From: Stomorhina lunata
Lineage: Eukaryota > Arthropoda > Insecta > Diptera > Rhiniidae
NCBI GenBank assembly: GCA_933228675.1
Contig: OW121743.1
Location: forward strand, 82,894,759-82,958,758
Direction: 5' to 3'
DNA: 64,000 bases
The position numbers were made by a program, and so were the translations under genes. Positions 1 to 64,000 of this stretch are shown one piece after another. The notes under the pieces were generated by a model. It worked only from the letters and a program-made list of their open reading frames with translations. It ran no database searches and was not told where the DNA came from. Every line of letters starts with the position of its first letter. Position 1 is the stretch's first letter.

Positions 1-1500
1 ACAAAGAAATTGAATTAACTTCTGAATTTTAATATGGGGGTGAATACTTAATACTTAATTCCTTTTTATGTTCTGCATATACTTTATATTAATTTCAAAT
101 CCTAAAATTAAAATGTATAAAAGTGAAAGGAATTTCAATGGGAGAAGGTGTCATGAAATTACTATGGAGGAAAAATATTATACACAAGATGTAAAGTGAT
201 CACTTATTTATTTCGGCTTTGCCGAATCTTGGATACCCTTCACCAATGGTGTTGCAAAAGTATTTAATGTAATTTAAATTATACTAGTATTACATGCAAA
301 GAGTCTTTAAAATTAAGAGTCGGAAAAAGAAAAGCTTTTCGGTGGCGTCATCAGCTAGAATAGTTATGCACCCAAAGGTTAGGTTGGGCAGGTGGCTGAT
401 GTCTAGGGAAGCTTCACTTGGGTTCTAAAGTGGTCCCTTTGTGAAAGATAATGATTACTAGACTACAAGTAGAGAATGCATATTTAAGCCAGCCAGTAGC
501 TTCGAAATAAAATAGACACATATTTTACGAACATTTAATAAAGTTCGATAGACCAGATAAACCATGCAGAAAAGATGCTTCAAAATGTAGATGCCCTTAC
601 ATTTGCAATAGTACATCGATTTGATGAAGTTTGAGTATTCTGGCATGCAACCCAAAAACACAGTGCCCAGTGAGGGTTGTGCACTTTAATTCGTACGAAT
701 TATCCAACTAGTAAAAGTTCTTGATTAGTTATGTAAAACTCTGAAGTTAGCGGTCAAAGCTTTAACAATGATAAGCCTTAAAATTATAGGGTATACACTC
801 TTAGTTTTAGATACATACATGAAATATATAGCTTTTGAATGGATGGATATCAGCTTTGTCGGAAAAGTTATTAAAGATTTACTTATTTATCTGAAGTTAG
901 TTAATTAATTAAAATGAACACTTCATCAATAATATTTGGGATGTATTGTTCTTTCGATCTGTCCGATGGATGTTTGGAAAGTTTTGCTCTAGTTCCTTGT
1001 GCAATTTTAATGTGATTTAATTTATCAGCATTAAATCGATTCCCGGTAGGGGTTATATGGGAGATTTCACTAAATGTGAATAGAGCTCGCCCATTTTCAA
1101 TATCGAACTTTTCAAGAGATCAGAAATACTTTTGTCAAATATTAACCCTCTAGAAAGTTTATTTTAGGCGCTATCGCCCTGAATATCAATATTGTACAAC
1201 GTCTTTACACTAAATGTCATCATCGTATCTTAGGCGAAGTTATAAAGGATCAATTGTCAAACGTGAATGGATTTCTCCCAATTGCAATTAAAAAATTTAA
1301 ATTTTCGTTGATATGTGAGATACTTACATACATATGTAGGTTTTGAACGTATATCATGTAGTTAGCTGCATTTTTGTACTTCCTAGGAAGATTACCTATA
1401 ATTTGATATATAATACATTCTCAAATGTTATCATAATGTTCAAAAGTCAGACACAAAATTAAGATTAATGCAGAGTGTCTGTCTGCTAAAATCAGATTTG
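1..1500. other. AT-rich non-coding DNA with degenerate transposon debris
   Basis: No supported gene. Around 205-270 there is an inverted-repeat-like transposon end (GGATACCCTTCACCAATGG), related to the ACCCTTCACC ends of the elements at 2750 and 44612. It suggests that much of 205-2782 is one large or nested old insertion. The rest looks single-copy, with no splice-bounded open frame. Confidence 0.4.
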
Positions 1501-2782
1501 TGGAGCTCCTGGATTTTACACAAAATTTTAGGATATTGGGCCACCCTGAATTTTATCATTGTCGATCAAAACACCATAGCTTAAACGCTAAATTATATCT
1601 ACCACAAATTACCGAATGCATCAGGATTTAGGTAATCTCCTGCAAAGGACGCTATTAAAATTCATCAAAATAAACACCTGAGATATCGACAAAACAGGAA
1701 CTCCAAAAACTTGACTACAACAGAAAAAATTACAGACAGGTAGACGGACGGACAAAAAAACAGACGGACGGACGGACAAACAAACAGACGGACGGACAGA
1801 CAGACAAACAGACGGACGGACAGACAGACAAACAGACGGACGGACGGAGGTCGCGAAATCGATTCTCCTGCCGATTCAAAGTTGATCGGTACAGTTTGAA
1901 TGGTATTCGTAATCAGATTTGTGGAGTATAGATTTTAGAAAATCCTCACACAAAGAACAATGTCAAATTTCATCACAATCGGTCCATAAACACCTGAGAT
2001 ATCGCTGAAACAATACTTACGAAATGCAAACAAAATTTCTTAGACACGTACTTTGGGCAATTTGCTGTACATCAAATGTAGTGTTATGGCGATATCTCAA
2101 TTGTTTATGGACCGCTTTTGGTCAAATTTAATAAAGTGCTTGGCGGGGGAATTTCCTAAAATCTGAAATAAAATTTATGTAGGTCCGTGCTAAAGGAGGA
2201 TGGTTTTTCCTATTTCTGCATTTCATTTTTTCAACAAACATTCTCTAATGCGAACTTTGGGCAATTTGCGATACATCAAATTCAGTGTTTTGGCGATATC
2301 TCAGTTGTTTATGAACCGATTTTGATAAAATTTTACAGAGTGCTTTGGGAAACTATTTCCTACAATCTGATATATAAAATATTATCACATGTACACCAGG
2401 AGTATCTTTTTTCTCTTGTTATTTAAAAGTGTGTTTCAATCAAAAATTTTAAAATTTTCGTCTAATTTTTGGTATTTTTTCGATATTTTCGGTGTTTATA
2501 AACCGATTTTAATGAAATTTAATAGCGTTCATTGCGGGAGAATTTCCAAAAATCTGATATATAATTTATGTAAGAACATCCTCCAGGGGCTTTAGAAACT
2601 TGATTTCAACAGACAGACAGACGGACAGACAGACAGACAGACGGACATCACTTAATCGATTCTCCTCCCGATTCTGAGTCGATCGGTATAATTTTTATGG
2701 GGTCTACGATCACTAATAAAAAAATTACAAACGGAATCACAAACTTATAATACCCTTTCACCTATTGGTGAAGGGTATAAAA
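1500..2782 (-). mobile_element. Degenerate (GTCY)n-containing interspersed element(s), mini-me/Helentron-like
   Basis: Read on the minus strand, the element starts with a hairpin at 2750-2779 (ATACCCTTCACC facing its complement). It continues AGGGTATTATAAGTTTGTG and then has two GACR tetranucleotide tracts, 2609-2647 and 1732-1850. This layout of a terminal hairpin, a short conserved core and a (GTCY)n proto-microsatellite is the one described for dipteran mini-me/DINE-type elements. Between the tracts are three diverged direct copies of a block containing GGCGATATCTCA...GTTTATGAACCGATTTTG (about 2050-2180, 2245-2400, 2470-2590), and an inverted copy near 1950-2010. No transposase reading frame survives. 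The family assignment is by structure only. Confidence 0.5.
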
Positions 2783-2784
2783 AA

Positions 2785-3555
2785 GAAGCCTTTGAAAATC
2801 TAAATATATACATATTTGCATATATTTACTACCTATTACATAGGTAGTAAATATAATATAATATATCCTCAATTTAAAATTAAATTTTTTTCAGATGCGT
2901 ATACATAATATTAATTTTTAAAAATACCATTTGTAGCTAAAATAGAGAGCTTTATATCAGAAAATTTAAAAAAAAATTTTACAAAATTATAAATTATAAA
3001 GCCTTTTAACAATAAAAATACAATTTTTCAATTCATATAACTCAACTCCACAACAGATTCAAATACATATTCAGACGTGACGCAATAAAATTACAAATAC
3101 TTAACGTTTCTTTAGTCATTATTAGAATTTTCATATGATAATCTTATATTCAAAAATTATAGCTACTTATCTAAAACTTAATACGATTTTATATATTTTT
3201 CATTATTATTTGAAAATAGAACATAAAAAACCTTAAATGACATTGACCAAACTGATATTTTAGTGGAAATTACTATAACAAAATCTTCATTCTTGATTTT
3301 TATCTTCTTTATGAAAACGTATATTAAGCAAAAGATAAAAATTCTATAATACTTAACTTTTATTTTAAGCTAAATAAAATTTATTTTACATAATATTCGT
3401 AAGGATTTACTCAGTATTTATGTAAAACAATAATCACAATATTATTAGAACAATAACCAGGCTTATAAGAACTTAAGTGGATAAATTTAGGTGATTACTG
3501 AAGTATTTTTTGGATACCAAAAGATACTGGAAAATCTAAAATTTGTATACCAAAA
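2785..3555. other. Intergenic AT-rich sequence
   Basis: About 770 bases with no open frame of note, no strong repeat and no recognisable RNA gene. The only pattern is a short mirror of ACTACCTATTACATAGGTAGT near 2830. Confidence 0.5.
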
Positions 3556-3559
3556 AATT

Positions 3560-4939
3560 TCCTATAACAATTTTTTTAATTTCCTATAAAAATAATAAAT
3601 TTTTGAAAAGTTTCCTAACAAATAAAAAAAGGCTAAAAAATTTCTATAAAAATAACATATTTTTGAAAAAATGCCTATAAAAATAAGAAATTTTTTAAAA
3701 ATTTTCTATAAAAAATTCAAAAATTTCTCAAATTTTTAAAAAATTTCCTATACAAATAAGAAATTTTTGGAAAATTTTCTATAAAAATAAGAAATTTTGA
3801 AAAAATTCCTATAATAATCAGAAATTTTTGAAAAATTTCCTATTAAAATAAGAAATTTTTGAAAATTTTCCTATCAAAATAAGACATTTTTGAAAAATTT
3901 CCTATAAAAATAAGAAATTTTTGAAAAATTTATTTTTTAAATAAGAAATTTTTGAAGAATTTCTTTAAAAATAAAAAATTTTTGAAAAATTTCCAATAAA
4001 AATAAAGCATTTTTGAGAAATTTACAATTAAAACAAGAAATTTTTGAAAATTTTCCTATAAAAATAAGAAATTTTTTAAAAATTTCCTTTAAAATAAGAA
4101 ATTTTCGAAAAATTTCCAATATAAATAAGAAATTTTTGAAAAATTTCCTATAAAAATAAGAAATTTTTGAAAAATTTCCTATAAAAATAAGAAATTTTTG
4201 AAAAATTTCCTTGTAAAAATAAAAATTTTTGTAAAAATTTCCTATAAAAATTAGAAATGTTTGAAAAAATTTCTATAAAAATAAGAAATTTTTAAAAATT
4301 TCTTTTAAAATAAGAAATTTTTCAAATATTTCCTATAAAAATTAAACATTTTTGAGAAATTTATCATGAAATTTTTGAAAAATTCCCTATAAAAATAAGA
4401 AATTTTTGAAAAATTTTTTTATAAAAATAAGAAATTTTTGAAATTTTTTTTATAAAAATAAGAAATTTTGAAAAATGTTGAAAATTTAAAAAAATTTCAT
4501 AGAAAAATAAGAAATTTTTGAAAAATTTCCTATCAAAATAAGAAATTTTAAAAAAATTTCCTATAAAAATAAGAAATTTAAAAAAAAAAAAATTCTATAA
4601 AAATTAGAAATTTTTAAACAATTTCCTATTAACATAAGAAGTTTTTTGAAAAATTTCCTATAAAACTAAGAAATTTTTAAAATATTACGTATAAAAATAA
4701 TAAAATATATTTGAAAAATTTCCTATAAAAATTTCCTACAAAAATAAGAAATTTTTGAAAAATTTTCTAAAAAAAATAAGAAATTGTTGAAAAATGTTCT
4801 ATAAGAAATTAAAAAATTTCTTAAATTTTTGAAAAAAAAAATTCAAATATTTCCTATAAAAACAAAACATTTTTAAAAAACTTCCTATTAAAGCAAGAAA
4901 TTTTTGAAAAATTTCCTATAAAAATTTGAAATTTTTAAA
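3560..4939 (+). repeat. 31-bp AT satellite, TATAAAAATAAG type, forward block
   Basis: About 44 degenerate copies of a 31-bp unit whose key boxes are CCTATAAAAATAAG and AAATTTTTGAAAAATTTC. The same satellite recurs at 6244, 10140, 13660 and 17280. Copies differ by point changes and 1-2 bp indels. The right end is abruptly interrupted by the 562-bp repeat at 4940 and resumes at 6244, so the 562-bp element was inserted into the array. Confidence 0.9.
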
Positions 4940-4971
4940 AAAATGCAGCATTCCACACTGCTAAGTGTCAC
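4940..4971 (+). ncRNA. 3' part of hammerhead ribozyme (left edge of array)
   Basis: The left-most unit starts inside the conserved GAAA box. It keeps stem III (AATG-CAG-CATT), the predicted cleavage site (between 4953 and 4954) and the 3' strand of stem I, but lacks CTGATGA and stem II. It cannot fold as a ribozyme by itself. Confidence 0.7.
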
Positions 4972-5464
4972 ATAGTTTTTTCAGTATTCCTAAAATTTAT
5001 TCATCTAATTTAAAAATCATAAATTAAAAAAATAATTTATGACATGAACCTGAGCCCGACTCGAACCCACGACCATCAACATAAATTTCTGGTTCAACTA
5101 AAATTAATTTCTTTCAATTAAATTGCATGGGCACCGCGATTTACATGTTTTCATTAACTCTTTCAAGTTGATACTAAATTCAAAATTTGCATTAACGTAA
5201 AAGAATAAAACAAAACTTGTCAAAACAAAAATCTTTGTCTTCATTACCAGCTGACAGTTGGTTAAAGTACAAAGTAAATGTAGATTAATAAAGGATAGGG
5301 ATACAAAACATAAAGGAAAAAACTATGGTGGATAAGTTCGTCTAACTGAATCGACCATATGGTCATAGGTGAAATAGAAATGAGTGTTAACATAATTCTC
5401 GTTTTCAATTTCGCTTAAGAATTCAGTTAAATAGATGATCTTAACTACTGGCATCTAACAGTTG

Positions 5465-5533
5465 GTGACACAGTGTGCTGATGAAGTCCGTAGCGGGACA
5501 GAAAATGCAGCATTCCACACTGCTAAGTGTCAC
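5465..5533 (+). ncRNA. Type I hammerhead ribozyme (copy 1)
   Basis: A self-cleaving RNA motif read directly from the sequence. Outer stem I is GTGACAC (5465-5471) with GTGTCAC (5527-5533), 7 bp. Inner stem I is AGTGTG (5472-5477) with CACACT (5516-5521), 6 bp, with a 5-nt bulge GCTAA on the 3' side. The core CTGATGA is at 5478-5484. Stem II is GTCC (5486-5489) with GGAC (5496-5499), loop GTAGCG. GAAA is at 5501-5504. Stem III is AATG (5504-5507) with CATT (5511-5514), loop CAG. The cleavage base is C5515, so the cut is predicted between 5515 and 5516. All invariant core bases are present. The oddity is an A-A opposition (5485/5500) at the base of stem II, where G-C is usual. The bulge in stem I facing a 6-nt stem II loop is the arrangement that gives tertiary contacts in fast natural hammerheads. 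Confidence 0.88.
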
Positions 5534-6026
5534 ATAGTTTTTTCAGTATTCCTAAAATTTATTCATCTAATTTAAAAATCATAAATTAAAAAAATAATTT
5601 ATGACATGAACCTGAGCCCGACTCGAACCCACGACCATCAACATAAATTTCTGGTTCAACTAAAATTAATTTCTTTCAATTAAATTGCATGGGCACCGCG
5701 ATTTACATGTTTTCATTAACTCTTTCAAGTTGATACTAAATTCAAAATTTGCATTAACGTAAAAGAATAAAACAAAACTTGTCAAAACAAAAATCTTTGT
5801 CTTCATTACCAGCTGACAGTTGGTTAAAGTACAAAGTAAATGTAGATTAATAAAGGATAGGGATACAAAACATAAAGGAAAAAACTATGGTGGATAAGTT
5901 CGTCTAACTGAATCGACCATATGGTCATAGGTGAAATAGAAATGAGTGTTAACATAATTCTCGTTTTCAATTTCGCTTAAGAATTCAGTTAAATAGATGA
6001 TCTTAACTACTGGCATCTAACAGTTG

Positions 6027-6095
6027 GTGACACAGTGTGCTGATGAAGTCCGTAGCGGGACAGAAAATGCAGCATTCCACACTGCTAAGTGTCAC
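6027..6095 (+). ncRNA. Type I hammerhead ribozyme (copy 2)
   Basis: An exact repeat of the motif at 5465-5533, displaced by 562 bp. It has the same stems, CTGATGA and GAAA boxes and cleavage base (C6077, cut before 6078). Together the two copies would release one 562-nt monomer (5516-6077). Confidence 0.88.
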
Positions 6096-6243
6096 ATAGT
6101 TTTTTCAGTATTCCTAAAATTTATTCATCTAATTTAAAAATCATAAATTAAAAAAATAATTTATGACATGAACCTGAGCCCGACTCGAACCCACGACCAT
6201 CAACATAAATTTCTGGTTCAACTAAAATTAATTTCTTTCAATT

Positions 6244-6489
6244 TTTAAAAAATTTTGAAAAATTTCTTATAAAAATAAAAAAAATTTGAAAAATTTCCTA
6301 TAAAAATTAGAAATTTTTTTAAAAATTTCCTATAAAAAGAAGAAATCTTTGAAAAATTACCTATAAAACTATGAAATTTTTGAAAAATTTCGTACAAAAA
6401 TCAGAAATTTTTGAAAATCTTTCTATAAAAATAAGAAACTTTTGAAAAATTTTCTATAAAAATTATAAATTTTTTAAAAATTTCTTATT
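6244..6489 (+). repeat. 31-bp AT satellite, continuation of the 3560 block
   Basis: About eight degenerate units of the CCTATAAAAATAAG satellite, resuming directly after the truncated third 562-bp unit. Confidence 0.85.
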
Positions 6490-9260
6490 TTTGTATCAAA
6501 ATTTTTCTATATACAAATTTTTACTATATAAAAACTTTGAACGGAAAATTTTTCTAGATAAAAATTTTGTACCGAAAATTTTTCTATATAAAAATTTTGT
6601 ATCGAAAATTGTTCTATATAAAAATTTTATACCGAAAATTTTTCTATATAAAAATTTTATACCGAAAACTTTTCTATATAAAAATTTTATACCGAAAATT
6701 TTTCTATATAAAAATTTTATACCGAAAATTTTTCTATATAAAAATTTTATACCGAAAACTTTTCTATATAAAAATTTTGTACCGAAAATTTTTCTATATA
6801 AAAATTTTGTACCGAAAATTTTTCTATATACAATTTTGTACGGAAAATTTTTCGATTTGTACCGAAAATTTGTCTATATAAAAATTTTGTACCGAAAATT
6901 TTTCTATATAAAAATTTTGTACCGAAAATTTTTCGATATAAAAATTTTGTACCGAAAATTTTTTTATATAAAAATTTTGTACCGAAAATTTTTCTATATA
7001 AAAATTTTGTACCGAAAATTTTTCTTTATAAAAATTTTGTATCGAAAATTGTTCTATATATATTTTGTACCGAAAATTTTTCTATATAAAAATTTTGTAC
7101 CGAAAATTTTTCTATATAAAAATTTTGTACCGAAAATTTTTCTATATAAAAATTTTGTACCGAAAATTTTTCTATATAAAAATTTTGTACCGAAAATTTT
7201 TCTATATAAAAATTTTGTACCGAAAATTTTTCTACATAAAAATTTTGTACCGAAAATTTTTCTATATACAATTTTGTACGGAAAATTTTTCGATTTGTAC
7301 CGAAAATTTGTCTATATAAAAATTTTGTACCGAAAATTTTTTTATATAAAAATTTTGTACCGAAAATTTTTCGATATAAAAATTTTGTACCGAAAATTTT
7401 TCGATATAAAAATTTTGTACCGAAAATTTTTCTATATAAAAATTTTGTACCGAAAATTTTTCTATATAAAAATTTTGTACCGAAAATTTTTCTATATAAA
7501 AATTTTGTACCGAAAATTTTTCTATATAAAAATTTTGTACCGAAAATTTTTCAATATAAAAATTTTGTACCGAAAATTCTTCTATATAAAAATTTTGTAC
7601 CGAAAATTTTTCTATATAAAAATTTTGTACCGAAAATTTTTCTATATAAAAATTTTGTACCAAAAATTTTTCTATACAAAAATTTTGTACCGAAAATTTT
7701 CTAAAAAAAATGTTAACTTAAATTTTTCTATATAAAAATTTTGTACCAAAAATTTTTCTATATAAAAATTTTGTACCGAAAGTTTTTCTATATAAAAATT
7801 TTGTACCGAAAATTTTCTAAAAAAAAATTTTAACTTAAAATTTTCTAAACAAAAATTTTGTACCGAAAATTTTCTATACAAAAATTTTGTTTCGAAAATT
7901 ATCTTTATAGAAATTTTGTACCAAAAATTTTTATATAAAAATTTTGTACCAAAAACTTTCTATTAAAAAATTTTGTAAAAAAATTTTTTTTCATAAAAAT
8001 TTTGTACCGAAAATTTTTTTTAGAAACATTTTATACTGAAAATGTTTCTGTATAAAAAATTTGCACCGAAAATTATCAAATTTTCTTATTGTGACATTGC
8101 ATTTCGTCTTGCATTTCGTCTTTATATAAAAATTTTGTACCGAAAATTGTTCTATATAAAAATTTTGTACGAAAATTTTTCTATATAAAAATTTTGTACC
8201 GAAAATTTTTCTATATAAAAATTTTGTACCGAAAATTTTTCTATATAAAAATTTTATAACGAAAATTTTTCTATAAACAAATTTTGTACCGAAAATTTTT
8301 CTATATAAAAATTTTGTACCGAAAATTTTTCTATATAAATATTTTGTACCGAAAATTTTTCTATATAAAAGTTTTGTACCGAAAATTTTTCTATATAAAA
8401 ATTTTGTACCGAAAATTTTTCTATATAAAAATTTTGTACCGAAAATTTTTCTATATAAAAATTTTGTACCGAAAATTTTTCTATATAAAAATTTTGTACC
8501 GAAAATTTTTCTATATAAAAATTTTGTACCAAAAATTTGTCTATATAAAAATTTTGTACCGAAAATTTTTCTATATAAAAATTTTGTACCGAAAATTTTT
8601 CTATATAAAAATTTTGTACCGAAAATTTTTCTATATAAAAATTTTGTACCGAAAATTTTTCTATATAAAAATTTTGTACCGAAAATTTTTCTATATAAAA
8701 ATTTTGTACCGAAAATTTTTCTATATAAAAATTTTGTACCGAAAATTTTTTTATATAAAAATTTTGTACCGAAAATTTTTCTATATAAAAATTTTGTACC
8801 GAAAATTTTTCTATATAAAAATTTTGTACCGAAAATTTTTCTATATAAAAATTTTGTACCGAAAATTTTTCTATATAAAAATTTTGTACCGAAAATTTTT
8901 CTATATAAAAATTTTGTACCGAAAATTTTTCTATATAAAAATTTTGTACCGGAAATTTTTCTATATAAAAATTTTGTACCGAAAATTTTCTAATAAAAAA
9001 TTTTAACTTAAAATTTTCTAAACAAAAATTTTGTACCGAAAATTTTCTATATAAAAATTTTGTTTCGAAAATTATCTTTATAGAAATTTTGTACCAAAAA
9101 TTTTTATATAAAAATTTTGTACCAAAAACTTTCTATTAAAAAATTTTGTAAAAAAAAATTTTTTCATAAAAATTTTGTACCGAAAATTTTTTTTAGAAAC
9201 ATTTTATACTGAAAATGTTTCTATATAAAAAATTTGCACCGAAAATTATCAAATTTTCTT
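6490..9260 (+). repeat. 30-bp satellite, GTACCGAAAATTTTTCTATATAAAA type
   Basis: About 85 copies with an exact 30-bp period; the key boxes are ATTTTGTACCGAAAA and TTTTTCTATATAAA. Because 30 is divisible by three, long open frames (YRKFFYIKIL-like repeats) appear on both strands; these are not genes. Higher-order structure is present. A variant block (ACAATTTTGTACGG...TTCGATTTGTACC) occurs near 6831 and again 438 bp later near 7269. A degenerate tail ending in TTGTGACATTGCATTTCGTC occurs at about 7810-8110 and again at 8985-9305, 1196 bp apart. The units between 8390 and 8990 are almost identical, so that stretch was homogenised most recently. Confidence 0.9.
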
Positions 9261-9304
9261 AAATCTTGAAGTTAATGATTTATTGTGACATTGCATTTCG
9301 TCTT

Positions 9305-10140
9305 GCATATTTTAATTATAATCTTGTACATCTATCATAAATACATAAATATGTAAGTAAGTGTTCTTTGAAAACCAAAAGTCCTTAAAAAATCCAATAA
9401 TGTTTAGTTTCGAGATTAGGATTATATAATAGATAAAGCAAAAAGTATTCTTCTCTCAAAAGGCAATTATCCTTTTTTCCTCTTACAGATAAACTTACTT
9501 TAAATTACATGTTAGATAGATACGCTTTTGAATAAACCCAAGGAGAGTTAAAATTGTTGTGTAAAATTTCATTTAAAACAAAATATTTATGTAAACGACA
9601 TGAACATAAGTGTTGCCAAAGGAGTTTCCACATACATATGTATGTTAACATACATGAGAGTGTGTGTGTGTAGATGTTGATGTAAAACTGTACAATTGAA
9701 CAACCACTCAATTAGCATATAAATAGGCCAAGTCAAGCATAAGCATGCAACTCATACACTCCATCTTTTAGTTCTTCTTATTTTTTTTGTTCATTTTTGT
9801 TCTTCTTCAACTGAAAAGTTTTTCACAAAAATATTATGACTTGTAAGTGTATGAGTATTGCACGAGATTATACAGATACATACATACATATGTAGAAAAA
9901 AAGGACTGACTATTTTTTCACACTTTCATATAAAAGTGTAGTTCACACATTGACACACACATTTCTATGTAAATAGAAGTACTCGACTGATGACCTCTTC
10001 TTGATGTTATTCCACTTTATGTGAACATGGTCTCATAGACTCCTGTTACAGTTTTTTTATTGTCTCTGACTTTTTTGTATTTTGCATAAAGGACAATAGT
10101 CTAAGGCAAAGAAGTTCTGGGTAGTATATTTTAAAAATTT
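9305..10140. other. Low-repeat spacer with an orphan promoter
   Basis: About 830 bases of ordinary AT-rich DNA between satellite blocks. Short (TG)n at 9661-9671 and ACATACATACATATG runs. Apart from the + strand promoter/first-exon candidate at 9718-9842, nothing is supported. Confidence 0.5.
9718..9842 (+). promoter_or_regulatory. TATA promoter with possible short first exon
   Basis: A strong TATA box, TATAAATAG, lies at 9718-9726. An initiator-like TCATAC follows at about 9752. About 85 bases later, ATG at 9836 is followed after only seven coding bases by a near-consensus 5' splice donor, GTAAGTGT, at 9843. A very short first coding exon followed by an intron is common in small secreted and cuticular insect genes. 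No matching second exon is recognised downstream on the + strand within the satellites, so this may be the remains of a gene, the start of one with a very long intron, or chance. Confidence 0.33.
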
Positions 10141-10878
10141 CATTACAAAAAGAACATTTTTATTAAAACTGAAAAAAAATTGAAAAATTTCTAATAAAAA
10201 TAAGAAATTTTTGAAAAATTTCCCATAAAAATAAAAAAATTTTTAAAAACTTCCTATTAAAATAAGAAATTTTTGAAAAATGTCCTATAAAAATAAGAAA
10301 TTTTTAAAAAGTTTCCTATAAAAATAAGAAATTTTTGAAAATTTTGCCATAAAAATAAGAAATTTTTGAAAAATTTCCTATAAAAATAAGAAATTTTTGA
10401 AAAATTTCCTATAAAAATAAGAAATTTTTGAAAAATTTTCTATCAATATAAGAAATTTTTGAAAAATTTCCTATAAAAATATGAAGTTTTTGGAAAATGT
10501 TCTATAAAACTAAGAAATTTTTTAAAAATTTCCTATAAAATTAAGAAATTTTTGAAAAATTTCCTATAAAAATAAGAAATTTTTGAAAAATTTCCTATAA
10601 AAATAATATATTTTTGAAAAAATTCCTATGAAAATAAGAAATTTTTGAAAAATATCCTATAAAATAAAGAAATTTTTGAAAAATTTCCTATAAAAATAAG
10701 AAATTTTTTAAAAAATTTCCTTTAAAAATAAAAATTTTTTGAAAAATTTCCTTTAAAAATAAGATTCAGAAATTTCGTATCTAAATAAGAAATTTTTGAA
10801 AAATTTCCTATATAAATAAAAAAATTTGAAAAAATTTCCTACCAAAATACGAAATTTTGGAAAAATTTCCTATAGAAA
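10140..10878 (+). repeat. 31-bp AT satellite, forward arm
   Basis: About 24 units of the CCTATAAAAATAAG type. This block runs into its own reverse complement at about 10880 and forms the left arm of a large imperfect palindrome. Confidence 0.9.
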
Positions 10879-10879
10879 T

Positions 10880-12430
10880 ATTTTTAAAAATTTCTTATTT
10901 TTATAGGAAATTTTTCATAAGAAATTTTTTTATAAGAAATTTTTAAAAAATTTCTTATTTTGATAGCAAATTTTAAAATTTCTTATTTTTATTGGAAATT
11001 TTTCAAAAATTTCTTATTTTTATAGGGAATTTTTCAAAATTTTCTTATTTTTATAGGAAATTTTTTAAAAATTTCTTATTTTTATACTAAGATTTTGAAA
11101 AAATTTCTTATATTTTTAGGAAATTTTTCAAAAATTTCTTATTTTTATAGGAAACCTTTCAAAAATTTCTTATTTTTATAGGAAATTTTTCAAAAATTTC
11201 TTATTTTGATAGGAAATTTTTCAAAAATTTTTAATTTTTATAAGAAAATTTTTCAAAAATTTCGTTTTTTTATAAGAAATTTTGTATAAATTTCTTATTT
11301 TTATAGGAAATTTTTCAAAAATTTCTTATTTTTATAAGAAAATTTTTCAAAAATTTCGCATTTTTATTAGAAATTTTGTATAAATTTCTTATTTTTATAG
11401 GAAATTTTTCACAAATTTCCTAATTTTATAGAATATTTTTCAAAAATTTCTTATTTTTATAGGAAAATTTTCAAAAATTTCTTATTTTTATAGGAAATTT
11501 TTCAAAAATTTCTTATTTTGATAGGAAATTTTTCAAAAATTTCTTATTTTTATAGGAAATTTTTCAAAAATTTCTTATTTTGATAGGAAATTTTTTAAAA
11601 ATTTTTAATTTTTATAAGAAAATTTTTCAAAAATTTCGCGTTTTTATTAGAAATTTTGTATAAATTTCTTATTTTTATTGGAAATTTTTTAAAAATTTTT
11701 TATTTTAATGAGAAATTTTTCAAAAATTTCTTATTTTTATAGGAAATTTTTCAAAAGTTTATTATTTTTATACGAAATTTATTAAATTTTCCTATTTTAA
11801 AGGATATTTTCAAAAATTTCTTATTTTTATAGGAAATTTTTCAAAAATTTCTTATTTTTATAGGAAATTTTCCAAAAATTTTTTATTTTTATAAGAAATT
11901 TTTCAAAAATTTCTTATTTTTATAGGAAATTTTTCAAAAATTTCTTATTTTTATAGGAAATTTTTCAAAAATGTCTTATTTTTATAGGAAATTTTTCAAA
12001 AATTTCTTATTTTTATAGGAAAATTTTCAAAAAATTTTTATTTTAATAAGAAATTTTTCAAAAATTTCTTATTTTTATAAGAAATTTTTTAAAAGTTTCT
12101 TATTTTTATAGGAAATTTTTAAAAAAGTCCTATTTTTAAGGATATTTTCAAAAATGTGTTATTTTTATAGGAAATTTTTCAAAAATTTCTTAGGAAATTT
12201 TTCAAAATATTTTTTTCAAGTTTTCAATAAAAATAAGAAATTTTTGTAAAAAACAATAAAAAATTAAAAAAAAAATTCCAATAAAAAAAAAATTCTTATA
12301 AAAACAAAAAATTTTGAAAAATTTCCTATATAAAAAAATGTCAAAAATTTTCCTATAAAGTTAAAAAATTTTAGAAAAATTTCATACAAAAATAAGAAAT
12401 TAAAAGAAAAGTCCTATAAAAATATGAAAT
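10880..12430 (-). repeat. 31-bp AT satellite, reverse arm
   Basis: The same unit in opposite orientation (CTTATTTTTATAGGAAATTT), about 43 copies to about 12200. About 200 bases of scrambled, partly forward units follow. The block ends some 300 bp downstream of the 3' end of the gene at 12733-13205. Confidence 0.9.
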
Positions 12431-12617
12431 AATTTTTAAACACTTTTATCTAGTTTAATGATTTTGAAAAATTTTCTTTAAATCGGGAATTTGTAAATAA
12501 AATTTTATAAATCGATCTTTATTTAACTTAAAAAAATTAATTATTTTACACTTTGTTATAACTCGTTATTATTTTATTTAATTTTCTTTGCACAAACCCA
12601 AAGACTTAGATGAGACA

Positions 12618-12667
12618 TTTATTTATTAATTTATTTATATACATAAAAATTATCGTTTAAATTTATT
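12618..12667 (-). other. Poly(A) signals of the gene at 12733
   Basis: Several AATAAA hexamers on the minus strand (12618-12623, 12622-12627, 12630-12635, 12662-12667) lie 65-115 bp past the stop codon. They are plausible polyadenylation signals, although AATAAA is frequent by chance at this AT content. Confidence 0.4.
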
Positions 12668-12732
12668 TGTGAGCATTTTTGACTTAAAACTATCTTAATT
12701 TTGATTACTTTGGTCTTAAATTTTCGAAAATT

Positions 12733-13205
12733 CTAACCCGATGTTGTTGTGGTAGCAACATCAGCGGTGCTGGTGGTTGTAGCAATAACAGGTTTTCCAA
12801 TATAAATTTGCTTACGGATTACGACGGGACGGATAGCGGCTGCCTGGCTCTTAACACTGGCCATTGTACTTTGAAGGGAATTCAAAGCATTTTGTTTAAG
12901 AGCAAGTTTCTGTTGGAGCAAAGATCCAACCAAAGCTTGGACTTGTTGTAATTTGCTGGTAATTGAGGATTGGACTGTTTGAATTAAGGCGGTAGGATCA
13001 ATGGCGGGGGCCGTTGATTGAACAGGAGCTTTAAAAAAAATATGTATGTTTACATTTATTGATTAATCATTTTAAATTTTTTCTTTAATTTTAAAATTTT
13101 CAAAATTTTTCAAAACACACCTTGTTGAATTGTGATCACTTTAAAAGCTTGAGTTTGATGCATTAAGGCAACAGCCACACACAAAGCAAATACAAATTTC
13201 ATCAT
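12733..13205 (-). CDS. Small secreted Leu/Gln- and Thr-rich protein, two exons
   Basis: Exon 1 is 13205-13121 and exon 2 is 13028-12733, giving 381 coding bases and 126 residues. The intron (13120-13029) begins GTGTG, ends TTTAAAG, and is phase 1. Residues 1-20 (MMKFVFALCVAVALMHQTQA) are a clear signal peptide. The mature start is FKVITIQQAP. Residues about 45-80 form an amphipathic Leu/Gln-rich segment (KLQQVQALVGSLLQQKLALK), and the tail is Thr/Ser-rich (ATTTSTADVATTTTSG), a possible O-glycosylation region. I recognise no catalytic motif or named domain, so an extracellular, cuticle- or secretion-associated role is inference only. Exon phase, junction (CAAG/CTCC) and the FKV-x-T-x-Q-AP start match the gene at 51460-57991, so the two look paralogous. 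Codons are GC-richer than the surrounding satellites, supporting a real gene. The upstream ATG of the two tandem ATGs was chosen. Confidence 0.85.
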
Positions 13206-13206
13206 T

Positions 13207-13660
13207 TTGTAGTATATTTATAAATTTTTTTATTCCTTTGATATAAATATTTTTTTAAATTTTTAATTCACTTGAATCAATTTTTTTCCCAGGCACTCCT
13301 ATGTCCGTTTTACTTGAAAGTCTTTTCAATACTCTCGATTACTTTTCGTTCTAAACGTCGTTTAAAGCATTCAAAAGCTTTTTATATTAACAACAAAATC
13401 ATAAATATTTAAAATGTCTATTCTTGAGATCTAAACTCATAATCGAGTAATTCTACAATATCTGGACGTTGTGCCCAGAACAATAAAAGTCCATAATTAT
13501 TTGTTAATGTTATTTTTTGTTAAAAGTTCTCTAAATGTCTTGAAGTGTGTGGCTACAAAAAAAGAAGATGGCTTTAAATAAAACTATTAATAAAACATAT
13601 CAGCTGCTCATCAACACCAAATAGATATTAATTTGTGCAAAATATTGGGTGGGGGAAAAA
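13207..13660. other. 5' flank of the small secreted-protein gene
   Basis: A presumed 5' UTR and promoter region, then single-copy sequence up to the next satellite block. No other feature is seen. Confidence 0.4.
13378..13386 (-). promoter_or_regulatory. TATA box of the gene at 12733-13205
   Basis: TATAAAAAG on the minus strand, about 175 bp upstream of the start codon, with transcription expected to begin near 13350. No other well-formed TATA box lies between it and the ATG, apart from AT-rich runs at 13210-13260. Confidence 0.5.
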
Positions 13661-13664
13661 TTTG

Positions 13665-14728
13665 TTCCGAAAAAAATAAGAAACTTTTGAAAAATTTTCT
13701 ATCAAAACAAGAAATTTTCGAAAATTTAACTATAAAGATAAGAAATTTTTGAAAATTTTCATATAAAAATAAGAAATTATTGAAAAATTTTCTATAGAAA
13801 TAAAAATTTTTTCAAAAATTTCCTATAAAAATAAGAAATTTTTAAAAAATTTCCTATAAAAATAAGAAATTTTTGAAAAATTTCCTATAAAAATAAGAAA
13901 TTTTTGAAAAATTTCCTATAAAAATAAGAAATTTTTGAAAAATTTCCTATAAAAATAAGAAATTTTGAAAAATTTCTTATAAAAATAAGAAATTTTTGAA
14001 CAATTTCCTATAAAAATAAAAAAATTTTGAACAATTTCCTATAAAATTAAGAAATTTTTGGAAAATTTCCTATAAAAATAAGAAATTTTTTGAAAAATTT
14101 CCTACAAAAATAAGAAATTTTTGAAAAATTTCCTATAAAAATAAGAAACTTTTTAAAAATATCCTCTTGAATTAAGAAATTTTTTAAAATTTCCTATAAA
14201 AATAAGAAATTTTTGAAAAATTTCCCTTAAAAACAAGAAATTTTTGAAAAATTTTCTTTAAAAACTAGAAATTTTTTTAATAATTTTCTTCAAAAATAAG
14301 AAGTTTTTAAAAATTTTCCTAAAAAATTTTTTAAAAATTTCCTATAAAAACAAGAAATTTTTGAAAATTTTCTTATAAAAATAAGAAATTGTTGAGAAAT
14401 TTCCTTTAAAAATAAGAAAAATTTTCCTTAAAGAATTAAGAAATTTTTAAAAAATTTCCTATAAAAATAAGAAATGTTTGAAAAATTTCTTATAAAAATA
14501 AGAAATTTATGAAAAAATTCGTATAAGAATAAGAAAAATAAGAAATTTTTGAAAGATTTCTTATAAAAATAAGAAATAGTTTAAAAATTTCTTATAAAAA
14601 TAAGAAATTTTTAAAAATTTCTTATAAAAATAAGAAATTTTTAAAAATTTCCTATAAAAACAAAAAATTTTTGAAAAATTTCTTATAAAAATAAGAAATT
14701 TTTGAAAAATTTCCTATAAAAATAAGAT
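13665..14728 (+). repeat. 31-bp AT satellite, forward arm
   Basis: About 34 units of the CCTATAAAAATAAG type. They run head-on into the reverse arm at about 14730 with almost no spacer. Confidence 0.9.
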
Positions 14729-14729
14729 A

Positions 14730-16160
14730 TTTATAGGAAATTTTTCAAAAATTTCTTTTTTTTTTAAGAAATTTTTTAAAATTTCTTATTTTTATAGGAA
14801 AATTTTCAAAATTTTCTTATTTTAAAGGAAATTTTTCAAAATTTTTATTTTATAGAAGATTTTTCAAAAATTTATTTTTTTATAGGAAATTCTTAAATAA
14901 TTCCCTATAAAATAAAAAATTTCCTATAAAAATAAGAAATTTTTGAAAAATCTTTTATAAAATAAAATTTTTTTTTAAAATTTCCCTTAAAATAAGGAAA
15001 TTTTGAAAAATTTTCTATAAAAATAAAAAACTTTTGAAAAACCTCCTATAAAAAAATACATTTTTGAAAAATCTTCTATAAAAAAAAAAATTAATTTCCT
15101 AACAAAATATAAAATTTTTGAAAAATTTCCTCTGAAAATAAAAATGTTTCAAAAAATTTCTAGTTTTATAAGTAATTTTTGAAAATTTCTTATTTTGATA
15201 AGAAATTTTTCACAAATTTCTTATTTTGATAGGAAACTTCTTAAAAATTCTTATTTTAATAGGAAATTTTTCAAAAAGTACTTATTTTTATAGGAAAATT
15301 TAAAAAATGTCTTATTTTATAGCGAAATTTTCAAAAATTTCTTATTTTTTTAAGAAATTTTACAAAAAGTTCTTATTTTAATAGAAAATTTTTCAAAAAT
15401 TTATTTTTTTTTATAGAAAATTTTTCAAAAACTTCTTATTTTGATAGAAAGTTTTTCAAAATTTTCTTATTTTTATAGGGAATTTTTCAAAAATATCTAA
15501 TTTTTAAAGGAAGTTTTCAAAAAATTGTTTATTACATAAAAATTGTTAATTTTTATAGGAAATTTTTCAAAAATTCTTATTCTGATAGTATTTTTTTATT
15601 TTTTTAATTTTTATAGGAAATTTTTCAAAAATTTCTTAATTTTATAGGAAATTTTTCAAATTTTTTTTATTTTTATAGGAAATTTTTCAAAATTTTTTTA
15701 TTTTTATAAGAAATTTTTCAAAATTTTTTTATTTTTATTGGAAATTTTCCCAAAATTTCTTATTTTTATTGGAAATCTTTTCAAAATTTCTTATTTTTAT
15801 AGGAAAATTTTCCAAAATTTCTTATTTTTTAGCAAATTTTTCAAAAATGTTTTGATTTTATATCAAGTTTTTTTCAAAAATTTCAAATTTTTCAAAAATT
15901 CTTATTTTTATATAAAATTTTTCAAAAATTTCTTACTTTTATAGAAATTTTTTAAAAAATATCTTATTTTTATAGCAAATTTTTAAAAATTTCTTATTTC
16001 TATAGGAAACTGTTTAAAACTTTCTTATTTTTATGGGAAATTTTTCAAAACTTTCTATTTTTTTGGGAAATTTTTCAAAATTTTCTAATTTTTATAGAAA
16101 ATTTTTCAAAAATTTATTATTTTTATAGGAAAGTTTTAAAAAATTTTTACAAGAAAATTT
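14730..16160 (-). repeat. 31-bp AT satellite, mostly reverse arm
   Basis: Reverse-orientation units, with a short forward island at about 14900-15145. Together with 13665-14728 they make a roughly 2.5-kb imperfect palindrome. Confidence 0.85.
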
Positions 16161-17280
16161 ATTGAATATTGAAAAAACGTTTTTTCCCAACCCATCATTA
16201 AATAATCAATAGATGATTAGATTTTGACTTACGAGCACGCTTGTCTAATACATGATAAAGACTTGGGTGCCCGTATGTGCTACCTTACATGGTAGCTCTG
16301 TAGCTGTTACATAGTTATAGTTAATTAAAGCTACAGAAACGAAAAAAAGATACTCAAAAAAAAACTATACAACAAACTGTCATTCATTAGCGTTACGCTG
16401 GGTCTATTAGAACCTAATGTATGACTGAATTAATTAATATGAAAGACAGGTAACTCTTCTCACAGAATAATAATGATGAGCGATCGCGTTGTCTAGTCGC
16501 TACTTTTAAGTGTCGAACAATACAAACATATTCATTCACTCATGCTTAAAAAGCTTCATACATGCCTGTAGCTGACTATAGTCATGATTGTGTTGAATCT
16601 TAACTACTTTTTCATGCTGCTTTAGAACAAAGTGAATTCAAAATTCTAGTTCTGTATTTACACAAAATTCTGCTCAAAACGACATATTAAGTTCAGTTTA
16701 TTTGTTTATTCTAATAACTATATTTACTTGTTTTTTTTTGTTTTATTTAAGAAAATATATTCATAGAATTATTTGTTAAAAAGTTAAAGATGAGTTCACT
16801 CTTGTCCGTAGTCAAATGATAAGAACTTTAAATCTTTAAAACTGGTATAAAATAAGTTTTTTCTTAAAAAAAAAATCACAAAATGTTAATTAAGTTTTGG
16901 TATTTAAACTAGTAGATATTATCTAATTTAGGTTTTGAGTGATTTTGTGAAAGAATAGAATGCCTTAATTCTCGTGATTTTAATATTATTGAAGGTCACG
17001 CATTTTGAGTTAAAACTATGATAGAAGGCAAACCGGATTGGTCCTATATAAAATCACCCATCTTACATATGCTTAAATGTGTTCTTTGTTCTAACTGTTG
17101 GAAAATTTTATTTAAATTTATGATGTTTTGAATTCGAAACATTTTGAAACGTCACAAGTTCAGGGATTTTAGTTCAAGTTTATTATCAACTTGGAGACAA
17201 ATGCGCAAATTTTGTAAATATTTTATATTGGAATATTAAACTTTTTAAGACAAATAATATTGCGGAAGCAAATGCCTAAA
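16160..17280. other. Single-copy spacer between satellite blocks
   Basis: About 1.1 kb of non-satellite sequence (for example the stretch around GATGAGCGATCGCGTTGTC at 16475). No coding region, RNA gene or mobile element is recognised. Confidence 0.5.
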
Positions 17281-17289
17281 ATCCAGCTT

Positions 17290-20200
17290 TAAATTTTTCA
17301 AAACTTTCTTACAGGAAAGTTTTCAAAAAATAGTTATTTTTATAGAAAATTTTTCAAAAATTTCTTATTTTTCTAGAAATTTTTTCAAAAATTTCGTATT
17401 TTTAAAAGAAATTTTTCAAAAAATTTTTAATTTTATAGGAAATTTGTCAAAAAAATTTTAATTTTATAGGAAATTTTTAAAAAAAATTTTAATTTTATAG
17501 GAAATTTTTAAAAATCTTATTTTTATAGGAACAGTTTCAAAAGTTTCGTATTTTTATAGGAGATTTTTCAAAAATTTCTTATTGTTATAAAAAATTTTAA
17601 AAAAAATTTCTTGTTTAAATAGGACTTTTTTCAAAATTTTCTTATTTTTATAGGAAACTTTTTTAAAATTTCATATTTTTATAAGAAATTTGTCATCAAT
17701 TTTGTATATTTATAGGAAATTTTTAAAATATTTATTTATTTTTTTTTTTTTATTTTCAAAAATTCCTTGTTTTTCAAAAATTTCTTGTTTTCCTTTGTTC
17801 TTCAAAAATTTCTTACTTTTATAAGAAATAGTGCTATAAAAATATGAAATTTTGGAGAAAATTCTTATAAAAATAAGAAATTTTTTTTTAATTTCCTATA
17901 AACTCAAAAATATTTTAAAAAATTTCCATTTTGAAAACTTTCCAATAATAATAACAATTTTTTAAACAGTTTTATATAAAAATTAAAATTAAAAGTTTTA
18001 TATAAAAATTAAAAATCTTCGAAAAATTTCCTATAACAATAAGAAATTTTTTAAAATTTTCCTATCAAAATAAGAAATTTTTAAAAAATTTTCTATCAAA
18101 ATAAGAAATTTTTAAAAAATTTTCTATAAAAAAAAGAAATTTTTAAAAAATTTCCAATAAAAATAAGAAATTTTTTAAAAATTTTCTAAAAAAAAAATAA
18201 GAAATTTTTGTCAAATTTCCTATAAAAATAAGAAATTTTTGAAAAAATTCTATAAAAATTAGAAATTAATGAAAAATTTCCTATAAAAACTTCTTATTTT
18301 GATAGGAAATTTTTCAAAAATTTCTTATTTTTATAGGAAATTTTTAAAAATTTCTTATTTTTATTAGAAAATTTTCAAAAGTTTCTTAAATTAATCGACA
18401 ATTTTCAAATATTTCTTATTTTTATAGGAAATTTTTCAAAAATTTCTTATTTTTATAGAAAATTTAAAAAAAAATATTATTTTTTAAGGAAATTTTTCAA
18501 AAATTTCTTATTTTTATAGGAAATTTTTCAAAAATTTCTTATTTTAATAGGAAATTTTCAAAAATTTCTTATTTTAATAGGAAATTTTTAAAAATTTCTT
18601 ATTTTAATAGGAAATTTTCAAAAATTTCTTATTTTAATAAAAAATTTCCAAAAATTTCTTATTTTAATAGGAAATTTTCAAAAATTTCTCATTTTTACCA
18701 GAAACTTTTCAAAAATTTCTTAATTTTATAGGAAATTTTTAAAAACTTTTTTATTTTTATAGGAAACTTTTTCACTTTTTTCATAGGAAATTCTTCAAAA
18801 ATTTCTTATTTTTATAGGAAATTTTTCAAAAATTTCTTATTTTTATAGGAAATTTTTCAAAAATTTCTTATTTTTATAGGAAATTTTTCAAAAATTTCTT
18901 ATTTTTATAGGAAATTTTTCAAAAATTTCTTATTTTTATAGGAAATTTTTCAAAAATTTCTTATTTTTATAGGAAATTTTTCAAAAATTTCTTATTTTTA
19001 TAAAAAAATTCTCAAAAATGTTTACAGGAAATTTTTCAAAAAAATTCTTATTTTTATAGGAAATTTTAAAATTTTGTTAACAGTTTTTATTTTTATAGAA
19101 AATTTTTCAATTTTTTTTAATCTACGAAATTTTTCAAAAGTTTCTTATTTTTATAGAAAATTTTTCAAAAATTTCGTTTTTATTTAATAGGAAATTTTTA
19201 AAAAAATTTCTTATTTTTATAGGAAATTTTAAAAAATTTCTTATTTTTATAAGAATTTTTTCAGAAATATCTTATTTTTATAGAAAATTTTTCAAAAGTT
19301 TCTTATTTTTATAGAAAATTTTTAAATAATTTTTTATTTTTATAGAAAATTTTTCAAAAAATTTTTTTTTAAAGAAATTTTATTAAAAATTTCTTATTTT
19401 TATAGGAAAATTGTCAGAATTTCTTATTGTTTTAGGAAATTTTTTAAAAATTTCTTATTTTTATAGGAATTTTTTCAAAAAGTTCCTATTTGTATAGGAA
19501 ATTTTTCAAAAATTTCCTATTTTCAAAGGAATTTTTTCAAAAATTTATTTTTATAGGAATTTTTTTTTAATTTCTTATTTTTATAGGAAATTTGTCAAAA
19601 ATTTCTCATTATTATACGAAATTTTAAAAAATATTTTTATAGTTAGAGGAAATTTTTCAAAACTTGTTAAAGAAATTTTTGCAAACACTTTTTATTACTT
19701 AAAGGATTTTTTTTAAATTTCTTATTTTTATAGGAATTTTCTTATTTTTATTAGAAAATTTTCAAAAGTTTCTTAAATTATTCAGAAATTTTCAAATATT
19801 TTTTATTTTTTTATAGGAAATTTTTAAAAAATTTCTGAATTTTTTAGAAAAATTTTCAAAAATTCTTATTTTTTTAAGGAAATTTTTCAAAAATTTCTTT
19901 TTTTATAGGAAATTTTTCAAAAATTTCTTATTTTTATAGGAAATTTTTCAAAATTTTCATATTTTTATAGGAAATTTTATAAAAAATTTCTTAATTTTAT
20001 AGGAAATTTTTCAAAAAGTTCCTATTTGTGTAGAAAATTTTTCAAAAATTTCCTATTTTTATAGGAATTTTTTCAAAACTTTCTTATTTTTATAGGAATT
20101 TTTTAAAAAATTTCAAATTTTTAAAGGAAATTTTTTAAAAATTTCTCATTTTTATACGAAATTTTTAAAAAATTTCTTATTTTTATAGGAAATTTTTTAA

Positions 20201-20412
20201 AAATTTCTTATTTTTATAGAAAATTATTCAAAAATGTTTGACTTTTAGGAAATTTTTTAAAAATTTCTGATTTTTATAAGAAATGTTTCAAAAATTTTTT
20301 ATTTTTAGAAGAAACTTATAAAAAATTTCTTATTTTTATAGAAAATTTTAAACTTTTTTTTTTGTAGCAAATTTTTCAAAAATTTCTTATTTTAATTTAA
20401 AATTTTTCCAAA
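17290..20412. repeat. 31-bp AT satellite, reverse-forward-reverse block
   Basis: Reverse units at 17290-17820, forward units at 17835-18285, then reverse units from 18290 to 20412. The stretch at 18790-19000 holds seven nearly perfect units, a recently homogenised core. A non-satellite poly-T interruption lies near 17740. Confidence 0.88.
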
Positions 20413-20700
20413 AATTTCTAGGTTTCGGTTCTAAGTTTAGTTCTAGGTTTAGTTCTTGGCTTAGTTCTAGGTACAGTTTTAGATTAAGTTTTAGGTTTAC
20501 TCGTAGGTTAAGTTCTAGGTTTAGTTGTAGGTTCAGTTCAAGGTTCTTTTCTAGGTTCAGTTTTGTTTTTAGTTCTAGGTTCAGTTTTAGATTTAGTTTT
20601 ATCTTCTGTTCTAGATTTGGTTCTACATCCAGTTATAGAATCAGTTCTTAGTTCAGTTTTGCATCTAGTTCTAGATTCAGTTCAAATTTATTACATTTTA
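20412..20700 (+). repeat. 12-bp satellite (GGTTCAGTTCTA), small outlying block
   Basis: About 24 degenerate copies of the 12-bp motif, directly abutting the 31-bp satellite. The main array starts 1.7 kb downstream. Confidence 0.85.
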
Positions 20701-22400
20701 TTTGTTTTCTGTTCAGTTCCACGTGGCTCCAGAAAATATTCCACCCACAAAAATAAAACTAATAAAAATTTATAAGGTGTGCCATAAAAATCACGGTTAC
20801 GCATCAGTGTTTTCTCATTGTAACATTACATATATAGTATGTATGTATTTTTTTTTTTTTTTGTCTTCCTGCGCTGAGCCTACATTTAATATGTCTGAGC
20901 TTCTTCATACAAGTCCAATGCCTGAATGAGCTCAATGCGTGTGTGAGCATTACATGTCCGCATACATATATCGGTATAAATATTGAATAAATAGTGAATA
21001 AGTGTGATTATGTTTAAAGAACCTTAACATTGGCATTGCCAACGTAAATCAAAAGGTAGACAACGGTAGTCCACCGTTACGCCACTAAATGTTTACAGAC
21101 CAAGAAGAGGATTTTCATTGAGTTCATTTATTTTACCATGAAAAAACAGAAAACATTTAATAAAGATTTATTGACTTTTAATTTTAACCAAAAGGACGTT
21201 CCAAAACCCAGAAGAGGACTGGGACAATTATCGATGGGCAATAAAAGGTAAACAGTTGTACACAGACTTTTATACTCGTATAAATTAAATCAATATAAAA
21301 TGTTAAACATTTTTGTAGAGCCTAACTTTAACTACATTAAACCTAGAACTGATCCTTTAACTAAACTAGAATTAAACAAGAACTAATTTAAAAGCTTAAT
21401 TTTTTTTGTAATATAAAGAATTTGACTAAAACTATTTAATTGCTCATTATAGTTTTTGGCTTTTTTAACCTTAAAGACCACAAAGCCATAACAATAATTT
21501 AATATGTTCTTTAACTTACGTTCTCTACAAGTTTGGGCAAGTGAGTTAAGGATGCCTCCTTTAAGGCAATAAGTCCTGTTTATAGTTTACCTTTTCGTTA
21601 ATACCTTAAATGTAATTTTGGCAATAAACAAAAAAATCTCACACTTTCACCTTCAAACTCCCACAAAAAAAACAAAAATATTTGAAACGAAGAAATATGT
21701 AATTTTTTATTCATTTTCGTTTTCGTATTCAAAGATTTATGGGTTACAGTGGCCGCATTAGAGTTTTGACTTTTGTCTTGCCATTTGGTGCGTGAACTTG
21801 AACTGAAACTGAACTAACTCTGGAATAGGACATTTCAAAGGGTCGTCTAATGTTAGCATGTGTGGAAAAATTAGGAAAGCATTTTGGGTGTTTGTATGCG
21901 TAAGCATTTTTTCCTTACACACATACACCTACAATATTTGCAAGTATTAAAATCAAATCGTTTGTAATTCATTAGCATTAACTTGTTACATTTATTTGTC
22001 TACTTTTTCGTTAAGGTTTTAAAAGAAAATTCTTTTTGTGCGATAACAGAGTTTAGGCCGAATGATTCTTGATTTATGGTTTTATGTTAATGAAATTTAT
22101 GGTCAATATGCTTTAATGGCACAAAAAAAATGTAATAAAATTTAATTTGGATAATAAAGAAATTAAGTTTTCTTTTTTCTTGGATGTGAATGTGTTTAAA
22201 TGAAGATTTAAAGGCTTAAGGATTTTAATTAAGATGATTATAAATTAGAAGGATTAGCAATGTTGATTTTAAAGTTTATGAATTAAGAGTTTAAACTATA
22301 TGTTGTAATAAATGGATTATATGTATAAGTCATTTTAAAAGTCAAAGTCAAAATAATTTTATTTCTGCTTTTAAACATGTTCACAAAATTCAACTTTTTT
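20700..22400. other. Single-copy spacer
   Basis: About 1.7 kb without supported genes. A small echo (ACCAAGAAGAGGATTTTC near 21099 and CCCAGAAGAGGACTGGG near 21209) is present. A poly-T run lies at about 20848. No splice-bounded open frame is recognised. Confidence 0.5.
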
Positions 22401-25062
22401 CAGTTCTCGGTTAAGTCTAGGATTAGTTTAAGACTCAGTTTTAGGTTAAGTTCTAAGTTCAGTTCTAGATTCAGTTCTAGATTCAGTTCTAAATTCAGAT
22501 CTAGGTTTACTTTTAGGTTCAGTTCTATGTTCAGTTTAGGTTCAGTTCTAGGTTAAGATCTGGGTTTAGTTCTATAGTCAGTTCTAGGTTTAGTTCTTTA
22601 TTCAGTTTTAGTCACAGTTCTGGGTTCAGTCATAGGATAATTCTTTGTTCTAGATTCAATTCTAGGCTCAGTTCTAGGACTAGTTTTAGGTTCAATTTTA
22701 GGTTAAGTTTAAAGTTCAGTTCTAGGTTCAGTTCTAGAACTGAACTAGGTTTAGTTATGGGTTCAATTCTAGGTACACTTCTGGGTTCAATTCTAGGTTC
22801 AGTTCTAGGTTTAGTTCTAGGTTCAGTTCTAGGTTCAGTTCTAGTTTCAGTTCTAAATTCAGTTCTAGGTTCAGTTCTGGGTTCAGTTCTAGGTTCAGTT
22901 CTAGGTTTAGTTCTAGGTTCAGTTCTAGGTTCAGTTCCAGGTTTAGTTCTAGGTTCAGTTCTAGGTTCAGTTCTAGGTTCAGTTCTAGGTTTAGTTCTAG
23001 GTTCAGTTCTAGGTTCAGTTCTAGATTCAGTTCTAGTTTTAGTTCTAGGTTCAGTTTTGGGTTCAGTTCTATGTTCAGTTCTAGGTTCATTTCTAGGTTC
23101 AGTTCTAGGTTCAGTTCTAGGTTCAGTTCAAAGTTCAGTTCTAGATTCAATTCTAGGCTCAGTTCTAGGACTAGTTTTAGGTTCAGTTTTAGGTTAAGTT
23201 TAAAGTTCAGTTCTAGGTTCAGTTCTAGAACTGAACTAGGTTTAGTTCTAGGTTCAATTCTAGGTACACATCTGGGTTCAATTCTAGGTACACTTCTGGG
23301 TTCAGCTTTAGGTTCATTTCTAGGTTCAGTTCTAGGTTCAGTTCTAGGTTCAGTTCTAAGTTCAGTTCTAGATTCAATTCTAGGCTCAGTTCTAGGACTA
23401 GTTTTAGGTTCAGTTTTAAGTTAAGTTTGAAGTTCAGTTCTAGGTTCAGTTCTAGAACTGAACTAGGTTTAGTTCTAGGTTCAATTCTAGGTACACTTCT
23501 GGGTTCAGTTCTAGGTTCAGTTCTAGGTTCAGTTCTAGTTTCAGTTCTAAATTCAGTTCTAGGTTCAGTTCTGGGTTCAGTTCTTGGTTCAGTTCTAGGC
23601 TTAGTTCTAGGTTCAGTTCTAGGTTCAGTTCTAGGTTTAGTTCTAGGTTCAGTTCTACTTTCAGTTCTAGATTCAGTTCTAGGTTCAGTTCTAGGTTCAG
23701 TTCTAGGTTCAGTTCTAGGTCCAGTTCTAGGTTCAGTTCTAGGTTTAGTTCTAGGTTCAGTTCTAGGTTCAGTTCTAGGTTTAGTTCTAGGTTCAGTTCT
23801 AGGTTCAGTTCTAGATTCAGTTCTAGTTTCAGTTCTAGGTTCAGTTTTGGGTTCAGTTCTATGTTCAGTTCTAGGTTCATTTCTAGGTTCAGTTCTAAGT
23901 TCAGTTCTAGGTTCAGTTCTAAGTTCAGTTCTAGATTCAATTCTAGGCTCAGTTCTAGGACTAGTTTTAGGTTCAGTTTTAGGTTAAGTTTAAAGTTCAG
24001 TTCTAGGTTCAGTTCTAGAACTGAACTAGGTTTAGTTCTAGGTTCAATTCTAGGTACACATCTGGGTTCAGTTCTAGGTACACTTCTGGGTTCAGTTTTA
24101 GGTTCATTTCTAGGTTCAGTTCTAGGTTCAGTTCTAGGTTCAGTTCTAAGTTCAGTTCTAGATTCAATTCTAGGCTCAGTTCTAGGACTAGTTTTAGGTT
24201 CAGTTTTAAGTTAAGTTTGAAGTTCAGTTTGAAGTTCAGTTCTAGGTTCAGTTCTAGAACTGAACTAGGTTTAGTTCTAGGTTCAATTCTAGGTACACTT
24301 CTGGGTTCAGTTCTAGGTTCAGTTCTAGGTTCAGTTCTAGTTTCAGTTCTAAATTCAGTTCTAGGTTCAGTTCTGGGTTCAGTTCTTGGTTCAGTTCTAG
24401 GCTTAGTTCTAGGTTCAGTTCTAGGTTCAGTTCTAGGTTTAGTTCTAGGTTCAGTTCTACTTTCAGTTCTAGATTCAGTTCTAGGTTCAGTTCTGGGTTC
24501 AGTTCTAGGTTCAGTTCTAGGTTCAGTTCTAGGTCCAGTTCTAGGTTCAGTTCTAGGTTTAGTTCTAGGTTCAGTTCTAGGTTCAGTTCTACTTTCAGTT
24601 CTAGATTCAGTTCTAGGTTCAGTTCTAGTTTCAGTTCTAGGTTCAGTTTTGGGTTCAGTTCTATGTTCAGTTCTAGGTTCATTTCTAGGTAAAGTTTAAG
24701 ATTCAGTTCTAGATTTAGTTTTGAGACTCGGTGCTATGCCCAATAGAATGCTCATTTCCAGGTTTATTTCTAAATTCAGTTAAATATTCAGTTTACATTT
24801 ATCTCTAGGCCCAGTTCCAGATTCAGTTCTCAGTTCAGTTCTTATTTTCGTTCAAGTCTCTAGTTTAGTTCTTGATTTAGTTCCATATCCAGTTCTAGGC
24901 TTAGGTCTAGGTTGAGTTTTAGGTTATACTTAAGGTTCAGTTCTAGTTTAAATTCTAGTTAAGTTTTAAATTCAGATTAAGGTCCTGTTCTAAGTTCAAT
25001 TCTAGGTTAAGTTCTAAATTCAGTTCAAAGTTCAGTTCTAGGTTCAAATCTAGCTTTATTCT
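22400..25062 (+). repeat. 12-bp satellite (GGTTCAGTTCTA) with higher-order repeats and palindromes
   Basis: About 220 copies of a 12-bp unit with variants (GGTTTAG, GATTCAG, AGTTTCAG). A higher-order module contains CTAGGACTAGTTTTAGG and a 20-bp perfect palindrome GTTCAGTTCTAGAACTGAAC. The palindrome occurs five times: 22726, 23217, 23444, 24007 and 24246 (spacings 491, 227, 563, 239). The modules alternate, giving a super-repeat of about 790-800 bp. The frames VLGSVLGS and NLELNLEL on the two strands are by-products of the 12-bp period, not proteins. Confidence 0.92.
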
Positions 25063-25064
25063 TT

Positions 25065-27605
25065 AATGGTTTTATGGTATAAATTTTTCTAAAGAAAAAT
25101 TTTTGGTATAAATTTTTATAAAGAAAATTTTTTGGTATAACAATTTTTCTATAGAAAAATTGCGTTTAACATTTTTTCAATAGAAAAATTTTTGGTATAA
25201 AAATTTTTCTATAGAAAATTTTCTTTTATACAAATTTTTCTATAGCAAATTTTTGGATGTAAAAATTTTTCTATAGAAAATTTTAAGTATAACAATTTTT
25301 CTTAAAAAATTATTCGGTACAAAAATTTTTCTATTAAAAGTTGTTAGTATAAAAATTTTTTTATAGAAAATTTTTTGGTATAAAAATTTTTTTTATAGAT
25401 TTTTTGGTATAAAAATTTTTTTATTGAAAATTTTTTGATACAAAAATTTTTCTAAAAAAATTTTTTGGTTTAAAAATTTTTCTATAGAAATTTTTTTGGT
25501 ATAAAAATTTTTCTATTGAAAACAATTTTTTGGTGTAAAAATTTTTGTATAGAAAATGTTTCTATAGAAAATTATATGTTAAAATTCTTTTCTATATAAA
25601 ATTTTTTCTTATAACAACATTTTTATAGAAATTTTTTGGCATACAAATTTTTCTGTTCAAATTTTTTTAGTATAAAAATTTATCTATAGAAAATTTTTCG
25701 TTAAAATTTTTTAGTAAAAATTTTTCGTTGTAAAAATTTTTCTATAAAAAAATTCTTGGTATAAAAATTTGTCTATAGAAAATTTTCTGGTACAAACATT
25801 TTTCTAAAGAAAATTTTAAGGTATACAAATGTTTCTGTTGAAAATTTTTTTATAAAAAATTTTTTGGTATAAAAATTTTTCCATAGAAAATGTTTGGATA
25901 TAAAAATTTTTCTATAGAAAATTTTAGAAAATATAAATATTTTTCTAAAATTTTAAGGTAGAAAAATTATTCTATAGAAAATTTTTTGATATAAATTTTT
26001 TTCTATAGAAAATTTTTTGATATAAAATTTTTTGACATAAAATTTTTTCTATAGAAAATTTTTTGGTGTAAAATTTTTTCTATAGAAAATTTTTTGGTAT
26101 AAAAATTTTTTTATAGAAAATTTTTTGGTATAAAAAATTTTTTATAAAAAATATTAATATCAAAAAAAAAAAAAGATTTGGTATACACATTTTTCAAATA
26201 AAAATTTCTTGGTGTAAACATTTTTTTTATAGAACATTTGTTGGTAAATAAAGTTTTCTATAAAAAATTTGTTTAATAGAAAATTTTTGGGTAAAAATTT
26301 TTTTTTATCGAAAATTTTTTGGTAAAAAAATTTTTCTATAAAAAGTTGTTTGGTATAACAATTTTTCTATAGAAAATTTTTTGGTACAAAAATTTCACTA
26401 AAAAAAATTTTTTGGTACAAAAATTTTTCTAAAGAAAATTTTTTGGTAAAAATATTTTTCTACAAAAAATTTATCGGTACAAAAATTTTTCAATAGAAAA
26501 TTTTTTGGTACAAAAATTTTTCTTTAAAAAATTTTTTGCTACAAAAATTTTTCTATAGAAAATTTTTTGGTACAAAAATTTTTCTTTAAAAAATTTTTTG
26601 GTACAAAAATTTTTCTATAGAAAATTTTTTGGTACAAAAATTTTTCTATAGAAAATTGTTTGGTACAAAAATTTTTCTATAGAAAATTGTTTGGTACAAA
26701 AATTTTTCTATAGAAAATTTTTTGGTACAAAAATTTTTCTATAGAAAATTTCTTGGTACAAAAATTTTTCTATAGAAAATTTTTTGGTACAAAAATTTTT
26801 CTATAGAAAATTTTTTGGTACAAAAATTTTTCTATAGAAAATTTTTTGGTATAAAAATTTTTCTATAAAAAATTTTTTGGTATAAAAATTTTTCTATAGA
26901 AAATTACAAAAATTTTTCTATAGACAATTTTTTTGCAGAAAAATTTTTCTATACAAATTTTTTTTCTATAGAAATTTTTTTGGTACAAAAATATTTCTGT
27001 AGAAAATTTTTTGGTAAAAAAATATTTCTATAGAAAATTTTTTTGTATAAAATTTTTTTTACTAAATTTTTTTTTGTAGAAAAATTTTTTTAAGAAAAAT
27101 TTTTTGTTAGAAAATATTTTGGTATAACAATTTTTCTATAGAAAATTTTTTTATATAAAATTTCATGGTATAAAATTTTTTCTATAGAAATTTTTTTGGC
27201 ATATAACATTTTCTATAGAAAATTTGTTGATAAAAAATTTGTCTAGAAAAACATTTTTCAATAGAGAATTTTTTGGAAAAAAAAATATATAGAAATTTTT
27301 TTATTATAAAAATTTTTCACAGAAAATTATTTGGTATAAAAATTTTTTTATAGAAACTTTTTTGGAAAAAAAATATTTTCTATAAAAGTTTTTCTATAGA
27401 AAATTTTTTGCTAAAATTTCTTCTAGAAATCTTTTGGTAAAAAGATTTGTCTAGAAATTTTTTACTAAGAAAATTTTTTTATGAAAAAAAAAATTTCAAT
27501 AGAATTTTTTTGCTAAAAAAAATTTCAATAGAATTTTTTTGCTAAAAAATGTTTCTATAGAAATTTTTTTGCAAGAAAATTTGTCTGTAAAAATTTATTT
27601 GGTAT
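25065..27605 (+). repeat. 31-bp satellite, GGTATAAAAATTTTTCTATAG type
   Basis: About 82 units with key boxes TTGGTATAAAAATTTTT or TTGGTACAAAAA and CTATAGAAAA, joined directly to the 12-bp array. Units between 26480 and 26880 use GGTACAAAAA and are the most uniform. Confidence 0.9.
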
Positions 27606-28830
27606 AATTCCTCGCTTAATTATGACATTTTACAAAGACAATATATTTTGTATTTATTCTGTCACGTAAATAAGATCTAGAATTAGGAATACTCCTTCAA
27701 CATTTTTTTGGTTTTATGAAAAAAAAAAACTGTTTTTACAATAACAATTGATTGTAATAAAGTGCAATACACTTAGCAATTTCTCAAAATCTAATTTATT
27801 TTAGAATTTCTTCTTATTCTTGACCCATTTCTCATTATTAGCTATTAAATTTTTCTACTACTCGTGTTTGCAAATTTTGCGTGATAATATGTTGACCGCT
27901 TGAGTAAATGAATGAATGAATTACTGAAAAACAAAGTATGTATTCCTATAAATAAAATAAATTGTAATTTATTTCACGTATCAATTTTTATTATAAATAA
28001 AAATGAGTACGATACTCGTACTCCTGCCGATTATTATGATGATGATGATGATGATGATTGAAAACGGTCTATAAATATTTAAAAATAATTATAAATGTTA
28101 TGTACATTTTATCATATGCGAATGAATACCTACTTATATTATTCATTTGGAATTTTTAATTTTAATATTATAGTTTGCCTTTTAAAACAATTCTGTATAA
28201 TTAAAATATGTACAACATTTTAACTCACAAACACTCAAGCGGATATATTCAGACCATTTTTAAAAACAGTTAAAAGTTCTATGTTGCGGCTGGTATAGAG
28301 AAACCCAGTAAGAAAATTATATTACTCGTTTACCTACTTTGCATACATATAATATTTTTCATATAACTTAGAACAAAAATCTAATAAAATCTGACAAGAT
28401 CTGTACAAGTAATTTTTTTGGTTCCATATAATGTGTGTAGAAAAGAAAGAATGAGATTTCTAATCGGAATGGAAATAGAAAATATGTTCATAACTTTGTC
28501 TCTCCTTCAAAATCTGCGTAGTACCAAAATCCCGGATTTAATTTACAATTTTAAATTCTTGTTTGATAATAACATTTTTTGCTGGGATATTGTTCAATGA
28601 TGTACAATAAGCCTTTACTTGCGAGTACTGTATTTTGTAGTACTAAGTATTTATTTCAGTTATTGGATTCCGGCATTTCGTTTATGTATTTAATGCGATC
28701 GTGCCCCGCATTCATAATGTATCATTATGAGAAATAGTTTTTTATGCATAATTTTAATTAAAACATAACTAATAATTACACTGTGCTAGCTACAAAAATT
28801 ATAAAAAATGTATAATAAAATTAAAAAAAA
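27605..28830. other. Single-copy spacer with a (GAT)n microsatellite
   Basis: About 1.2 kb without recognised genes. (GAT)8 lies at 28035-28058. An isolated 60-codon + strand frame at 28418-28600 lacks a signal, splice context or domain and is not called. Confidence 0.5.
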
Positions 28831-28834
28831 GTTT

Positions 28835-31690
28835 AACCCAAATATTTTTCTTAGAAAATCTTTGTCATCAAAATTTAGATATAGCAAATTTGTTGGTATA
28901 CAAATTTTTGTATATAATATTTTTCGGTATAAAAATGTTCTATAGAAAAATTTTCGGTATAAAAATTTTTCTATAGAAAATTTTTCGGTAAAAAAATTTT
29001 CATTACAAAAATTTTTCGATAGAAAAGTTTTCGTTACAAAAATTTTTCTATAGAAATTTTTTTCTTTACAAAAATTTGTCTATAGAAAATTTTTTGGTAT
29101 AAAAATTTTTCTATAGAAAATTTTTTGGTATAAAAATTTTTCCATAGAAAATTTTTTGGTATAAAAATTTTTCTAGAGAAAATTTTTTGGTATAAAAATA
29201 TTTCTATAGAAAAATTTTCGGTATACAAATTTTTCTATAGAAATTTTTTCGGTATAAAAATTTTTCTATAAAAAAGTTTTTCGGTATAAAAATTTTTCTA
29301 TAAAAAAGATTTTCGGTATAAAAATTTTTCTATAAAAAAAATTTTCGGTATAAAAATTTTTCTAAAAAAAAAAAAAAAATCGGTATAAAAACTTTTGTAT
29401 AGAAAATTTTTCGGTATAAAATTTTTCGATAGAAAATGTTTCTTTATAAAAATGATTCTAAGAAAATTTTTTGGTATACAAATTTTTCTATAGAAAATTT
29501 TTCGGTATAAAAATTTTTCTTTAGAAAATTTTTCGGTATAAAAATTTTTCTATAGAAAATTTTTCGGTATAAAAATTTTTCTATAGAAAATTTTTCGGTA
29601 TAACATTTTTTCTATAGAAATTTTTTTGGTATAAAAATTTTTACATAGAAAATTTTTTGGTATAAAAATTTTTCTAGAGAAAATTTTTTGGTATAAAAAT
29701 TTTTCTATAGAAAATTTTTTAATATAAAAATTTTTCGGTGTAAAAATTTTTCTATAGAAAATTTTTTGGTATAAAAATTGTTCTATAGAAAAATTTTCGG
29801 TACAAAAATATTTCTAGAGAAAATTTTTCGGTATAAAAATTTTTCTGTAGAAAATTTTTTGGTATAAAAATTTTTCTAAAGAAAATATTTGGATATAAAA
29901 ATTTTCTATAGAAAATTTTTCGGTATAAAAATTTTTCTACACAAAATTTTTTGCTAAAAAATTCTAATGAAAATTTTTTGGTATATAAATTTTTTATAGA
30001 AAATTTTTTGGTATAAAAATGTTTCTATAGAAAATTTTTCGGTACAAATAATTTTCATTACAAAAATTTTTCTATAGAGAAGTTTTCGTTACAAAAATTT
30101 TTCTATAGAAATTTTATTCGTTACAAAAATTTTTCTATAGAAAATTTGTCGTTAAAAAAATTTTTCTGTAGAAAATTTTTCGTTACAAAATTTTTTCTAT
30201 AAAAAGTTTTTCGCTATAAAAATTGTTCTATGGAAAATTTTTGGGTATACAAATTTTTCTGTAGAAAATTTTTCTGTATACAAATTTTTTCGTACTAAAA
30301 TTTTTCTGTAAAAAATTTTTTGGCATCAAAATTTTTCTATATAAAATTTTTCGGTATAAAAATATTTCTAAAGAAAATTTATCGGTACTAAAATTTGTCT
30401 TTAGAAAAGTGTTCAGTACAAAAAATTTTCTATAGAAAATCTTACGGTATAAAAATTGTTCCATAGAAAATTTTTCGGTATAAACATTTTTCTATAGAAT
30501 ATTTTTCGGTATAAAAATTTTTCTGTAGAAATAGTTTTTGGTATAAAAAATTTTTTAGTATAAAAATTTTTCTATAGAAAATCTTTCGGTTTAAAAATTT
30601 TTCTATGGAAAATGTTTCGGTTTAAAAATTTTTCAGTATAATAATTTTTTCAGTATAATAATTTTTCTATACAACTTTTCGGTATAAGAAATTTCCTATA
30701 GAAAATTTTTCGGTATAAAAATTTGCCTATAAAACATTTTTCGCTACAAAAATTTTTCTATAGAAAATTTTTCGGTATTAAAATGTTTAGGTAAAAAAAT
30801 TTTCAATCAAAAATTTAGGGGTATAAAAATTTTTCTATACAAAATTTTTCGATATAAAAATTTGTCTATAGAAAATTTGTAGTGTTTAAAATGTTCGTTA
30901 TTACAATTTTTCGGTATAAAAGATTTCATATAAAAAATTTTTCGGTATACAAATTTTTTGTTATAAAAATGTGTCTATAAAATATTTGTTGGTATAAACA
31001 TTTTTTGGTATAAACATTTTTCTATAGAAATTTTTTTTGCTTAAAGGTTCGTCTATAGAACATTTTTTATTTACAATTTTTTTTACAGAAAAATTTGTTG
31101 GTATAAAAATTTTTCTATAGAAAATTTTTCGGTATAAAAATTTTTCTATAGAAAATTTTTCGGTATAAAAATTTTTCTATAGAAAATTTTTCGGTATAAA
31201 AATTTTTCTATAGAAAATTTTTCGGTATAAAAATTTTTCTATAGAAAATTTTTCGGTATAAAAATTTCTCTATAGAAAATTTTTCGGTATAAAAATTTTT
31301 CTATAGAAAATTTTTCGGTATAAAAATTTTTCTATAGAAAATTTTTCGGTATAAAAATTTTTCTATAGAAAATTTTTCGGTATAAAAATTTTTCTATAGA
31401 AAATTTTTCGGTATAAAAATTTTTCTATAGAAAATTTTTCGGTATAAAAATTTTTCTATAGAAAATTTTTCGGTATAAAAATTTTTTAGAAAAATTTTCT
31501 ATAGAAAATTTGTTCTAATCCAAAAAAAAAAAAAATCAATAGAAAATCTTATCTAAAACGAAAAATTTTATATGGAAAATTTTTTCTAAAACGAAAAATT
31601 TTATATAAAAATTTTTTTCTAAAACGAAAAGTTTTCAATAGAAAATTGTTTATAAGACGAAAAATTTTCTATTGAATAATTTACATACAA
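28835..31690 (+). repeat. 31-bp satellite, TTCGGTATAAAAATTTTTCTATAG type
   Basis: About 90 units. The outer parts are diverged, while 31090-31490 is nearly perfect. The last 200 bases turn into CTAAAACGAAAAATTTTATA variants. It is the same subfamily as the block at 39225-41165 and, inverted, 35955-38460. Confidence 0.9.
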
Positions 31691-32755
31691 AAATTAGTTT
31701 TACATATATTTTTGCCAGCCTGGTGTAATTATTTTAATTTTTATTCTATTTTATATATTTGGTTATGCTCTTTGTTGTTGCTGATTATTTTTAATATTCA
31801 TTAAATTTTTTAAATAATTTTTTAGTTTACTTTTATGTATTAGAGGAAATAAAACTGCATAATGTGACGTTAAATTTGGATAAAATATGGCAACAAGTCA
31901 ATTATTTAATAGGAGATAGATATAAGGGAAAATTATTTTAGATAGGTAATGTCTTGTCGTCTGTATAAATAAAACTTATTTAAATATTAAATTTGTATAA
32001 TTTACTTATCCATTTAATATTATCCCAATTCTTTTTACATAATAACACTTTAATAAAGATATATAATATTTATTGTCATTAATGAACCCCTCAATTCAAA
32101 GAATTTCGTCGAGAACATTATTTGCAAAAAACATATTTTGTTAATTAATATACCCTGGGGTCTCATGGACGTAAAACAAAACATGACCATAAATCGTTAG
32201 CTTTCAAAATTATCCCTAAATAAAAACTTTGTAAATAACAATTGTCTAACAATATCCTTTTTGCTCTCTTAGTACTTGTAAATAAGTAAAAATAACCCTT
32301 TTCATTTGTTTTGGTTACCAATAAAGGCAACAAAACAAGAGGAAAAGCCCCTCTTAAAATAACATTTTTACTCTAATAAATAACAATTTAAAATATTTAA
32401 CTCCCAACATTTAAAACGCAATAAACCCCAACACTTAAGAGCTAGAGCAGAGCTTCAGTTGGGAAATATTAAGGGGGGGGCTATAAAAGAAAATGCTGGT
32501 CACAAGGAGAATTTTATGGAAGAAGATTGATTTATAAACTTAATAATAACATCATCATTAAATAGTATTGTTGCACTGAAAGCTTTTTACTACAAAAAGC
32601 AGTGGAAAAATAACAATATCTTCTTCTAATTCTTGCGTTTGATGCCCTACATGGGGTTAGGTTAGCAAAGCTTATACTGCCGTTTGTAACGCACTTTAAT
32701 TACAATTATATCGTTCGGTTGGGAATCACTTCTGAAGACAATTTTTTAAAAAGTA
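31690..32755. other. Single-copy spacer
   Basis: About 1.07 kb with no recognised gene. A G8 run lies at about 32473. The sequence is ordinary AT-rich intergenic DNA. Confidence 0.5.
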
Positions 32756-32757
32756 AA

Positions 32758-34935
32758 ATATCAAAAATTGTATACCAAAAATTTTCCTATAGAAAAATTT
32801 TATACTAAAAATTTTTCTATAGAAAAAATTTTATACCAAAAATTTTTCTATTGAAAAAATTTTATACCAAAAATATTTCTATAGAAAAAATTTTATACAA
32901 AAAACTTTTCTATAGAAACAATTTTATACCAAACATTTTTCTATAGGAAAAATTTTACACCAAAAATTTTTCTATAAAAAAAAATTATACAAAAAACTTT
33001 TCTATAGAAAAATTCTTATATAGAAATAATTATATACCAAAAAAATTTTCTATAGAGAAAATTTTATACCAAATATTTTTCTATGGAAATAATTAAGATC
33101 AAAAAATTTTTAAAGGAAAAATTGTTTACAAACATTTTTCTATAGAAAAAATTTTATACCAAAAATTTTTCGTTAGAAAAAATTTTATACAAAACATTTT
33201 TCCATAAAAAAAACGTTAAACCAATAATTTTTCTATAAAAAAAATTTACACTAAAAATTTTTCTATAGAAAAAATTAAACCAAAAATTTTTCTATAGAAA
33301 AAAATTTATAAAAAAAATTTTTCTATAAAAAAATTTTACACTAAAAATTTTTCTATAGAAAATATTTTTTACCAAAAATTTTTCTATAGAAAATATTGTA
33401 TACAAAAAACTTTTCTACAGAACAAATTTTATACCAAAAACTTTTTCTATAGAAAAAAATGTATACCAAAAATTTTTCTATAGAAATAATTTTGTTCCAA
33501 AAATGTTTCTATAGAAAAAAATTGTATACTAAAAACTTTTCTATAGAAACAATTTTATACCAAAAGCTTTTTCTGGAGAAAAAATTTTATGCCAAAAATT
33601 TTTCTATAGAAAAAATTTTATAGAAAAAAATTTTCTATATAAAAATTTTTATATAGAAATAATTTTATACCAAAAATTTTTCCTATAGAGAAAATTGTAT
33701 ACCAAATATTTCTCTACTGAAAAAATTTTTTCTAAAGAAACAATTTAGATCAAAATTTTTTTAAAGAAAAAATTATATGCCAAACATTTTTTCTATAGAA
33801 AAAAATGTATCTCAAAAATTTTTCTTTATAAAAAATTTTATACCAAAAATTTTTTTAAAGAAAAAATTTAATATCAAAATTTTTTTTAGAAAACGTTTTC
33901 TATAGAAAAAATTTTATAGCAAAAATTTTTCTATAGAAAAATTTTTATATAGAAATAATTTTATACCAAAAATTTTTTTCTATAGAGAATATTCTATAGA
34001 AATAATTAAGATCAAACATGTTTTAAAGGAAAAATTGTATACAAACATTTTTCTGTAAAAAAAAATTTATATCAAAAATTTTTCTTTAGAAAAAATTGTA
34101 TACCAAAAATTTTGCATTGAAAAAATTGTTTACAAAAAATTTTTCTTTAGAAAAAAAGTTAAACCAATAATTTTTCTATAGAAACAATTTTATACCAAAA
34201 ATTTTTCTAGAGAAAAAAATTTTATACGAAAAATTTGTCCATAAAAAACTTTCATACTAAGAATTTTTCTATAGAAAAAATTATATACCAAAAATTTTTC
34301 TATAGAAAAAATTTTATACCAAAAATTTTTCTATAGCAAAAAATTTAATACCAAAAATTTTTCTATAGAAAAAATTTTATACCAAAAAATTTTCTAAAGA
34401 AAAAATTTTTTACTAAAAATTTTTCTATAGAAAAAATTGTATATAGAAAAATTTTATATAAAAATTTAAGATAGAAAAAATTTTATATCAAAAACTTTTT
34501 CCATAGAAAAAATTTTTTTATAGAAAAAAATTTTCCATAGAAAAAATTTCATACCAAAAATTTTTCGTTAGAAAAAATTTTATACAAAAAAGTTTTCTAT
34601 AAAAAAAATTTTATACCAAAAATTTTTCTATAGAAAAAATTGTATACAAAAAAGTTTTCCATAGACAAAATTTTATACAAAAAAGTTTTCTATAGCAAAA
34701 ATTGTATACAAAAAACTTTTCTATAGACAAATTTTTATACCGAAAATGTTTCTATAAAAGAAAATTGTATACCAAAAATTTTTTATAGAAAAAATTTAAA
34801 ACCAAAAATTTTTCTATAGAAAAAATAATATATCAAAATTTTTTCCATAAAAAATATTTTATACCAACACTTTTTTACACTAAAAATTTTATACTAAAAA
34901 TTTTTCTATAGAAAATATTTTACAGCAAAAAATTG
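32758..34935 (-). repeat. 31-bp satellite, TATACCAAAAATTTTTCTATAG type (reverse)
   Basis: About 70 diverged units. The reverse complement reads GGTATAAAATTTTTTCTATAG, so this is the subfamily of 25065-27605 in opposite orientation. Confidence 0.88.
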
Positions 34936-35955
34936 TTCACGTTTATAAAGAAAAGCATATTTTATAAAGAAAACAACTTTTTAACAAAAAAGTACCTTTT
35001 TTTAAAAAGTACCTTAATATTCTATAAAAGAAATTATTATTTTCTATCTATAACTTAAGTAAATTAAGTATCTTTTTTAAAAAGGTACCTTATTTTAAGG
35101 TTAAGAAAGGAGAATACATTTTTTCAAAAATATACCTTTATTATAAAAGGTACCATTTTTAAGGAAAAAGTAACTTTTGTAGTCAAAATATTATTTAATG
35201 TGAAAGGTATATGTTAGTTGTTCGTTACCAACTTTTATACCTCCCAACTTGTTTATTTTCCAGTATATGTTTTGGCTTCTTTTATTCCTTTACTTTTTTA
35301 CAAAAGCAAGTTTTATTGTACAATGATGACCTTCTCATTCTTTATCCATCTCAAAAAAATAACACCAAATACACCAAAGCAACCGCCATAGTAACGCCAA
35401 CAAGAATAACTAAAAGATGAACATTTATACTGATCCCAATGTTTCTAGAGCTTTGCCACCAAAATAAACGACTGGGATAATTTAACAACTTCTGTTCTTT
35501 GGCTGATTGTACTCGTACAGGAGCACCAGAATTGACAACGATACATCTTTTTTCCTGTTTATTTATTCTTGATAGTTTAAGCTGTTTAGAGTTTTTTCCT
35601 CAAACTATTTTCTTTAAACGTTTTCACCGAAATTTCTATTTTAAACTAAAAATGAAATTCCATTTAAACGTTTTGAAGCGAAAAAAAAAGAACAAGTATT
35701 TTTTCCAACTAATATTGATTCCACCGAAGAAAAGAAAAAAACGTGCCTGAATGGATTTTTCTATGTATATAAGTAGATATATATGTTCAAATGGCATTTA
35801 CTTGGATCCTTCATTAGATGTATTGGTTTCAAAATGGCCTGGAGCAAAAAAAAATAGAAGAGCTTGAGTTTGTATGTGCTGTTTTCAAAGGTGCATACAA
35901 AATAACAATAGACAGGAAATTAAAGGAGTTAATTAATTAAATTCAAACAAAGAAA
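34935..35955. other. Spacer with AAAGTACCTT motifs
   Basis: At 34990-35160, copies of AAAAGTACCTT occur in both orientations; the motif reappears at 38250 and 38425, at the far end of the next satellite block. The remaining approximately 800 bases have no recognisable gene; the short frames at 35211 and 35499 show no domain or splice context. Confidence 0.5.
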
Positions 35956-38460
35956 AAACTTTATACCGAAAAAATTTCTATAGGAAAACTTTTTTAACCG
36001 AAAAATTTTTTTTTAACCAAAAAATTTTCTATAGAAAATTTTTTTAACCAAAAAATTTTGTATTGAAAATTTTTTTTAGCTAAAAATTTTCTATAGAAAA
36101 ATTTTTATACCGAAAATTTTTCTATACAAAAATTTTTATACCGAAAAATTTTATATAGAAAAATTTGTATACCGAAAAATTTTCTATAGAAAAATTTTTA
36201 TACCGAAAAATTTTCTATAGAAAAATTTTTATACCGAAAAATTTTCTATAGAAAAATTTAATACCGAAAAATTTTCTATAGAAAAATTATTATACCGAAA
36301 AATTTTTTATAGAAAAATTATTATACCGAAAAATTTTCTATAGAAACATTTTTTTACCGAAAAATTTTCTATAGAAACACTTTTTACAGAAAAATTTTCT
36401 ATAGAAACATTTTCACCGAAAAATTTTCTATAGAAACATTTTTAACCGAAAAATTTTCTATAGAAAAATGTTTATACCGAAAAATTTTCTATAGAAAAAT
36501 TTTTATACCGAAAAATTTTCTATAGAAAAATTTTTATACCGAAAAATTTTCTATAGAAAAATTTTTATACCGAAAAATTTTTTATAGAAAAATTTTTTTA
36601 GCGAAAAATTTTCTATAGAAAATTTTTTTTGCCGACGAATTTTCTGTAGAAAAATTTTTTTAACGAAAAATTTTCTATAGAAAAAATTTTTTACCCAAAA
36701 ATTTTCTATAGAAAAATTTTTTTTGCCGAAAAATTTTCTATAGAAAATTTTTTTTACCGAAAAATTTTCTATAGAAAATTTTTTTTACCGAAAAATTTTC
36801 TATAGAAAAATTTTTTTACCGAAAAATTTTCTATAGAAAAATTTTTTTACCGAAAAATTTTCTATAGAAAAATTTTTTTACCGAAAAATTTTCTATAGAA
36901 AAATTTTTTTATCGAAAAATTTTCTATAGAAAAATTTTTATACCGAAAAATTTTCTATAGAAAAATTTTTATACCGAAAAAGTTTCTATAGAAAAATTTT
37001 TATACCGAAAAATTTTCTATAGAAAAATTTTTATACCGAAAAATTTTCTATAGAAAAAGTTTTATACCGAAAAATTTTCTATATATATATAAATATATAT
37101 TGAAAAATTTTTATACCGAAAATTTTCTATAGAAAAATTTTTATACCGAAAAATTTTCTATAGATAAATTTTTATACCGAAAAATTTTCTATAGATAAAT
37201 TTTTATACCGAAAAATTTTCTATAGAAAAATGTCTATACCGAAAAATTTTCTATAAAAAAATTTCTATACAGAAAAATTTTCTATAGAAATATTTTTATA
37301 CCGAAAAATTTTCTATAGAAAAATTTTTATACCGAAAAATTTTCTATAGAAAAATTTTTATACCGAAAAATTTTCTATAGAAAAATTTTTATACCGAAAA
37401 ATTTTCTATACAAAAATTTTTATACCGAAAAATTTTTTATAGAAAAATTTTTATACCGAAAAATTTTCTATAGAAAAATTTTTATACCGAAAAATTTTCT
37501 ATAGAAAAATTTTTATACCGAAAAATTTTCTATAGATAAATTTTTATACCGAAAAATTTTCTATAGAAAAATTTCTATACCGAAAAATTTTCTATAGAAA
37601 AATTTCTATACAGAAAAATTTTCTATAGAAAAATTTTTATACCGAAAAATTTTCTATAGAAAAATTTTTATACCGAAAAATTTTCTATAGAAAAATTTTT
37701 ATACCGAAAAATTTTCTATAGAAAAATTTTTATACCGAAAAATTTTCTATAGAAAAATTTTTATACCGAAAAATTTTCTATAGAAAAATTTTTATACCGA
37801 AAAATGTTCTATAGAAAAATTTCTATACAGAAAAATTTTCTATAGAAAAATTTGTATACCGAAAAATTTTCTATAGAAAAATTTTTTTACCGAACAATTT
37901 TTTATAGAAAAATTTAAATACCGAAAAATTTTCTTTGGAAAAAATTTTTTACCGAAAAATTTTCCATAGAAAAATTTTTTTAACGAAAAATTTTCTATAG
38001 AAACATTTTTTTACCGAAAAATTTTCTATAGAAAAATTTTTTTACCGAAAAATTTTTTTACCGAAAAATTTTCTATAGAAAAATTTTTTTACCGAAAAAT
38101 TTTCTATAGAAAAATTTTTTTACCGAAAAATTTTCTATAGAAAAATTTTTTTACCTAAAATTTTTAATAGAAAATTAAAAAAAAAAAATATTTATATTTT
38201 TTATAGAAAAATTTTTAAACCGAACAATTTTCGATAGAAAAATTTTTTAAAAGTACCTTTTGTAAAAAAGTACCTTGTGTATAGAAAAAACATTTGATAA
38301 AAATTTTTTACCTAAAATTTTTAATAAAAAAATTAAAAAAATATATATATATATTTTATAGAAAAATTTTTATACCGAACAATTTTCGATAGAAAAATTT
38401 TTTACCGAAAAATTTTTTAGAAGTACCTTTTGTAAAAAAGTACCTTGTGTATAGAAAAAA
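35955..38460 (-). repeat. 31-bp satellite, TATACCGAAAAATTTTCTATAG type (reverse)
   Basis: About 75 units, very uniform at 36440-36600 and 36930-37850. It is the reverse complement of the CGGTATAAAAATTTTTC subfamily. A (TA)n interruption lies at about 37083. The right end is a tandem duplication of about 155 bp (38150-38305 and 38305-38475), each copy containing AAAAGTACCTTTTGTAAAA. Confidence 0.92.
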
Positions 38461-38474
38461 CATTTGATAAAAAT

Positions 38475-39190
38475 TTAAAGTGTTTTTAATAAACGAAAGT
38501 TATTTTTTAAATAACTCCTTATTATCTCTGTCCTCATACACATCAATTGAATGCCAGCCATTTTAAGATGAGATATTTTTTTTGAAAAATACAACAACTT
38601 TAGAAAAAACAAGTTGAAAATAAAATACATTTATTCTCATACATACAAAGTGGTTAAACGCAAGTACTTAATCCCCAAACGTTGTTGCTTCTAGTTTGAC
38701 CGCAAATTCTACAAAAAAAAAATTATATATCACTGATACTCACTATACAATAAACACTATTTACATCAGACACTTACAAATACATATGGACAAACACATA
38801 CATACTTGAATATATATCCTGGCAAACTAACACTTATATAGAAATATATTGAGAGAAATAGTTTAGAAATCTCTGTTGAAGGCGGAAAAAGGGGTAGAAG
38901 GAGGTGAAGGGCTTGAAGTTTTGTTCACATTTAAACATGCATTAGATTTAACAACAGCATTTAACAATTTTTAGATTTTTTTGCTTCTGTGGAACACATT
39001 GAAATCCTTTTTATCTTTTTGTTGTAGTTTCGCTTTAGGTTTTCATTTTTATTTTTTTTTTTTGCAGTAGCATTAGCTCTTCCTTATTTGCCGTTTCGCT
39101 GTGAAAATAAATGTTAGAAGCTATAAAGAGAAAGTGTGGTAAATGTTGGCGATGCATGTTGTCTTACTTGGGCTTTATATGTGTTGAAAT
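38475..39190. other. Spacer between inverted satellite blocks
   Basis: About 700 bases of single-copy DNA between a reverse array (35955-38460) and a forward array (39225-41165) of the same subfamily. No gene is recognised. Confidence 0.5.
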
Positions 39191-39194
39191 AGTG

Positions 39195-41228
39195 CACAGT
39201 GGGGTAGAAACTTGTTTCAAAAACGAAAAATTTTTCTAAAGAAAATTTTTGGGTATAAAATTTTTTCGATATAAACATAAAATATAAAAAATATTTCTAT
39301 AAAAAAATTTTCGTCACAAAAATTTTTCTATAGAAAATTTTTCGGTATAAAAATTTTTCGGTATAAAAATTTTTCTATAGAAAATTTTTCGGTATAAAAA
39401 TTTTTCTATAGAAAATTTTTCGGTATAGAAATTTTTCTATACAAAATTTTTCGGTATAAAAATTTTTCTATAGAAAATTTTTCGGTATAAAAATTTTTCT
39501 ATAGAATATTTTTCGGTATAAAAATTTTTCTATAGAAAATTTTTCGGTATAAAAATTTTTCTATAGAAAATTTTTCGGTATAAAAATTTTTCTATAGAAA
39601 ATTTTTCGGTATAAAAATTTTTCTATAGAAAATTTTTCGGTATAAAAATTTTTCTATAGAAAATTTTTCGGTATAAAAATTTTTCTATAGAAAATTTTTC
39701 GGTATAAAAATTTTTCTATAGAAAATTTTTCGGTATAAAAATTTTTCTATAGAAAATTTTTCGGTATAAAAATTTTTCTATAGAAAATTTTTCGGTATAA
39801 AAATTTTTCTATAGAAAATTTTTCGGTATAAAAATTTTTCTATAGAAAATTTTTCGGTATAAAAATTTTTCTATAGAAAATTTTTCGGTATAAAAATTTT
39901 TCTATAGAATATTTTTCGGTATAAAAATTTTTCTATAGAAAATTTTTCGGTATAAAAATTTTTCTATAGAAAATTTTTCGGTATAAAAATTTTTCTATAG
40001 AAAATTTTTCGGTATAAAAATTTTTCTATAGAAAATTTTTCGGTATAAAAATTTTTCTATAGAAAATTTTTCGGTATAAAAATTTTTCTATAGAAAATTT
40101 TTCGGTATAAAAATTTTTCTATAGAAAATTTTTCGGTATAAAAATTTTTCTATAGAAAATTTTTCGGTATAAAAATTTTTCTATAGAAAATTTTTCGGTA
40201 TAAAAATTTTTCTATAGAAAATTTTTCGGTATAAAAATTTTTCTATAGAAAATTTTTCGGTATAAAAATGTTTCTATAGAAAATTTTTCGGCATAAAAAT
40301 TTTTCTATAGAAAATTTTTCGGTATAAAAATTTTTCTATAGAAAATTTTTCGGTATAAATATTTTTCTATAGAAAATTTTTCGGTATAAAAATTTTTCTA
40401 TAGAAAATTTTTCGGTATAAAAATTTTTCTATAGAAAATTTTTCGGTATAAAAATTTTTCTATAGAAAATTTTTCGGTATAAAAATTTTTCTATAGAAAA
40501 TTTTTCGGTATTAAAATTTTTCTATAGAAAATTTCTCGGTATAAAATTTTTTCTATAGAAAATTTTTCGGTATAAAAATTTTTCTATAGAAAATTTTTCG
40601 GTATAAACATTTTTCTATAGAAAATTTTTCGGTATAAACATTTTTCTATAGAAAATTTTTCGGTATAAATATTTTTCTATAGAAAATTTTTCGGTATAAA
40701 AATTTTTCTATACAAAATTTTTCGGTATAAATATTTTTGGTATAAAAATTTTTCTATAGAAAGTTTTTCGGGATAAAAATTTTTCTATAGAAAATTTTTC
40801 GGTTTTCTACAGAAAATTTTTCGGTATAAACATTTTTCTATAGAAAATTTTTCGGTATAAAACTTTTTTGCAGAAAATTTTTTCGGTATAAAATTTGTTA
40901 ACAGAAAATTTTTTGGTTTTAAAAATTTGTCTATAGAAATTTTTTCGGAATAAAAATGTTTCTATAGAAAATTTTTCCATATAAAATTTTCTCCATTGGA
41001 CATTTCTCGGTATGAAACTTTATTTAAAGAAAATTTTTTGGTATAAAAATTTTTCTAAAGAAAATTTTTCGATATAAGAATTTTTCTAGTGTAAATTTTT
41101 CGGTATAACATTTTTTTTAGAAAATTTTTTGGTTTAAAAATTTTTCTACAGAAAATTTTTTCTAAAACCAAAAAATGTTCTTTATTTTATAATAACTTTA
41201 AAATGTGTATATGAAACACCCCACTGTG
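39195..41228. mobile_element. Candidate DNA transposon with CACAGTGGGGT inverted ends, filled by satellite
   Basis: CACAGTGGGGT starts at 39195 and its exact reverse complement ends at 41228. The 2.0-kb interior is almost entirely satellite. CACAGTG-type termini are known for Transib elements (the relatives of RAG recombinase). I see no matching 5-bp or 8-bp target duplication (flanks TAGTG and CCGTT) and no transposase. This may therefore be a non-autonomous element, a degraded one, or a chance pair of motifs. Confidence 0.4.
39225..41165 (+). repeat. 31-bp satellite, TTCGGTATAAAAATTTTTCTATAG type, highly homogeneous
   Basis: About 62 units; from 39340 to 40720 they are close to identical with an exact 31-bp period. 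The ends decay. It is the most homogenised array in the window, implying recent amplification or gene-conversion-like homogenisation. Confidence 0.95.
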
Positions 41229-41915
41229 CCGTTTAACTCCCGTTCAATGTTTGCCAGCTTCAACCATCCAATGTTAGACTAAAACTACAACAAAAAGTCC
41301 TAGCGAAAAAAAAAGAAATCCTTTTGTTTTATTTTTCTAGTTAAGCTTTGCTCTTTTGTCATAGATTATTTTAGACAATAGCGTCAAAATGAAAACGGAT
41401 GAGAAAATGAATTATACGCTTTAGCAATTTATGAACTAAACGATTACGAAACCAAAGACTAACACACACAAACTTACATAGACACTAAAACTTACATATA
41501 CAGACTCATTTAAGCTCAACTACAACTAAACTCAATGGTGTCCTTTATTCGCAAAACAAATATTAAGGAATTGAAAAAGTACATTGAATTTATTGAGGGT
41601 CCTGGTAGTTTTGTTGTTGGACAATAAAAGCTCAAAGTAATTTAGTATTTTATACTTTTTTGTTATCCTTTGTCTCTAATTTTTGGAATTGTTTTGCTTC
41701 TATTTTCATTTGAATGGATTCTATTCATGGGAAGTGGTAAATTTTTGCTTTAATGTAATTTCTTTGTAATTTTTGTTAATTGTTGTCTTAACACATGTTT
41801 TTAGGGGGGAGGTAAGCGATAATGATAAAGTTTTAATGAAGTCTTAAATTATAGTTATTTGTTAATGATAAAGGAACAAAGAGTTAATGTTAAATTTTTC
41901 GTTTTTGAAACCAAA
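41229..41915. other. Single-copy spacer
   Basis: No supported feature in about 690 bases. Confidence 0.5.
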
Positions 41916-42425
41916 CCTTTTAAAACGAAATATTAGAAAATTTTTTATGGAAAATTATTTTTAAGACGACGAATTTCTAATAGAAAATTAGTTCTAAGAC
42001 GAAAAATTTCTAATAGAAAATTATTTCTGAGACGAATAATTTTCTATAGAAATTTTTTTCTAAAGGAAAAATTTAGAAAATCCGTTTATAAACGAAAAAT
42101 TTAGTATAGAAATTTTTTCGGTATAAAATTTTTTCCATATATTTTTTTTTATAGAAAATTTATCGGTATAAAAATTTTTGTATAGAAAATTTTTCGTTAT
42201 AAAAATTTTTCTATAGAAAATTTTTCGTTATAAAAATTTTTCTATAGAAAATTTTTCGTTATAAAAATTTTTCTATAGAAAATTTTTCGTTACAAAAATT
42301 TTTCTATAAAAAATTGTTCGTTTTAAAAATTTTCTATAGAAAATTTTTCGTTTTAAAAATGTTTCTATAGAAAATTTTTCGTTTTAAAAATTTCTCTATA
42401 GAAAATTTTTCGGTATGAAATTTTT
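41915..42425 (+). repeat. 31-bp satellite, small block (CGTTATAAAAATTTTTC variant)
   Basis: About 16 units with a CGTTATAAAAA variant. The left part has AAGACGAAAAATTT variants like those at the right end of the 28835-31690 block. Confidence 0.85.
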
Positions 42426-42429
42426 ACGC

Positions 42430-43256
42430 ATTTTGGTTAACAAAAAATGTGATTATTTTTTTGTGAAACTTCTTAACTTTATGTAATTTATTCTATAACA
42501 AATTAAGTATTTTCTTAAAGAAAATATCTACGTCAAACATTATCAATTAAAAACCATACAATTAAAATATTCCCCAAAATTTCTAGAGAATAACACCAAA
42601 AAAAATATTTAGCTTCCTCTTCAAAACTTTAAGAACTTAATTTTTCCATATTTAAAAACAACAAATTATTTCTATCAAAAGTTATTTCTTGGCTTCAAAC
42701 TTCTCTTGCAACCACTTCAAACCGGCACACACACACGCAACCTTTAACATTAGCCACCTTCACACTCAAGCCAATAAGTTTAATTTAAGTTTAAATTCAA
42801 CACTAGAAATTTTCAGGTGTTTGACTTAAATAAGTAAAAAACAAAGAACTTGAGAAAAAAATTTAAATATCAAAAAAAGCTTTCAAAAACTTAGCGAATG
42901 TGTGAATGTATATAAGTGTTTACGAGTACACACCTACATTTATGCAACAGAAGTCAGACTTAAAAGCCCACATTTGAAAACTTGACAAATGTAAACTTAA
43001 CTTAACTTTAAATAAACTTTAGAGGATGGGAGAAAACAAACTCTTATACTATAAAAAAAACTTTTAACAGCTACAACAACAACAATGATCTTTGAAGATA
43101 GAGACTTAACAACTTTTGAGAAGAGTAAAAGTTGCACTAAAACACCTGTCGTTTGTTTGAAAAAAAATCTTACTTTTACGGATAGGCAGACAGACCGACA
43201 TAAATTTCTAGTTCAATGTCAATCTTAACCTAGAAAGACAAAAGCTGTTAATGGTG
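42430..43256. other. Single-copy spacer
   Basis: About 830 bases, AT-rich, with no gene recognised. Confidence 0.45.
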
Positions 43257-45879
43257 CACAATGGGATAAAATTAAACACCAGATGTTAATAATATAAATT
43301 AATTTATGCTTATTTTTTTAGTGATTAAAAGCAAAATACAAATTTTCTTGATTTTAAACAGCTATAACTTTGTTCAAATGGAAACGTTTATAACAAGTTA
43401 TATATCATATTAAAGGCTTAAGTCACTGCTTTAGTACAGTATATAATTTAACTGCATATAACTGCAAATTAAGATTTTTATATTGTAATTAAAATTTTAA
43501 AAAATCAGCTTAGAATGAAAACATTGACCATTTTCTGAACTAAACAGGCAAAAATTTGATTGGGTCTTCAAAAAAATTATATATTTTAGGTGTTCAACAG
43601 TTAACCAGTCTTTGTCATATATTTAAAACCAAGCAAATGTTATTTTCATCAATAGCTTAAAAATTTTTTGTAAAGCTTTTTAATTTTGGTAGACATGTTA
43701 TACATCAATAGAAAGAAAATTTTATATACTTTTAAGTGCGGCAAAACATTTTTCACAATTAAGAAATTGGTTTAAGACTTTTGTCAAAAAAGTGAAAAAA
43801 CAATAAATTTACATAACTTTTGAATATCACTTTTTAATTTTTTGCAAAAATCTCTAAAACTAAACAAGTTATTAGAATGATATATCAGAAATTAAGAAAT
43901 ATTAATTTCATAATGAGTACTGAAATTTTAGTGAACATTTTTGAATAAATTATGAAATTTGCAATAAATTCATGAAATTTTTAAGATTACTTTGTAACTT
44001 TTTCGCAAAAATCTCTAAAACTGAACAAGGTATTATGACCATTTTTGGACACGATATAGACTAATATCTTAAAAATTCAGAAATATAAATTTTATAACGG
44101 GTTATGAAATTTTAATTAACATTTTTCAACACGACTACGTTTTCGAAAATGTTAGATTTTTTTTTAAAGCTGGTCGTGTGACCCTATTTATGGCCGTGCC
44201 TTATCAGATTCTTGCGCAGACTTTACGAACATTACATTTAATATAATTTCGATTAAAAAAAGTTTTGAAATCCATAAACAATATTTTTTACAGACACAAA
44301 CAACTCAAGTTTTGTCCCAAAATTTCTGATTTTATATAATCTCTTAATATTACTTTGTAATTTGTTCGCAAAAATCTCTAAAACTAAACAAGATATTATA
44401 GCTATTTTTGGACACAGTATAAACGAATACCTAGGAAATTCAGAAATATAAATTTCAGAACGATTTCTGAAATTTTAATTAACATTTTCCAATACAGAAG
44501 AGTACGCTTTTCGAAAATTTGAGTTTTTTTAGAAAAATGGGCCGTGTGACCGTATTAATTGCCGGACTCTGTCGGATTTTTGCACAGACCTTACGAACTT
44601 TATACTTAATATTTATACCCTTCACCACCATAGGTGGAAAGGGTATTATAAGTTTGTGCTGAGTCGATTTAGCGATGTCCGTCCGTCTGGCTGGCTGGCT
44701 GGACCCCCATGTAAACCTTGTAATCAAACTACAGGTCGTAATTCTAAAGATAATTTGATGAAATTTGGTACAGATCATTTTTTTGATAATGGGACCATGG
44801 CTATTGAAATTGGTCAAAATCGGTCCATTATTTATGGTACCTCCCATAGGTCCCACTTCCCGGAATTGATATATTGGCCACAAATATCAATATTTTTTCA
44901 TGAAATTTAAAACATATAATTCCTATGCAAACCTAAATCACTGTACCAAATTTTGTCTCGGTCCACATTTGACCATAGCTCCCATACATAATTTTGTTTA
45001 TTTTTGCGTACATAATTTTTATAACAACTGTAATCAATTTGCTAAATTTCGAGATAATCGGTCCACATTTGACCCTAGCTCTCATATAAGCCCAAATGAT
45101 GGAAACAGCTTAAATATATAAGTTTTGAAAAAATGTTTGTATGATGGCAAAAGTTGGCAAATATTTGTCTTTATACAGGAAAAATAACACCTTTGACCTT
45201 AGTGGTGAAGGGTATCGTTTGGTCAGGCTTGACCGACTATAGCGCTTTCTTACTTGTTTTTAATAAATTCATAATCAAAGTATTTTACAGTTACAAAAAT
45301 CTCAAATTTTTTCCAAAAATTTATGATTTTCGACCACCGCTGGTTATAGGGTGCATGTTCAAAATTATTTAAAATATAGTTAACAAGCACTTTAAAGCCT
45401 AGTCGTTTAGAAAATGTTAAAAAAAAATTAGTTTTTAAAAGAAATGTTTGCAAAAATATAGAAAAAGTAAAGTTATCTTTTTTTGAATAAAATGTAATTT
45501 TTTAAGCTTTTTTCGGTACACAAACTTTGAAGAATTTTTATGGGTTATAAACTTAACATAATTTAAACTTCTTTTCTTCTAATTTATTTAAAAATGTATC
45601 AGCAATCTCACAGTATTGTTTAAAAAATTGTCCTTCTAAGCACAAAAGATTTATAAGGCAAAAAAGGCCAGAAGTCTTGAAAAAAAAATGCAAGTCAAAT
45701 ATCTCTTAAACTGTATAAAATAGTGTAGTACAATAAATATATTTTTTCTAAATATTTTTAAGAAATTTTCAAAAATGTAAAAATCTTTTGGATCGGACTA
45801 AATTGGCGAAAGTTATACGCGCCCAAAGTTTTTATGTACCCGAGGTGGGAAAATTTGCTCCACTGTAGATCCCACTGTG
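43257..45879. mobile_element. Candidate old DNA transposon with CACARTGGGAT ends
   Basis: CACAATGGGAT at 43257-43267 is matched by the inverted ATCCCACTGTG at 45869-45879 (one mismatch). Repeated internal motifs include AAAATCTCTAAAACT and ACAAGATATTA (about 43848, 44010, 44370), so the interior is itself built from diverged direct repeats of about 170-360 bp. A (GTCY)-type element is nested at 44610-45260. A block containing AGCTATAACTTTGTT lies at 43362, and a diverged copy lies at 46006, outside the proposed right end. That weakens the boundary assignment. Confidence 0.35.
44610..45262 (+). mobile_element. (GTCY)-type interspersed element, mini-me/Helentron-like
   Basis: It begins with the hairpin TATACCCTTCACC...GGTGGAAAGGGTAT, followed by TATAAGTTTGTGCTGAG and GTCGATTTAGCGATGTCC, then GTCCGTCTGGCTGGCTGG. 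The body contains AATCGGTCCA-type blocks. It ends near 45250 with GTGGTGAAGGGTATC, the small hairpin GGTCA-GGCT-TGACC and ACTATAGCGCTTTCTTAC, similar to termini of dipteran rolling-circle-derived repeats. Related copies lie at 1500-2782 (minus), 55891-56290, 61160-61530 and 63808 to the window end. The short frames within it on both strands are not genes. Confidence 0.6.
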
Positions 45880-47040
45880 CTACAGATAGATTCGCCCTTA
45901 AACATTGTTCCAAAAGCCTAATATCTTTTCTACTGATGTTCTGAATTCCATCAAAATCGGTACAGTAGTTTATAAAAAACAAAAACTTTTTGAAAAAACA
46001 ATTTAAAAAAGCTATAACTTTGTTTGAACTAAAATGTATAAAATAAAGTATATCTTAAATTAAAGGCCAAAATCTAAGCTCTAAGTTGGTATATAACTTA
46101 CTGCATATAAATGCATATTTATCAACAAATGAAAAAAAGAGATACACTACTTTATTTCAAACAAAATTTTAATAAATTTAAAATTAAACATATCACAATA
46201 GCTTTTAAGAAGCTAATGAACTTTCCTATTATTCATATATTATTTTTTATGATTCTTTAAGAATCGTGCATAAACTTCAAAACTTAACTAATTACTTAAT
46301 TTTTTTTTTTATTATCGCTACTTATTTGATCTTCAAAACATCAATTTCATTCATAGACATTCGCTTAAGCCGTACGTTAAGGTTAAAAGTTAAAACAGCC
46401 AACAAAATTTAACTGCAATAAAGACATTAAGTCTAGTCCAAACTATAAAAAACATAAAGTAATCTCCTACTTTTGGCAACCGTATTTTCAAAAAAAAAAA
46501 AAAATACATTAATTATAATATCACTAATGGCAAAAAAATTATCAATAAATTAACATAGATATCGAATATAAACATTTTAATAACAATTAATAAATTCAAA
46601 ATATATAAATAAATCTTATATAAAATAAAAGATTATCAACAAATTTGAAATAAGGAAGTAAAACCAGATGTTAACAGATTTTGTTAGAAAAAAAAAACAA
46701 AATTAAATGATTCATGCAAATCATATACATAATTAAAAATCTGATATTCATCTTCTTTTATTTACCAACGGAATAAGCTTAAATAATGTCGACAGTTGTC
46801 TTGTAGTCCCCTAACCTGATAAATTATTTTCTAATTTAAAGTTTGCATTTACGATTTCTGAATTAATAATAATAATTAAAATATTTTACTTACATATAAA
46901 AATTGTTGGTAATACCAGACTACAACTAGATATTGACTAGACTATATGTAGACTTATAGTCGATAGAGATTTTGACAGAAAAAGAGTGAAAGTGGTTGGT
47001 TCTTATAATATCGTTACCTGAAATTCAAAATGGAGTAAGT
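45880..47040. other. Spacer with diverged transposon fragment
   Basis: 45990-46130 resembles 43346-43480 (AGCTATAACTTTGTT, then TAAAGGC and a TGCATATAA block). The rest to 47040 is ordinary AT-rich DNA. Confidence 0.4.
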
Positions 47041-47457
<417 letters not shown>

Positions 47458-48000
47458 TGAAATCATGATAACGGGTTTAGCTAATTTTTCGAAATTTTTA
47501 GCTAATTTTTCAAAATTTTGTTTTTGAGTCATGCCACCTTTTCATAGACCGAATCACATATTAAGATTGCATCTACGAAATTAGATAGCTATCAATTATT
47601 TTTAGCCCAGACTTTATACTCCACAACTTATTAATTAGCTGTATCTGAAACCCAAATAAACTAATTAAATTTTAATGTTTCAATATAACTTTAATGATTT
47701 TCAATTGAAGGTCTAAAAACTTTTATAAAATTCAAGTGCTTAATATGATTAAATCGAAATTTGATAAATATCAATAAAATTTAAAGAGAACTTGTAAAAT
47801 AAGGTAATTTAATAAATAAACTTAAATTTAAGCAAATATTACTCACACAAAAAACTTTTGATTAATTGTTAGAATTCCATTGAGCTATAAAAGTAGAGCT
47901 ACTTTGCTAATCAAACTATTAAAAAAATCGCGTGAACAGATATCAGAAATTAAAAAGTTGTACAATAGAACATTACTTTGACGAACTTTTTTTAAATTGT
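47458..48000. other. Single-copy spacer
   Basis: No supported gene or repeat. Confidence 0.45.
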
Positions 48001-48004
48001 CACG

Positions 48005-48250
48005 TCATAGTATGATAGTAACTAAGAGTCCGATCATAATTTGATCATAGTCTAATCATGGTCTGGCCATAGTCTGATTATATTCTACTTATAGTCTAAT
48101 TTAAATATAACAGTAGTCTGGTCATAGTCTGATAAAAAACTTATCATAGTCTGATCATAGTCTTGCTAAAGACTGCTCAAGGTCTGATCGTAATCTAATT
48201 ATAGTCTTGTCAAAGTCTAGTTCAAGAAGAGTTATAGTTCAACAATAGTT
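48005..48250 (+). repeat. Degenerate short tandem repeat, CATAGTCTGAT type
   Basis: About 16 imperfect copies of an 11-16 base motif (ATAGTCTGATC, ATAGTCTAATC, GGTCTGGCCATAGTCTG). Outlying copies lie near 48420-48470. It is decayed, with no coding frame. Confidence 0.7.
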
Positions 48251-49055
48251 CTTAACTTTATGTATTAATTCGGGAACATAAGACTACAATGAATTTAAAT
48301 TAATCTCAAAATTTAGAAAAAAAATCAAATCAAAACATAGTACGGTAACACAATTTGGTGAATTTTGGGTAACTTCGGATTGGTTTGGGTACTTTAGTTT
48401 TTGTATGAAAACACTACTGTAGTCCGGTCATAGTCTGATCAGCTTATGGTCATATACTGATCCTTATCTAAATGTCACTGCTTAATTACAGTATTCTCCT
48501 ATTCTCTACATGCCAACGCACAGTGGTTTACCAACGCTTTTGGTAAAAATTATGAACTTTTGAACGACTTTAGATATTTCAAAACCTTCAAAAAAAGTAA
48601 AGCACTTAAACAAACTTTACTCGGCACCAATCTCCTGATCTTTCCCGATCCAGTGAAACTAAACACGTATATAAAGCTTTAGACTTAGTCTTTAAAAACT
48701 CTGGAAACTTTGACCCATGAAGCATACTACTGAACGTATCTCTCGGTAGTAAAGTAGTCTCTACAGTGGACCAAAGTTGCGCACCTCAGGTATGTAAAAT
48801 ATTTGGGTCCGTATAACTTTCGCCAATTTGGTCCGATGGGAAAGATTTTTACATTTTCGAAAACATATAATTTTTGTTCGACTAAAGATTTCATACCTAG
48901 TCTTTTTTTGTATGTACATTAATTATAAACACGGGTCGGCGCAAAGAGAACAGAACAAAAAAATAGCCGGCAGATTTGCCGTTTTTTTATACTTTTAACT
49001 AAAACAGTTATTTTTTTTTAATGTGTAGTTCTAATTATATATATATTTTTTTCAA
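48250..49055. other. Spacer with a transposon-end fragment
   Basis: 48765-48875 is a diverged reverse-complement match to 45770-45870: shared AAATTGGCGAAAGTTATAC, GTAAAAATC and a TCCACTGTAG end. It is therefore a fragment of the same interspersed family. Otherwise no feature is seen. Confidence 0.5.
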
Positions 49056-49059
49056 TATT

Positions 49060-49975
49060 TTTATCAAACATTTTTCTATAAAAAATTTCTTTATCAAAAA
49101 TTTTCTTTATAGAAAATTTTTTTATAGAAAATTTTTTTATAAAAAAATTTTTTTATTAAAAATTTTTCTATAGGAAGTTTTTTTATCAAAAACTTTTCTA
49201 TAGAAATTATTCTATAGAAAATTTTTTTATCAAAAATTTTTTTAAAGAAAATTTTTTTACTCAAAATTTTTCTATAGAAAATTTTTGATCAAAAATTTTT
49301 CTATAGAAATTTTTTATATCAAAAATTTTTCTATAGAAATTTTTTTTTTATCAAAATTTTTTTTATCGAAATTTTTTTTGTCAAAAATTTTTGTAAAGAA
49401 AATTTTTTTAAAAACATTTTTCCATAGAAAATTTTTTTATCAAAAATTTTTCTATAGAAAATTTTTTTATCAAAAATTTTTCTATAGAAAATTTTTTTTA
49501 TCAAAAATTTTTCTATAGAAAATTTTTTTATCAAAAATTTTTCTATAGAAAGTTTTTTTATCAAACATTTTTCTATGGTTTATCAAAATTTTAGGACATC
49601 AAACATTTAATTAAATAGTTTTACTGTAGTGTATTGCACTAATATCCCAATTTATTACAATTATTTATTATTGTAATAAATAGTTTTTTGATGGAACCAA
49701 ATTTTGTTATCAAGAAGTTTTCTATAGAAAATTTTTTTTATCAAGAAGTTTTCTATAGAAAATTTTTTTATCAAAAATTTTTCTATAAAAGATTTGAAAA
49801 TTTGTATAGAAAAATATTTTTATCGAAAATTTTTACATCAACACATTTTTTATCGAAAAAATTTCCGTAAAATATAATTTTTATCGAACAATTTTCCAAA
49901 GAAAAATATTTTTATTAAAATTTTTTTTATAAAAAAAAAAAATTGGATCGAAAATATTTTAAAAATATAAAAAGC
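49060..49975 (+). repeat. 31-bp satellite, TTATCAAAAATTTTTCTATAG type
   Basis: About 17 units at 49060-49575 and more degenerate ones at 49705-49975, separated by about 130 unique bases. The GGTATAAA box is replaced by TTATCAAA. The same variant occurs at 58560-58750 and 59415-59550. Confidence 0.85.
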
Positions 49976-49979
49976 TAAA

Positions 49980-51235
49980 ACTGTTTATATATATATATTT
50001 TGTAAATATTCCCAATATTTACAAAATATTCCCAATGTTTACAAAAATAATAGTGTCGTGGCAACAATGTTCGAGATTATATTTCTTTGTTCTCTCGAAC
50101 CATGTATTTTGTTGCTATAAAATGGATTTTAATTTGTTTTTTGCCTATTATGTTTATGTCTTTTCTTCAACAAAGCGACACCAAAAAAACTCTGTTAACA
50201 TCCAAATTCCAACTGAGTGATTTTAATACTCATTTTCACGAATTTTGTTAATGATCGTGGTGTTTACGAATATTAAAAAAAATTCATCGGCTACTGGTGG
50301 TATGGTCTGCCTACTCCTGATTATAAATATAAAAAAATGAATTTCGGAAAAATCGGGAAAAATTTGGTTTTGATATTAGCAAAATTCTAGGCCTAAGTCG
50401 TCAAAAAGTTAATTTTTTTCGAAGTGGTTTTTCGTAGATCTCAGTTAATAGCTAAATCGTTTTTTTTTTTTCAAAAAACCCGAGGTGTCCTACTTTAAAG
50501 GCATTTAGCTCTCCTTCTGGATAAGTTTATAGACTTTAAATTCTAAACTTAAGCTGGAATACTCATCAATAGCCATACGATTTTTCATGATAATCGAGCT
50601 TACCATTTAAATTTTCCCTAAATTTTTTTCAGCCCACTGAAATGCTGTGAGGCTTATTTCGCCGTCTTGCTGAAACTAAAGGTCTCTAATTTCAACATTA
50701 GCCAAAAAATCTACGTAGTTTCTTTGCCTCTTGTCAAAGAAGAGGATAATCTGCATAATGATCACAAATAGCACCGCCTTATGTAAAATAGATTTTATCA
50801 CTAAAGATGATTTTGGTTTAAAAAGTGCCAATTCAGAAAATTGTTGGCATTTCGTCATTTGACTGTCAATATATTTTCTAACCACAATTTTTCCCACCTG
50901 GTAGTTGTATGTATATGTATAAATTTTGAATGCAAATTTCTGTTGAATAGTTCTTCATCTGTTATTATTGAAATTCAAAAGAAACCGAAAATATTTTAAA
51001 CTTCCGTATCTTCTTATATGTTAAATAGGATTTAAGATAACAAAAAAACACACAAATGATATTTTATAAAAAAAATTTATTTGTTTAAAAAATTATTATT
51101 CTTTTTTTTGTGTTAACTAACTTAAAAATTATAAAATCAAGTCTTGTCATTTTGATCTTATACGCTAAATACATTCATCATTATTAAAGATCATCATAAT
51201 AATGATGATAACCGATCATGATCACCATTAACTTC
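49980..51235. other. Spacer downstream of the repetitive secreted-protein gene
   Basis: A short direct repeat, AATATTCCCAAT, occurs twice near 50008-50037. The rest has no recognised gene; the frames at 50035 and 50676 are isolated, short and without domain features. Confidence 0.45.
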
Positions 51236-51241
51236 TTTATT
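51236..51241 (-). other. Poly(A) signal candidate for the gene at 51460
   Basis: AATAAA on the minus strand, about 220 bp past the stop codon; another is at 51076-51081. Confidence 0.35.
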
Positions 51242-51459
51242 ATAATTTGCATACGCATACGATTTTAACGTTTACTTTAACATTAAAAATTATTGGTTTT
51301 GCTTTTATACACTTATTAAAATACTTCTAGTTCTTTGTTATTTGCTCTTGACGTCTTACCACACCTTAAAGACAAATATCTGGTGATCATGCGCAATGTT
51401 TAATTTATGAGTTAATGGTTATGGTGCAGTTGGGAAAATTAAATCTACAAAGTTAAAAT

Positions 51460-53060
51460 CTAAAACGCGGGCAAATATTCACGGCCAATGCTTAAAATTT
51501 CATTGGAAATATCATCACCGTTCACAGAAATAGAGGAGCTGCTATAGCTGCCAATGGAACTGGGTGTTGAGTATCTGTAACCACTGGGCTTGTAGGTGGT
51601 AACACCATCAGTTAACTCTTTGGCGTTATCATAATTGTAGCCACCTTCAAATTTGTCCTCTGGTGCTGAAGAGACTCCAGAGCTGATACTAATGCTAGAG
51701 CCTGAACCGGTACCAAAGTTATCTCTATCACCAATGGTTACCTTAGAAGAGGTATACTCATAGCCTTTACCACCAGATGTTGTCACTTTAGAAGGGTTAT
51801 CGACTCCGGAGCTTATACCAGTGCCGATGCTGATGCTAGAGCCTGAACCGGTACCAAAGTTATCTCTATCACCGATGGTTACCTTAGAAGAGGTATACTC
51901 GTAGCCTTTGCCTTCAGATGTTGTTACTTTGGAGGGGGCATCGACTCCAGAACTGATATTACCGCCAATGCTAATGCTTGAGCCTGAACCGGTACCAAAG
52001 TTATCTCTATCACCGATGGTTACCTTAGAAGAGGTATACTCGTAGCCTTTACCTTCAGACGTTGTTACTTTAGAAGGTGTAGTGTCGATGCTAATGCCAG
52101 ATCCTGAACCAGTGCCAAAGTTGTCGCCATCAGAGCCAGTGCTTACACCTCCAGAAGTAGACACCTTAGATGTCGAGTAGTGGTAACCACCTCCTGCAGT
52201 TGATGGCGCATTTGTGGAAGAGTATTCATAACCACTTCCTCCTGTTGAGGTAGTCTTTGAGGTAGAGTAATCATAACCACCTCCTGAGGTTGATGATGGA
52301 GCCTTGGAGGAAGAGTAGTCATAGCCATTTCCTTCTGATGTTGTTACTTTCGAAGTAGTGTATTCATAGCCACTTCCATCAGTTGAGGTAGTCTTAGATG
52401 TGGAGTATTCATAACCACTTCCCTGAGTTGAGGGAGCCTTAGTGCTGGAGTATTCATAACCACTTCCATCAGTTGAGGTAGTCTTAGAGGTGGAGTACTC
52501 ATAACCACTTCCCTGAGTTGAGGGCGTCTTAGTGGAAGAATATTCATAACCACTGCCTTCAGTCGAGGGAGCCTTAGTGCTAGAGTTATCACCATCAACA
52601 AACTTTTCAGTGGTTGTAGAGCTATCAATATCTAAATCAGTTTTGTCAATAGTTTCAGATAAATTCTCGGAACCAGAAGATTTGTCGGTTGTAGTAGTGG
52701 CAGCAGAGGTAGTAGTTGTAGCAGGAGCTTCTGTTGTGGTAGCAGTGGCAGCTGTTGTTGTAGTTGCCGAGGTACTAGTTGTGGTAGTAGCTGCTGTAGT
52801 TTTTGATCCACTACTGGTAATAGAAGATGTAGTCGATTCTAGTTCAAAGCTAGCATCGGGTCCTTTAGTAGTAGTTGATGTCGAGGGTCTTCGGGTGGTG
52901 ACAGCTTGTGTGCTGGAGAATTTCTTGTTAAGTCCGAATTGCAAGAGACTTGTCAAAAGTTGTACTTTTGTATTGATAAGACCATTGATATCAAAACCGG
53001 TAGAAACACCATTTCTATTTGAGGCAAAAGACGAGTAGTCGGCTACAGGTGCTGACGGAG
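51460..53060 (-). CDS. Exon 2 of a secreted Ser/Thr-rich repetitive protein with GYR/YLP-like motifs
   Basis: The open frame runs without interruption from a splice acceptor at 53061 (pyrimidine-rich, TTAAAG/CTCC, phase 1) to TAG at 51460-51462. Joined to exon 1 (57901-57991) it gives 563 residues. In order: Ala-Pro start, then DINGLINTKVQLLTSLLQ helix (about 56-71); Thr/Ser/Ala-rich stretch with long Thr runs (about 85-165); about nine 14-17-residue repeats of the SGYEYSTSK-TTSTDG kind (189-327); about 45-residue repeats containing DRDNFGTGSGSSISI and SKVTTSEGKGYEYTSSK (343-490); and a tail with SGYRYSTPS (523-531) and a C-terminal REYLPAF. The GY-x-Y and YLP motifs recall the GYR and YLP motif families of Drosophila secreted proteins, of unknown function. 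A structural, mucin-like or cuticular extracellular role is inferred. Overlapping frames on both strands are shadows. The methionine-like start at 52956 is a TTG; translation should begin in exon 1. Confidence 0.85.
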
Positions 53061-54089
53061 CTTTAATGGAAAGAAATGAAACGATTTTAATAAAATAAAA
53101 TAAAAAATTTATAGAAATTTAACATCTCAAAAATGTAAAAGCAAGATATATGAGGCTTTTTGCAGTTTCCAGCGTTATATGAGAGGTACGGTAAAATATA
53201 GACCATTGTTGCCAAAGGCCGCAGTTTAGACAAAAATAACCAGGATATGGGCAGGGGAGGTTTCCACTCATAAAAATATTTTATTTTTTGTTAATTTTAA
53301 ATCAACATATAGCTTTCAAACTGTTAAGAACTGAATTTTTGGTCAACAGTAGTAGAGCGGCCAAATATGGTGGGATCGGTAGAGGGAACTTTGTCCCCCG
53401 AAACAAATAAAATACTTATCCTCGTCTATCTTTAAAAGTTGAATTGAAGACTTTATGAATATTGAACTTTATTTTTTTTTTATCATTGACATTAAGTCAA
53501 AAGTAAGCAGGATAGGAGAAGGGGGAGTTCCACCCCCAAAGATAAAAAACTTGTTATAGTGTATCTTTACAATAATTAGGAGGTTAGGCCATAAAACTAA
53601 ATGCTATATAGCTGACATTCTTAACGAGTTTGCTTAGAAAAGGCAGAAACTTCTTACATAAGTTTTGACAATATTAAGCAGGATAGGAGCAGGGGGAACT
53701 TTTGTATCAACTTAAATAAAAATAGAGTCAAAGAAACTTAAATTTAAGGATAACAAACAAATTTTAAACAATAGGATGCACAATTTGGACTACAAATAGC
53801 AAAACTGTCATAAATGGTTTGTGTCAATAATAACAAATATGGTATTTTTGAGGGAAAAAACATCTGCCATTAAATTCAGAATTCTATAGATGCCAAAGTG
53901 CTATCACACATTCTTTTCGAATACTATTGTAATGACGAGTTTTGTGCCTACAAAAGATGCTTTTCGGGGAAGTCTAATAACATATTGTCATTTGAAGATA
54001 ACGGCTCTTTAAAGAAGCTTAGGAGCAACATGTACCAACTCAATAATCTTTATAAGGACCGTTTCGAATCTGGGTTATAATTTTATTTC

Positions 54090-54790
54090 AGACAAAAAAC
54101 CATTTCCATAAGTTTAAAAATCTTAAGATTCATTCAAAAACAGGGAAATTGGGTCCCATATGAGTTGAAGCCGATAGACGTTGAAAGCTAATTTTAATGC
54201 CACTTTGTAGTGTTCAAGCAAACGAACTCATTTCTCATCTTATTTTAACTTGTGATGAAAATTGGATATACTTAGATAGCCCCGAGCTCTAAAAGTCACA
54301 TGTAGAGACCGAAAAACCAGCCAAATCAACGTCAAAGCCTTTTATTCATAACGCCAAGATAATAATCTATATTTGGTGGCTTGTTTTGTATTATGAGATA
54401 TTGAAATCGAGTCACAGTTGACCTATACCGAAGACAATAGATTTGTTTAAAGAGAGCAACCAATGGAAAACGACCAGAATATTCTGTCAGACACGAACTT
54501 CCATCATGACCAGAACTTCCATCATGACAACCCTAGTTCAGATATAGTATATGAAATATTTTGTTTGAACCGCCCTATAGCCCAGACCTTACCCCTTTTG
54601 AATAACATTTGTTTCGATCGATGCAAAACGACCTTTCTGGTATATGCTTCACTTCAGAGCAGGTTATCAGAAATTGGGTAAATTCATTGTTGACCTCAAA
54701 ACCGAAGCAGGGGTCAAATCACCGTATTAGATATCAGTGTAAGATATTGCAGAATATATATTCACATTTGTATGGCATACTTTTAGGATA
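54090..54790 (+). pseudogene. Decayed mariner-family transposase
   Basis: The + strand translation, with frame changes and stops, shows mariner landmarks in order. These are IQKQGNWVPYELKP (54130-54175, the WVPHEL motif), LTCDENWIYLD (about 54246-54278, first catalytic Asp), YIWWLVLYYEI (about 54370), HHDNPSS (about 54520, second Asp), and PPYSPDLTPFE followed by a stop and HLFRSMQNDLSG (about 54570-54640). The third acidic position of DD34D is Glu followed by a stop. A CTTCCATCATGACCAGAA duplication (54495-54531) also breaks it. No intact terminal repeats were found. It is clearly dead, and lies antisense inside the intron of the minus-strand gene. Confidence 0.8.
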
Positions 54791-54821
54791 ATCGAAATAA
54801 TATATAAATATAACATATATT

Positions 54822-54960
54822 TCTGCTCGAAGAAATAAAAGTCAAAAAATAATTTTTATTTTTGCTCGAAAAAATAAGAGTAAAAAAATAACTTTTTTTT
54901 ATGTTCGAAATAATAAAAGTCAAAAATAACTGTTATTTTTGCTCGAAAAAATAAAAGTGT
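54822..54960 (+). repeat. Short tandem repeat, GCTCGAAAAAATAAAAGTC type
   Basis: Four imperfect copies of a unit of about 40 bases with boxes TGCTCGAAAAAATAAAAGT and AATAACTTTTATTTT, directly after the mariner relic. Confidence 0.7.
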
Positions 54961-55890
54961 CAGATTCTTAAAAAGTGTCTCATTTTATGACAATTTTTTC
55001 CAAGACTATCAAAATGGTATACTTGGTTTTATTCTCCCACATTTCCTTGAGGTTGCTTTTTTTTAATAAAAAATTTAAAAATAACAGTTATTTTCGGTTA
55101 GTGTTTTTTACGTCTTATGCTTTTTTGTCTTAAATGCCTCTATCTCTTGAAATTTTCAAGAAAATCGAAATTTTATATTTTCATATAAACATTTTCAAAA
55201 AATTAAGTTTTAGTACTAATTCTGAATGTTTTGTATGGATAAACAGATTTTGGATTAAATGGCTCTATCTCTTGTAGCTTCATAAACACAAGAAATTGAA
55301 TTTGAATTTTTTATCGATTTTTGTTTTAATTTTTTTTTTTAAATTTGGAATTTTTTAAGAGGTAGTCCTAGTTATTTTAACATATCTTAAAAATTACTTG
55401 TCCAATTTTATTGGATAATACATCAATAATTTAGGAACAAAATTGCCCTTAAGAAGTGATTACGAAAAATTTTTCTATAATCAACGTTTTTTGAGTTGTT
55501 AGCATCTCAATTTAAAAAAAAATTTTTTAGGCAAAATCGAAAAAAATTAATTTTGTTTAAAAATTCACCAAAAATCGAAAATAACAAAAACATATCATTC
55601 TTACTAGACGATATTAAAATTATGAATGTTTTAAATAATAAAAGCCTTGTACTACAAGAATCCATGGATTAGGAGCGATTTTATTAAAAATAAAGTGAAA
55701 GTACCAAGTTTAAGAAAAATTTTTTCATATAAAAACTTTTATTTAAAAAAAATTAAGCAAGGCCCACAGTTGTCACTTTCATATATTTTTTTGGTTCAAA
55801 TAAAAAGCCTGTTAAAAAATAAACATAATCATTCAAAATTTTGGTGTACCTCCCAAATATTTATAATTTATCTTTATGAATTTTGACATA

Positions 55891-56184
55891 GACATTTTTT
55901 TTGGCAGTGTCTATTATTTGGGGTACCTTCCATAGGTATTACTTCTTGGAATTGAAATCTGGAACAAAAATCGGTCTCTTTTAATCTTAGCTTTCAGACA
56001 AGACCTTCTTTCAAAATCCACTTAAACTCGTCGAAATTCACATTTTTTTGGCAGTATCTATTATTTCGGGTACCTTCCATAGGTCTCACTTCTTGGAATT
56101 GAAATCTAGAACAAAAATCGGTCTCTTTTAATCTTAGCTTTCATACAAGACCTTCTTTCAAAATCCACTTAAACTCGTCGAAAT
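55891..56184 (+). repeat. 147-bp tandem duplication within a (GTCY)-type element fragment
   Basis: Units 55891-56037 and 56038-56184 share GGCAGT-TCTATTATTT, GGTACCTTCCATAGG, ACTTCTTGGAATTGAAATC and CTTAAACTCGTCGAAAT, with few differences. The sequence continues into ACCCTAGCTCCCATATAAG, matching the body of the element at 44610-45262, so it is a truncated, internally duplicated copy. Confidence 0.8.
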
Positions 56185-57015
56185 AAACTGTAATCAAATT
56201 GCTAAATTTTTAAGAAAATTGGACCAAATATGACCCTAGCTCCCATATAAGGCCCAACAATGAAAATGGCTTAAATACAAAATTTCGAATTTTCACTTCT
56301 TTTGCTTAATTGCTAATAAAAGTACCACTTATTTATGGATTTTTGGGAAAATAGGCTTCTTTTTTAAGAATATTCATAGTTTTAGATTATGTAATAAAAA
56401 TTGTAAAATTTTTCAAAAAAAAAAAAAACTTTTTTACGTTTAAGTGCAAATAACTCAGAATCATTAAAACGTATGAAAATTCCTTTTTACGATAATTAAA
56501 GATAATTTTATTTGTAATTATATTTTGCAAAATTTAACAAAATCGAACAACCCGTTCCAAAGATGTGATAAAATTTTCAAAAATTGAAAATTTTATAAAA
56601 AAAAAAGAAAAAAATTAATATTGTCCATTTTAAAGAAAATTAAACTTCGACCGTTTTTATACCAAAAGTAATAAAAGAAATATTTTGGTAATCTAATGTA
56701 ACGCAAATATTTAAATTTTGTAAATTAGTGTAATCATAAGATCCTTTAAAGTTGTAAAAATTGTAATAATAATTGGAAATATAGTGCAATACTATAATAT
56801 ACTTTGCCAGGGTAGATTCAGCCAGTCCAGGATAATAAAAATTTCACTTTACTTTTCTTTTATTTCATTTATTTATAATATTTTACTTAAAATTAAACAA
56901 TTTTCTAATAATAATGACGATGTCAGTAACCGGGTAAAAACAAGACTCCCCTCTGTGGTTGCTGTCATGTTTATTTATATATTTTTGGTGGTTAGTGGTA
57001 TTAGTGACTACTACG

Positions 57016-57172
57016 CCTGGGACCTATGGCCAATAGTATCCCTGTGCACTACAACATCTGTACCTGGGAACTATGGCTATTGAAGATACCAGTAGTGTCC
57101 CTGTGTACTACTACAATTGTACCTGGGAACTATGGCTGTAGTGAAACCAGTAGTATCCCTGAGTACTACTAC
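57016..57172 (+). repeat. Local repeat, TACCTGGGAACTATGGC
   Basis: Three imperfect copies of a 47-59 base unit containing CCTGGGAACTATGGC and AGTATCCCTGTGTACTACTAC. GC content is higher than the surroundings. A partly open + strand frame exists (56784-57083), but it has no domain, signal or clear splice sites. Confidence 0.6.
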
Positions 57173-57900
57173 TTGAGTTGGCCTTAGTTGTGTTGGATAT
57201 ACGGTTTCTAACAAAGCTATTCCAGACTTGTGCTAGTTGACCGTACACGAGCACAACTCAAGCTCAACTGAAGTTGTAGTGATGTACACAACATCATCAG
57301 GGCGTAGTAGTGATAATTATCAATGTAATGAAACAGATAGATTAACTGTTATACTCTCTAAATTATGTTAACAGTTTTACAATCTCTCAACAAATGTTAA
57401 CATAACAGAAATCATAACATAACAGAAAAATGTTAACATAACAGAAATCATTATAAATTAAGAATTCAAAATAATTAATAGTTTACAAAATAAGATAATT
57501 CAAATTATACAAAATAATTGATTCAAAATATTAATAATATAATACGTATATACATATTTATATGTATGTAACGAAAGCTTCGTTACAATACATTTATATT
57601 TAAACTTTTTGTATACAATTTTTAATTTAATCAATGAAGAACAATTTCACTTTTATTTAGTTTTCTTTTAACTTTTTTAATTAATTTTAATTTCCATTTT
57701 TTTTATTTTAAATATTTCCGTTTTTTGAATTTGTTACAGTTTTACATTCACCAAATTAATACATATTTTTTCAAATTAACAGTTTTTTTTAGTTATTTCA
57801 CATGATTTTTAGCAAATTGTTCATAACTTTTTTCAGACTTAATCTGACTTAAACTATTTTCTTCATTTTGTCCATTTTACACCGGCATCCACTTTCTTAC

Positions 57901-57991
57901 CTTGTGGAGTAAAAACCTTAAAAATAAAAGGTTTTGCCTCGATACACAAAGCGATCACTAAGACCGAACAACAAATTGACAAGATACGCAT
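57901..57991 (-). CDS. Exon 1: signal peptide of the repetitive secreted protein
   Basis: ATG at 57991-57989 opens 30 codons. Residues 1-19 (MRILSICCSVLVIALCIEA) form a typical signal peptide, followed by KPFIFKVFTPQ. The exon ends CCACAAG at the consensus donor GTAAGAAA (57900), phase 1. The small paralogue at 12733-13205 has the same design: signal peptide, FKVITIQQ, CAACAAG/GT, phase 1. Only the exon at 51460-53060 offers a downstream minus-strand acceptor with a compatible long frame, giving a 563-residue product. The alternative is a separate small gene whose second exon I do not see. Confidence 0.65.
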
Positions 57992-58071
57992 TTTTTGAAT
58001 TTAATTCTTTTTTATCTCGGTTAAGTATTATTTTTTGTTTAAATCGATACAACTTTATTAGCTGGTGTTTG

Positions 58072-58090
58072 GTTTCAAACTGACTATATC
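58072..58090 (-). promoter_or_regulatory. Possible initiator (TCAGTTT) upstream of exon 1
   Basis: TCAGTTT at 58078-58084 on the minus strand fits the arthropod initiator consensus and lies about 90 bases upstream of the ATG. No convincing TATA box is placed 25-30 bases before it. Confidence 0.25.
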
Positions 58091-58555
58091 TTCTTCTTAG
58101 AGACATTCTTAAGCAAAATATTTTTAAGTCAATACATTTACATCTTAACCAATACATTTGCACAAAACTAGACATTTATGGCTAAATTTGTGTTTTGATT
58201 TTGGACTATTAGGTAATATTTTGATTTTATGTTGATGGTTTATGTTCTTCCTATTTTTTACCAGTTCAAATTTTTGCGCTTTTTTGAATTTTTTTTTTAT
58301 CTCTATCTTTCACAAATTAACAAGTTTTTAGATATTTTTTTAAAACTTGCGGTCATTGTATGGCTGAACATTTAGATTATAGGCATCAGACAAGATTTTA
58401 GTAGCAATAAATTTGGAGTACTCTGAACTAGTTGAGTATTTTAAATAAAAGGGGTACTCACGTTGAAAATAGATCAAATTAGCTTTGGGTAAATTTGTGG
58501 TAGCAATAATGAGTGGAAAATTTTGTTGGTAAACTTTTTAAATTTATTGCGATCC
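58090..58555. other. 5' flank, no other feature seen
   Basis: AT-rich upstream sequence of the gene. The minus-strand frame at 57918-58175 is in another phase and overlaps exon 1; it is not supported. Confidence 0.4.
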
Positions 58556-58559
58556 TAAC

Positions 58560-58750
58560 ATCTGACTTTTGTCAAAAAATTTTTTATAGAAATTTTTTTT
58601 ATCAATTTTATTAAAAATATTTTTATAGAAAATTTTTTTATAGAAAATTTTTTTATCAAAAGTTTTTCTATAAAAAATTTTTTTACCAAAAATTTTTCTA
58701 TAGAAAATTATTTTATCAAAAATTTTTCTATAGAAAATTTTTTCATTCAA
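58560..58750 (+). repeat. 31-bp satellite, TTATCAAAAATTTTTCTATAG type, short block
   Basis: About six units of the variant seen at 49060, directly abutting the Penelope-like fragment. Further units lie at 59415-59550 on its other side, so the fragment was inserted into an array. Confidence 0.8.
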
Positions 58751-58843
58751 AAAGAAGTGTATTTGCATTTGATCCCAAACCTGTTACATTTATTTATTAA
58801 TGTAACAGATCAATTTATTGATAAAAAGCCAAAAAATGTTTGC

Positions 58844-58910
58844 GGAGAAACCAAATTCCTCGACGCGTTTCGATGGTTGGTTAAGCCATCTCTTCAGGAG
58901 GATTATCCCC
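58844..58910 (-). ncRNA. Minimal type I hammerhead ribozyme, Penelope-type
   Basis: Read on the minus strand. Outer stem I is GGGGA (58910-58906) with TCTCC (58848-58844), one G-U pair. Inner stem I is TCCTC with GAGGA (5 bp), with TAA facing ATTTGGTT as an internal loop. The core CTGAAGA (58897-58891) fits CUGANGA. Stem II is GATGG with CCATC (5 bp), loop CTTAACCAA. GAAA follows, then a 2-bp stem III (AC/GT, loop GC) inside the palindrome ACGCGT. The cleavage triplet is GTC, with the cut between 58862 and 58861. All invariant bases are present. So short a stem III is typical of Penelope-like hammerheads, which may act as dimers. Confidence 0.8.
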
Positions 58911-59312
58911 AATTTAGACAGATCGAAAACCTCGCATTATTACTAAATTTACAAACATAACTATTAAGAATTATGTTCATAAACCAAAAGTAGAAGCGTA
59001 GATTATCGACTGAACAAAAACAAACATTTTTCAGTTTTCATCTACCTTCACTTCCCACATTCTTGCTGTAGCCGTCGGCTACTATATGCAGAATGCTGTG
59101 AAGAAGGGGGGGGGGGGTAAGATGTTTTAAAATAAACAAGTTTATTTTAAAAATAAGCTGAATGCATGCAGTTTTATCAAAATATAACAAATTAGTCGGG
59201 ATGTAAATATTATTCAAAAAGAAGTGTATTTGCATTTGATCCCAAACCTGTTACATTTATTTATTAATGTAACAGATCAATTTATTGATAAAAAGCCAAA
59301 AAATGTTTGCGG

Positions 59313-59340
59313 AGAAACCAAATTCCTCGACGCGTTTCGA
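59313..59340 (-). ncRNA. Truncated copy of the minimal hammerhead
   Basis: The second direct copy keeps only the 3' half (end of stem II, GAAA, cleavage site, 3' strand of stem I) and breaks at the inverted-repeat junction. CTGAAGA is missing, so it should be inactive. Confidence 0.75.
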
Positions 59341-59549
59341 TGTAACAGGTTTGGGATCAAATGCAAATACACTTCTTTTTGAATAATATTTACATCCCGA
59401 CTAATTTGTTATTTTTTGAGAAAATTTTTTCATCAAAAATTTCTCTATGGAAGATTTGAAAATTTTTTGATATAAAAATATTTTTATCGAAAATTTTTAC
59501 AGAAAAATATTTTTATCGAAAAATTTTCTATAAAATATAATTTTTTGGC

Positions 59550-60130
59550 CAACCTTAATCTAATTGTATGCATTTTTTAGATGTGATAATAAAAATTTAC
59601 AAATTTGCATGATTTGCTCTATTTGCCAGACATCTTGTGAATACCCCTGATACATGTGTGCATCATCTTTAAAGACATGAACTGGTAAAAGTAACATTCT
59701 AGGAAATCGTAACCTTCAAATAAACACATGTATACAGTGGGCCGGAATCTGAATATTTAATAAATAAATCGATCATTTCCTATTGCAAAATTAGTTTAAT
59801 TTTAAAGTTCAACAAACTTAATGTTTATTTATTTTTGAATATTTGATCAGATTCTAATATCATTGCAAGAAGAAAAAAACAAAATTATAAATGATAAAAA
59901 AAAATTCATTTATGTTATCCGAAGGCTTTAGAGATCGATACAAATTTATGGCAATTATTGATTATGACTAATTTTAAATTTATTGCTTCGAAAAAAAAAG
60001 TTATATTAAATTTTCGAAATTTGATAATTATCTGAAAGTTATATTAAATACTTGTTTAGAAATTTGACTAACAAAAGTTAGAAAAGTATTATCTTTGGAC
60101 TATCCTAACCTACACCAATAGTTTCTAAGT
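59550..60130. other. Single-copy spacer
   Basis: No gene recognised. ACAGTGGGCCGG at 59735 resembles the CAGTGG-type transposon ends elsewhere in the window, but no partner was found. Confidence 0.4.
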
Positions 60131-60132
60131 GT

Positions 60133-60969
60133 CTACCCTGCAAGAACAGTGACAGTCATTTTACCCGTCATATGACTGACATTAGTGACAAAGTTTCCAT
60201 CATCGCGTAGAACAAAGTTTCTATCATTTTATTAAGCCAATATGAGAAATGTGACCGAAACTTTTGTGTACGTGTGATTTTGCATCTCTCTCTAACACAC
60301 ACATTTTTTCGACCCTGAGCTGTTCACTCTAATGATTTTTACTAGTCAACATTCCTATGTAATTGATCACAGATGACCGGTAAAGTTTGATAAATACTTC
60401 GTCAGCAATGAAATAGCTTTAGTCTCAGGTGACCAGTAATGCTTGATGATTACGTCGCCACTGTTGACGGACTTCTAGTTTAAAGAAAAACACATAACAT
60501 TTCATTTCAATATTTATATTATTTAAATGATAAAATAACAAAAGGATAACAAAATACAGTCAAATAAAAAAGTATAAATAAATATATAACAAAAATGTAC
60601 ATTTAATTGAACAAAAAGTAAACAACATAAGAAACTAAATTAAACAAAATGAAAATAAATTAAAATTACATTTGATATTTTCCACTTTTTTATTTCTTCA
60701 CTTTATTTTATGTTTTTAAAACACTTAAAAATTGTTTGTTTAATTTAATTTTATTTGTATTATATTTTTTCTTAGTTCTTTTTTTGGAAGTAAATGCACG
60801 CAACAAAAATAATTTTCAGAAAATTCAAAAATTCAACCATGCAAATAACTTGTTTAACGATGATAGAAACTTCCTCACGAGTGACGACCATATGTTTTGT
60901 CAAGTTTAAATGTATTAGTAAATATGTTTTGTGTGTATTAGTTTCGGTCATTCATTTCTTGTAGGGTAG
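60133..60969. mobile_element. MITE-like element with CTACCCTRCAAGAA inverted ends
   Basis: CTACCCTGCAAGAA at 60133 is matched inverted at 60956-60969 (CTACCCTACAAGAA on the minus strand). Subterminal inverted similarity is also seen: AAGTTTCCATCATCG near 60190 against AAGTTTCTATCATCG on the minus strand near 60865. Length is 837 bp, with no open frame. No clear target duplication, so the superfamily is unassigned. Confidence 0.55.
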
Positions 60970-61155
60970 AGTCTGTATCGAGATACAAACATTTTTGCAA
61001 GATTAATAACGGGCTCAAATCGCTCACCATCTCATTGCCTTATTTCTATAACAACTCTGTCAGATTACCATGAACTGAAATCATATATACAGAACAAAGA
61101 ACTTAAATTTCTTGCGAGTTACGTTACCATAGCAACTATTTTTTAATATTATTTT
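60970..61155. other. Short spacer
   Basis: Nothing recognised. Confidence 0.4.
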
Positions 61156-61157
61156 CA

Positions 61158-61640
61158 GGTTGAAAGGGTATTATAAGACTGTGCTGATTAATAACGCATA
61201 GAAATATTTGTCTTAGACCTACCTTTTGCTATACCAATAGACTTAGAATCACTTTCTGAGTCGATTTCTATTGTTATCAAAGTACATGTCGCAATTCTAA
61301 GGATAATTTGATGAAATTTGGCATCATTTTTTTTATGGTGGCACCATGGCTATTAAAATTCATCAAATTCGGTCCATTATTTAAGGTACCTCCCATAGGT
61401 CCCACTTCCCGGAATGTATATTATGGCTACAAATACCAATATCTTTTCATGAAATTTAAAACAAATACTGCTTATGTAAACCAAAATCCCTTCGTTGAAA
61501 TCGGTTCACATTTGACCAAATGAGACAAAAATCACTAAAACGCTCGTAAATCTGAAGTTCTTGTTTTAAGTAATATATATATATATATATATACTAGTGT
61601 ATCCTGCGGTCGATACAATCGACCGCCATCTAATTTATTG
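61158..61640 (+). mobile_element. (GTCY)-type element copy lacking its GTCY tract
   Basis: GAAAGGGTATTATAAG, GAGTCGATTT, AATTCTAAGGATAATTTGATG, CGGTCCATTATTT and CCCATAGGTCCCACTTCC follow in the same order as in the copy at 44610. The GTCC/GTCT tract is absent. It ends in (TA)n at 61571-61593 and then a perfect 9-bp hairpin GCGGTCGAT-ACA-ATCGACCGC at 61606-61626, possibly the structured 3' end. Confidence 0.6.
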
Positions 61641-63660
61641 TGAATACAAATTCCACGTGAAATTTCGTTTTTGTTTTTAATTTTCTTATACATATTGTTA
61701 AACCTATAAAAAATTATGGAATAAACTTTTGAACAGAATTTTTATTCACAATAGGAGCTACTATAAATATGTTTACGCAAAGTAAAATTTATTCTTGTAA
61801 AGTATAATTGTACTATTTAACTTTGTATTTTGAATACAAAGAAATTGTTTACGTACCCATTTATACTTAGAGAAATCATGTGATTAAAAAGCATTATTGA
61901 AAATTTTATATTTTAGTTATTTTCTTAATTTGAGAAATAATAAAATCAGTAAGAAAAGTTTAATTTAAGGAAAAAAAGTTCTTTGTAGAGAATATTATGC
62001 CACCGTTTGATAAAATTTGGGATTGCGTTGTTTTTCTTCTACGGCTGGAGTTAAGGCTGGAGTTAAAGATATATATTTACTGAAAATTATTCTTAAACTG
62101 ATCTTAAAAAGTATAAAAAACAGGCAAACGGAAAATAAGGCTTGTCAGGAACAATGGATATAATAACTCATCCACTCAATTTAAAATGGTAAGAAACTTA
62201 TCTCATTAAAATCAGAGCTTTAAGGCAAAAATGACTCTTGCCTACCTTTAGTTTAGCAATGTTTTGATATTGTTTTGATATGTGGAAAAAATGACCACAC
62301 TGATTTTTATGTGACTCCGTAAAACTGAGCGTCGTATTGGTCAAATTGACAAAACCATTATTAAAAATTGTGTAGCAATCGGAGAGTTTACTGATTCAGG
62401 ATATTCCATAATTAACCATGTTTGCATCTTCAGGAGTGAATGAAAAGAAAAAAGTGTTAGACTTAGTAGCTCTTATCATAACAACTTGCGGTATCGATGT
62501 CAAAACATCGTTCTGTGAAGTCATGAACAGATAAACTTGTAAGCGTTGCTAACTCCTATCACAATGATGGGGGGAAATCAAGGTCTTATTGAACTTTTTA
62601 ATAATTATCCTAATATTTCAAATTTATTATCATTTTACTGCATAAATATCCGCTAGAATCACAGAACAAATTACTTGAAGTCTGTAGAAGCTTACACTGT
62701 CCTATCGGAATGTAATAACGGAATTAAAACCGTTTGGAATGCATGATTTGCCTTTTAATGTTCCTTACTGATATTATAGCATTTTCTAAACAACACATTT
62801 GACTTTGTAAAAAATAAACCTTAATCAGTTTTCAATTTACATTTGATTCAGACCGATCATTTACTCCCTTTTCTTGATTATAATTTGTAATTATTATAAA
62901 CATTCCTTCAAAAGGCTCTTTTTTAGTCGGTAACATCCTTTTTGGGCATAAGTCTTTACTACTGTGGCTCTTAAAAATATATGCCACTGTCAAATGGCTC
63001 TTTTTGACCTTATGCGTACCCACCCCTGCAATATTATTTAATTTTAAACAAAATATTTATCACTCGAAGTAATAAATTCTATCCCAATAAATCAACCCAA
63101 AAAAGTTCATTAAACCAAATTCTAAAAATAAAAAACAGACAAACAAAATTCCATGAAAATGCATCTTGAAATAATTAAAATTTTAAAAGGTTTAAATTTT
63201 TTTTTGCCATATCTTCCAAAAAATTAATTTTGTCTTTCACTCCATCACCACAAATAATAAAAACAATACCAATAATTGTTGTTGCCATTATTTTACAAAA
63301 CAAAAACATTTATTTAATTGTAATTAAATACTCTTTATTTTTGTCTTTGTCTACCACTATCTCCACACAAATCTTCTCTCTAATTTGCATCACCTTCTCA
63401 CCAAAAATAATAAAAACAAAAGAAAACATGTTTGCATACATTTTTTTTTTTTTTTTGTTTGATTCCTTATGATGAATTTCCTATGCATGTGAGTTTTCTT
63501 TAATGTGTTAGTATGATTTTTAAATCCTGAACCGATTCTTTAAAACTGAACCGATTTGAATATAATATAGATTCGTCTGATCTACGGAAAAATACCTTTC
63601 AAATGGTATAACATTTTCCAGAATAGACTGTATAATTTAAACATAAAAGGGGATAATAAA
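61640..63660. other. Single-copy spacer
   Basis: About 2 kb of AT-rich DNA with no splice-bounded or conserved-looking open frame. The frames at 62832 and 63230 are isolated and low-complexity. Confidence 0.45.
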
Positions 63661-63683
63661 TTGGTGCTTGCGTATTAATATTA

Positions 63684-63706
63684 TAGATAGATAGATAGAT
63701 AGATGT
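63684..63706 (+). repeat. (GATA)n microsatellite
   Basis: Five to six copies of TAGA/GATA. Confidence 0.9.
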
Positions 63707-63807
63707 ATAATAATATACGAAAAATGTTCTGTGATAGCCTCATACATTTGAAATTGTAACACCTTTATCTGGGATATTCGTAGCCTTCTTTTGGGTTCGT
63801 TAGAAGA

Positions 63808-64000
63808 AAGTTTGGGTGGAAAGGGTGTTGTAAGTTTGTGCTGATGTATGTTACGCAAAGAAATATTTCTGAGTCGATTTAGCGATGTCCGTCCGTCCGT
63901 CTGGCTGGCTGGACCCCCATGTAAACATTGTAATCAAAATAGAGGTCGCAATTCTAAAGATAATTTGATGAAATTTGGCACAGGTCATTTTTTTGATAAT
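63808..64000 (+). mobile_element. (GTCY)-type element, cut by window end
   Basis: GGTGGAAAGGGTGTTGTAAG, CGCAAAGAAATATTTCTGAG, GTCGATTTAGCGATGTCC, then GTCCGTCCGTCTGGCTGG and GGACCCCCATGTAAACATTG, close to the copy at 44625-44790. It keeps a CGCAAAGAAATATTT segment between the hairpin and GAGTCG that the 44610 copy has lost. Confidence 0.65.

Follow-up and report, generated by a model that had tools for sequence, protein, structure and literature searches.

A dispersed retrozyme-like repeat with variant type I hammerheads and Penelope-like insertion features in the genome of the fly Stomorhina lunata

Known ribozyme-bearing repeats and the element in the window

Metazoan non-LTR retrozymes, as described by Cervera and de la Pena in 2020 (PMC7229834), are short, non-coding, AT-rich tandem units with type I hammerheads at their junctions. 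They are dispersed, flanked by target duplications of more than 4 bp, and have a strongly self-paired monomer; among hosts, the available text mentions insects as a whole as well as cave crickets. In 2020, Penelope-like elements (PLEs) were proposed to mobilise animal retrozymes, on the grounds that the two coexist and that both carry type I hammerheads (PMC7229834, PMC7761336), and no insertion evidence for this was found in the available parts of these papers. Plant LTR retrozymes are also non-autonomous and ribozyme-bearing and are thought to be mobile via circular RNA (PMC4918200, available part), but they differ in having LTRs, a tRNA primer site, a polypurine tract, a type III hammerhead and 4-bp duplications (PMC7229834). 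Another insect repeat with hammerhead-like motifs, pDo500, is a transcribed satellite family of Dolichopoda cave crickets, for which no insertion signature was found in the accessible text (PMC2808323). Searches of the literature, limited to open-licence papers, retrieved nothing on type I hammerheads in insect tandem repeats, on hammerhead tandem repeats in Calliphoridae, or on retrozymes and PLEs in connection with target-primed reverse transcription.

Among PLEs, the purified anole PLE PAc cuts and extends both target strands and prefers AT-rich DNA. Reverse transcription by this PLE begins within an AC-rich stem-loop, at two internal sites; these bound the genomic 'tail', and the two strands showed no difference in start site (PMC11167929, as far as its text was available). 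The Penelope of the rotifer Adineta vaga has inverted pseudo-LTRs, a 31-bp tail and 8–10-bp duplications, according to the accessible part of PMC3846280.

The window, a 64,000-nucleotide stretch of Stomorhina lunata DNA, holds an inserted element of 2.31 units on the plus strand (4943–6239). It consists of a 562-bp unit copy at 4943–5504, a second, identical copy at 5505–6066, used here as the reference unit (q1–q562, q1 being 5505), and a partial third copy at 6067–6239 that stops at q173. Self-comparison gives a mismatch-free run of 742 nt at offset 562 (4940–5681 equals 5502–6243), its last four bases matching by chance. The element is a single plus-strand arm, with a variable 5' end and a 3' end at the putative reverse transcription start site A described below. 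On both sides lies a 13-bp target-site duplication, AATTTTTAAAAAA (4930–4942 and 6240–6252), identified by flank comparison with a cross-locus control; random flank pairs at this locus match over at least 12 bp in 2.6% of draws. The target is an AT-rich minisatellite of about 31 bp, which extends over 3578–4929 on the left and resumes at 6253–6488 on the right.

The GC content of the unit is 32%, below 50%. The element contains no frame of at least 110 codons, and the longest frame to pass the complexity filter has 72 codons, stop to stop, on the minus strand; Pfam assigned no family to the two window frames submitted, and protein searches for relatives of the element gave nothing. A B-box-like GGTTCGAGTC was noted by eye at 5620–5629, on the strand opposite the ribozyme. 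ARAGORN reported no tRNA, and no LTR layout was seen in the retrozyme arrays.

In the 728-Mb genome (104 contigs), a 34-nt core of the unit has 1,121 exact copies, compared to none for the reversed control. The whole unit gave 224 matches among the best 40 scored of 1,478 candidates, on several chromosome-size contigs. Since the 40 fetched loci, which hold 42 arrays, are the best-scoring of the 1,478, the sample favours young copies. Scaling the 67 clusters per 100 listed cores described below to all 1,121 copies gives roughly 750 loci, and we put the number of insertions at an estimated several hundred, of which 42 arrays and 3 further loci were examined. Complete units of different loci at these best-scoring positions are on average 1.98 substitutions apart, and the examined copies are, on this sequence measure, young. 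Two arrays at one locus (L204) have common flanks and may stem from the duplication of a single event.

The original prediction, of a 562-bp tandem repeat with near-identical copies and no protein frame that looked like a young non-autonomous retrozyme, thus agrees with the exact repetition, the mismatch-free copies, the short frames, the dispersal, the target duplications and the low divergence between loci. Assembly duplication of a single locus had been named as what would speak against it, along with a genome-wide search for the unit as a check; that search finds the unit at many loci on several chromosome-size contigs, so that duplication of one locus in the assembly does not account for it.

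With these properties, the element agrees with metazoan non-LTR retrozymes in the features open to testing, save a longer unit (562 bp against the 150–450 bp given for tandem repeats in the available text of PMC7229834) and an A·A hammerhead core. This core, together with head-to-head double arrays that have two preferred ends, sets it apart from the metazoan retrozymes of that paper, in whose available text neither 'head-to-head' nor 'inverted' was found; the host here is a fly. The head-to-head arrays recall PLEs (PMC11167929 and PMC3846280, available parts), which likewise show two start sites bounding a tail of about 30–40 bp, use of both strands, an AT-rich target, inverted head-to-head arms, short duplications and an upstream type I hammerhead. 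In contrast to PLEs, the 562-bp unit lacks an ORF for reverse transcriptase or GIY-YIG endonuclease, and its hammerhead is not of the minimal form but has a full stem III. Having no ORF, the element is not a PLE, yet its insertion is PLE-like.

A hammerhead with an A·A pair next to the core

Complete type I hammerheads had been predicted at the unit junctions, with CTGATGA, GAAA, a bulged stem I of 13 bp, stems II and III, and a TTC cleavage site. All of these motifs are present at both complete junctions, in two identical 69-nt plus-strand sequences at 5465–5533 and 6027–6095, with cleavage predicted after 5515 and 6077, between TTC and CAC. Stem I has 13 pairs (6 and 7, separated by a 5-nt bulge), and stems II and III have 4 each. 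The core reads CTGATGA-A-GTCC-GTAGCG-GGAC-A-GAAA, i.e., an extra A on either side of stem II forms an A·A pair at its core-adjacent end, where a Watson–Crick pair is usual, and the canonical closing pair is missing. The motif has the C3–A9 core, G12–A14, A15.1–U16.1, three stems and an NUH site, as in type I hammerheads; for these positions we use what we take to be the standard names. The fold of the original prediction is therefore present at both junctions, but with a non-canonical core.

A type I descriptor, whether strict or relaxed, finds only the two junction sites on both strands of the 64-kb window. Markov sequence of the same composition as the unit, 20 Mb in all, gave no matches to the strict form and 2 to the relaxed form, in keeping with the earlier view that a chance origin is very unlikely. 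The proposed Rfam covariance search, by contrast, failed to call the ribozyme: there was no hammerhead match at gathering in the window, none at E ≤ 5 in 4900–6300 and none at E ≤ 10 for the motif alone, which stays below the RF00163 gathering threshold. Positive controls show how to read this result. Six viral-contig loci with fully pairing canonical hammerheads (L020, L032, L033, L041, L048 and L071) were also missed by Rfam at gathering, one of them (L041) having an E-value-mode score of 28.5 bits, below the threshold of 34, and a locus with an A·A core (L001) gave a weak type III match of 15.3 bits. We therefore attribute the silence of Rfam to limited sensitivity and not to absence of a hammerhead. 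As the canonical control L041 scores and the window motif does not, the latter is further from the Rfam model than a canonical hammerhead.

To place the A·A core, we examined its pairing in viral contigs, some of which are near-copies of each other, so that the A·A matches are not all independent. Where the A·A core has a GTC stem, stems I and III are complete in 15 of 24 matches, and where it has a GCC stem, in 31 of 35, whereas shuffled flanks would give 0.56 and 0.82, respectively; for both forms together, hammerhead pairing is complete in 46/59 core matches. For canonical cores, the corresponding figure is 125 of 135 among the matches listed, with 3.2 expected. A covariance model (R1) built from 8 short viral-contig type I loci with the A·A core finds only the two junction sites in the window at E ≤ 10, with 19.4 bits and an E value of 6.5e-4 that rests on a rough calibration. 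The same model recovered 10 of 13 held-out hammerhead loci at 14.8–37.8 bits, missing L027, L071 and L116, and the score of the window lies inside this range; another model (R2), which retained stem II pairs only, was discarded. The pairing in viral contigs and the results with R1 argue that the A·A core is a natural form of the hammerhead. Scanning of genome contigs for the A·A core combined with a GTCC stem yielded no match. Because Rfam misses this core, hammerheads of this kind are probably under-counted.

Under a nearest-neighbour model, which ignores tertiary contacts, a competing fold of the 69-mer is 3.0 kcal/mol better than the hammerhead (−21.8 versus −18.8), and a competing fold of the 562-nt circle is better by 4.8 kcal/mol (−131.5 versus −126.7). 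Folding of the segment 5440–5560 is uninformative on the hammerhead (z = −0.35).

Paired ends, target duplications and the template

Most arrays (32/42) are two-armed and head to head, with the minus arm on the left and the plus arm on the right. The other 10 are single-armed, as is the window copy with its site A end. The outer 3' ends of the arms fall at two preferred places. Site B (around q137; 5641, also 5079 and 6203, plus strand), after CGACCATCAA, is the outer 3' end of one arm elsewhere in the genome; site A (around q173; 5677, also 5115, plus strand), after ATTTCTTTC, is that of the other arm and is used in the window at 6239. Runs of A blur the exact base of both sites. The stretch of about 36 nt between them (5642–5677, plus strand) is the counterpart of the PLE 'tail'. 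Among two-armed arrays with both ends classed, 27 of 28 combine one A end with one B end, one (L223) has two A ends and none has two B ends; the limits of the classes (q128–152 and q166–186) were fixed after the ends were seen, and in 4 two-armed arrays an outer end is unclassed. If the choice of end were independent, the 27/28 pairing would have a p value of about 1e-7. In the anole PLE the two strands showed no difference in start site, according to the available text of PMC11167929, whereas here two-armed insertions as a rule use both.

A stem-loop is predicted around the start sites (5608–5657, repeated at 5046–5095 and 6170–6219, plus strand), in which GAACC (5608–5612, q104–108) pairs with GGTTC (5653–5657, q149–153) with a probability of 0.61. 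Site B is in the loop, and site A lies 20 nt downstream. The AC-richness of this region is not unique, as another window of the unit scores higher.

As the 40 loci are the best-scoring ones, we also took a less selected sample, namely the exact cores listed first, 100 in number and all from one contig (C1). They form 67 clusters, 50 with a single core and 17 with several. The multi-core clusters are head to head in 14 cases, one-way in 2, mixed in 1 and tail to tail in none; the mixed cluster is a pair of adjoining insertions (in L211). We also retrieved three of the 50 clusters with a single core. Two (L252 and L254) are head to head with duplications of 12 and 13 bp, and in the third (L253) we found an inverted stretch of 30 nt but no target duplication.

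Duplications of at least 11 bp flank 35/42 arrays, compared to 16/327 end-anchored left–right pairs taken across loci, and those of at least 12 bp flank 30/42 compared to 5/327. Their length is 11–14 bp in 33 arrays, 20 and 21 bp in two and 8–10 bp in four, and the anchored search found none for three of the 42 (L210, L216 and L219). In AT-rich repeats, a match of at least 11 bp arises by chance in about 5% of cases. The printed flanks of the arrays are AT-rich repeat, except the left side of L219.

We compared the 93 complete units with each other. Units in opposite arms of the same locus differ by a mean of 0.095 substitutions (38/42 pairs identical) and those within one arm by 0.29 (68/89 identical), compared to 1.98 for units of different loci (319/4,147 identical). 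These shared private variants are consistent with one template per insertion. Of 74 arms, 55 have at least 1 unit, the longest comprising 9.27 units, and just 2 have a 5' end no more than 3 nt from the cleavage site. The long arms and the scarcity of ends at the cleavage site suggest that reverse transcription passes this site freely, as it would on a circle or an uncut multimer. Eight of the 74 5' ends are listed at q1; where examined, this was caused by short unaligned remainders between the arms. The circular fold of the monomer is stable relative to shuffled sequence (z = −5.9, 0/60 shuffles as low).

We consider it rather unlikely, though a serious alternative, that the template is the uncut multimeric transcript of an existing array, with the same PLE machinery at work and the ribozyme idle in transposition. 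Ribozyme mutants of the anole PLE insert as well as the intact form in vitro, where uncut RNA was the main substrate (PMC11167929, available text), and homogeneous arrays serving as template would also give two arms with identical units. Three observations count weakly against an idle ribozyme. First, 143 of the 149 full-length hammerhead copies in the 40 loci are identical. Second, the hammerhead is less variable than the unit body (0.045% versus 0.426%, descriptive figures, the latter falling to only about 0.125% without one window-private site). Third, the unit body without the hammerhead is strongly self-paired (z = −6.3, 0/200 shuffles as low), as reported for retrozyme circles.

Penelope-like elements as candidate partners

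The Pfam GIY-YIG model finds two places only in this genome. One is presumably SLX1-like and adjoins a frame that we take to be MED31-like. The translation of the other, used as a query, revealed the PLEs of this fly: 150 scored matches to the PLE endonuclease, 11 of them in open frames of 830–864 aa, with RVT_1 in all four PLE ORFs tested. Grouped within 6 kb, the matches give 34 multi-match clusters, of which 25 are head to head, 9 one-way and none tail to tail. Six PLE loci of about 5 families were examined at length. At one PLE of this genome (L249), the left end is of type B and the right end of type A, the 13-bp duplication, GAAAAATTTTTTT, is perfect, and the tail measures 36 nt as anchored, or 32–36 nt given the A-run at the B end. 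At another (L246), the pseudo-LTR ends differ by 39 nt and a 13-bp match lies 5–6 nt off the ends. No duplication was found at L247, and L249 has the only clean one among the PLE loci. In the place of GAACC/GGTTC, the PLEs examined have start stems of GACCT/AGGTC or GACCA/TGGTC, a likeness that is suggestive and was picked by eye; the stem is missing from the minimum-energy folds of 2 of 5 PLE segments.

Shared ends of this kind, and a start-site module preceded by a type I hammerhead as in PLE pseudo-LTRs, would also be expected if the element were an internally deleted PLE, i.e., a solo pseudo-LTR derivative and not an independent retrozyme, and its parent could lie beyond the six loci examined at length. 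We judge this unlikely. Comparison of the unit with the 22 fetched PLE loci, which include overlapping ones, gave no significant DNA match (best E value 0.046), and for that reason the unit looks like a parasite of the machinery instead of a deleted PLE. Moreover, its hammerhead has a looped stem III of 4 bp and a bulged stem I of 13 bp, as opposed to PLE cores that look minimal by eye (L230, L246, L250 and L251).

In LINEs, twin priming during target-primed reverse transcription gives inverted arms and variable junctions. The arm junctions here are scattered, with overlaps of 0–6 bp or short inserts, which such a process would yield as well. Insertion of the element by LINE-type reverse transcription is nevertheless improbable: it would predict neither outer ends at two preferred places with a spacing of about 36 nt, one of each at 27/28 insertions, nor the 14 head-to-head versus 2 one-way clusters of the less selected sample, and a PLE of the same genome (L249) shows the paired-end pattern. 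Least probable is an ordinary satellite that has a hammerhead-like fold by chance and owes its spread to unequal crossing-over or to extrachromosomal circles; the repeat is indeed tandem, non-coding and AT-rich and its ribozyme uncalled by Rfam, but short dispersed arrays with duplications, preferred ends and head-to-head arms speak against satellite spread as the main process, and the descriptor and Markov null make the fold very unlikely by chance.

Our preferred reading, to which we assign a probability of roughly 0.8, takes the element for a non-autonomous non-LTR retrozyme that is young and has reached a high copy number, and holds that PLE machinery, priming from the two cut strands of the target, reverse-transcribes its multimeric and probably circular RNA. 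Tandem units would be transcribed from the plus strand, the hammerhead at each junction would cut the transcript into 562-nt monomers, and these would be closed into circles. We infer that a PLE protein of the same genome, acting in trans, may bind the stem-loop about 93–142 nt downstream of the cleavage site and cut AT-rich minisatellite DNA of the type AAAAATTTTTC; to judge from the duplications, this would leave 11–14 nt as 3' overhangs. The two freed 3' ends would then prime on the element RNA, one at site A and the other at site B, and each cDNA could circle the RNA for up to nine turns. The cDNAs would meet 5' to 5' at a scattered, often microhomologous junction, giving a head-to-head double array flanked by a duplication; the window copy would be the single-armed case, with site A used. 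Within this scheme, we think it probable that a single staggered cut provides two 3' ends which prime on one and the same RNA circle, usually one per site, and that the rolling-circle cDNAs are joined head to head by Penelope-like machinery.

Mobilisation of animal retrozymes by PLEs has already been proposed from co-occurrence, and the insertion record described here is evidence for it at the level of sequence. If our reading is true, the mobilising enzyme of animal retrozymes would be identified, and the two PLE start sites would be seen to be divided between the two target strands. The insertions would then be a record of the reaction itself, with a start site for each of the two strands, a template that is circular or multimeric, and cuts staggered by 11–14 bp. 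Given the intact PLE ORFs in the same genome, the enzyme that moves these retrozymes may be directly testable.

Minus-strand features of the 562-bp unit

The longest frame of the 562-bp unit to pass filtering lies on the minus strand, at window positions 5669-5884 and also at 5107-5322. An inner ATG of this frame would give a predicted 46-aa, signal-peptide-like product, for which a protein search returned no homologue, and the frame is probably a chance product of AT-rich DNA. Each unit in the window also carries a Pol III B-box-like sequence, GGTTCGAGTC (5620-5629, minus), which is located opposite the ribozyme strand and within the stem-loop predicted near the RT start sites. Alternatively, GGTTCGAGTC might reflect complementarity to the tRNA T arm.

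Other hammerheads and hammerhead-like cores

Hammerheads with an A·A core, i.e., with an extra A on each side of stem II, recur in IMG/VR viral contigs as both type I and type III (e.g., L031 and many of the loci L143-L177). Pairing is complete in 46 of the 59 core matches in these contigs, and Rfam may cover such hammerheads poorly. A second hammerhead-like family is present in the S. lunata genome at L226:62-373, a fetched region overlapping the end of L186. Its cores form an inverted pair, oriented head to head at 162 (minus) and 265 (plus), with the pattern CTGATGA-C-GTCCTGTGG...GAAATTGCAATCC and a stem III that is nearly devoid of a loop.

Penelope-like elements and a dispersed repeat

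A Penelope-like element (PLE) family in L250 is arranged in tandem with a period of 2,977 bp; the 100% identity across 4,072 bp, together with 2 intact 846-aa ORFs, suggests that the insertion is recent. In L230, a 135-bp stretch (5230-5364) that is an inverted repeat of itself (92%) lies on the 5' side of a PLE copy, where that copy is truncated, and is perhaps the trace of a head-to-head junction. Inspection by eye also picked out a putative repeat family: its sequence is dispersed, occurring at window positions 44479-44886 and 63640-63933, L226:4838-5312, and L230:8875-9261, and the frames that recur in it include HKLIIPFPPMV... and SQPARRTDIAKS....

Age of the 562-bp family

At L226:1190, the sequence CTGACGAACTCCGTAGCGGGACAGAAA resembles an old, diverged copy of the 562-bp element. 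This copy is seemingly interrupted, and a likeness to the start-site module lies several hundred nucleotides beyond it. Given this apparent old copy, the 562-bp family may be older than its own young insertions.
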